A stretch of DNA of 41,665 nt from Gemmatimonadota bacterium (GTDB lineage Bacteria; Gemmatimonadota; Gemmatimonadetes; Gemmatimonadales; GWC2-71-9), in assembly GCA_029262155.1 (NCBI GenBank), contig JAJCZW010000069.1, positions 1-41,665 on the forward strand. Reading direction: 5' to 3'. How positions within the stretch are numbered: position 1 is the stretch's first letter; each line of letters begins with the position of its first letter. This document shows, one piece after another, positions 1 through 41,665 of the stretch. The translations under genes were made by a program, and so were the position numbers. The notes under the pieces were generated by a model, which saw only the letters and a list, made by a program, of their open reading frames with translations, was not told the DNA's origin and did not search any database.

Positions 1-1853
1 ATCAGATCCGCGTGGTGACCACGTGTCCACTCGTTGTCCGGCGCGGCGTTGTACTTGGCAAAGTACCCATCGTAGCGGTACTGGCACGTATTGATGTAGT
101 GCCAGATGGGCGCCTGTTGCAGTCGCACCGCCTCAACATGATCCTTGGCGAAGGCGATGCTGCCCCAGGAGTCCACCGGGGCCAACTTCTCCTGACCGAC
201 GTAGTGGTTCAGGCCGCCACCGTTCTTGCCGACGCACCCCGTTAGCATGAGCGCCATGGCACCGGCGCGGTACATGAGGTTGCCGTGGTACCAGTGGTTG
301 ATGCCCGCGCCGACGATGATCATGCACTTGCCACCCGTCGCTTCCGCGGTCGATGCCCACTCCCGGGCAAACTGAAGGACTGTGTCCGACGAGACGCCGG
401 TGAAGACCTCCTGCCAGGCGGGAGTGTAGGCAGCATCGGTGTCGGCATAGTCGGCTGGGTAGGCGCCGGGCAACCCACGCGAAACGCCGTACTGCGCCAT
501 GGTGAGGTCGTAGACGGTGGTGACCAGGACCGGGCCGTCCAAGGTCTCGATCTCCAGGACGGGGACGCCCCGGTACACCGTCTGGTCGAGTCCGAATTCC
601 GTGAACGCCGTCTGCGCAATTCGATCGGTGCGACCCAGGAGCGTGAGCACCGGGTCGTAGGGCTCGTCACCCTCGACGTTCTCGAGCTTCATGTTCCAGT
701 TGCCCTGCTTCTTGTCCCAGCGTGAGCCCGAACTGCCCTTGGGCACCACCAGATCGCCCGACGCGGCATCAATGTTGAGGAACTTCCACTCTCCGTTGGA
801 GATGTCACGGTACTGGACCATCTCGTTCGCTCTGAGCAAGCGTCCCGGCCGATATCCTTCGCCCTCCTTCTCGAGCTTCACCAGATATGGGCTGTCGGTG
901 TACCGCTTGGTGTAGTCCAGGAAGAACGGGGTCTGCTTCTCGTGGTGGAACTCCTTCAGGATCACATGGGTCGTGGCCATCCAGAACGCACCATCGCTGC
1001 CGGCGTGGAGCGGCACCCACTGATCGGCATACTTACAGACCTGACTGAAGTCGGGCGAGAAGACCACCGTCTTGGTGCCGTTGTGCCGCGACTCGGCGAA
1101 GAAGTGGCAGTCCGGTGTGCGCGTCATGTTGAGGCACGCACCCATGTCGGCAATCATCTTCGCGTTGAACCAATCGGCGCTCTCGCAGACGTCGGTCTGC
1201 TCTCCCCAGATCTCCGGAAACGCCGGGGGAAGGTCGCAGTACCAATCGTAGAAGCTGAGGTTGACCCCCCCGAAGAGCTGGAGGAAGCGGGCACCTGAGG
1301 CATAGCTGAGCATCGACATGGCGGGAATCGGGCTGAATCCGATGACCCGATCCGGGCCGTACACTTCCGCGGTATGGAGATTGGCCACCGACATGATCTC
1401 CATGACCTCGTCCCACGTCGCCCGGCGGAACCCTCCTTTGCCTCTCGCGTGCTGATACGCGGCTCGGGCGTCCGGATCCGCCTGAAGTGCCTTCCAAGCA
1501 GCCATCGGATCTCCACCAGCCGCCCGCTTTTTGGCGCGGAACGCGTCGAGTAGAGCACCCCGGATCAACGGATACTTGATCCTCAGCGGACTATACAGGT
1601 ACCAGGAGTACGAGATACCGCGCTGGCAGCCACGAGGCTCATAGGGAGGAAGCGAGTTCTCGAGCAACGGATAGTCCAGTTGCTGCGTTTCCCACGTCAC
1701 GATCCCGTCCTTGACATGAATCTGCCACGAGCACCCGCCGGTGCAGTTCACTCCGTGAGTGCTCCGCACAATTCGGTCGTGCTGGAAGCGATTCCTGTAG
1801 AACTCTTCCCACTGCCGTGTCTCTGGCGAAACAATGTCCTTGATCCAACCCAT
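1..1853 (-). CDS. narG: Respiratory nitrate reductase alpha subunit (NarG), N-terminal ~617 aa, truncated by window edge
   Basis: Reverse-strand translation from ATG at 1853: [62 protein letters not shown]...[59 protein letters not shown]...[17 protein letters not shown]...[19 protein letters not shown]. Closely matches NarG (HGVNCTGSCSW FS0-site segment, [14 protein letters not shown]). Open at the left edge, so absent from the ORF track. Confidence 0.95.
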
Positions 1854-1904
1854 GATGACTCTTTCCGATTCGATTGGTTACGGTGTTCGGTCGCGACGGT
1901 CAGC

Positions 1905-2774
1905 TCACGTGGATCGAACCTGTCTGTCGAAGACCGCGCGATTCACCGGTCCACGGCGGCGCCTGCGCCAGATCAGGGAATACAGCCCCAGCAGAATCAC
2001 CGCGCTGCCCAAACCAGTGACCAGCAGGCCCAGGCCATAATCCAGCGGCTGGTGAAGGGACTGTTCGGCATCGGCCTGCTCGAGGAAGGCGACGAGCGCC
2101 CCCACCTCCTGGTCGGTGAGTGGCCTGCTCTGGAAGGCGCGCTGCATGACCGGAAAGGGTGGACTCCCGACGATGGCACGCACGCCGGGGCCACCGAGAC
2201 GCGTAAAGACCGTGGTGAGGTCCTTGGCGAGGATGCCACCCCCGATCACGTCCTCGTGGGTCACGTCGTGGCAGGAATTACAGGCGGGGCCACCGTTGTC
2301 GAACCGGGTGGTGCCCTGAAACAGATTCCGGCCCAGGACGGGATCTCCTGGCTGCAGCGATGCCGCCCCGGCCGCCACGGGGGCGGGACCCGCCGATTCC
2401 TGCTGCTGGATGTAGGCCAGAACCCCACGTACTTGGTCATCTGACAGTGGCCAGTCTGGCATCGAGATGCCCGGATACTCCGCAGCGAGGGCCACCGCAT
2501 CGCTGTCGCCCGAGGCGATGACCGTCTGCGAATGCTGGATAAACGCAATGAGCCAAGCCTCGCTCTGCCGGGTGCTGACACCAGCCAAGTCCGGACCCAC
2601 GAGCCGGCCCCCGCCGATGGTGTGGCAGGCCTTGCATGTGCCGTTGAAGATCGTCTCTCCGTCCTGGGCGAACGCTCGACCAGGGATTGATGCGGTCAGA
2701 AACATCGCGACGCCCACTCCGGCCACCAGGAAGTGTCCGGATCGCGATCCCATCAGTGCCGACGTTCTTCGCAT
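1905..2774 (-). CDS. Membrane-anchored diheme cytochrome c (NarC-like, upstream of narG)
   Basis: Two CxxCH motifs (CKACH, CNSCH), N-terminal signal peptide (MRRTSALMGSRSGHFLVAGVGVAMFLTASIPGRAFA), C-terminal TM (GLGLLVTGLGSAVILLGLYSLIWRRRRRG). Ends 51 nt before the narG start, same strand. ATG at 2774 preferred over the longer ORF start at 2927. Confidence 0.88.
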   Translation of the reverse strand: MRRTSALMGSRSGHFLVAGVGVAMFLTASIPGRAFAQDGETIFNGTCKACHTIGGGRLVGPDLAGVSTRQSEAWLIAFIQHSQTVIASGDSDAVALAAEYPGISMPDWPLSDDQVRGVLAYIQQQESAGPAPVAAGAASLQPGDPVLGRNLFQGTTRFDNGGPACNSCHDVTHEDVIGGGILAKDLTTVFTRLGGPGVRAIVGSPPFPVMQRAFQSRPLTDQEVGALVAFLEQADAEQSLHQPLDYGLGLLVTGLGSAVILLGLYSLIWRRRRRGPVNRAVFDRQVRST

Positions 2775-3076
2775 GCTCGCACCCCGACAATCAGCCGCTC
2801 TTGAGGCACCCGCTGAATGGAATTGATCATACCGGGGTGCACTTACAGGAGACTTACAAAACTGCCTCCGAGAGGAGGCAGGAATTGGTTTGCCGCGCCA
2901 CAGGGGCCGCGGCGGGGAGGGCGCCACGCTGAGAGCAGACGAATGACTCAGGGGGCGGACTCAGAGAGTCGCCTTACAGTGAGAGACCTCCCACCCAAGC
3001 GCGAACATCTCCTCCTGGAGGACACCAGCACGCCGCTTTCCCATCGCGGGTGGGGACGCACAATCGGTGACCCCGC

Positions 3077-4087
3077 CTACGGCCGTTTGTCACACGGCGG
3101 TTTCTCACCAGGCACCGGCTCGGGCGCCCACTCGGGCGGCGGGCCCGCGTTCACCAGCAGCGACTCGACTTCGATGGACATTTGCATCGCGCCCCCTTCC
3201 GCCATCTGCGAGAGCTCGTCCATCTTCCCCTTGAACTGCGCCTCGAACATCTTGCGTTGGGCTTCGGGCAGCCGGGCGAGCTGCTTCTGCGCCTCCGCCA
3301 TCTGCTTCTTCATGTCTTGGAGCTTCCGACGGTCCTTGTCGGACATACCGGTGGTCAGCCCTTCCAGGCGGATCGAGGTGCGGAAGGGGTGGATCATCGT
3401 CTCGACACGCCGGTAGTCGGTGAAGTCCGAGACCATGCGCACCGGTGTCCGCTTGCCGTTCTGGGTCAGCTCGCCTTCCACGACCGCCTGTCGCGTGAGG
3501 TAGTCGTCCAGGTCCACGTAGACCGTCAGCTTCTGGATCGTGAACCCGCCGTTCTCCATCTCCTGGCTCGCGAAGCCGAGCCCGCGGAGATCATCCGCCA
3601 CCAGCACGTAGGTCTCGCGGCCGTCCACCTTCTCCTTGCCCAGCAGGCGAGCCCTCCCCAGCAGATCGGCGGCGGCCAGCGGATCAACAATCACCGGCGG
3701 ATCATCGCTTTGGTCGGGGGCGGTCATCCGGCCCAGCGCGTTACCGAAGCCCGACTTCTTCATGACCGTCTGCATGTTCAGGTCCTCCAGGGAGGACATG
3801 TCACAGCCCATCTTCTTCGCGTGGCGTCTCATGACCACATGCGGAGGCACCAGGACGAACACTCGGCCTTCGACCGTGTCGCGCTCGAAGTAGACCGGCA
3901 CTCCAGCGCCTGGACCGAGCCGTTGGCGGATGGTGTAGTTCTCGACGTTCAGGGTCCGATCGGCGGCGAGCTGAGTCGCGGTGCGGATGATGTCATCCGC
4001 CGACTGGGCGCGGAGCCCGGCGGGCACCGCGGTCAGCAGCGCGCACAGTACGACGGTGGCGCGGAAACAAGGGTGTGTCATGGCCAT
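3077..4087 (-). CDS. Secreted protein of unknown function, outer-membrane lipoprotein-sorting-like
   Basis: 336 aa with signal peptide (MAMTHPCFRATVVLCALLTAVPAGLRAQ); beta-rich LolA-like character, Met/Gln/Lys-rich C-terminal half. Confidence 0.75.
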   Translation of the reverse strand: MAMTHPCFRATVVLCALLTAVPAGLRAQSADDIIRTATQLAADRTLNVENYTIRQRLGPGAGVPVYFERDTVEGRVFVLVPPHVVMRRHAKKMGCDMSSLEDLNMQTVMKKSGFGNALGRMTAPDQSDDPPVIVDPLAAADLLGRARLLGKEKVDGRETYVLVADDLRGLGFASQEMENGGFTIQKLTVYVDLDDYLTRQAVVEGELTQNGKRTPVRMVSDFTDYRRVETMIHPFRTSIRLEGLTTGMSDKDRRKLQDMKKQMAEAQKQLARLPEAQRKMFEAQFKGKMDELSQMAEGGAMQMSIEVESLLVNAGPPPEWAPEPVPGEKPPCDKRP

Positions 4088-4157
4088 CTCCTTTGCAGCA
4101 ACGAGCGGCTAGGACTGGTGAGGTGGGCTGAGGCTCCGCCCCACTGCGTTACCGCGC

Positions 4158-4739
4158 TCAGCGTCTGTCGAACAGCACGAAGAACGCCTTCGTTTGCAGA
4201 CCCTGGCGCTCGTCAGCATTGGCCGCGGTCACCACGATCACCAACGCACCGCCCGGTCCGGGCCGAACGCCCGCCCTGTCGAACAGGACACCCGGATTGA
4301 TGAACTTCTCCTCCCCGATGAATTCGTCTCCGGGAAGGAACTGATCGCCAGGAAGGAACTGATCGCCGGGAAGGAACTGATCGCCGGGAAGGAGCGAGTC
4401 ATCAATGCATTGAGACCCAATCGAACGATTGGTGCCAGGGCGCGCCTCAAAGGGCCGCGATGTGCGTTCCTTCGATGGCCGGCCTTGGAACCCGTCGCCA
4501 CCCGCGATGGCGCTGATACACACCATGGCCATCGGGCCGTCGGCCTTCAGGTCCAGATGCAACCCCTTGCGGAAGTCGTCGAGCGTGAGCCCCTCTCGAT
4601 ACTGCTTTTGGCCATCGAGCAGGCCGAGCGAGGCGTAGCTCGTGGCGGTGGTAGGCACCATTCCAGCAGCCCCGAGCATGGCCACCAGGGCCAAGGTCGC
4701 GCCGGCTGCCACCGCCGTCTTGTGGATCACGTTTCTCAT
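4158..4739 (-). CDS. Secreted hypothetical protein with (GDQFLP)n repeat
   Basis: ATG at 4739: MRNVIHKTAVAAGATLALVAMLGAAG signal peptide; repeat LLPGDQFLPGDQFLPGDQFLPGDEFIGEEKF. Confidence 0.75.
   Translation of the reverse strand: MRNVIHKTAVAAGATLALVAMLGAAGMVPTTATSYASLGLLDGQKQYREGLTLDDFRKGLHLDLKADGPMAMVCISAIAGGDGFQGRPSKERTSRPFEARPGTNRSIGSQCIDDSLLPGDQFLPGDQFLPGDQFLPGDEFIGEEKFINPGVLFDRAGVRPGPGGALVIVVTAANADERQGLQTKAFFVLFDRR
4331..4393. repeat. In-frame 18-bp tandem repeat (gggaaggaactgatcgcc), about 3.5 copies
   Basis: cgggaaggaactgatcgc / caggaaggaactgatcgc / cgggaaggaactgatcgc / cgggaaggagcgagt; encodes GDQFLP on the minus strand. Confidence 0.9.
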
Positions 4740-4877
4740 GTCGTTCCTCCTTATCAGGCGTTGGTCGCGCCAAGTTTGGGTGTGCTGTCCATCTCGAGCC
4801 GAATCCTGCCGCTCACCCTGTACCAGCACCGGGCTCCGCGTGGAGCGTCGATCGTCTCGGCAGGGACCGGGTGGGGG

Positions 4878-5354
4878 CTAGGGGAAAAACCGGTTCAGGT
4901 CGCCGAGGTCGATCGTGGTGTTCTGGGTGAAGCTTTTCGAAGAGGGGTAGTAGTAACGAGAGCCATCAGATTCTCCCTTCGTAATCGCGATGTCATAACG
5001 TCTCCTGGCGTTGCAGGCCAGGTCCAGAATCCGAACCACCGAGAAGGCACCGCCTGGAGCCAAATCCGTGGTCAGGCCCCGCCTTCCATATAGTTTCTTC
5101 CACGTTCCGATCCGCGTCCGGACGCGGCTCGAGGACCAATTGACGTGAATCTTCTTCTTGCCGCCGTTGCGAGCCTTGAATGTCACCCTGCAGCCCATAG
5201 ACGACTCCTCCGTCCACTCGTACGCCGCACCCGGCGGCAGAGGGACCGAGACCGCGTCCTTCGTGACAGCCGCCCCGCCCGGCGTGCCGGTCTGCGCCAA
5301 GAGCGCGGCTGGTGTTACCCCGAGAATCGCGATTGCCGTCAACCAGACTTTCAT
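4878..5354 (-). CDS. Secreted hypothetical protein
   Basis: 158 aa, signal peptide MKVWLTAIAILGVTPAALLAQ. Confidence 0.7.
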   Translation of the reverse strand: MKVWLTAIAILGVTPAALLAQTGTPGGAAVTKDAVSVPLPPGAAYEWTEESSMGCRVTFKARNGGKKKIHVNWSSSRVRTRIGTWKKLYGRRGLTTDLAPGGAFSVVRILDLACNARRRYDIAITKGESDGSRYYYPSSKSFTQNTTIDLGDLNRFFP

Positions 5355-5435
5355 TGTGACCTCTCCTTTGTTCCGAGTTCTCGAGCCCGACGAACCAGTG
5401 GCCCGCGGGCCTCTCGACGATTGCTTGCCTCTGGT

Positions 5436-6749
5436 CTAGCGCCCTCCGACCCGGGCCAGCTCAACCCGGCGGTTATTCTGGCGCCCTTCGACGGTGTCGT
5501 TGGTATCGACCGGCTTGGTCTCGCCGAGTCCCTCCGCATCCAGCCGCGTGTCGTCGATGCTGTACTGCTTCACCAGGAAACGGCGAACGGACTCGGCCCG
5601 GCGGCGGGAGAGGTCGAGATTGTACTCGTCCTCGCCGACGCTGTCGGTGTGGCCCTCGATCCTGATCGCGAGGTCGGCGTGCTCCAGGAGCATCGCGCCG
5701 ATCTCGGCGAGGGTGGGTGTGGACTCCGGCTTGATGCGCGAGCTGCCGGTATCGAAGAAGATCCCGCGGGTGGCCACCCGGCCATCGGCGGCGAGCGCCT
5801 CGTAGAGCGCCTTGCCACCCGCCGCGATGCGGATCGGGCCCACCAGCACCGGCTGGTCCGTCCAGATGTCGGGGAAGCTCAAGTAGATCCGATCAGTTCG
5901 CTCAAGCTCGACCCGCGGGTGATTGGCGAGCCGCCGCTCGTTCATGTAGACCTTGGCGTGCTCCCCGTCGACCATTACCCGAATCGCGACGAGCTCCTGG
6001 CCAATCCGCAGATCCTCGGCGCTGGCCACCCCCTGGTTCGCTCGATGGATGCCGGAGGTGTGCCCAGCCGCACCGTCAAAGAAGAAGTAGGGTCGCTGCT
6101 CACTCACGTAGAAGCGCTTTCCCTCACCCGGCTGGTAGGTTGTGACGATGACCGGCGCGTTCGGATGGCCGACGTAGGCATCGAACTCGAGGGTGAACCG
6201 CTCAGGAAGGTCCTCCGGCAGGGCGATCCCGAACCGGGAGTCGTTTGCCGCGACGCGGAGGAGCTTCCGACCGCGCCACTCCACCAGCTCCATGCCCCCG
6301 CGCACGAATTCGAGACGCCGGGGAAAATCGCCGACCTCATCGACCGTGAAGTCCTCGGCGAACACCACGCGGTCGCCGGGCACGAAGTCGTAGTTGGCCC
6401 AGGCGCCCTCGCCCGGGCGGATCGATGCTTTCGCGGCCGCCTGCTCGGGATCGGTGATCGGCGCGCCGTCGTCGTCCGTGAGCAGGTTTCCCTCGGGGTC
6501 GGTCAGGACCACCTTCTCGCCTGCGTCTTCGGCCGACCGGATACACTGCAGGTCATCGAAGACACACCCCACTGCGCCCCGCACCAGGTCCCGGACGCCC
6601 TTGTCCAGCAGACCGCGTGTCTCCTCCCCGGCGGCCTCAGCAACTGTCTTCTTGAGCTTCTTCCAGATCTGCGCGTCCGCGGGTTGGGCCGTCGTCAACC
6701 CGGCCAGCACCGGGATCGTGATCAGGATCGTCCAGAATCGTCGTTGCAT
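5436..6749 (-). CDS. OmpA family protein (C-terminal peptidoglycan-binding domain)
   Basis: 437 aa; C-terminus IRIEGHTDSVGEDEYNLDLSRRRAESVRRFLVKQYSIDDTRLDAEGLGETKPVDTNDTVEGRQNNRRVEL is a canonical OmpA C-terminal domain; signal peptide present. Confidence 0.92.
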   Translation of the reverse strand: MQRRFWTILITIPVLAGLTTAQPADAQIWKKLKKTVAEAAGEETRGLLDKGVRDLVRGAVGCVFDDLQCIRSAEDAGEKVVLTDPEGNLLTDDDGAPITDPEQAAAKASIRPGEGAWANYDFVPGDRVVFAEDFTVDEVGDFPRRLEFVRGGMELVEWRGRKLLRVAANDSRFGIALPEDLPERFTLEFDAYVGHPNAPVIVTTYQPGEGKRFYVSEQRPYFFFDGAAGHTSGIHRANQGVASAEDLRIGQELVAIRVMVDGEHAKVYMNERRLANHPRVELERTDRIYLSFPDIWTDQPVLVGPIRIAAGGKALYEALAADGRVATRGIFFDTGSSRIKPESTPTLAEIGAMLLEHADLAIRIEGHTDSVGEDEYNLDLSRRRAESVRRFLVKQYSIDDTRLDAEGLGETKPVDTNDTVEGRQNNRRVELARVGGR

Positions 6750-6920
6750 CGCTCGCTCCTCCCAAGTCCGAGTACGAGGCAGCTGCCTCTACTGGGTACA
6801 CAGGAAACCGGGCCCGAGGGGATCATGGAGGTAGCTCGGGCGTGGCGCGGTCGCCGTGGTGATCCCGTCCGGCGCAGAATTCTGTTTGACCAAGTAGAGA
6901 TTCCGCCGCACCTTACCCCA

Positions 6921-7496
6921 ATGGACCAGCAGGAACGGGAACGGGTACGGGCGCTATTGCAGGCTGTCACGGACGGTGACGGTAATGCCCTGGACGAGGT
7001 GTTCTCTATCGTCTACGGCGAATTGCGGAGCCTCGCCCATTCCCAGCGGCGGAGATGGGAGGGCGACTACACGTTCGACACCACCGCCTTGGTGCACGAG
7101 GCGTATCTCAAGCTAGTGGATCATGCAGGGACAGGGTGGAACGATGCTGGCCACTTCATGGCGGTGGCCGCCCGTGCCATGCGGCAGATCCTTGTGAACT
7201 ACGCTGAGCGCCGTCGGGCGGCGAAGCGGGGCGGCGGGCAGCAACCCGTCACCCTGGATGACTCGAATCCCATCGCTGCGGAAGCGGCAGACGAGGTGAT
7301 CGCATTGCACGAGGCGCTCGAACAACTCGAGCAGGTCAACCCGCGCCAAGCGCGAGTGGTGGAAGCGCGGTTTTTCGCTGGCCTCTCTGTGGCGGAAACA
7401 GCCAAAGCGCTCGGCGTCTCGACCGCCACCGTCAAGCGCGACTGGGGCGTCACCAGCGCGTGGCTGCACCGGGAGATCCGGATGACGCTCAAGTGA
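6921..7496 (+). CDS. ECF-type RNA polymerase sigma factor
   Basis: MDQQERERVRALLQAVTDGDGNALDEVFSIVYGELRSLAHSQRRRW...TTALVHEAYLKLVD...ARAMRQILVNYAERRRAAKRGGG...EARFFAGLSVAETAKALGVSTATVKRDWGVTSAWLHREI. The 783-aa ORF in the track is an N-terminal over-extension antisense to the ompA-like gene. Confidence 0.92.
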   Translation: MDQQERERVRALLQAVTDGDGNALDEVFSIVYGELRSLAHSQRRRWEGDYTFDTTALVHEAYLKLVDHAGTGWNDAGHFMAVAARAMRQILVNYAERRRAAKRGGGQQPVTLDDSNPIAAEAADEVIALHEALEQLEQVNPRQARVVEARFFAGLSVAETAKALGVSTATVKRDWGVTSAWLHREIRMTLK

Positions 7497-7506
7497 ATCA
7501 CGCCCT

Positions 7507-10098
7507 ATGACTCCCGAGCGCTGGCGGGAGATCGAGTCCGCGTTTGCGGCGGCGCTGGAGCACTCGGATGGTGACCGCAACCGATTCCTCGACGAGGCCT
7601 ACCCGGGCGACACCGACCTGCACCAGGAGGTGGTCGCGCTGCTCGAGTCGTCGGACGCCGCCGACGGATACTTCGATTCCCTCGCCCGTCGTATCGGGAT
7701 GCCTGTCGATCCGGCGGATCAGAGCTCGCGTCTGGTAGGCAAGCGCGTGGGGGCCTATCAACTCACGTCGCTCATCGCCCGGGGCGGCATGGGTGCGGTC
7801 TACTCGGGAACCCGGGTCGATCAGCAGTTTGAGCAAGAGGTGGCCGTGAAACTCCTGCCGATCGGCCTCGGGTCGGCCGACGCCCATCGCCGCTTTTTGG
7901 CCGAGCGCCAGATCCTTGCCCTCCTGCAGCACCCCAACATCGCTCGGCTCCTCGACGGCGGTGTGACGGAAGACGACACGCCGTATTTCGTCATGGAGCT
8001 GGTCGACGGTGTCCCGATTGATCGCTACTGCAACGAGCACGGCCTCTCCATCGATCAACGCCTCAGGCTCTTTCTGGTCGTGTGCGATGCCGTGCAGCAC
8101 GCCCACCGGAACCTCGTGGTCCACCGTGACCTCAAGCCAAGCAACGTCCTGGTCACCGAGGCGGGCGAGGTCAAGCTGCTGGACTTCGGGATTGCACGCC
8201 TTCTCGAAGCCGATGGTAGTGGTCCGGCCCGAACCTTGACCGCTCGATCGCATCCCATGACGCTGCCGTACGCCAGTCCGGAGCAGATCCACGGGGCCGC
8301 CGTCACGACCGCCACTGACGTATACGCCCTGGGCGTCCTACTCTACGAGCTGCTCAGTGGCCACAGGCCCTACGACCTGTCCCAGGCCACGCCGGCGGAG
8401 GCGCAACGGATCATCTGCGAGACGGAACCGGTGGCTCCCAGCGCGATCGTGCGGGGGCCGACCCACGAACCGGATCCGTCTATACGACACGCGGGGGGAC
8501 CTCGCTCGGCATTGTTGTCCGGCGAGCAGTTGCACCGCGCCCTGAAGGGAGACCTGGACACCATCGTCCTCGCAGCGCTACGCAAGGACCCGGCCCGGCG
8601 CTACGCGTCCGTCTCGCACCTGGCGGACGACATCGGGCGTCATTTGGGCGGGCACCCCGTGGCGGCGCACAAGGATTCGTTCTGGTATCGAGCAAGCCGG
8701 TTCGGGCGACGAAATCGAGTGGCCGTGGGGGTCGGGTCCGCAGTGGTCCTGCTGCTCGTCGCGCTCGCCGCGGTCGCGCTGCGGTTCACCATCGTCACGG
8801 CGCGGCAATCGGAGGCAATCGCACTCGAGGCCGCGACCGCCAACGAGACTGCGGATTTTCTGGTGGGAATCTTCGAACTCACCGACCCGGTGGACGGCCT
8901 CGGAGACACCGTGTCCGCCCGCACGATTCTCGATCGGGGGGCCGCACGGATCGGGACGTCACTGGAGGACCGCCCCGAGATTCAGGCACGACTCACGTAT
9001 ACCCTGGCCAACGTGTATGCCAATCTCGGCCTGTCCGATGATGCGATTCGCCTGCACGAGGACGCACTCGCGACCCGGCGTAAATTGGATCCGCCGCCCG
9101 ACGCCGACATCGTCGCGAGTCTGGAGCGGTTGGGAGGGGCGCACCTGGCCGCCCGCAACTACATCCGTGCGGAGGAGTACCTCACCCTGGCCCTCGCCGC
9201 CCGCCGTCAGATCCCCACCGATTCGCTGGCCCTCGCCAGTGTCCTGACCAGCCTCGCCCAGGTCCTCCGGACCCGCGATCCGGACTCGGCTGTCGTCGTG
9301 GCGGTTGCCGCCCACGGGATCAGAGCCCGTCTCCTCGGACCCGACGCGCTCAAGACACTGCGATCGCGCCACGAGGTGGCGTACGCGCTCCGAGGCCAGG
9401 GCCACCTTGATTCGGCCGAAGCCATCTATCGGGAGATTCTCCCGGCGGTCAGACAACTCGGGGACTCGGCCAGTCGGTTTCGCGCCAGCCTGCTCAACAA
9501 CCTGGCTTATCTCGTGGAACAACGGGGCGACCACGACGGGGCGATCGCGGCCTACCAGGAAGCGCTGGAGTGGGCCCGCTCCCGGGATGTCGCCACCAAT
9601 GTGGCGCAGGTTCTTCAGAACCTGGCCCGGGCCTTTGAGCGGTCGGGCCGCCCCGACCGGGCGTTGGAGCATTGGAAGGAGTCGCGCACCGTGCTCGAGG
9701 AGCACTTTCCCGGGGGCCATTGGAGAATCGGAGCGGCCAACATTGGCCTGGCCATGTATTTCGGCCGCAGGGGCGATCCGGCCTCCGCCGTCGTACCGCT
9801 CCGGCTGGCGATCGAATCGTATACCACGACCCTCGGACCTAACCATGGCTGGACCTGGGGCACGAAAGCGAAACTCGGAGCCACCCTCGGGGCGTTAGGC
9901 CAGTTCGAACAGGGGGAAACGCTGCTCCTCGAGGCGTTCGCGTTCACTTCTCAGCCCGACGGTGCCTCGTCTCGTGAGAACATCATGAACTGGCTGATCG
10001 ACTTCTATTCCGCCTGGGGGAAACGGCAGGAGGCCGCCAGCTACGATCGAATGCTCAACGTGGAGGGGTTCACCAGACGGCCCGGTCGGAAAGAGTAG
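7507..10098 (+). CDS. Transmembrane Ser/Thr protein kinase with C-terminal TPR region
   Basis: 863 aa; GRGGMG-like glycine loop (ARGGMGAVYSG), VHRDLKPSNVLV, LDFGIARL, YASPEQ; TM VAVGVGSAVVLLLVALAAVAL; TPR-like repeats. Starts 10 nt after the sigma factor stop. Confidence 0.93.
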   Translation: MTPERWREIESAFAAALEHSDGDRNRFLDEAYPGDTDLHQEVVALLESSDAADGYFDSLARRIGMPVDPADQSSRLVGKRVGAYQLTSLIARGGMGAVYSGTRVDQQFEQEVAVKLLPIGLGSADAHRRFLAERQILALLQHPNIARLLDGGVTEDDTPYFVMELVDGVPIDRYCNEHGLSIDQRLRLFLVVCDAVQHAHRNLVVHRDLKPSNVLVTEAGEVKLLDFGIARLLEADGSGPARTLTARSHPMTLPYASPEQIHGAAVTTATDVYALGVLLYELLSGHRPYDLSQATPAEAQRIICETEPVAPSAIVRGPTHEPDPSIRHAGGPRSALLSGEQLHRALKGDLDTIVLAALRKDPARRYASVSHLADDIGRHLGGHPVAAHKDSFWYRASRFGRRNRVAVGVGSAVVLLLVALAAVALRFTIVTARQSEAIALEAATANETADFLVGIFELTDPVDGLGDTVSARTILDRGAARIGTSLEDRPEIQARLTYTLANVYANLGLSDDAIRLHEDALATRRKLDPPPDADIVASLERLGGAHLAARNYIRAEEYLTLALAARRQIPTDSLALASVLTSLAQVLRTRDPDSAVVVAVAAHGIRARLLGPDALKTLRSRHEVAYALRGQGHLDSAEAIYREILPAVRQLGDSASRFRASLLNNLAYLVEQRGDHDGAIAAYQEALEWARSRDVATNVAQVLQNLARAFERSGRPDRALEHWKESRTVLEEHFPGGHWRIGAANIGLAMYFGRRGDPASAVVPLRLAIESYTTTLGPNHGWTWGTKAKLGATLGALGQFEQGETLLLEAFAFTSQPDGASSRENIMNWLIDFYSAWGKRQEAASYDRMLNVEGFTRRPGRKE

Positions 10099-10324
10099 CC
10101 GCCGCGGTCCATATCTTTCCGTGGACGGAACCCTTCAGAACGCTGGCCGGTACGAGACGCCCCCGGGATCAAATCACTGATCAATCCTCATCGATCTGGT
10201 TGAGGAGTTGGACCAGGTCGGGGGACTGGGCGATCTCGGCTTGGCGTTGGGCGATCAGGTCGGCGCTCAGCACGCGGGTGGGCTCCGGGGTCGGGGGGGT
10301 GGAGAGAAGCGAACCTCTCAAGAG

Positions 10325-10357
10325 TAATGCCCCTCTCACTGAGAGGGAGGGGTTACA
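10325..10357. repeat. Imperfect inverted repeat / stem-loop
   Basis: gtaatgCCCCTCTCactGAGAGGGaggggttac: inner stem CCCTCTC/GAGAGGG with 3-nt loop, outer gtaa/ttac arms. Confidence 0.6.
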
Positions 10358-10379
10358 CTGGACCGGGTCGACCCCGTCG

Positions 10380-10620
10380 AGATGCTCCCGGTGTGCGCGA
10401 TCAATGTCGTCGCCCCGGCGTGGCTCATGGGTTGGCTCGTCCGGCACAGCCATGGCGGCATTCCCCGGGGCGGGCACGTATGGATACACGAAGGCGGCCC
10501 TGAGGATGGCGGGCATGGTCCTCGCAAGCGAGCTTGAGTTCCCCGAGCGCTTGGGGGTCGTGAGCACACATCTGGTGCCGCCACCGCTGACACAACACAT
10601 TCGGCCGATAGCTCCGACCC
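10380..10620 (+). pseudogene. Short-chain dehydrogenase/reductase remnant (frameshifted, internally deleted)
   Basis: One frame gives EMLPVCAINVVAPAWLMGWLVRHS, another gives MAAFPGAGTYGYTKAALRMAGMVLASELEFPERLGVVSTHL (SDR YxxxK motif YGYTK). The catalytic-Ser strand between them is missing. Confidence 0.55.
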
Positions 10621-10621
10621 C

Positions 10622-11044
10622 ATGAGCAAGATCTTCTTCTACGGCCTGTTCATGGATCGGTCTCTTCTCACCGAGAAGCGGCTTCACCCAGAGAGTATCG
10701 GGCCAGCCGTGCTACCCGGCTACCGCATCCACATCGGCGAGCGAGCAACATTGCTGCGATCCGCTTCGAGTCGCGCCTATGGAATCGTGATGGAGCTCGC
10801 CGACCAGGAAGCTCGAGCGCTCTACTCGGAACCGAGTGTTCGCGAGTACCTACGAGAACGCGTGCAGGTGGAGCTGTTGGACACAAGCGAAGCTGTCGAG
10901 GCGTACTGTTACAACCTGCCGCGCGAGTTGGGCCTCGCCGGGGCGAATCCCGTGTACGCCACCAAGCTATCAGCGTTGGTGCGGGCGCTGCAGTTCGATT
11001 CGGCATACGTCGAAGAGATCGCTGCGTTCGGCGAAGTGGCGTAG
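10622..11044 (+). CDS. Gamma-glutamylcyclotransferase-like (AIG2/GGCT fold) protein
   Basis: 140 aa; MSKIFFYGLFMDRSLL... resembles the N-terminal FxYGxL motif of GGCT-like proteins. Confidence 0.65.
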   Translation: MSKIFFYGLFMDRSLLTEKRLHPESIGPAVLPGYRIHIGERATLLRSASSRAYGIVMELADQEARALYSEPSVREYLRERVQVELLDTSEAVEAYCYNLPRELGLAGANPVYATKLSALVRALQFDSAYVEEIAAFGEVA

Positions 11045-11347
11045 TATCGTATCCGCGGGTCCCTGGCCGGTAGAGGCTTGGGAGAGGGTTACCCCCGCTG
11101 CCTGAGGAGGTGATCCCAAGGGGGGCACTATATTTGCTAGCTGAGTGCGGCGCCGAGGTAGACTAGATTGTGAATGGAGCCCGCATTGGAGTTCGCTCAG
11201 GAAGACAGTCCCCGTCCTGGCGCCAGTCTCGAGTAGCAGTAGACCGGCCCCCTGCCGGGAGCGCACCGCAACCATGATACTACGTTAGGCGACGAACGAG
11301 TTCCGTAGCAGATTTGTGGCACTGAGTATCACGGAGAACAACTGTCA

Positions 11348-11959
11348 GTGCGTTTACGTGAGGAGATAATCGTGCGTCCAGGTCAACTCATCCCGGTAAT
11401 CATGCTCCTGATACCGTCCGCCGCGCTCACCGTGCAGGGGCAGACGCCTTTGCCTCAACCCGGCACCCGCCTGCGCTTAACACTCCCCTGTGAGCAGAAG
11501 GGGCCGTCCTCAGCCAGAGAACACCGCCTGGCGTGCCGCGCGGAGGGGATACTCGTTCTCTTCCAATCCGATACCATAACGCTCACAACAGCCGGGTCGA
11601 CCACGAGCTATGGTGTCAACGCGGTCAGCCGCGTCGACATGAGTCGTGGGTTCCGTTCCCATCGGAATGCGGGGGCGGTTGTCGGCTTCTTGGTCGGAGG
11701 AGGGACGACGCTCGCCTTGCTGAACACCGGTGGATCCAAGAGCTACTGTGATCGGTCGGCGAATCAAGACGCAATCAGCCGGGGCGGGTGCATCGGTCTG
11801 ACGGCTCTTGGCGGCCTGGCGGGTGCCGGGGTCGGCGCCATCATCGGCGGGTTCTTCCGGACCGAGCGTTGGCAAAATGTCCCTCTCGAGCGCCTGCGAG
11901 TCACCGTCGGGCCGCAGGTGGGGAGTAAGCTCGGCCTGGGGCTGGCGGTATCGCTTTAG
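11348..11959 (+). CDS. Secreted hypothetical protein with Gly-rich hydrophobic segments
   Basis: 203 aa; signal peptide-like N-terminus; two hydrophobic Gly-rich stretches (GAVVGFLVGGGTTLALL, LTALGGLAGAGVGAIIGGFF). Start may be the GTG at 11372. Confidence 0.65.
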   Translation: MRLREEIIVRPGQLIPVIMLLIPSAALTVQGQTPLPQPGTRLRLTLPCEQKGPSSAREHRLACRAEGILVLFQSDTITLTTAGSTTSYGVNAVSRVDMSRGFRSHRNAGAVVGFLVGGGTTLALLNTGGSKSYCDRSANQDAISRGGCIGLTALGGLAGAGVGAIIGGFFRTERWQNVPLERLRVTVGPQVGSKLGLGLAVSL

Positions 11960-12060
11960 GAGATGGGCCCGCTGCGATTAGCTGCTCGGTACCCACCGGT
12001 CCGATCTGCTCTCAATGAACCCTCGCTGATTCACCCATGGATGCCGGCTTCGGGCACCTG

Positions 12061-12609
12061 CTACCGACGGACCAGTTGGTAATGGAAACGCACCCCAATG
12101 GCGGTGTTCGGGTCGGGAGTGCCGTTCACGGACTCAATCGTATGCCACACCAGGTCCAGCGTGTCGCCGCGCAGCCCGTAGTCAAATCTGCCCAGGCCAC
12201 CGACGTACTCCGGAACGAGGGCAAAATCCGGGTGGATCGTCAGGACACTCTCCGACGTCTCGAACCGCCCTGCGTTCACGATGATGGTGCTGTAGCGGGC
12301 GACCTTCTCGGCGTCGGTTGGTCGGAGGATTTCTGCGGAGAAGGGCGCGGGGGCCGCACCACCCGCCCAATTCATGCTGTAGTACCCGTCGGCGAACATG
12401 ACGAGACTCTCGTGAGCCTTCCCCGGGATGCGTTGACCATCCGGGGTTAGCACCTCGGCCGTTACCATCTGCCAAACCCCGTCGAGTTGATGATCGGACT
12501 CTGGCATAGACGACTGCATCGGCGCTGTGCAGGCCGTCAGGAGCATGAGACCGGCGGTTTGGACCATACTGTTAGGTGTCACATATCCTCCGTGCGTAGT
12601 CGCTCGCAA
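12061..12609 (-). CDS. Lipocalin-like domain secreted protein
   Basis: 182 aa; LDGVWQMVTAEVLTPDGQRIPGKAHESLVMFADGYYSMNWAGG pattern of lipocalin-like proteins; hydrophobic N-terminus with LLTAC. Confidence 0.65.
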   Translation of the reverse strand: MRATTHGGYVTPNSMVQTAGLMLLTACTAPMQSSMPESDHQLDGVWQMVTAEVLTPDGQRIPGKAHESLVMFADGYYSMNWAGGAAPAPFSAEILRPTDAEKVARYSTIIVNAGRFETSESVLTIHPDFALVPEYVGGLGRFDYGLRGDTLDLVWHTIESVNGTPDPNTAIGVRFHYQLVRR

Positions 12610-12694
12610 TGGTTGTCAGCTAGGCCCAAGACTGGTCCCGCGAGCTCGGGCCTACCCTCATGGGCACAACATCCTCTGCGCGACCCAGCGCTTG

Positions 12695-13630
12695 CTACTG
12701 ATTGTAGCAGGTTGGGACGATTGCCGGGGATGACTCATCCCTCTTGTTGTTTTCGACGACATACTCAAGGAGATCCCAACGATCGATGGTGCCGTCGCCT
12801 GTCGGTATGTCCAAACGGTAGACGTATGGTGGATCGGACACCGTCCAGTATCGCCACCCTCGCGACGACTCGATCAGGAGGGTCTGAATCGGTCCGAACT
12901 TCGGGGTCTCCAACACTTCATCCCTAACCGCCTGAAGAGTCACCCAGATCACTTCATCCGTCGCTCGCTGATGATATGGGTAACGCACTTGGTTCGGTGG
13001 TCGGAGATCCAGTATCTTGGCGAAGACCAGTCCGTGCCCGGGTTCGAACACGCGCGTGTCCAGTGTGCGGCTCTCGGAGAACGCCTCGGCAAATGGGTCC
13101 CGGCGATACACCTGACTCACGTGCTCGTGGTCGTACACGAAGTAGGCCCAGCCTCCGGAGTTATTGTAGTTGCCGAGTTCCGCCGACACCGTCTCCATCG
13201 TGTTCTGATCCCAAAAAACCACGTCGCGTCTCGGGCGACCCGTGGTCCCGATGACGTCACTCTGGAATCGGCGCAGGGTGCGGCCATCGATGCTGACGAC
13301 TTCCTGGCGATCGAGCCAAACGCCGAGGTCTACAGGGAGTGCTCCAGGCACGATGCGCGTCATCGACCAGCGCGAGACATGCGGCACCGTGACATCACAG
13401 GTGATTCGTGGGTCGCCTGGCCTGAGTTCGATCACACCGTTCGTGACGCCGCTTTGACCGGCGGCGACCCGGCTGCCCAATATGGACACGAGGAACACGA
13501 GGGGTGCGAACGATGACCAGCGACACCCTCCCCGCATCGGTTGGCCGGGTCGGAGACGGGGTGACCTCGAGAATTGGACCACAGCCACAGCTCCGTTCAT
13601 TGCATCGCGCATGGAGGATCCTGCGGGCAA
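12695..13630 (-). CDS. Secreted hypothetical protein (RPGDPRI motif)
   Basis: 311 aa ORF with N-terminal hydrophobic segment (FAPLVFLVSILGSRVAAGQ); shares ELRPGDPRI with the 17453..18265 product. Confidence 0.65.
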   Translation of the reverse strand: MPAGSSMRDAMNGAVAVVQFSRSPRLRPGQPMRGGCRWSSFAPLVFLVSILGSRVAAGQSGVTNGVIELRPGDPRITCDVTVPHVSRWSMTRIVPGALPVDLGVWLDRQEVVSIDGRTLRRFQSDVIGTTGRPRRDVVFWDQNTMETVSAELGNYNNSGGWAYFVYDHEHVSQVYRRDPFAEAFSESRTLDTRVFEPGHGLVFAKILDLRPPNQVRYPYHQRATDEVIWVTLQAVRDEVLETPKFGPIQTLLIESSRGWRYWTVSDPPYVYRLDIPTGDGTIDRWDLLEYVVENNKRDESSPAIVPTCYNQ

Positions 13631-13721
13631 CAGGACACGCCGGGCGCGATGACGGTGGACGTCAGGGTCGTCGACGGATTCGATGTCAGCAACGGGTAGG
13701 ACCAGCCAGCAGAGGCAGCGA

Positions 13722-14366
13722 TCATTGATCGGCCTTCTCCGGCGGCAGCCATCGACGACGGAAAAGGGCCGGGAGGGCGGTCAGGGAAAGCCAGACTCCG
13801 AAGAACGGCGCCGGGTCGATGAGTCCGGCGTCTCCAGCGTTGACTGGGAAGGTGACCATGTTGAGCACCAAACCAATCGATCCAATGACCATCCCGGCGA
13901 GACCAAGTGGCGTCCAGATCCTCGGATGGCGGGCGATCTGCAGACCAAGCAAAACGGTGCCGACGGAAATGAAGATATCGAACGCGAAGTCGAGACCGAG
14001 TTGGGTTGTCGACACACTGCGGAGGATAGCGTCCCACACCTCCGGCTTGACGCCCGACCCCGCAAGCTGGTACCTCGGCACCAGGGCGTAGATCGACATC
14101 TGCATCGTGGCCATCCCGGTGAACGCGGCACCGGCAAGGGCGAGCATCAGGTGAGCCAAGTCGTTAGAGACCGTATCGTTGGCGCGGGAGTAGAAGTGGC
14201 GAAGCCCCGCTGCGTTGACGATGAGGAAGGGACCGAACAGCATGAAGGCCATCTGGGATGGACGTCCCGGCAGCAGGTCGAGCAGGCCGATCGGGTAGAG
14301 GATACCCGCAGCCACCCCGCAGCCCAGGCCGGTGTTGATCCACGTTTGACCCTTCGAAGGCGTCAC
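13722..14366 (-). CDS. Multi-pass membrane protein, co-transcribed with MerR regulator
   Basis: Hydrophobic ORF; GTG at 14366 overlaps the MerR TGA (GTGA), favoured over the track start at 14450, which would overlap the MerR gene by 88 bp. Confidence 0.75.
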   Translation of the reverse strand: MTPSKGQTWINTGLGCGVAAGILYPIGLLDLLPGRPSQMAFMLFGPFLIVNAAGLRHFYSRANDTVSNDLAHLMLALAGAAFTGMATMQMSIYALVPRYQLAGSGVKPEVWDAILRSVSTTQLGLDFAFDIFISVGTVLLGLQIARHPRIWTPLGLAGMVIGSIGLVLNMVTFPVNAGDAGLIDPAPFFGVWLSLTALPALFRRRWLPPEKADQ

Positions 14367-15091
14367 GGCAGCCCCGGCCCCAACCCGAACTCCTGGATCT
14401 CGCGCAGACGGTAACGGGAAAACAGGTACGGATGCCAGACGTTGGCCCACTCCTGCAACCGCCGGCTAGTATCCGCCGCTTGGACCGCGTCCGCAGAGAC
14501 CATTTGGTTCCGCAGCTCCATCTCCACAGCCGACGCCTCACGAATGAGTGCTGACACGCGCGACGCCGCACCAAGTCCTGGTGCCCAGGTCCGCTCCAAG
14601 CTGACGGCGCCTTCGACAACCCAGGCGTCCGTCACGTCGAACTCGGGTCCGTCATCCGATTCGGTGGGGACCACCACCCCAAGGGCGATGAGGCGCTCCA
14701 ATGCTTCACCGGTGATCCCCACCTCCGCCGCCAACTCGCTGGCGCATAGCCTCCGGTTGACCCCACTCTCGAAGGCACGCCCGGTCACCGCATGCCGGAG
14801 GGCCACAGCAACCTCGGGTTCCACTCCATTTGCCACCAACGCAACCACCCGTTTCACCCCAGCGAGCGACAGGTCGGGATCGATCCTCCGAATCCTACCT
14901 ACCGCACCGAGCCGGTCGAGATGCCGCTGGTCGTAACGGGCCGAGTTGCTTGTGGGTCGCTCTGGAGCCGGAAGGAGACCGATTCGGATGTAGTGGTGGA
15001 TTGTGCTGGCCGGGAGGCCAGATTCGCGGACCAGGTCCCGCATTCGATATACGGTTCCCCCAGATTCGGCGGGAGGACTCTTTGTCAACAT
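14363..15091 (-). CDS. MerR-family transcriptional regulator
   Basis: YRMRDLVRESGLPASTIHHYIRIGLLPAPERPTSNSARYDQRHLDRLGAVGRIRRIDPDLSLAGVKRVV matches the MerR winged HTH. Confidence 0.88.
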   Translation of the reverse strand: MLTKSPPAESGGTVYRMRDLVRESGLPASTIHHYIRIGLLPAPERPTSNSARYDQRHLDRLGAVGRIRRIDPDLSLAGVKRVVALVANGVEPEVAVALRHAVTGRAFESGVNRRLCASELAAEVGITGEALERLIALGVVVPTESDDGPEFDVTDAWVVEGAVSLERTWAPGLGAASRVSALIREASAVEMELRNQMVSADAVQAADTSRRLQEWANVWHPYLFSRYRLREIQEFGLGPGLP

Positions 15092-15096
15092 AATTG

Positions 15097-15118
15097 TAAA
15101 GTAACACGTAATACTTTA
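15097..15118. promoter_or_regulatory. AT-rich inverted repeat, candidate MerR operator
   Basis: TAAAGTA-acacgtaa-TACTTTA, perfect 7-bp arms, 6 bp upstream of the MerR start in an otherwise GC-rich region. Confidence 0.5.
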
Positions 15119-15400
15119 TAATACAATATCCGCGAAAACGGTCGGCCATTGATGCATCCGCACCCAGCCACAAATCCCTGGTGTTACGTTCCAGCAGAGA
15201 CCGTGAACCAGCGCAAAGGACGAAGCTGGATCAAAAGACGGGAAGCGGAACTTCACTCCTTCGCACCGGCGGAACGGCCGCTCAATCTCTCGTGGGACTT
15301 TTTCAGCTGTCACCATGGATGGGGCACACCCGGCAGATTCCTGTCTAACAAATCATATGACAACATGTTATGAGATGATGAGGAGAGAAGTGACCCCTGG

Positions 15401-16753
15401 ATGGGGAAAGGCTCGGGACTAGTGAACCTCGGTATAAGCTTCACCGCCCGCCTCGCCCGTCTATCGGCTTTCCTCTACTACCGGATGCGCTACGTCGGTG
15501 GAGAGGTCCCGGCCACCGGCCCGGTGCTCCTCGTGGCGAATCATCCCAACTCCCTACTCGACCCGATTCTGGTCATGGCGACCGCCCGGCGGCAGGTACG
15601 GTTCCTCGCCAAATCACCTCTGTTCGACGATCCCAAGGTGAGCTGGCTGGTGAGGATCGGGGGAGCGATTCCGGTGTTCCGTGCCCATGACGACCCAGCT
15701 TCGATGGAGCGCAATGTCGACATGTTTCGGGCGGTACACAGCGCACTCGCGGCCGGCGACGCGGTGGGAATCTTCCCGGAAGGGATCAGCCATAGCGCGG
15801 CCTCCCTGGCCCCCCTCAAGACCGGCGCTGCCCGCATCGCACTCGGCGCAAGCCTCGTGACCGGTGGGTCCTTCCCAGTGGTCCCCGTCGGGTTGGTCTT
15901 CCGGCAAAAGGACGTGTTTCGCTCCCAAGCGATGGTGCACGTCGGTGAGTCGATCGCCTGGGAAGATCTGGCCGCGCGCGGGGCGGACGACGTCGACGCG
16001 GTGCGTGAACTGACCTACCGGATTCGGGTTGCACTCCGCCAACAAACCGTGAATCTCGCGGCCTGGCAGGACCGAGAGGTGGTGGAGACGGCGGTTCGCA
16101 TCTGGGAAGTCGAGCACGATGCGGTGCCCGACCCCGCCGAACGTCTCCGCCGTCTGGCGGAGACGGCGCGAGTACTCGCAGAGGTACGCGCTTCTGACGA
16201 CGACGAAGGCAACGCACTCGCGGCGGAGGTCACGGCATTCGATCGCCGCCTCACGCGGGTAGGACTCCAACCAGCCGATCTCCGCGCCGACATCAGCGCC
16301 CGGCGAGGGCTGCGGTGGGCCATCGCCCGGCTCCCGTTGATCCTACCCCTCTGGGCCACCCTCGCGGTGGCCGGATGGCTGCTCTTCCTGGTACCCTACC
16401 ACCTGACCGGCCTGATCGTCGACCGATTCACTCTGGAGGCGGATACTCGTTCGACTTGGAAAGCGATGATCGGTGGCGGTCTCTACCTCGTGTGGGTGCT
16501 ACTGCTCGTTGCCGCCGCGTTCACCGTGGGGAATGGCTTCTGGGCGTTGGCCACCTTCGTCGGAGTCCCGTTGGTTGGCATGGCGGGGCTGCTGATCCGG
16601 GAGCAGTGGGCTGGGGCCTGGGCCGACGCCAGACGATTCGCCCTCCTCAGGTCTCGCAGCCGCCTGCTGGCCGCCCTTCGAGAGCGTCAACAGGGGCTCG
16701 GCCATCGCCTCGACGCGTTGCGCCAGCGTCATTCCTCTGAAACTTCCCCATAG
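15401..16753 (+). CDS. PlsC-like 1-acylglycerol-3-phosphate acyltransferase with C-terminal TM region
   Basis: VANHPNSLLDPILVMATARRQVRFLAKSPLF (N-H-x4-D motif), GIFPEGISH; C-terminal TM helices. Confidence 0.9.
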   Translation: MGKGSGLVNLGISFTARLARLSAFLYYRMRYVGGEVPATGPVLLVANHPNSLLDPILVMATARRQVRFLAKSPLFDDPKVSWLVRIGGAIPVFRAHDDPASMERNVDMFRAVHSALAAGDAVGIFPEGISHSAASLAPLKTGAARIALGASLVTGGSFPVVPVGLVFRQKDVFRSQAMVHVGESIAWEDLAARGADDVDAVRELTYRIRVALRQQTVNLAAWQDREVVETAVRIWEVEHDAVPDPAERLRRLAETARVLAEVRASDDDEGNALAAEVTAFDRRLTRVGLQPADLRADISARRGLRWAIARLPLILPLWATLAVAGWLLFLVPYHLTGLIVDRFTLEADTRSTWKAMIGGGLYLVWVLLLVAAAFTVGNGFWALATFVGVPLVGMAGLLIREQWAGAWADARRFALLRSRSRLLAALRERQQGLGHRLDALRQRHSSETSP

Positions 16754-16791
16754 ACGTCCCGTCGTGAACCCACCCCCAAGGAGCCTTGCCA

Positions 16792-17148
16792 ATGTCGAGT
16801 ATCGTATCGTGGAATCTCCAACTGTCCGTTCGGGATGGTCGGCTCGAAGCCGGTCGAGCGCTCATGAGCGAGATGGTCGACTTAACGCGGAACGAGCCGG
16901 GCACCATTGGATACGAATGGTTCCTGAGCGAAGACGGGGCAACGTGTCACATCTACGAGCGCTATGCCGACTCCAGCGCGGTGATGGTCCATCTGGGCAA
17001 CTTCGGCGCGAAGTTCGCCGATCGGTTTCTTCAATGTTTCGAACCTACCCGTCTGTCCGTCTACGGCGATCCAAGTGCCGAAGCCCGGGCGGGGCTGGAC
17101 GGGTTCGGCGCGAGGTATTTCGAAGTGTTCGGCGGATTCTTCCGCTAG
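16792..17148 (+). CDS. Putative quinol monooxygenase / ABM-domain protein
   Basis: SWNLQLSVRDGRLEAGRALMSEMVDLTRNEPGTIGYEWFLSEDGATCHIYERYADSSAVMVHLGNF resembles antibiotic-biosynthesis monooxygenase domains. Confidence 0.8.
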   Translation: MSSIVSWNLQLSVRDGRLEAGRALMSEMVDLTRNEPGTIGYEWFLSEDGATCHIYERYADSSAVMVHLGNFGAKFADRFLQCFEPTRLSVYGDPSAEARAGLDGFGARYFEVFGGFFR

Positions 17149-17327
17149 CGCCGCTATGCTCGGACCTCACCAAGGAGAAACACCAGAGCGCACCGTCGAT
17201 CGACGATGGAGGTTAGCGGTCGGTTAACCGACTCACGGAGGCGAACGAACAATGGCCACACTGAAGATGAGGGACACTAGATTGACGCATCGATAAACCG
17301 GTCGCGATGACTCGACGCGACTCGAAG

Positions 17328-17395
17328 TACGCTCAAGGGGGGTTGCGGCGATTTGGGAAGTCGAGCACCGCGTGGAGCCCGACCCCACTGAACCC
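17328..17395 (+). pseudogene. Short degenerate copy of an internal segment of the PlsC-like acyltransferase gene
   Basis: Frame reads LEVRSRGVAAIWEVEHRVEPDPTEP, versus REVVETAVRIWEVEHDAVPDPAER in the gene at 15401..16753; DNA atttgggaagtcgagcaccgcgtggagcccgacccc is similar to atctgggaagtcgagcacgatgcggtgcccgacccc. Confidence 0.5.
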
Positions 17396-17452
17396 AGAGT
17401 GGATATATTCTTGAAATACTGCGCACCACAAATGCTATGAAGGGAGCTCAGG

Positions 17453-18265
17453 GTGCTACCGAGAGAGGACCAATTCCATTCACAGGCTGTTCCAGGTATC
17501 GGCGCTCGCGTCTGGAGGTTAGCACTGGCGCTCACCGCCTTGCTCGGCTGCATCGGTCTCGGCAACGCGGCAGCGCAGAACGAAGGCATCATCCGCCCGG
17601 GCGATCCCCGCATCGACCTCACGCGCCTTGTCCCGTTCGAGGCCGAATACGAACAGGTGGGGTACCGATTCGTGGTGCGCCTGGCGCGGACGCTCGGAGA
17701 TCGTCCGGCGTGGAGTTTCCTGATGGTCACCGACGGGCCCACCGGTGTAGGGGTCGATCACATCGGACACCATGCGGACGACCTTGGCTTCGCCTACCGT
17801 CGCGCCGCCATCGGCGCGTACCGGAACGAGTATGTCGACATTCGGGTCGAAGGCGGTGCCGCCCAGATTCGGCGCCTGGCCCTGGAATCAAGCAGCGACT
17901 CCATCCCATCATACGTAACGGTGCCGCTCAAGGCACCGGTTTTTGACGGCACCTTCGTGTACTGGGTGCTGGGTCTCCTCCCGCTGGAACAAGAATGGAC
18001 CGGTACGCTTGGGGTATGGACGCTAGCGGCGGACGGCATCAATCAGCGCGCAACGCCGCCTTTTGAGGTTTCGGGGCGCGACGTATTCCACGACGCGGAT
18101 GGGCAGAAACAGGAGTGCTGGATCGTGTCGATGCGGCAGGGGAAGACCGATTTCCGAAGCTGTGTCACCTCTCGACCGCCGTTCCTGGTCTGGCAGGAGG
18201 CAGAGGAGGATGGTTCCCCCGCCGAGCGCATCGTCACCCTCAAGCGGTTGCGCCCGTTGCCGTGA
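17453..18265 (+). CDS. Secreted hypothetical protein, DUF3108-like (RPGDPRI motif)
   Basis: 270 aa, signal peptide (LALALTALLGCIGLGNAAAQ), GIIRPGDPRIDLTRLVPFEAEYEQ. Confidence 0.75.
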   Translation: MLPREDQFHSQAVPGIGARVWRLALALTALLGCIGLGNAAAQNEGIIRPGDPRIDLTRLVPFEAEYEQVGYRFVVRLARTLGDRPAWSFLMVTDGPTGVGVDHIGHHADDLGFAYRRAAIGAYRNEYVDIRVEGGAAQIRRLALESSSDSIPSYVTVPLKAPVFDGTFVYWVLGLLPLEQEWTGTLGVWTLAADGINQRATPPFEVSGRDVFHDADGQKQECWIVSMRQGKTDFRSCVTSRPPFLVWQEAEEDGSPAERIVTLKRLRPLP

Positions 18266-18358
18266 CATTCGCCGAGAACGCCGCTTCAAGTGTCGGGATT
18301 TCGTGCCGACTCAAACGCGTCGCGCTGAAGCTCTCTACCTTTTGATCCGGAACCCGAA

Positions 18359-18844
18359 ATGCCGCGCGAAGATTTCCGTTTCCTTGAAGGTCAGATGCTG
18401 GTCCGCCATCGACGTCTGACGGAGCGGCTCACAGGATCAGATGAGTGGTTGAAATTCGAAATGCAGTTTTGGGGGCAGTCCGTAATGGAGGGAGCTGCTT
18501 TCCTCGACCAGATGGGAGGGATGTTAGATGGCCGCAAATTCTGGGGAATGACACTGCGTTTACATGATCCAGGCACTGACATGTGGAGTCTGTTTTGGGC
18601 TGACACCTGGCAACCTGGTCTTCGGCCTCCGGTGGTTGGACGCTTCGAGGATGGGATCGGAGAGTTCTTTGGAAGTGATGAGGAAGGCGGCATACCGGTA
18701 CGAGTGCGGTTTCGCTGGTCGACGATCACCACAGACACGGCTCGGTGGGAGCAGGCCTTTTCGGTGGATGATGGTGAGATATGGGAGACGAACTGGATTA
18801 TGGACTTCGAACGGTTGTCGGCCGACGTTCGTCCGCAAGAGTAG
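18359..18844 (+). CDS. DUF1579-like hypothetical protein
   Basis: 161 aa; Trp-rich, FWGMTLRLHDPGTDMWSLFWADT...NWIMDFERL, resembles DUF1579-type small proteins. Confidence 0.7.
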   Translation: MPREDFRFLEGQMLVRHRRLTERLTGSDEWLKFEMQFWGQSVMEGAAFLDQMGGMLDGRKFWGMTLRLHDPGTDMWSLFWADTWQPGLRPPVVGRFEDGIGEFFGSDEEGGIPVRVRFRWSTITTDTARWEQAFSVDDGEIWETNWIMDFERLSADVRPQE

Positions 18845-18883
18845 TATTGCTCGTCCCGGGTCGCCCTCAGGATGTCCGCAGGG

Positions 18884-20296
18884 TCAACGCTGCCGCCGGG
18901 AACCGTCCCGCACCTGTTCCAGGACAAACTCAAGCGGAGGGTCCCGGTGTTGGGAGTAATCGGCAAAGGTTGTCCCAATCTTCACATCGGGGTCGAGCGA
19001 TCCCACGGCGATATTCCAGCGCTTGTTGTGTCGGGCCATGTGGCAGATCTTCGGAGTAAGACAGCCAACCCCGATATCATGTAGCTGAAGCGAGTATGGG
19101 ATTCGGTAACCTGTGGTTGGGAGGATGAAGGGTTTTCCCGTCTCCGCCCAAAAGCGCTCCCGATCGCCCACCCGCTCCCCGACCACAAGCGTCTGGGCAG
19201 GGTTCGCCGCTTTGGGGAAAAACGACGTGTAGATCCCAGCCGAGAAGGTCGCGTTCGACGTCAGCACATAGACCATACCGTCGTCCAGAACCAGCGACGG
19301 CAACTCCAGAGCGAAGTCCGCCGTGCGGGTGAGATCCCCTCCGCCGTTCTGGCGATTATCCAGAATGATGGCCTTCGGTCGGTCGGTCCGGATGCGACGT
19401 CTTGTCTGTTTCAAAAAATCCCGGATCGACTGACCACCGACATCGATGTTTGCCCGTAGCTGGATATAGGCCACCCTCTTGTCTGCAAGCAACACATAAC
19501 GAAACACCTCGTTCGGCTCCTGCAGCGCCAGCGGCATCGTTGTGCCGATGGGAAGATAACTCACCCAACCGGCGGGATCAGCGTTCACCGCTCGCGGAAG
19601 GAGACGACCCCACGGCCTTGTGCGCGGGATCTCGCCGTGATACGTCTCGAGTGTGACCGTCTCACTCACGCCGTTAGGTAGTTCAAACGAAAACTGTGCC
19701 GCATCCTCCTGCGGGCTCAGGCCAGCCGCGTGCAGGATGCTGGGCGAGAGCATGAGGGGGGTGGAAAAATATTCGCGAAAGAACCCATCGGTTCCCCCGT
19801 GATAGGCACGGAGGCGCTCGACAATCTGATCGAGAGGCTTGCCTCCTATCGCCGTCATTCGGGCACCCAGCAGACGACGGTTGGCCTCGACGGCCCGGAC
19901 CACATAGAGCCCGTCGGAGAACCAATAGGTGCCGATCCCCACGAGTCCGAACCGATAGACTGGCGCCATGCCGAGGTTGGAGTGCCCGTTGTCGGCGAGG
20001 GCGGTGATCGCCGCGACCTCCAGGAAGAACTCCGGCGACCCAGTCGGTCCTCCCGTCTCCAAGAGCGAAGCAATCCGCTGTTGGGCCCGGAGTCGATTGG
20101 CTGGCGTCAAGCTCTGCTCTAACTCGACCCACTCCTGCAAACGCTTCAAATCAGGCGCGCGGTCGACGGCGGTCTCGCTCACCGCTGACGCTTGGGCGAC
20201 GGCTTGGCCATCGCCCACAGGCACGAGCACGAGCGCCATACATACACCGGCCCGCACCCCCCAGCCAACCATTCTTCTTCCAGTCGAGGTGCTCAT
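18884..20296 (-). CDS. S41-family-like secreted peptidase
   Basis: 470 aa; KAIILDNRQNGGGDLTRT and YVLTSNATFSAGIYTSFF (S41 Ser motif region); signal peptide. Confidence 0.85.
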   Translation of the reverse strand: MSTSTGRRMVGWGVRAGVCMALVLVPVGDGQAVAQASAVSETAVDRAPDLKRLQEWVELEQSLTPANRLRAQQRIASLLETGGPTGSPEFFLEVAAITALADNGHSNLGMAPVYRFGLVGIGTYWFSDGLYVVRAVEANRRLLGARMTAIGGKPLDQIVERLRAYHGGTDGFFREYFSTPLMLSPSILHAAGLSPQEDAAQFSFELPNGVSETVTLETYHGEIPRTRPWGRLLPRAVNADPAGWVSYLPIGTTMPLALQEPNEVFRYVLLADKRVAYIQLRANIDVGGQSIRDFLKQTRRRIRTDRPKAIILDNRQNGGGDLTRTADFALELPSLVLDDGMVYVLTSNATFSAGIYTSFFPKAANPAQTLVVGERVGDRERFWAETGKPFILPTTGYRIPYSLQLHDIGVGCLTPKICHMARHNKRWNIAVGSLDPDVKIGTTFADYSQHRDPPLEFVLEQVRDGSRRQR

Positions 20297-21156
20297 CGAT
20301 CAGGCTGGCCCATCTCGGTTGGGGGGATGAAGGAGGTCGCTGGTTCGTCGAACAGCGTCGAGGCCCGCTCGGACAAGTTGGCAGCGAGAAAGCGGTTGGT
20401 GATTTCGAACCCGACGGCGTAGCCGGTCCAGTGGGGTATTGATCGTGCCGGATCGAGAAAGAACCATGCGGCATGGTCGTACTGGGGCCGCAACCACTCC
20501 TGTTGAGCGCGGTCGAGCCACGTATCCAATTCAGCACCGGTTAGCGCGGTAGCCCAGATTGGAGGAGGGTCGCCGGCGAATTCAATCATGAATTGGTCTG
20601 CGAGACCTTCGGCGACCATGGCATCGAGCAGATGCTTGCTGAATCCGACACTGCGGAACCGAGCGATATGGTGCAACTCGTGGGCGAGCACCCGGAAGAA
20701 TTCGGTATCGAGTGACTCCACCCAGACCGGCGAGTCGGGGTCGATGGTCATCGTGACCGTGCCGGCGTCCGCCCGTCCACCGAGGCCGAGCTGGGGGATC
20801 ACGCCACCAGCCTCACCGAAACGGACGATGACCGTGATTCGCTCGATCGGGATCAGTGTTCGGGCCTGGCCCACGGCGTCCCGCACCAGTTGCTCCATCC
20901 GCGGACGCTCCGCGGAGGTGAAGGTGGCCCCCTCGAACACCAATGTGCTCTGCCCTGGGATGGGAACCGCGTTCCGGGATGGTTCTGTGGGGGAACTACC
21001 GCATGCAGCAGCCCCGATCAGCACCAGACTTATGACAAGACGACTAACCAGACTCGCAACACGGAATATGGACGATGGCAAGAAGCCCTCCTGTGACACC
21101 TTGGGTTCCGGAACGCACCATGGCAAACTCGTGCACCCGTCCCAGTAAGCCTCCAT
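20293..21156 (-). CDS. Lipoprotein with HExxH metalloprotease motif (DUF2268-like)
   Basis: LAHELHHIARFRSVGFSKHLLDAMVAEGLADQFMIE; lipobox-like LVLIGAAAC; ATGA overlap with the S41-like gene. Start uncertain. Confidence 0.75.
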   Translation of the reverse strand: MEAYWDGCTSLPWCVPEPKVSQEGFLPSSIFRVASLVSRLVISLVLIGAAACGSSPTEPSRNAVPIPGQSTLVFEGATFTSAERPRMEQLVRDAVGQARTLIPIERITVIVRFGEAGGVIPQLGLGGRADAGTVTMTIDPDSPVWVESLDTEFFRVLAHELHHIARFRSVGFSKHLLDAMVAEGLADQFMIEFAGDPPPIWATALTGAELDTWLDRAQQEWLRPQYDHAAWFFLDPARSIPHWTGYAVGFEITNRFLAANLSERASTLFDEPATSFIPPTEMGQPDR

Positions 21157-21363
21157 TACATTCTCTCCGAGGCGTACGAAACACCCTGTTCCGGAGTTTC
21201 GGTACCACCCGGCGGAACAGAAAGCCTCTCGATTTGCCCCGTTCTAGCTTGGCCAGCGGGGTGAAACGCCGAGTCGTCTCGATCAGTCCCACTCCTCTTA
21301 CTGTCGTCGTGCGCAAGAGGACTCCGGGCATCTTTTCGGTTTCTTCCTGCGACTATTCACCTG

Positions 21364-21939
21364 GTGGAACCTATGGACCTATCCCGAAAGTCAGCAAGAC
21401 ACCATGCGACCGCCCTGCTCGTAGTCGATGTGCAGGAAGCGGCCGTGGCACTTGGCCCTTATCGAGGCGACGAAGTGCTCAGCAACATCGCCGCGTTGAT
21501 TGAGGCGTGCCGGACGGCCACTATCGAGGTGATCTACGTTCAGCATGACGGCGGACCGGGCGAGGCGGTGGAGTGTGGTACGAGTGGGTGGGAAATCCAT
21601 CACCCGATCCGCCCAGTATCAGGGGAGAAAGTGGTACACAAGAGGTTCAATAGCGCCTTCCGAGAAACGGAACTCAAAGCCTATCTGGATGCAAGAGGGA
21701 TCGGCACGCTCATCCTGGTGGGGATCCAAACCGAATACTGCGTCGACACGACGTGCCGAGTGGCGTTCGAGTACGGCTACTCAATCGTGATGCCCGAGTT
21801 GACCAACACGACCTTCGACAACGGCGACCTGTCGGCGCGTCAGATCTACGAGTTGTACAACAGCCGGATATTCGCCGGTCGGTTCGCCACGGTGCCGTCG
21901 ATGGCCGCAACGCTTGAATCGTTTGTCGCAGGCGCATGA
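21364..21939 (+). CDS. Isochorismatase-family cysteine hydrolase
   Basis: ALLVVDVQEAAV...VVHKRFNSAF...LILVGIQTEYCVDTTCRVAFEYGYSIVMPEL matches the catalytic Asp/Lys/Cys motifs. Confidence 0.9.
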   Translation: MEPMDLSRKSARHHATALLVVDVQEAAVALGPYRGDEVLSNIAALIEACRTATIEVIYVQHDGGPGEAVECGTSGWEIHHPIRPVSGEKVVHKRFNSAFRETELKAYLDARGIGTLILVGIQTEYCVDTTCRVAFEYGYSIVMPELTNTTFDNGDLSARQIYELYNSRIFAGRFATVPSMAATLESFVAGA

Positions 21940-22133
21940 TTGAGTGCCCTTGGGCGGTCCCCCCGAGGTCGCGTTGTCCTTCTCTCGGTCGTGCCCCTGG
22001 CGAGCTATCTCCCAGCATGCGTGAGGCCGCTCGTTGAACGCCTATCCATAACCAGCAGGTCCCTTGCGGGAACGGGCTCCGACCGGTACAGGTAGAGTGT
22101 TCTCGTGCACTACCTTTCCAGGGGGTACCTCTC

Positions 22134-23078
22134 GTGAAGAGAATCGGATTCGCCACCTTCGTTACCGCCCTTGCCGTCGCATGCGTCCCCAGCGATAACT
22201 CCCCGTCCTCATCGGAACCTGACACCCCCGGAGTCGTTACGGTTGTCGCTCGTGGACTGATGTTCGATGCCCCCGACGTAATCCCATCGGGATGGACAAC
22301 GTTTCGGTTCAGAAACGAGTCCCCGGTGGTCCACTTCATTGTGGTGGAGAAGATGCCGGCGGGCCACGGTGTCGAAGCACACCAGGCGGAGGTTGCCCCG
22401 GTGTTTCAAGACGGGTTGAACCTGCTGGTCGCCGGTCAGGTCGACTCGGCGCTCCAGCGGTTCGGCGACCTCCCGGCCTGGTTCAGCGAGATCGTTTTCC
22501 TGGGTGGTCCCGGCCTCACCGCATCCGGCCGAACCAGCCAGGCGACGGTGTACCTGGAACCCGGCACCTATCTCTTGGAGTGTTATGTGAAGACCGACGG
22601 CGTCTTCCATAGCTTCAACCCTGACCCCGACACTTACGGCATGGTTCACCAGTTCACGGTGACCGAGGAGCCATCGGGTGCAGCGGAGCCCAGCGCGACC
22701 GTTCGGATTGAGATCTCCGCCGCGGGCGGAATCGTGATGGAGGGAACGCCGCAGCCTGGGAAGCAGACGGTGGCGGTCCACTTTATCGACCAGACGGTCC
22801 ATGAAAACTTCGTGGGCAGTGACGTCCACCTCGTGCGGGTTACCCAGGAGCCCGACCTAGAGGCGTTGGAGCGGTGGATGGACTGGAGCCAGCCGGGAGG
22901 TCTCCAGACCCCCGCCCCAGCGATCTTTCTCGGGGGGCTCAATGAGATGCCCGCGGGCAGAACCGGCTATTTCACTGTCGTACTCGAACCGGGGGACTAC
23001 GCCTGGATCTCCGAGGTCCCTGGTTCATTGGAGAAAGGAATGCTGAAGCGGTTTCATGTTCCGGAAGGGGACGATTAG
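22134..23078 (+). CDS. Secreted protein with two tandem cupredoxin-like domains
   Basis: 314 aa; internal repeat (EIVFLGGPGLTASGRTSQATVYLEPGTYLLECYV / PAIFLGGLNEMPAGRTGYFTVVLEPGDYAWISEV); lipobox-like ALAVAC. Confidence 0.7.
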   Translation: MKRIGFATFVTALAVACVPSDNSPSSSEPDTPGVVTVVARGLMFDAPDVIPSGWTTFRFRNESPVVHFIVVEKMPAGHGVEAHQAEVAPVFQDGLNLLVAGQVDSALQRFGDLPAWFSEIVFLGGPGLTASGRTSQATVYLEPGTYLLECYVKTDGVFHSFNPDPDTYGMVHQFTVTEEPSGAAEPSATVRIEISAAGGIVMEGTPQPGKQTVAVHFIDQTVHENFVGSDVHLVRVTQEPDLEALERWMDWSQPGGLQTPAPAIFLGGLNEMPAGRTGYFTVVLEPGDYAWISEVPGSLEKGMLKRFHVPEGDD

Positions 23079-23122
23079 AGGCTCCTCGAAGATTTGGATG
23101 CCGCGATTGAAATGCAGAGAGG

Positions 23123-23353
23123 TCACCCGGCCTGCTCCACCCTGACTGTCATACCACCGATTCCATAAGTGACATGGACTTGCCACGGCCGGCAGCACAC
23201 TTGGCAGTCCTCGACATACTCCTGGGTGGCGCCACCGCTCAGGTCGAGCGCAATCACAACCAACTCCCCACAATACGGGCACATCACCTCGACCTCGGTC
23301 GCAGGCTCGAACTCGGCTGCATCCCCGGGGAACATGTCATCGGTGTCATTCAT
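23123..23353 (-). CDS. CPXCG motif-containing cysteine-rich small protein
   Basis: [40 protein letters not shown]: CPxCG and CxxC pattern. Confidence 0.88.
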
Positions 23354-23479
23354 GTCGCCAGTATACTGCATTACTGCATTCTTTACGCACCAGACTCCAG
23401 GCCGTACCTTTGAAAACTACATCCTCGCCGCGAGTCAGCCACCACACGAAATCGGTCTAAGACCTTGGAGTTATTCAAG

Positions 23480-25432
23480 ATGAGAACGAACCCACTGCCA
23501 CGCTTGACCGCCCTCCTGGTCTTGGTGATATCCATGGGGGTCGCCTCGTGCGCCCCAACCGTCGACCGACCGACGGCACAGTATTCGATCGCTGATTTCA
23601 TGGAGAGCACTTCGTATCGAGGGGCGTCGTTCTCACCCGATGGTTCCAAACTCTTGGTCAGCCACAACAGCACCGGTATTTTCAATGCGTATGCTCTTCC
23701 CGTGGCCGGTGGTGAAGGTGAGGCGCTCACATCCTCCACCACCACATCGCAGTTCGCTATCTCCTATTTCAACGACGATGAACGCTTCCTCTACCGTACC
23801 GATGGCGGTGGCGACGAGCTGTGGCATGTCTACGTGCGGGAACTCGACGGATCCTCGACCGACCTCACCCCAGGCGAAGGGCACACGGCATCGTTTGCCG
23901 GTTGGTCCGCCGACCGCACCTCCTTCTACCTGACCACGAACGAGCGCGACCCCAAGGTCTTCGATCTCTACAACTACGATGCGAACGGTGACTACGCTCG
24001 ACGGATGATCTACCGTAACGACGACGGTGCCTTCCCCGGGAGTGTGTCTCCGGATGGTCGGTACATGGCCTACACCCAAGTCCACACGACCAACAACACC
24101 GATGTCTTCCTCCGCGACCTGCAGGAGGGCCAGACGGGGCATGTCACACCCCATGAGGGGGATGTCTCGTCGTCGCCACTGGGATTCACTCCAGATGGCT
24201 CCGCGCTCCTGCTGCTCACCGATCAAGACAGCGAGTTCCAGCGACTGTTCCGTTACGACTTGGCGACCAACGAGAAGGCAGTGCTGGTCGAGGCGGAGTG
24301 GGATGTCATGTTCGCTTCGTTTTCGCGCACCGATGACTACCTGGTCGTGGGAATCAACAACGACGGCCGCACCGAGCTTCGGCTGTACCAGTGGCCGGCG
24401 ATGACTCAAATCGATCTCCCGGCAGTACCAGGCGCCAGTGTGACCGCGGTGAGTTTCTCGAAGGATGGCGGTACGATGGCAATGTACGCCGGTGGGAGCC
24501 GCTTCCCGAGCGACCTCTTCGTGCAACCGGTGGCAGGTGGCACCGCCCCAACAAAGCTCACCAACAGCCTCAACGCAGCGGTGGATCTGGAGAATCTCGT
24601 TGACGCGGAGGTGGTCCGGTTCGCCTCCTACGACGGTGTGGAGATCCCCGGAATCCTCTATAAGCCACATCAGGCATCCGCGACCAACCAGGTGCCCGTC
24701 CTCGTTTGGGTTCACGGTGGTCCGGGAGGACAGTCGCGGGCGTCCTACTCAGGGCTGATCCAATACTTGGTGAACCACGGGTATGGCATCTTCGCCATCA
24801 ACAACCGCGGAAGCTCGGGCTACGGCAAGGCGTTCTTCGCGATGGATGACCAGCGGCATGGTGAGGCGGACCTAGGCGATGTTGTGGCCAGCAAACAGGT
24901 GCTTATCGACACTGGGTGGGCCGATGCCGAGCGCGTTGGGATCATCGGTGGCAGCTACGGCGGATATATGGTCCTTGCCGCTCTCGCCTTCCAGCCGGAT
25001 GTGTTCGACGTCGGTGTCGACATCTTCGGCGTATCTAACTGGCTCCGCACCCTCGAATCGATCCCGCCGTGGTGGGGAGCGCAGCGCGACGCGCTGTACG
25101 CCGAATTGGGTAACCCGGCCACCGACCGGGAACGACTGGAGCGCATCTCACCACTCTTCCATGCGTCGAACATCCGGGTCCCCCTGATCGTGCTTCAAGG
25201 TGCCAACGATCCACGGGTGCTTCAGGTTGAGTCCGACGAGATCGTCGAAGCGGTGCGGGGTAACGACGTGCCGGTCGAGTACGTCGTCTTTCCCGATGAG
25301 GGTCACGGCTTCCGGAACCGCGACAACGAGATTGCGGGGTATGGTGCCATCCTCCGATTCCTGGATGAACATTTGAAAGGAAAGACCGTGGCGATCAACC
25401 GTTCCGGCTCGGTGTTAGCCAATACGCCGTAG
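23480..25432 (+). CDS. S9-family prolyl oligopeptidase-like peptidase
   Basis: N-terminal beta-propeller/TolB-like segments (SFSPDGSKLL, SPDGRYMAYT), VWVHGGPGGQ, GGSYGGYM, DEGHGF. Confidence 0.92.
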   Translation: MRTNPLPRLTALLVLVISMGVASCAPTVDRPTAQYSIADFMESTSYRGASFSPDGSKLLVSHNSTGIFNAYALPVAGGEGEALTSSTTTSQFAISYFNDDERFLYRTDGGGDELWHVYVRELDGSSTDLTPGEGHTASFAGWSADRTSFYLTTNERDPKVFDLYNYDANGDYARRMIYRNDDGAFPGSVSPDGRYMAYTQVHTTNNTDVFLRDLQEGQTGHVTPHEGDVSSSPLGFTPDGSALLLLTDQDSEFQRLFRYDLATNEKAVLVEAEWDVMFASFSRTDDYLVVGINNDGRTELRLYQWPAMTQIDLPAVPGASVTAVSFSKDGGTMAMYAGGSRFPSDLFVQPVAGGTAPTKLTNSLNAAVDLENLVDAEVVRFASYDGVEIPGILYKPHQASATNQVPVLVWVHGGPGGQSRASYSGLIQYLVNHGYGIFAINNRGSSGYGKAFFAMDDQRHGEADLGDVVASKQVLIDTGWADAERVGIIGGSYGGYMVLAALAFQPDVFDVGVDIFGVSNWLRTLESIPPWWGAQRDALYAELGNPATDRERLERISPLFHASNIRVPLIVLQGANDPRVLQVESDEIVEAVRGNDVPVEYVVFPDEGHGFRNRDNEIAGYGAILRFLDEHLKGKTVAINRSGSVLANTP

Positions 25433-25483
25433 GTCGACGCTCGGAGAAACGGAAACCCATTGAACTGATCGTAGAGGCCCAGC

Positions 25484-26083
25484 ATGCGGAACGACAGAGA
25501 CGGCATGGTCCCGCTCATCGTGGCAGAGCTACCCGACCAAGATAAGAAGGAGTTCTCGGGGACCGACCTCAAAGGCTATCTCGCGAAGCAGTACGGAGCG
25601 CCACATGTCATTAGCACCACGCCGGAGGCCACCGAGTCCGTGTTCGCCATTGGGGGACAGAAGATCGGGCTGATTGAGGACGCCAAGGGGAACCTCACCG
25701 GTTACAGCATCTATCGAGGCGCGATTCCAGATGCATTTGTCCAGAAACAACAAGGCGTGTGTACCAACGGGTACACCCTGACCAAGTCCATTACGACCAC
25801 GTCCCCGACAATTCGCGTCAGTGTACTCACCTGGTTGTTCGGTGGTGGGCCGATGGTGGTGGCGCTCGCCCTGGCTAACCTGATCGCCCATGCCACGAAC
25901 GTGTCGGCGGCGAAGACGGCGGACTGCGCACCGTGTACGCCACCTTGTACATGTACGGCAACGACGGTTGCAGGGGCTGGCCCGGTTGGGGTGACCATCA
26001 CTCCGATAAGAGTCTGGGGCATTCCCGTCAGCGCGACCGCCGTCCACGTCATTGCAACCCGGATTACCGTGATCTGCGTCTAG
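25484..26083 (+). CDS. Hypothetical protein with C-terminal Cys/Thr-rich segment
   Basis: 199 aa; ADCAPCTPPCTCTATTVAGAGPVGVTITPIRVWG; hydrophobic segment FGGGPMVVALALANLIAHA. Start may be the internal M (MVPLIVAELP). Confidence 0.6.
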   Translation: MRNDRDGMVPLIVAELPDQDKKEFSGTDLKGYLAKQYGAPHVISTTPEATESVFAIGGQKIGLIEDAKGNLTGYSIYRGAIPDAFVQKQQGVCTNGYTLTKSITTTSPTIRVSVLTWLFGGGPMVVALALANLIAHATNVSAAKTADCAPCTPPCTCTATTVAGAGPVGVTITPIRVWGIPVSATAVHVIATRITVICV

Positions 26084-26425
26084 AGACCATCTCATGACCA
26101 TTTCCCATGCCGAGGCCACTAGATGATCCACCACCTAAGACAGCGTACCGGGGCACCGATCGCTCTGAACGCAGGACTGTGGCTGCTGACGGCGAGTCCG
26201 TTGATCGGCCAGATGGTCAGGCAGCGCACTCAAAGGTCCGGTGTCAAATGGTCACGTGGCCTCAACGAATCCCTTCGCGTCGTTTCCTCGCCCCGACGAT
26301 CTGAACACTACGAACCCAACACCGAAGTCGATCAGATCAGGCAAGTCCGAGAGTGAGACTGTGCGTCTCATCCGTTGCCGCGCGTCAACGCTACTGAGGC
26401 TACGGAAACCTGAGGTCTGGATAAC

Positions 26426-26893
26426 ATGAACTCCATCACGACGAAGACCCCAATGGATCGCCCATTTGGAAACCGACGCATGATACTGTACGCCGGAGCC
26501 CTCCTGGTTGCTTGTGGAGGGAGCACACCGACCGGACTTGGGTCGATAGCAGGGATGTTCGTGCTTCGTTCCTTGAACGAGTCCCCCCTCCCCTACGCCG
26601 AGGGTTGCTGCTCCTACTTGAGTGGCTCCCTCGTCTTCACAGGTAATGGGTACACCATCTCGCTGTCGGCTCGGAACCGGGTCAATGGTCTTGAGTTCAC
26701 CGCGGTTGAGCGCGGCACCTATGCGTTGAACGGATCGTCGATCACCTTCACCCGCATCGACTTCGATGTGTCCCCGTTGCTCCTCGATGTGGGCACCGTG
26801 GCCCAGAACGGCATGGAGATTCGACTGCGCTTCGGCGACGAAGGGCCAGGGTCGCCCCTGCAGTTTCGGTCAGTATTTGTGCGCTCACCCTAA
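26426..26893 (+). CDS. Small lipoprotein of unknown function
   Basis: 155 aa with MILYAGALLVACGGS lipobox and beta-rich body. Confidence 0.65.
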   Translation: MNSITTKTPMDRPFGNRRMILYAGALLVACGGSTPTGLGSIAGMFVLRSLNESPLPYAEGCCSYLSGSLVFTGNGYTISLSARNRVNGLEFTAVERGTYALNGSSITFTRIDFDVSPLLLDVGTVAQNGMEIRLRFGDEGPGSPLQFRSVFVRSP

Positions 26894-27033
26894 CGAACAG
26901 ACGATGGTGCGCAGCCCGGCGCTGCTCGTGCACTTCCGTGCCTTTCCGGTATCGTGCGTCGGGTGTACCATCGGTGGCGTACCCCCGGTTTGTACCTATG
27001 TCGGAGATCGATCAACACTGAAAGAGAGACTTC

Positions 27034-27534
27034 ATGAGACACGCTACACCCATCCACTCACTCCACCAGCTCACTGTGGTAGTCATGCTCCTCATCGGCT
27101 CCGCCTGTACCACAACCGAGACTCCCAGCCCGGACGACCTGCAGGCTGCAGCGGTGGGGTTGGGTGACCTGACGGTAGCTCTGCATGAGAGCATGCTCCT
27201 TCGGCACGATATGGATCGCTTCCGTACCATAGCCTCCGACAGTTATGTCGTGATGATTCCCGGCGGCCGGCTTGAGACCAAAGAGGAGGATATCGCAGGG
27301 GCCACCAATTTCGATATCGATTCGGTGAGCTTTTCCGACGTTACGGTCCGCACCCACAGTGCGTCCGCCGTCGTCACGGGAACGTGGTCTGTGGTTGGGC
27401 GATTGCGGACCCAGGAGATGTCGGGGAAGTACAACTTCATGTCGGTGTACGAGCGCACCGATGATTCCTGGACGCTGGTCGCCGAATCGGTTACCCGGCA
27501 ACGGCCGACCATGGCGGCTGCGCTGACCGGGTAG
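27034..27534 (+). CDS. Lipoprotein with NTF2-like (DUF4440/SnoaL-type) domain
   Basis: MLLIGSACTT lipobox; SYVVMIPGGRLETKEEDIAG...ASAVVTGTWSVVGRL...YNFMSVYERTDDSWTLVAESVT. Confidence 0.8.
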   Translation: MRHATPIHSLHQLTVVVMLLIGSACTTTETPSPDDLQAAAVGLGDLTVALHESMLLRHDMDRFRTIASDSYVVMIPGGRLETKEEDIAGATNFDIDSVSFSDVTVRTHSASAVVTGTWSVVGRLRTQEMSGKYNFMSVYERTDDSWTLVAESVTRQRPTMAAALTG

Positions 27535-27610
27535 TGTCGTCACTGCGTCCACATCTGTCTTCACCAGAGTCGGCTTGCGGAGTACGCCCGACACCAACGA
27601 GAATGAACCG

Positions 27611-28165
27611 ATGTCGGAACAACCTGTCCTCCAGACCCCACGCCTTGTGCTCAGGCCCTTCACAACGGCCGATGCGTCAATCGTACAGCGCCTGGCAGGT
27701 GCGGCCGAGATCGCCGACACGACGCTCAATATTCCGCATCCTTACGAAGACGGAATGGCGGAGGAGTGGATCGCCACGCACGGCCCCGGCTGGGAGAACC
27801 AGACGCTCGCGAACTATGCCATCACCAGTCCTACGGAAGGGGTGATAGGTGCGGTGGGTCTCCAGATCACGATCAAACACCGGCGAGCGGAGTTGGGGTA
27901 CTGGGTCGGGCAATCCTACTGGGGGCAAGGCTACGCCACCGAGGCGAGTGGGGCTCTTCTTGCCCTCGGTTTTACCCAGCTTGATTTGTTCCGCATTCAA
28001 GCAACTCATCTTGTGCGTAACCCGTCTTCCGGTCAGGTGATGCAGAAGTTGGGCATGCGTGCCGAAGGCGTACGCCGGGGTTACTTCCTGAAGAACGGAC
28101 AGTTCGAGGATGTGGCCAGCTTCGCCGTGCTCCGGGAGGACTGGTTGGCGGCAAGCGGCCGCTAG
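27611..28165 (+). CDS. GNAT-family N-acetyltransferase (RimJ/RimL-like)
   Basis: TPRLVLRPFTTADA...GYWVGQSYWGQGYATEASGALLALGFTQLDLFRIQATHLVRNPSSGQVMQKLGMRAEGVRRGYFLKNGQFEDV. Confidence 0.92.
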   Translation: MSEQPVLQTPRLVLRPFTTADASIVQRLAGAAEIADTTLNIPHPYEDGMAEEWIATHGPGWENQTLANYAITSPTEGVIGAVGLQITIKHRRAELGYWVGQSYWGQGYATEASGALLALGFTQLDLFRIQATHLVRNPSSGQVMQKLGMRAEGVRRGYFLKNGQFEDVASFAVLREDWLAASGR

Positions 28166-28365
28166 CATCGGAGTGGTGAAAGGCAAACGGTGATCGCCGT
28201 CACCGCGGGGACACAGCCACACCCCGTAGCGCCCCCGACTTGCCAATGTGCCCTCACGACCGACACCCGGTCCACCGAATCCATCACGGCGTGAAACCCG
28301 TTGCCCAATGCTAGCCAACCCGTGCTCCGGGGCGTACAATAGCTTACCCTCAGCTGGGAGACCCA

Positions 28366-28674
28366 ATGCGCTTTGTTATGCAAGTTTCGATGCCCTTGGC
28401 GAAGTTCAACCACGCCGTGAGCGATGGTTCCGTCGGCAAGAAGATGCAGAAGATCCTGGAGGCGATGAAACCCGAAGCAGCCTACTTCACAGCGGTCAAT
28501 GGCAAACGTGGAGGATATTTCATCGTCAACATGGACAGCACGTCGGAGATTCCCCGTTATGCCGAACCGTGGTTTCTGACATTCGACGCCTCGGTGGACT
28601 TTTCACCCGTGATGACACCCGAGGACCTGGCTCAGTCTGGACTGGAGCAACTCGGGAAGGAATGGGGCAACTGA
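28366..28674 (+). CDS. Small conserved hypothetical protein
   Basis: 102 aa; MQVSMPLAKFNHAVSDGSVGKKMQKILEAMKPEAAYFTAVNGKRGGYFIVNM. Confidence 0.7.
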   Translation: MRFVMQVSMPLAKFNHAVSDGSVGKKMQKILEAMKPEAAYFTAVNGKRGGYFIVNMDSTSEIPRYAEPWFLTFDASVDFSPVMTPEDLAQSGLEQLGKEWGN

Positions 28675-28694
28675 AGAGCCCGGTGATCTTTGGA

Positions 28695-29951
28695 ATGACT
28701 GCCCGGCACCACCTCCTCCTGCTCCTGCTCGCCTCAGGCCTTTTGGGATGCGGGCAGGGCACCACTCCTCCCCTCACGGACCAACCCCTCATGCTACCTG
28801 ATCCGATCGAACACCTCGGCCCGGTGGCGGTTCGGGAACCGATGGTGGTGGAACATCCCGACGGAACCTTGTTCGTTGCGGGATTCTCCCAAGCCCTGGA
28901 GGAGTCGGACCAAGCCCCCAAGCTGTTTCGGAGCCAGGACGGGGGAACCACCTGGCGCCCGGTTGATGTCGGGAGCCCTGCCGATGGGGCGCTGGGCAAT
29001 TCGGACGTCGACCTCGCCGTCGCACCGAACGGCATCCTCTACTTCCTCACGATGGGCTTCGACCGCTTGACCGGCGAGGGAACCCATGTCGCGGTCGGTG
29101 TGAGTCGCGATGTTGGAGACAGTTGGACCTGGACCTTTCTCTCACGGGATCGTTTCGACGATCGCCCCTGGATCGAAGTCACTCCCGACGGTCGTGCACA
29201 CGTCATCTGGAATGATGGTGACGGAGTCCGCTATGCCTCGAGTTCCGATACCGGCGTAACCTGGACAGAGCATGCGAGGGTTTCTCCACAAGGCCACTCG
29301 AGCCATTTCGCCGGTGGCCCCCATGGCGAACTCGCGGTGCGCATCACGCCGCTCTCGGCGTCAGGAAACCGTTATCACGAAGGGATCGATTTCCTGGCAG
29401 TGAGCACCGACGGGGGCCAGACATGGGAGCACCGGTCGGCACCTGGGGCTCGCCAGTGGAGCGCCGATTTTGCGAATCCCGGCAACGTACCACGATGGGT
29501 CGAACCGTTGGCATGGGATGCGGCGGGCACACTTTACTATCTCTGGAGTGAGGGCGCCACGCTCCAACTGGGCCGTTCCCGTGATCTCGGCGGAACCTGG
29601 GAGCAGTGGTCGGTCGTCACGTCAGAGCTTCCACTCTACTTTCCCTTTCTCGCCGCCAGCGGGACGGGCCAACTCGCCGCAACTTGGTTCTCTGGCACCG
29701 AGAACGAACTCCAAGCGCATGTCGCCTTGATTGACGCCGTAGGCCCCGAACCATCGGTCCGTTTGGGGCCCACCTTCCTGGTCGACAGCTGGAAGACCAT
29801 CGATGGATCTCCAGTGCGCGACACAGGAGGCGAATACCTGCCGGTCCTCTTTCTTTCCGACGGAGACTTGGGCGTTGTGGCGCCCATCCAGAACACTCCA
29901 GACGGACACCAAGGGTTCCATTGGTATCGCATCACCCACCCTCCTGAATAG
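28695..29951 (+). CDS. BNR-repeat / sialidase-like lipoprotein
   Basis: MTARHHLLLLLLASGLLGCGQG lipobox; repeated Asp-box motifs SQDGGTTW, SSDTGVTW, STDGGQTW, SRDLGGTW. Alternative ATG at 28662 overlaps the upstream stop. Confidence 0.85.
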   Translation: MTARHHLLLLLLASGLLGCGQGTTPPLTDQPLMLPDPIEHLGPVAVREPMVVEHPDGTLFVAGFSQALEESDQAPKLFRSQDGGTTWRPVDVGSPADGALGNSDVDLAVAPNGILYFLTMGFDRLTGEGTHVAVGVSRDVGDSWTWTFLSRDRFDDRPWIEVTPDGRAHVIWNDGDGVRYASSSDTGVTWTEHARVSPQGHSSHFAGGPHGELAVRITPLSASGNRYHEGIDFLAVSTDGGQTWEHRSAPGARQWSADFANPGNVPRWVEPLAWDAAGTLYYLWSEGATLQLGRSRDLGGTWEQWSVVTSELPLYFPFLAASGTGQLAATWFSGTENELQAHVALIDAVGPEPSVRLGPTFLVDSWKTIDGSPVRDTGGEYLPVLFLSDGDLGVVAPIQNTPDGHQGFHWYRITHPPE

Positions 29952-30016
29952 AGGATTCGCCTGTAACCTGTTGCCACTCAGGGGAGCGGAACCCCACTCG
30001 CCCCCACTTCCCCACG

Positions 30017-30207
30017 GCCGCCCTGGTGTTTGTCGGACGGCACGCAATCCTTCAGGTATCCCGCGCCGAGGACGGGAGCCCCGGTGGAAGGCGATCGGGT
30101 GGATTAACGGGATCATGTTGGCGGTGGTTTACACCATACGAAGGTCCAACCGACGGATCATCTCAGCCCGACCGGCCAGTCGCAGAGAGCGGAGGGAAAT
30201 CCTATGA
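30017..30207 (+). pseudogene. brnT: Degenerate BrnT-like toxin (N-terminally truncated, frameshifted)
   Basis: Frame A: AALVFVGRHAILQVSRAEDGSP; frame B: RWKAIGWINGIMLAVVYTIRRSNRRIISARPASRRERREIL. They join if one C is added to the CCCC run at 30079-30082. The usual N-terminal EWDxxKxxxNxxKHG segment is absent. Confidence 0.65.
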
Positions 30208-30575
30208 TAGCCAAACAGTTCGACCCGACCAAGGACAACACCGATTGGAAGCGGGTCCGGCATAAGACCGATGAGGAACTGATCGCCGCGGCCGAAGCGG
30301 ATGAGGACAACCCACCACTCACCGAGGCGGAGCTTGCGACGACGCACATTGTCGACCCCGTGTCAAAGGAGTCGATTACTATCCGCCCTGACGCCCCGAT
30401 CCTTGAGTGGTTCAGGGCGCAGGGCCAGGGGTATCAGACCCGGATCAATGCCGTGCTCAGATCCTATGTCGAGATGCGCCGGCCGAAGGTGGCGTCAACA
30501 GGACGGGCGCCAACAAATGAATCGTGGACCTCGCGGGCCAGAGAGGGAGTCGCACTGAGCACCTCCTCCCAATAG
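30204..30575 (+). CDS. brnA: BrnA-family antitoxin
   Basis: DKxxTDWKRVRHKTDEELIAAAEADEDNPPLTEAEL...ITIRPDAPILEWFRAQGQGYQTRINAVLRSYVE, canonical BrnA; ATGA overlap with the brnT remnant. Confidence 0.88.
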   Translation: MIAKQFDPTKDNTDWKRVRHKTDEELIAAAEADEDNPPLTEAELATTHIVDPVSKESITIRPDAPILEWFRAQGQGYQTRINAVLRSYVEMRRPKVASTGRAPTNESWTSRAREGVALSTSSQ

Positions 30576-30908
30576 GCCCGTCAACGTCGCGACCCAGCCG
30601 CCCGGCGAATCAACCCGAGGAGCAATGTGCGAAAGCTCGAATGCCGCGCAAATAGGGCTTGACCATCTAACAGTTTCGGGTACACGGTTGCAAGACATCC
30701 TCCGATTCGTCGCGGATGACTCGAGACGGGCCTTCACACCAACAAAGAACACGGTTCGGCCCTACGGGAACCAAGAGGAAGTACCAATCGGTTTCCTCCG
30801 GCGGACAGTTGGGGCTTGGCGGGGTCGAGATTCGTCTTTATCCTCGGGTACGCGACACCATACCATCGACGGGATTTCTTCTTCCTTGCACCCCTGGGAG
30901 TTACCTCA

Positions 30909-31838
30909 GTGAAGGCTCGAACACGCAACTGGTCTTTGGGGATGGTGGCCGTGGCCTCCCTTGTTGTTCCGACAACCGGAAACGCCCAATCAGTTGAGGA
31001 TCTCGCCATCCGATTCGCAGGCATGACGGCGGTCAGCGGCTATGAGCGCCCCATGGCCGACTCTCTCTTAGTCCTCCTGCCCACGGCAATGCAGGATCGT
31101 GCCGGAAACGTTGTGCTGACGCTGGGTTCTGGGGAACCGACCAGAGTTGCCGCCTGCCCGATGGATGAGTGGGGGTATGTGGTCGGCCGCCTCCGGGATG
31201 ACGGATGGATCACCCTTCGGCGGGTGGGGGCCGGTCAACCTCCGCTGTGGGACCAGATGCATGAAGGCCACCGGATGACGATCTGGACCCGAAGTGGACC
31301 GGTCCCGGCCGTGATGGCGGTCCCCTCGACGCATTTGGCCCGGGGACGGGCCAGTCTCCCTACCACCCCATTCTCAAGCGATGATGCCTACCTCGATACC
31401 GGCGCAACGTCTGCGGCGGACGTCGCCGACCTCGGAATCCAGGTGGTGGATCCGGTCGCCTTGGAGAAAGCCACCCATCGCTATGGACAACAGCGTCTGG
31501 CGGGAGTCGATGCGGCTCGACGAAGCGCATGTGCCGCCCTGGCTGCGGTGGCGATTTCCAACCCACCGGTCCGAGGAACCGTCCACATCGCCTTCACGAC
31601 CGAGAGCCGCCTTCGTCACCGAGGCCTCTTCACGTTGATCAACCAACGGGGGCCTGTCACCGGCACCCTGCTGCTCGACTATCCGATTCGACGCACGCCG
31701 GAGACTCTCGGAACGGTTCGCACGCTGGAACTCAACAGTCGGTATGGCGGAACCCAGGTGGAGACCGTTGACCTGACCGACCTTCCCGGCCTGATGGCCC
31801 AGATTCGGCAGTGGCTTAACGGAGGGGAATCCCAATGA
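30909..31838 (+). CDS. Secreted M42-peptidase-fold protein, probable pseudoenzyme
   Basis: GTG at 30909 after GGGAG; signal peptide; sequence parallels the downstream M42 protein (MTAVSGYERPMADSLL, VAACPMDEWGYVVG, VDLTDL), but catalytic/metal motifs are altered. Confidence 0.72.
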   Translation: MKARTRNWSLGMVAVASLVVPTTGNAQSVEDLAIRFAGMTAVSGYERPMADSLLVLLPTAMQDRAGNVVLTLGSGEPTRVAACPMDEWGYVVGRLRDDGWITLRRVGAGQPPLWDQMHEGHRMTIWTRSGPVPAVMAVPSTHLARGRASLPTTPFSSDDAYLDTGATSAADVADLGIQVVDPVALEKATHRYGQQRLAGVDAARRSACAALAAVAISNPPVRGTVHIAFTTESRLRHRGLFTLINQRGPVTGTLLLDYPIRRTPETLGTVRTLELNSRYGGTQVETVDLTDLPGLMAQIRQWLNGGESQ

Positions 31839-32929
31839 GACGCATCTGCTTGGGTTTAGCCGTGGGTCTGATGGTTGGCGTTACCTCTTCCGGCGCGCAG
31901 ATCGCCCGCCCCAGGGTGGCCGCTGCCCAGAGCCTTCTCGCCACGTTGGTTGAGACCTACGGTGTATCCGGCGCCGAGGGGCCGGTTCGAGACATTATCC
32001 TCGGACAACTCCCTCCGTGGGCGCATCCAGAGGTCGACGCGAAGGGCAACATCTGGGTCCGAGTGGGAGAAGGTAAGCCCACCTCCGTCTTCGTGGCTCA
32101 CATGGACGAGACCGGATTCGAGATCACGGCGATTGGGGAGGATGGCCTCCTCGACATCCGCCCGCGCGGTGGTTTTCTCCCCTGGCTCTGGGAAGCCACA
32201 CCGGCTCTGGTCCACACGCCAGGGGGTAGCGTCCCCGCCGTCTTCACCCCGCGACTTGGGGTGGAAGAACAACCGACACGGCGTGGCACTCCCTACAAGG
32301 TGGATGTCGGGGTCAGCTCCAAGGCTCAAGCTGAGGCATTGGGCGTGCGGCCTGGACAGACGGTGACGAACCCGAAGCGGTTCGTTCCCCTCGCGGGGTA
32401 CCGAGCAACCGGTCGTTCGTTCGACGATCGCGTTGGGAGTGCCGCGCAGTTGTTGGCACTGCGACAGCTCGATCCCACGAAGCTTCCGCATGAGGTCGTT
32501 TTCCTCTGGGTGGTCGAAGAGGAGATCGGATTGGTCGGGAGCGCGGCAGCTGCCCAACAGTTAGGCTTCAATGCCGATCGGGTCTACGCGATCGACACCT
32601 TTGTCAGCAGCGACTCCCCGTTGGATCCTCAAAACTTTGCCCTTACGCCGATCGGCCAGGGCCCGGTTGCCCGCATGGTCGACAACAGTTCCGTCACACC
32701 GACACCTGTCGTCGATACCTTGGTGCGCCTCGCCCGGCGGAACGGGCTTTCGCTCCAGGTCGGCACGACGAACGGTGGTAACGACGGATCGGCCTTCGCG
32801 GCCTGGGGTGTCGTCGATATTCCCATCGGCTGGCCGCTCCGCTACTCGCACTCCCCGGTTGAGGTGATCGATCTCCGGGATCTGGTCGTCCTGGGCGATC
32901 TTCTCGCGGCGATCGCAACCTCATGGTGA
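31835..32929 (+). CDS. Secreted M42-family aminopeptidase
   Basis: FVAHMDETGFEI, SFDDRVGSAAQL, WVVEEEIGLVGS, IDTFVSSDSP, GGNDGSAFAAWGVVDIPIGWPLRYSHSPVEVIDLRD; ATGA overlap with the preceding gene. Confidence 0.9.
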   Translation: MRRICLGLAVGLMVGVTSSGAQIARPRVAAAQSLLATLVETYGVSGAEGPVRDIILGQLPPWAHPEVDAKGNIWVRVGEGKPTSVFVAHMDETGFEITAIGEDGLLDIRPRGGFLPWLWEATPALVHTPGGSVPAVFTPRLGVEEQPTRRGTPYKVDVGVSSKAQAEALGVRPGQTVTNPKRFVPLAGYRATGRSFDDRVGSAAQLLALRQLDPTKLPHEVVFLWVVEEEIGLVGSAAAAQQLGFNADRVYAIDTFVSSDSPLDPQNFALTPIGQGPVARMVDNSSVTPTPVVDTLVRLARRNGLSLQVGTTNGGNDGSAFAAWGVVDIPIGWPLRYSHSPVEVIDLRDLVVLGDLLAAIATSW

Positions 32930-32939
32930 TATTCCTGGC

Positions 32940-34244
32940 ATGACCGCTGACGCGCTCGACTCTTTCCGCACCCGGCTGTTAGCCCCGTTTGAAACAGCGC
33001 TGGCCACCGCCTGTGCCCAGGCGGCAACGCGAAGGACGGAGGAGGGGTTCCGCCAACTGGCTGGGGCGATACGGTCCTCACCGCTCACGACCGCCCTTCC
33101 GGCCATCCAACAGGCGGCCGCTGAGGTCGAGAGTGTTCCGCTCCGATCGCTCGATGAAAAGGCAAACCATCTTCTCGCACTCCTCCGACAGGTGCTCGGG
33201 AAAGAAACCGCCACTCCACGGCCAGCACCCGCGGCGGCGGCGCCTCCCCCCGTCGATCGACCGACAACGCCACTCCCCAAGCGGTCATCGCCTTCACCGA
33301 CGACTTCCCCATTGGCATCCGGCAAGCCGATGGCAACACCACCCCCACCACCGAGCGAGAGCCCGAAACGCAACGTGCCACCTCCACCGACCGAGTCTCC
33401 CTCAGTCACCACGGCAACCCCTTCGGCGCCAGCACCTCCTGCACCACTCCATCCGACTGCCCTACAGTCGGAGGTCGAGGCCCAGGATAGCAAAGAGACG
33501 AAGGCGGCGGCGGTTGAGCGCCATTCCGGATTGCTCACGCGATTTCGTCATGCGAACGACTCCCAAACGGAACCACTCCCAGTCGCTGTCATCGCCGCGA
33601 ACGCGTCACAGGTTGATCGACTCCGCGGGCAACTTCCCTTGACTGCCGCCATCGGTGAGTGGACCGATACTCATTACGTGCTCTTCTTCCCCCATAGGAC
33701 TGTACCGGACGTGTTGGCTCTCCTCGAGCCTGCGATCGCATCATCCTCCATGCAGGCAGGTCTTGGTGCCGTACCGTCGGGGTATGACCTCTCGCCGCTC
33801 GTGGAACGTCTCATTGCGGCACTCCCTGGCCCGGGGAAGGTCAAGGCAATTGAGGAAGAGTTGGCCCAGGAGGAAGACGGGGCGTACTACGTCGTCGTGG
33901 CTGCTGAGGACGACGCTCTTGCATCTCAACTCACCGATCGGTTGGGTCGACTCGGTTTCATCGTCCACCGAAGCCCCGATGCGGTCGATCTCCTCCAGGT
34001 GGCGCACCGTATCGTCCCCGACCTCATCGTGCTTGAGTTGCAGAATTCACATGTCGACGGAGCCAACGTCGTGACCCGGGTGCGGCAGATCCGCGGTTTC
34101 CACGACGTCCCTATCATTATCAACGGAGGGGCAGCACCCGAGGAGTACGAGGGCGCTGGGTTGGTCGACGTGCTCGTGACACCGCTCGGGCCTCAGGATC
34201 TAGCGCTACGGGCGAGACGCCTGGCAAAGGATAGTTTGATCTAA
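32940..34244 (+). CDS. Pro-rich-linker protein with C-terminal response-regulator receiver-like domain
   Basis: N-terminal helical domain, Pro-rich linker (residues ~95-180), degenerate GGDEF-like segment, C-terminal REC-like domain YYVVVAAEDDALASQLTDRLGRLGFIVHRSPDAVDLLQVAHRIVPDLIVLELQNSHVDGANVVTRVRQ. Confidence 0.78.
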   Translation: MTADALDSFRTRLLAPFETALATACAQAATRRTEEGFRQLAGAIRSSPLTTALPAIQQAAAEVESVPLRSLDEKANHLLALLRQVLGKETATPRPAPAAAAPPPVDRPTTPLPKRSSPSPTTSPLASGKPMATPPPPPSESPKRNVPPPPTESPSVTTATPSAPAPPAPLHPTALQSEVEAQDSKETKAAAVERHSGLLTRFRHANDSQTEPLPVAVIAANASQVDRLRGQLPLTAAIGEWTDTHYVLFFPHRTVPDVLALLEPAIASSSMQAGLGAVPSGYDLSPLVERLIAALPGPGKVKAIEEELAQEEDGAYYVVVAAEDDALASQLTDRLGRLGFIVHRSPDAVDLLQVAHRIVPDLIVLELQNSHVDGANVVTRVRQIRGFHDVPIIINGGAAPEEYEGAGLVDVLVTPLGPQDLALRARRLAKDSLI

Positions 34245-35236
34245 TCCCATTCAACGCACACCCCTTTGGTGGTGAACACCATTGGGATGAGTTGCCCACC
34301 TTCACGTACCATGGCTGTCTCGATCGCCTGTCGATTCTCAGTCAAGACCAAGATCGACCCACCAGCACCCGCACCAACAGCCTTCATTCCTAACACACCG
34401 ACGTCTCGGGCGACATGCTCAAGTCTCGCCATCAGCGGTGTGCGCATCCCGGCGTCCAGTGCCTGCTGGGCGGCCCAGTTCTGATCGAGCAACGCTCCGA
34501 CCTGGGCGAGGTCTCCATCCATTAATGCCTCGGCCATCGCATACCCCGTCTCCCTCAGACGGAGAAGCGCACCAGTCGTTCCTGGATCACCGGTAGCATA
34601 ACGCCCCATGACCCGCGCGATCGTATCGCCGGACACACGGGATTGCCCGGTGTAGACGAGCACAAGTGCGTCGCCCAACGCCTCTTCGACGCCAGAAGCG
34701 AACACCTTGGAGTCAACCGTGACACCGTCCTCCCCGAAGACAAACCGATGGCACCCTCCAAACGCTGCCGCATATTGATCCTGCCGACCGCCGGGATGAC
34801 GTGCCTCTGCCGATTCCAAGCGATAGGCTTCCTCGGCGATTTCCCGCGGATCCAAGGCAACACCCTGCTGTGCCTGGAGTGACGCGACCAGGGCCACCCC
34901 AAGTGCCCCGGACGAACCCAACCCAGACCCCGGCGGCACCGTTGCAGCGGAACGGAGTGTGCCTGCGCCGAATGGCCGGGCCCGCACAGCAACCCGGTGT
35001 AGATCGAGCGTTCCGTCCAAGACAAACGGCGTGGCCTCATCGAGACGAATACTCTGATCCAGGTCTTCCGACCGCAGAACCCGGTCAGTCCCACCAAGAT
35101 CGATCGTCACAGCTGTCCGGTGGTCGATCGCAATATTCACGACCACGCCACCTTCCCGATCGGCGAAGGGCGGGACGTCGGTCCAACCTCCCGCGAGATC
35201 GATTCGAACAGGAGCGGTCGCCACAACCCGCTTCAC
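34241..35236 (-). CDS. GHMP-family sugar kinase
   Basis: ATAPVRIDLAGGWTDVPPFADREGGVVVNIAID and PPGSGLGSSGALGVALVAS (GHMP ATP motif); resembles D-glycero-D-manno-heptose-7-phosphate or fucose-type kinases. Confidence 0.88.
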   Translation of the reverse strand: MKRVVATAPVRIDLAGGWTDVPPFADREGGVVVNIAIDHRTAVTIDLGGTDRVLRSEDLDQSIRLDEATPFVLDGTLDLHRVAVRARPFGAGTLRSAATVPPGSGLGSSGALGVALVASLQAQQGVALDPREIAEEAYRLESAEARHPGGRQDQYAAAFGGCHRFVFGEDGVTVDSKVFASGVEEALGDALVLVYTGQSRVSGDTIARVMGRYATGDPGTTGALLRLRETGYAMAEALMDGDLAQVGALLDQNWAAQQALDAGMRTPLMARLEHVARDVGVLGMKAVGAGAGGSILVLTENRQAIETAMVREGGQLIPMVFTTKGVCVEWD

Positions 35237-36690
35237 GGAACGATATGCCAGGATGTGACGGTCGGGAGCTCGCCTCGGAGATCCATCTGTACCCCCTGGA
35301 CCTGCCGCCGCTTCCCTTGGACTCCGCGGGCATGATACAGAAAGGTCGCTGGGACATCTCGCCGAAACTGGTCGAGCGGATCGTCGCCGGCTACCTGCCC
35401 GGTCACCTCGAGGAGAGGTGCCAGGTACCCCAGATCGAGGTCTCCGGGAACGCCGAGGATGGCGGCATCAAAGTCGGGGCGAACGGCGTAGATTCGATCG
35501 AGAAACGCCGAAAGTTCCATCTGGCGGATGCGAACAATCACGCCGACCTTGGCGAGTTGGGCTTGGACCAGTTGCTCCAGTGCCACCTCGCCACTGCCCA
35601 CCGTCAGCAACTCAAACTCGAGGCTCTCTCCCGCAAGCAGGGCACGGGCACTATCGGGCAGGAATGGTGTCGGCTCCGGGAGTTCGGGCAGGAGTTCTGT
35701 CGGGACCGGACCCGAGGCCGGAGTCCCAAACCCGAATGCGATTCCGTTGACGATCTCGGGGCGATCCAATGCCAACATGATCGCTTCGCGGCGTCGACGA
35801 TCGTCAAAGGGAGGTCGGCGGGTGTTGAATATCAACGATACGGTAAAAAGAAGTGGATAATCCAGCACCTCAAGTTGTGGATGGCGGCGCACAAACGAGG
35901 CGTGCCCCGGTTGGATTCCGGCGAAATCCAATTCACCCGACGTCAGTGCCGCTAGTTTCGTTGTCGGTTCGTCCACGATGGCGACTACGAGCCGTTGCAG
36001 CAAGGGGGGACCCCCCAGGGCATCGGCGAAGTCATCGTTCCGTTCAAACACCCACCGACGGTTTGGTTCGTGGGAAACAAATCGAAATGGACCATTCCCG
36101 ATCGGCGCCTGATTCCAAGGAGCGCGGCGGAGGTCGCCATGGGCGATCGCGCCGAGTAGGTGAACCGGAACGATTGCCAAGTCGCTGAAGACGTCAGGTA
36201 TACCACGCTGTGGGCCCGAAAAATCAAGGATCACCGTTGAGTCATCGATAGCGTCAACCCGAACCAACTCTTCCAAGTCAGAGGTTCGGGGATACCCCGT
36301 GGCCGGATCCTGTGCTGTCTGGAGAGTAAACTCGACATCTTGGGCTGTGGTCGGAGCGCCATCGTGCCAACGTACGCCCCGGACCAGATGGAACGTCAAT
36401 CGAGTCCGGCTCGTTGACCACTCCCAGGATCGTGCGAGATACGGACGTAGCGTGAGGGTGGAATCGTAACGCACCAACGTTGTGAGGAGAACGTAGCGCT
36501 GCACCTGTTTGGCCAAAGGATGGGTCGTTACCAACGGATTGGGACTTTGGAGGTCGGCCCCGGAGGCCAACAACACCGTGCCCGGTCTCCGATCGGCGGG
36601 CTGACACCCCAGGAAGCTTCCCAGTAACACGAGAACACCCATTCCACGATAGGCTACGGCTCCAGCAGGACGCGTCGTCGGTTTCCGCAT
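35233..36690 (-). CDS. ABC transporter substrate-binding lipoprotein, family 5 (Opp/Dpp type)
   Basis: Lipobox VLLGSFLGC; SWEWSTSRTRLTFHLVRGVRWHDGAPTTAQDVEFTL is the SBP_bac_5 signature; ATGA overlap with the GHMP kinase. Confidence 0.93.
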   Translation of the reverse strand: MRKPTTRPAGAVAYRGMGVLVLLGSFLGCQPADRRPGTVLLASGADLQSPNPLVTTHPLAKQVQRYVLLTTLVRYDSTLTLRPYLARSWEWSTSRTRLTFHLVRGVRWHDGAPTTAQDVEFTLQTAQDPATGYPRTSDLEELVRVDAIDDSTVILDFSGPQRGIPDVFSDLAIVPVHLLGAIAHGDLRRAPWNQAPIGNGPFRFVSHEPNRRWVFERNDDFADALGGPPLLQRLVVAIVDEPTTKLAALTSGELDFAGIQPGHASFVRRHPQLEVLDYPLLFTVSLIFNTRRPPFDDRRRREAIMLALDRPEIVNGIAFGFGTPASGPVPTELLPELPEPTPFLPDSARALLAGESLEFELLTVGSGEVALEQLVQAQLAKVGVIVRIRQMELSAFLDRIYAVRPDFDAAILGVPGDLDLGYLAPLLEVTGQVAGDDPLDQFRRDVPATFLYHARGVQGKRRQVQGVQMDLRGELPTVTSWHIVP

Positions 36691-36784
36691 AGTCCTAACC
36701 TATGCACCTCCCCAAGTGATGCACTAGCCAGCTGTCCCCAAACCCTCCCCCCCCCGTTCCCCGACCGGTCAGTAGATTGCATAG

Positions 36785-37762
36785 ATGGGTTCACACCTGG
36801 CTGTCCGGTCGCTACGCGGCATCGTCGTGGTGTTTGGCGTGGTGGCCCTGACTTTTCTTCTCCTCCATCTGGCGCCGGGCGACCCGGTCAGCCGACTCTT
36901 GGGACCTCGCGCCACGCCGGAACAGGTGGAGGTCCAGCGGCATGCCCTCGGGCTCGACAAACCAGTCCCCATACAGTTTGGGCGATGGATTGGACGTGCC
37001 CTCCAGGGCGACCTGGGAACCAGCATTGCGACCGGTCGGCCGGTGGGCGAGATGCTCATGGCGGCGTGGCCCTACACGGCGGGGTTGGTCACGTTGTCGC
37101 TCGGGTTGAGTTATCTGCTCGGCGTGGTCATTGGTGCCACCCAAGCTTTAACCCGAAAGCCCGCGATCGATTCGGCGCTCACTGTCACGACACTCACCCT
37201 CTTCGCGATGCCAGCCTATTGGCTTGGTCTCCTTCTCATCTTGGTCTTTACCTATGGACTCCGCTGGCTCCCCGCTTTCGGTGCCCACGGCCTCGATGCC
37301 GACTTCTTGACCCCGTCCGGCCGAGCCTACGACACCATCCGGCATCTCGCACTCCCGCTCATCACGCTCACGCTCATCGGTATCGGGGGTATCGCTCGAT
37401 ATGTTCGAGGCGGCGTCGTTGACTTAGGCAACGCGCCGTTTCTCGTCGCGGCAGCGGCACGGGGCTGTACTCGCCGGCGCGTGATCGTCCGTCATGCCAT
37501 CAGGAATGCCCTGATCCCGGTTGTGACCCTGCTCGGCCTCTCGCTTCCGGCCCTCTTCTCTGGAACGGTCTTCATCGAGGTCATCTTTGCCTGGCCCGGT
37601 GTTGGCCTTCTCATGGTCCAAGCGGTGAGTGCACGCGACTACCCCGTGGTCATGGCTGCCACCACGATCAGCGCGATTCTTGTGATCGTGGGCACCCTCC
37701 TCGCCGACCTGATGACCGCCTGGGTCGACCCGCGGGTTAGAATACCAAGTGCGCGTGCCTAA
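36785..37762 (+). CDS. ABC transporter permease, DppB/OppB type
   Basis: RSLRGIVVVFGVVALTFLLLHLAPGDPVSRLLGPRATPEQVEVQRHALGLDKPVPIQFGRWI...ARGCTRRRVIVRHAIRNALIPVVTLLG (EAA loop). Confidence 0.94.
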   Translation: MGSHLAVRSLRGIVVVFGVVALTFLLLHLAPGDPVSRLLGPRATPEQVEVQRHALGLDKPVPIQFGRWIGRALQGDLGTSIATGRPVGEMLMAAWPYTAGLVTLSLGLSYLLGVVIGATQALTRKPAIDSALTVTTLTLFAMPAYWLGLLLILVFTYGLRWLPAFGAHGLDADFLTPSGRAYDTIRHLALPLITLTLIGIGGIARYVRGGVVDLGNAPFLVAAAARGCTRRRVIVRHAIRNALIPVVTLLGLSLPALFSGTVFIEVIFAWPGVGLLMVQAVSARDYPVVMAATTISAILVIVGTLLADLMTAWVDPRVRIPSARA

Positions 37763-38579
37763 CTCTTCCCCCGCTCGGATGTGGGTTGGTGGCGTCCTTC
37801 TGGTCGGCATCCTCGCCATCGCCCTCCTCGCACCGTGGATCGCGCCAGACCCAACCGGACAACGCGACGTCGTCGCGACCCGATTCCTATCACCACTCAC
37901 CACCGATATTCACGGTTTCTTCCATCTGCTTGGCACCGATCGGCTCGGCCGCGACGTGTGGGCTCGATTGGCATGGGGGGCACGCATCTCACTCGGCGTC
38001 GGAACCCTTGCCGTGCTAATCTCCTCTGGCTTAGGGTTGGCAATTGGAACGGTAAGTGCGGTGTACCCGCGCGGGGTTGGGACCGCCTTGATGGCGCTCA
38101 CCGATTTCGCCCTCGCGATTCCACGGATCATTTTATTACTACTCTTGGCAGCACTCTGGCAACCGAGCGCGGTACTGGTCATCGTGGTGCTGGGCGCGAC
38201 GGGGTGGATGCCGATCGCGAGATTGGTCTTTGCCGAGTCGCGCGGAGTGTTGGCCCGGCCGTATGTTGATGGGGCGGTTGGGCTCGGAGCATCGCGCCGA
38301 CGAGTGCTGCTCCGACATGTCATGCCCAACGTCCGCACCCCTGTTATCACCGCCTCGGTCCTCGGTATGGCCAACGCGATCACACTTGAGGCCGGTTTGA
38401 GTTTCCTGGGACTCGGCGTCCAGCCTCCGACGCCAAGTCTCGGCGCGATGATCGCCTCGGGACGAGAGACCATGGTCAATGCCCCGTGGTTGGGGGTCTT
38501 GCCCGGGCTCCTCTTGATACTGACGGTCCTTGCGCTGGCCTTGGTCAGCGATCGAGCCCGCCAAACAGCGGTTGGGTAA
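37749..38579 (+). CDS. ABC transporter permease, DppC/OppC type
   Basis: LLGTDRLGRDVWARLAWGARISLGVGTLAVLIS...GLGASRRRVLLRHVMPNVRTPVI; GTG start overlaps the DppB-like gene by 14 bp. Confidence 0.94.
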   Translation: MRVPNSSPARMWVGGVLLVGILAIALLAPWIAPDPTGQRDVVATRFLSPLTTDIHGFFHLLGTDRLGRDVWARLAWGARISLGVGTLAVLISSGLGLAIGTVSAVYPRGVGTALMALTDFALAIPRIILLLLLAALWQPSAVLVIVVLGATGWMPIARLVFAESRGVLARPYVDGAVGLGASRRRVLLRHVMPNVRTPVITASVLGMANAITLEAGLSFLGLGVQPPTPSLGAMIASGRETMVNAPWLGVLPGLLLILTVLALALVSDRARQTAVG

Positions 38580-38635
38580 CCTTACTCCGCCCGCATCGCC
38601 CAGACAGGATCGAGGAGCCCCTCCGGTCGAGGAGA

Positions 38636-41044
38636 TCAGCGCAAGTCGCGCTCCTGGTGCCCACCGCCAACATAGTCCGGGATCCAGTGACAGAGCGGCG
38701 GTACCATGACCTCCTCCCACAATCGGTGCAGGTCGGTGGCATTGGGCGTGACAGAGAATGGTGCCAGCGCCAAGGTCAGACTGTCTGTTCCTACGCATTG
38801 AGCCTCGGGAGTCGGTGTGGGCCAGCCGGCGTGTCCCGGACGGGTCCACAAATCAGCGCGACTTAACTGTCCGACCATCCGGAGAATAGTTACCTCCATT
38901 CGGCCATCCGAAGTCCATTCCGATTCGAAAAACCCTGGGGCGAAGAGCCCAAGTCCGCGCCCGCTGCGGTGGACAGCCAACCACCGATGCGTCGGAGCGG
39001 TTGCGAACAGTACCTCAGTACCCGCGACCACCATCTGCACGGGAACACGCTCCGTGGTCCCGAGCTGGCTCCCCGCCAGAGCGTTGGGTGCAGGCGAAAG
39101 CCCGGTCGGAAACCCCAGGCGCAGGCGACAACACACCGCGCGGTTCAGTACCTGCATCCGAAGACGGATCAGACGACTGGTGTCGGTGATCGAGAGACCG
39201 ATCCACCCATCCACCGTACCATGACCCGGAATCAGGAGAGCCACTCGGATCTCCAGACCGCCGATCAGCGGGCCCGGTGCGATCTGTCGACAACTCACCA
39301 AACGCGACTGGACCGGGAGCGCGCCCTCCTGTGGATTCTTCGGCGGGCAGTAGGTGTAGGTATCCCCACCATCGGGGTCGACGCTCCAAGCAGCTAGTCC
39401 GCGGTAGATCTCTCGAGTATGACGATCCCGCACCGTCAATGTTCCATCATCGTCGACCTTCACCCGGAGAAACTGATTCGTCATCGACCGATCCGTGACA
39501 GACACCGTTCCGGTCAACTGCGGAGTCGATGGCGTGACGGAAACCTCCAAAGCCTGCACCTGCTTCTTGGTGGAGTGGCGGTGCCGAAACGCGACCCAGA
39601 CCCGGTCGACCTCTCGGGCCAACGGATAGTGACGGTCGGCATCGACACGTTCCACCTCTCGACTTGTCTTGAGAATCTGCAGAGGAATGATGTGGCCGGA
39701 GGGATCCACCAGGGCGGTAGGGACAGGGTACGTCTTTTCAGGTGCAGGCGCAGACTGCGATGGCGGGCCGACCCGAATCGGTTGACGCGGCACCGTTACC
39801 GACGCTTCCACTATCTGCTCTCCCCGGTCGCCGCCGGTGGGGTCCCACACAATTAGACTGGGACGAACCGCGGTCGGATGGGCACGGGCATGATCGGGGT
39901 CGTGTCCAAGGAGTCGATGGAGACTGCGTTTGAGGAGGGTTGCTCCACTGTCGCGCACACCGTTCATGCGCTGGGTCATCGCCCGAGCGACACCGTCGGC
40001 ACAACATCCACCGAGGGTGTCGTGGAAGTGGGTGGAGAGGAGGGTACGCCAGAGGGCATCGACCAGTGGCAGTTGCGATGGCGTGCCGGGAGTCTCTGCC
40101 AGCGCAACCACCGGCTCGACGATCCGCTCCAACCAGAGTTCGAGCGATGCACTACGCCGTTTGAGCGGTGCTCGGGTCGACAGTGTCCCCTGCAGGGTCC
40201 AGGTATATCCTCCCGAATCACGGAGTGCCCCGGTGCGAATGGCGAGGCTCTCCCGGTCGGCATCGGCCTCCACCGCTGCGAAGAACTCTTCCAACGTCGA
40301 GATGCGAAACTCGCTGGTCGGCTCCAGGCAGGCCAGCGCGCGTTGGAGACCGGGAATATCCGGATGGACCCAGTGGTGATCGGCCCCCAGAAAGAGGGCA
40401 ACATGCCGGGTGCTGGCACGCGGCATGATTTCCTGGCAGACCGCATCCCAACTTCTGCTCAGGTGGCTTCCAGTCTGGAGGCTTGAGCCGACCTCGTAGC
40501 CCGATGGCGGAAGGTGATAGACCAGCACCTCGCCACCTCCTGGCCCGCACCAGCGGAAAAGGTCCTGGGAAGAATCCGTCCCCCGCCAGACCACGGCATG
40601 ACCAATCCCCACCTCGTTCAGCAGGTCGGGCGTGTCGCCAGTGTGCCCGAACGCATCTGGGAGGTAGGCCACGCCAGGTTCTCTTCCACCGAGACGCACG
40701 CCATCTCGCATGCCGAGCCGAAGATTCCAGCGCATCGCATGGGCCGACGGCACTTGGTTGTCAGCGAGCACATACGAGGGCCCCGTGACGAGCCGACCTT
40801 CCCGCACGAGTTGGGTTACAGTCGGCCGTGCGTCCGGGCGCAGAGACAGATAGTCTTCGAGGAGAATGGATTGGCCATCGAGATGAAAGGTACGAAGGGC
40901 AGGATCAGCAACGAGTCGCGCAACCAGATCATCCAGACAGGCGACCAAGTCAGGGCGGAAACTCGCCTCGGTCCGATACCACTCTCGGTCCCAGTGGGTA
41001 TGGGGGATCAGGTGAAAGATCAGCGACGGCACTCTTGGGGTCAC
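38636..41044 (-). CDS. Glycoside hydrolase family 38 alpha-mannosidase
   Basis: FHLIPHTHWDREWYRTEASFRPDLVACLDDL, FHLDGQSILLEDYL, YLPDAFGHTGDTPDLLNEVGIGHAVVWRG. GTG at 41044 overlaps the upstream TGA (GTGA). Confidence 0.92.
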   Translation of the reverse strand: MTPRVPSLIFHLIPHTHWDREWYRTEASFRPDLVACLDDLVARLVADPALRTFHLDGQSILLEDYLSLRPDARPTVTQLVREGRLVTGPSYVLADNQVPSAHAMRWNLRLGMRDGVRLGGREPGVAYLPDAFGHTGDTPDLLNEVGIGHAVVWRGTDSSQDLFRWCGPGGGEVLVYHLPPSGYEVGSSLQTGSHLSRSWDAVCQEIMPRASTRHVALFLGADHHWVHPDIPGLQRALACLEPTSEFRISTLEEFFAAVEADADRESLAIRTGALRDSGGYTWTLQGTLSTRAPLKRRSASLELWLERIVEPVVALAETPGTPSQLPLVDALWRTLLSTHFHDTLGGCCADGVARAMTQRMNGVRDSGATLLKRSLHRLLGHDPDHARAHPTAVRPSLIVWDPTGGDRGEQIVEASVTVPRQPIRVGPPSQSAPAPEKTYPVPTALVDPSGHIIPLQILKTSREVERVDADRHYPLAREVDRVWVAFRHRHSTKKQVQALEVSVTPSTPQLTGTVSVTDRSMTNQFLRVKVDDDGTLTVRDRHTREIYRGLAAWSVDPDGGDTYTYCPPKNPQEGALPVQSRLVSCRQIAPGPLIGGLEIRVALLIPGHGTVDGWIGLSITDTSRLIRLRMQVLNRAVCCRLRLGFPTGLSPAPNALAGSQLGTTERVPVQMVVAGTEVLFATAPTHRWLAVHRSGRGLGLFAPGFFESEWTSDGRMEVTILRMVGQLSRADLWTRPGHAGWPTPTPEAQCVGTDSLTLALAPFSVTPNATDLHRLWEEVMVPPLCHWIPDYVGGGHQERDLR

Positions 41045-41625
41045 TCCTCCCAGGCGCGAATATCCTTTTCGTCCTCGACGCCTAATGCGTCCGCCACTCG
41101 GTTGATGTAGTTGAAGTAGGACACGACCTGTACACAATCGTGGATGGCGCGATCATCGAAGCCGTGCTGCCGTAATCGCTCGAGGTTATCGGGGTCCATC
41201 GCATCGGGGGTGGCGGTCAGCTCGGCCGCAAAGTCCGCCAGCGCGCGGTCCGCCGGTCCTAGCGGGGCCGTTCGCCAATCCCGGGCGATCGCCTGCACCA
41301 TGGCATCCGCCTCCGCTTCGTCCGTCAATCCCCATCCATCGGCGACCTCAGCCCGGAGGTCGTGTGCGTGCGATCGTAGTCAGTATCGACAGTGGTTGTC
41401 ATGGGAGACAACGCAGGCTAATAGCTCCCGTTGGACGCGAGACAACCCCGATGGCCCAAACATCACCGTCGTGTACAACGACAGCGAGGCCTTCATCGTC
41501 CGTGGGTTCTGACTCATGATCGACACGATGTTCCAGATGCGTCCTGCCCGGGTGATGGCGGCATCATACTGGCTCTTGAGAAACCCGGTAGCCTCCTGCA
41601 ACGACACCACCTTGATCCACGGCAT
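41041..41625 (-). CDS. AhpD/carboxymuconolactone-decarboxylase-family peroxidase-related protein, candidate selenoprotein (Sec82 at UGA 41380..41382)
   Basis: Continuous frame on the minus strand: MPWIKVVSLQEATGFLKSQYDAAITRAGRIWNIVSIMSQNPRTMKASLSLYTTVMFGPSGLSRVQRELLACVVSHDNHCRY[TGA]LRSHAHDLRAEVADGWGLTDEAEADAMVQAIARDWRTAPLGPADRALADFAAELTATPDAMDPDNLERLRQHGFDDRAIHDCVQVVSYFNYINRVADALGVEDEKDIRAWEE. UGA replaces the second Cys of the AhpD-type CxxC-x3-H motif. Total 194 residues. Confidence 0.82.
41343..41362 (-). promoter_or_regulatory. Candidate bacterial SECIS stem-loop
   Basis: Minus-strand RNA after UGA: 17 nt, then CGACCUC-CGGGCU-GAGGUCG: perfect 7-bp stem, 6-nt loop with G at loop position 2, apical loop starting 25 nt after UGA. 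Confidence 0.72.
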
Positions 41626-41665
41626 GTCGGCTTACTCTCCCGACGCGAGACGCAGTAAGGGGGCT

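Follow-up and report, generated by a model that had tools for sequence, protein, structure and literature searches.

Two open reading frames lie one after the other on the minus strand near one end of the window, by which we mean the whole 41,665-nucleotide stretch of Gemmatimonadota DNA that was analysed. Does the TGA between them end a gene, or does it encode selenocysteine? The original prediction, made from the sequence, was that the two frames form one gene for an AhpD-like selenoprotein. Our analysis supports this reading through the position of the TGA, conservation of the protein, aligned TGA codons in relatives, a SECIS-like hairpin and the presence of selA and selB. The gene very probably encodes a TIGR01926 AhpD-like selenoprotein, in which UGA codon 82 is predicted to be decoded as selenocysteine by means of the hairpin and Cys79 and Sec82 are predicted to form a redox pair.

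Reading frame, family and active site

The minus strand contains a single frame that opens with an ATG at 41625, closes with a stop codon (41043..41041) and is broken only by the TGA at 41382..41380. The claim that the two ORFs are one frame (41625..41041) split by a sole internal TGA is therefore borne out, and the 17 codons said to precede the nominal TTG start of the second ORF are present between the TGA and that start (LRSHAHDLRAEVADGWG). The ordinary stop of the gene is also TGA. In a profile search, the read-through protein matched TIGR01926 (peroxidase-related) at 141.4 bits over residues 2-187, above the curated cut-off of 81.8 bits. It also matched PF02627 (CMD domain) at 37.6 bits, with the match spanning the TGA. 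The upstream half alone reached PF02627 at just 20 bits, and the downstream half alone gave no family match in the profile search.

Table 1. Features of the window discussed in the text
Feature	Position	Strand	Remarks
Predicted AhpD-like (TIGR01926) selenoprotein gene	41041..41625	-	194 aa plus stop; from frame and profile scores
In-frame TGA, codon 82, predicted selenocysteine	41380..41382	-	From frame and conservation in relatives
Cys79, first redox residue of CxxU	41389..41391	-	Invariant, 80/80
Glu67, relay Glu of AhpD by spacing	41425..41427	-	80/80; spacing from PMC3141380
Tyr81, equivalent to Tyr50 of PA0269	41383..41385	-	80/80
His86, relay His	41368..41370	-	80/80
Putative SECIS hairpin	41343..41362	-	Arms 41362..41356 and 41349..41343; loop CGGGCT 41355..41350
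GH38 alpha-mannosidase gene	38636-41032	-	Next gene; starts just past the selenoprotein stop
Peptide-transporter genes	35233-38579	+ and -	Two permeases (+), family 5 solute-binding protein (-)

The TGA falls at the second redox cysteine, as claimed, being the fourth residue of C-R-Y-[TGA]-x3-H. The AhpD-like site C-x-x-C/U-x3-H with its upstream Glu is complete and consists of Glu67, Cys79, Tyr81, the predicted Sec82 and His86. The spacing of these residues equals that of the PA0269 relay, which is formed by Glu36, Cys48, Tyr50, Cys51 and His55 (PMC3141380). PA0269 and the M. tuberculosis AhpD share the relay spacing Glu-Cys-(Tyr/His)-Cys-His with the window protein, although both have Cys in place of the predicted Sec, and the helix topology of the M. 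tuberculosis AhpD differs. The AlphaFold2 model of the window protein is all-helical, with a mean pLDDT of 87.6. Its nearest solved structures are the AhpD-like proteins 6k40, 3c1l and 2pfx, which were also returned by a sequence search. The fold and the CxxC-x3-H region of 6k40 (D. radiodurans), 3c1l, 2pfx and 2oyo align with the window protein over nearly its full length, but these proteins are ~30% identical to it, and those aligned with it residue by residue have a Cys where the window gene has the TGA.

The neighbourhood gives no functional clue, with no conserved neighbour adjoining the gene in relatives. The recurrent neighbour families in relatives are peptide-transporter permeases located several kb away.

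Conservation of the TGA in relatives

Homologues were expected to have either Cys or an aligned TGA at position 82. In genomes belonging to the same family and order, the 30 best loci all have TGA at the aligned codon, as do 80/80 of the loci from named genomes that are closest to the clade of the window gene; in both sets the protein is conserved on either side of it. Conservation beyond the TGA, proposed earlier as a check, is thus present. The 80 loci are the best 80 of the 464 that protein patterns retrieved, and rarer Cys forms lower in the ranking may therefore be missed; four records are common to the 30-locus and 80-locus sets. Judged by their titles, the 80 loci are mostly from Chloroflexota and Gemmatimonadota, with a few from Latescibacterota, Planctomycetota and others. 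Among the matches listed from 395 sampled genomes of the phylum, every full-length one above 290 bits has a single TGA; those free of a stop along most of the protein score ~157 bits or less. Candidate CxxU AhpD-like selenoproteins prove to be common in Gemmatimonadota and Chloroflexota genomes.

The 30 same-order loci fall into three subclades, of the HAHDLRAEV, HHGAGLR and SHAEFLR types. One relative (L032, genome G005) has an additional in-frame TGA near residue 22, besides the C-x-Y-TGA site, which may be an error or a second Sec codon. The genome that contains the window has a second AhpD-like gene on another contig (C153, L062:9474-10010), with the TGA at the same codon and the motif CRY[TGA]LVHH. 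In a phylogenetic tree, the window gene groups with mostly Chloroflexota sequences at weak support (86/79), while the relatives of the genome are Gemmatimonadota. Given this grouping, horizontal transfer of the gene is possible.

A putative SECIS hairpin

A hairpin with the stem GACCTC/GAGGTC begins 17 nt past the TGA, a distance that fits a bacterial SECIS element. It consists of 7 pairs and a 6-nt loop starting with CGG or CGT. RNAalifold recovered the same hairpin unprompted, with 97.8% of cells paired compared to 19-44% when slid. Codon choice within the hairpin is restricted in the 80 loci: Leu90 is CTC in 79/80, Glu93 is GAG in 80/80, and Arg91 is either CGT or CGG, whereas Glu67, outside the hairpin, is GAG in 50/80. 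A matched-position codon test was used because the loci are related and gene-wide codon usage does not control for position. The mean normalised codon entropy was 0.30 for the six hairpin codons and 0.80 for 56 positions elsewhere in these genes where conservation of the amino acid reaches 80% or more (Mann-Whitney p 8e-5, with the hairpin codons picked after the folds had been inspected and the YFNY rows anchored in only 56/80 loci). Residue-matched values were 0.04 versus 0.69-0.83 for Leu and 0.00 versus 0.95 for Glu; the codon entropy of Ala92 in the loop is ordinary.

Five loci, representing approximately three events by the tree, have U-A in place of C-G at pair 3 of the stem, and two relatives break this pair. 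In the alignment test, the count of doubly changed pairs was no higher than in shuffles. The window hairpin folded singly was no better than shuffles (z 0.01), and an Rfam search of the window gave no match. Codon constraint and position, more than covariation, carry the case for the putative SECIS element. A post-TGA hairpin is also present in the three subclades (L016-L045), with different sequences and shifted positions.

Selenocysteine pathway genes and alternative explanations

The original prediction named selA, selB, selD and tRNA-Sec (selC) as genes to look for in the same genome. The first two were found by profile search, an intact selA at 515 bits and an intact, full-length selB of 617 aa at 310 bits. 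The search for the other two came up empty in this draft, which is 90% complete and consists of 259 contigs; the best match for selD was ThiL and the best matches for tRNA-Sec were Leu/Ser tRNAs. The majority of relatives have both tRNA-Sec and selD. Among 101 genomes, selD is present in 51/52 with a TGA-bearing homologue and in 34/49 others (Fisher p 6e-5, from counts compiled by hand from match lists and ignoring genome kinship, with G057, which has just a partial match, counted as TGA-less). The sole TGA-bearing genome among the 52 without a detected selD is the one that contains the window. When the table was cut down to the genomes that had any match at all, the p value was 8e-6, a figure on which we do not lean. 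The missing selD and tRNA-Sec plausibly reflect a gap in the draft; a search for selC through its conserved gene neighbourhood, intended to reveal such a gap, found mixed neighbours in relatives.

The two missing genes could instead mean that this is a true selenoprotein gene whose decoding was lost in its own organism together with selC and selD. We consider this very unlikely, as selA and the full-length selB are intact, the second TGA-bearing AhpD-like gene is intact, and the downstream frame and hairpin are unchanged. It is more improbable still that suppression inserts another amino acid at the UGA or that the two halves are separate proteins: TGA also serves as the ordinary stop of the gene, the hairpin is under constraint, the TGA-bearing homologues are associated with Sec genes, and the downstream half alone matches no family. 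The single draft assembly and the position of the gene, just 40 bases short of the contig end, might point to a Cys gene altered by a sequencing error or by a private nonsense mutation. This explanation is refuted by the same TGA in all close relatives, across many independent assemblies and phyla, and has next to no probability left.

Discussion

A selenoprotein of this kind is already catalogued, and what is new is the window gene as a member. A 2026 review includes an 'AhpD-like protein, TIGR01926, CxxU' in its list of selenoprotein families, citing earlier metagenome work (PMC13188914), and AhpD-like CxxU proteins were described in the Sargasso Sea and GOS sets (PMC1088965, PMC2398784). 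The remark that AhpD-like selenoproteins had been reported before was therefore right, down to the exact family model, and together these sources place the window gene in a known kind. It shares the family model and the Sec position with the reviewed family; the text of the review does not name Gemmatimonadota or Chloroflexota, whereas the window gene's own clade, HAHDLRAEV, was followed here across both phyla. The Sargasso Sea and GOS proteins, likened to the window gene by description, are filed under COG2128 and pfam02627, while the window gene belongs to TIGR01926. In a full-text literature search for Gemmatimonadota and selenoprotein, neither term occurred in the title or abstract of any match.

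In the selenoprotein reading, UGA codon 82 would be decoded as selenocysteine, aided by the downstream hairpin, which SelB presumably recognises. Cys79 and Sec82 would form a redox pair located where a helix begins, and Glu67, Tyr81 and His86 would act as a proton relay. Judging from Cys homologues, the likeliest activity of the enzyme is the reduction of hydroperoxides or of a disulfide partner, and Sec would be the more reactive partner of the pair. More tentatively, and at somewhat less than an even chance, the HAHDLRAEV clade could be a Sec-only subfamily without a surviving Cys form, in which a SECIS element within the coding sequence dictates both codons and residues. In five relatives, Val94 is replaced by Ile (GTC to ATC) alongside a change of the Asp89 codon from GAC to GAT, and the RNA pair is kept.

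From the aligned set and its hairpin, a gene model that allows read-through could readily be built, and the same material would serve to test how strongly an in-gene SECIS element constrains the protein. Gene callers split the gene in two, and a predicted antioxidant-type selenoenzyme is consequently missed in many Gemmatimonadota and Chloroflexota genomes.

Follow-up and report, generated by a model that had tools for sequence, protein, structure and literature searches.

Bacterial SECIS elements and AhpD-like selenoproteins

The limits within which bacterial SECIS (bSECIS) elements fall are given in the passages of a 2026 review that deal with them (PMC13188914): a loop of 3-9 nt, an upper stem of 4-16 bp, 16-37 nt between the UGA and the loop, at least one G among the two bases that open the loop, usually with G or U after it, and a minimum free energy (MFE) of at most -7.5 kcal/mol. 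A table of the same review lists the AhpD-like CxxU selenoprotein as a TIGR01926 entry. An earlier study described selenoproteins of this type in Sargasso Sea material (PMC1088965), and in GOS they were counted under the heading AhpD-like 1/2 (PMC2398784). The stretch analyzed here (the window, 41,665 nucleotides of a contig from a Gemmatimonadota metagenome-assembled genome, MAG) carries on its minus strand an AhpD-like gene interrupted by one in-frame TGA and, downstream of this codon, a hairpin that, judging from its geometry and from its conservation among homologs, is almost certainly a bSECIS element in a CxxU AhpD-like selenoprotein (Table 1). Both the hairpin type and the enzyme type are already known, the former being a standard bSECIS and the latter the product of an ordinary selenoprotein gene; the interest of the case lies in the several hairpin designs that occur at one homologous UGA.

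The hairpin shares with the bSECIS model, as that review presents it (PMC13188914), its coding position after the UGA, loop size, G2 followed by G or U, stem length, 24-nt spacing, and stability. It differs in that its primary sequence matches no Rfam 15 family: the window returns no family at gathering score, and the 301 nt around the hairpin return no match at E ≤ 10. Such a result was to be expected, sequence similarity among bSECIS elements being low. The protein has in common with the AhpD-like CxxU entry of the review table its NCBIfam family and a CxxU motif whose second redox residue is Sec. Here it is assigned to one subfamily out of five or more that differ in SECIS design, a division that the AhpD passages of the three papers do not describe. 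With the selenoprotein family NF041238 (AhpD_rel_CFYUT) it shares the AhpD core and a CxYU-type motif, but it falls outside this family because it scores far below the cut-off (58.9 bits vs 175) and has about half the profile length. Among known structures, the AhpD-fold, peroxidase-related proteins PDB 2pfx, 3c1l, 6k40, and 2oyo belong to the same family over almost the whole chain; the two that were aligned, 2pfx and 3c1l, are Cys proteins, whereas the window protein has a predicted Sec82.

Table 1. Features of the AhpD-like locus in the window
Feature	Position	Strand	Basis
AhpD-like (TIGR01926, peroxidase-related) selenoprotein gene, predicted	41041..41625	-	read-through ORF, family profile match, homologs
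In-frame UGA, putative Sec codon	41380..41382	-	second position of CxxU motif C79-R-Y-U82
bSECIS apical hairpin, predicted; stem CGACCUC/GAGGUCG, loop CGGGCU	41343..41362	-	sequence, fold, homolog pairing
Apical loop C-G-[G/U]-N-N-N, presumed SelB recognition face	41350..41355	-	homolog Arg codons, published N1-G-[G|U] pattern
Downstream gene, not part of the SECIS	38636..41032	-	ORF list

The AhpD-like gene and its product

The gene runs from an ATG to a terminator that is itself a TGA, and its read-through product comprises 194 residues with Sec at residue 82. The TIGR01926 profile matches residues 2-187 of this product, across the UGA, with 141.4 bits against a cut-off of 81.8, and Pfam reports a CMD domain. 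The redox motif reads N-H-C79-R-Y-U82-L-R-S-H, U82 aligning with the second Cys of the CxxC motif in PDB 2pfx and 3c1l and the UGA82 codon aligning with TGC or TGT in 14 Cys homologs. With a score above the cut-off and a UGA at the second Cys of CxxC, the protein belongs to the AhpD-like (TIGR01926, CxxU) type. By analogy with mycobacterial AhpD, U82 would be the peroxidatic position; the window protein also has a Glu located 12 residues ahead of the first Cys and a His 4 residues past the second, presumably the counterparts of those in the mycobacterial enzyme.

At UGA82 of the ahpD-like mRNA, SelB carrying selenocysteyl-tRNA-Sec would recognize the loop C-G-G/U on its stem of 6-7 bp and deliver Sec in place of termination. 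The product would be a CxxU redox enzyme of the AhpD family in which Sec replaces the second Cys of the CxxC of Cys homologs. That SelB binds here, that Sec is incorporated, and that the product acts as a thiol or hydroperoxide reductase are inferred.

Geometry and fold of the hairpin

On the minus strand, the TGA (41382-41380) is followed by 17 nt, the 5' strand CGACCUC (41362-41356), the loop CGGGCU (41355-41350), and the 3' strand GAGGUCG (41349-41343). A reading of the letters without any database search had proposed a perfect 7-bp hairpin at this place, and both its position and its stem are exact: the seven pairs are all Watson-Crick. The 6-nt loop starts 24 nt past the UGA, close to the ~25 nt proposed. 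Of the two G residues placed by that reading at the first two loop positions, the one at position 2 stands; position 1 is a C (loop C-G-G-G-C-U), so that the loop G begins at position 2. The hairpin lies inside the read-through ORF after the UGA, within the codons for HDLRAEV, and its proposed fit to the general bSECIS model holds for every property considered (loop of 6 nt, stem of 7 bp, G2, spacing of 24 nt, -11.3 kcal/mol). The last value was obtained for the UGA with the following 40 nt, the hairpin alone giving -10.2 kcal/mol. When the 60 nt from the UGA are folded, as had been suggested, the hairpin is present in both the MFE and centroid structures and is the favored local fold. Its mean pair probability is 0.92-0.99 with context up to 90 nt and 0.45-0.60 at 150-250 nt.

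Taken from this sequence alone, the hairpin is only modestly more than chance would give. Within the window, a Watson-Crick stem of at least 7 bp in bSECIS geometry follows 0.56% of the 1,079 TGA trinucleotides (8% when G-U pairs are allowed). Synonymous recoding of the same peptide returns a Watson-Crick stem of at least 7 bp in 5.8% of trials, recodings that keep all seven pairs with G-U allowed amount to 21%, and the 60-nt MFE z-score of -0.96 is uninformative for a single sequence. Because the TGA background, the recoding rate, and the z-score are moderate, one sequence is no proof of a SECIS; its hairpin is weak evidence, since 6-24% of synonymous recodings of the peptide also produce a comparable stem. 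The proposal that the hairpin is support for Sec insertion separate from that of the protein motif consequently holds at the comparative level and is weak for the single sequence. It is the comparative evidence that is decisive for SECIS identity.

Conservation and covariation in the subfamily of the window

Homologs were gathered by family, class, and phylum searches and by one scan of genome contigs, which returned many genes with one TGA at the UGA82 codon. The selection fetched comprises 144 distinct Sec and 14 Cys sequences, the former split into five groups by the sequence after U, and these more than 100 relatives provide clear evolutionary evidence for selection on the hairpin. Group 1 (n=72), to which the window belongs, has HAHDLRxE[V/I] after U. 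Its members, nearly all ~52-65% identical in amino acids, have the TGA at the UGA82 codon in 72 of 72 distinct homologs, with a reading frame open through it. Of the 72, 70 preserve the whole inner stem of six pairs, pairs 1, 2, 5, and 6 being standard in all and pairs 3 and 4 in 71 each. Two sequences have one broken inner pair each: L024 (G039:C3), with C.A, resembles the intermediate of a C-G to U-A switch, and L096 (G126:C1), with G.G, adjoins masked or unknown bases.

Pair 4 (+21/+34) is C-G in 63 homologs, U-A in eight, and C.A in one. When mapped by parsimony on a protein tree from which the SECIS-coded residues had been left out, it requires three changes on its 5' side and four on its 3' side, a pattern that reads as three compensated C-G to U-A switches and one half-way state, L024. 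The covariation analysis proposed by the sequence-only reading thus yields three compensations at this pair in group 1, together with one other Sec clade that covaries strongly. In these compensating pairs, the Asp codon GAT is seen together with a Val-to-Ile replacement.

Codon choice follows the same layout. In the stem, Leu+8 is CTC in 71 of 71, Glu+11 is GAG in 72 of 72, and Val+12 is GTC in 92%, while elsewhere in the gene the commonest codon of a conserved Leu column reaches 36-51%. The Arg codon of the loop is CGG in 60 and CGT in 12 of the 72 and never CGC or CGA, although the latter two make up 293 of the 605 Arg codons in the window ORFs; this choice agrees with the G-[G|U] loop rule. 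At the protein level, the loop-coded residue +10 is free (A, E, D, or G) and the stem-coded residues are nearly frozen. Synonymous freezing in group 1 is, on this alignment, limited to where the RNA needs it, and comparison of the homologs shows the hairpin to be selected at the RNA level.

Different hairpins at one homologous UGA

The remaining Sec groups possess other peptides and other stems after the same codon. Group 2 (n=39) mostly reads HHGAGLR after U and forms the stem ACGG[A/G]G / CUCCGU with a loop at +16, fully paired in 35 of 39 members; its Leu codon is CTC in 39 of 39 and its Arg codon CGT in 35 of 39. Since its predicted pairing is poor in longer context, support for this hairpin comes from conservation, not from thermodynamics. 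In group 3 (n=7), the peptide is HAEFLR and the hairpin ACGCAGA-GUU-UCUGCGU. Group 5 (n=8) has H[A/G]AVA, and either CGCCGC-GGUC-GCGGCG or CGGCGC-GGUC-GCGUCG.

Group 4 (n=18), with HTxLAR after U, exhibits hairpin variants that include CCGCCUU-GGC-AAGGCGG, CUGCCUU-GGC-AAGGCAG, CCGUCUU-GGC-AAGACGG, and CUGUCUU-GGC-AAGACAG. Here 99.2% of the cells are paired, three of the seven pairs have changed on both sides, and covariation amounts to 0.341 against 0.191 in shuffled alignments (reached in 0 of 500) and 0.107-0.146 in slid controls. Of the fetched loci, L115, L117, L118, L120, and L149-L162 are remote AhpD paralogs that contain a TGA (23-29% identity); their 7-bp hairpin with a GGC loop covaries strongly, so that the set is well suited to training a bSECIS covariance model.

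Across the family, the loop starts at +24, at +16/17 (with two different sequences), at +20, and, with yet another sequence, at +17. Our reading, held with moderate confidence, is that at least five unrelated SECIS hairpins occupy one homologous UGA, each of them constant within the branch or branches that carry it and dictating a different local peptide (HDLRxEV, HGAGLR, HAEFLR, HTxLAR, HAAVAxL). They would have originated either by a shift of register with Sec kept or by repeated Cys-to-Sec gain with a new hairpin each time. If true, an RNA signal has repeatedly rewritten the enzyme sequence beside the active site. The AhpD passages of PMC1088965, PMC2398784, and PMC13188914 do not describe five such designs after the same homologous UGA.

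Cys homologs

The five stem geometries were sought in the Cys homologs, and none of the 14 completes any of them. The stem is thus far from equally conserved in Cys-containing homologs, the finding that the sequence-only reading had named as contrary to a SECIS. All 14 lie outside the HAHDLRAEV clade of group 1, our searches having returned no Cys homolog more than ~44% identical to the query, and none of the 11 Cys genomes has a SelB over the cut-off. The tree that includes them was built quickly; its deep nodes are weakly supported and its Cys branches long. Within it, the Cys gene L033 (G080:C49, TGT) is nested in group 2, with an SH-aLRT of 99 for the clade; two of the six pairs of the group 2 stem are broken in this gene and its genome lacks a SelB over the cut-off, an apparent recent Sec-to-Cys reversal with stem loss. 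The MFE of positions +1 to +40 does not separate Sec from Cys homologs, so that pairing at defined positions, and not thermodynamics alone, is the test. An unrestricted search for the best hairpin also discriminates weakly when G-U pairs are permitted, four of the 14 Cys sequences reaching at least 6.

The 144 Sec and 14 Cys sequences are a natural dataset, unusually clean, in which different SECIS designs occur at a single codon. It combines covariation and frozen codons with a nested Sec-to-Cys reversal and with a SelB presence or absence that matches, and it allows direct tests of the origin and movement of SECIS elements and of the constraint they place on the active-site neighborhood of a protein.

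Selenocysteine machinery and host genome

The assembly that contains the window is a MAG of 3.2 Mb in 259 contigs, 90% complete. It encodes SelA (514.8 bits) and SelB (309.8 bits); neither a tRNA-Sec over the Rfam cut-off nor SelD was found in this 90%-complete assembly. The tRNA-Sec matches examined in the genome are Leu, Ser, and other tRNAs, and a SelD candidate (L017) was rejected, being below the SelD cut-off, ThiL-like by sequence, and next to an NAD(P)HX-epimerase-like gene. Among near relatives with group 1 genes (L132-L142), SelD is present in 11 of 11, each interrupted by one TGA and likely Sec-containing itself; a tRNA-Sec over the cut-off of the Rfam model is present in 10 of the 11, and ARAGORN reports one with anticodon TCA in nine. 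The absence of tRNA-Sec and SelD beside SelA, SelB, and two TGA-bearing AhpD genes may reflect either missing contigs or an oddity of the lineage, the simplest reading being that selC and selD are located in the missing tenth of the assembly. The second of these AhpD-like genes, L078 (G000:C153:7500-12000), belongs to group 2, ends with a TGA terminator, and has the hairpin ACGGGG-CGGGU-CUCCGU at +16.

The nearest copies of the window gene reside in MAGs labelled Chloroflexi (L049, L050, L053), and horizontal transfer of the gene is possible for this reason. Contamination by a foreign contig, considered on the same grounds, was rejected as tetranucleotide composition correlates at r = 0.98 between the window and the other contigs of the assembly. 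In the host's class, ~44% of the sampled genomes have an AhpD-like match and, among the matches listed, most have one TGA. The analysis establishes, at the level of sequence comparison, a UGA-interrupted gene of an uncultured lineage as a selenoprotein gene, of a kind common in the host's class.

Alternative explanations

The stem might be a by-product of protein conservation, the enzyme requiring HDLRAEV and the GC-rich codons of this peptide pairing by chance. The peptide is indeed highly conserved, and the 21% of recodings of this sequence that keep seven pairs with G-U allowed are in keeping with such a view. Protein conservation, however, would account neither for a Leu codon fixed as CTC when other conserved Leu columns peak at 36-51%, nor for a loop Arg that avoids CGC and CGA, nor for the coupling of Asp GAT to Val-to-Ile in compensating pairs, and in other clades different peptides come with different perfect stems. 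We regard this explanation as very improbable.

It is equally hard to credit that the UGA is a genuine stop, or a sequencing or assembly error, in a pseudogene or a gene for an 81-residue protein. A MAG devoid of detectable tRNA-Sec and SelD would fit this, but the TGA recurs at one codon in 144 distinct sequences, the frame and the active-site flanks are conserved on both sides of it, and the same MAG holds a second TGA-bearing paralog. Stem-loops after stop codons can stimulate readthrough in other systems, and the hairpin could in principle be such a stimulator, unrelated to SelB, of a UGA reassigned or read as Trp or another residue. This, too, is most unlikely: in stop-free homologs the UGA aligns with Cys and never with Trp, the AhpD-like gene itself terminates at TGA, the loop obeys the bSECIS rule, and SelA and SelB are present here, whereas the Cys genomes lack SelB.

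Neighboring genes

The gene downstream of the AhpD-like gene presumably encodes an alpha-mannosidase-like (GH38-like) protein, as judged from its motifs; at the other loci fetched, tblastn did not find it next to the AhpD gene. Elsewhere in the window (5145-10098), a 783-residue ORF with an ECF sigma factor domain in its C-terminal part is directly followed by a Ser/Thr kinase-TPR protein.
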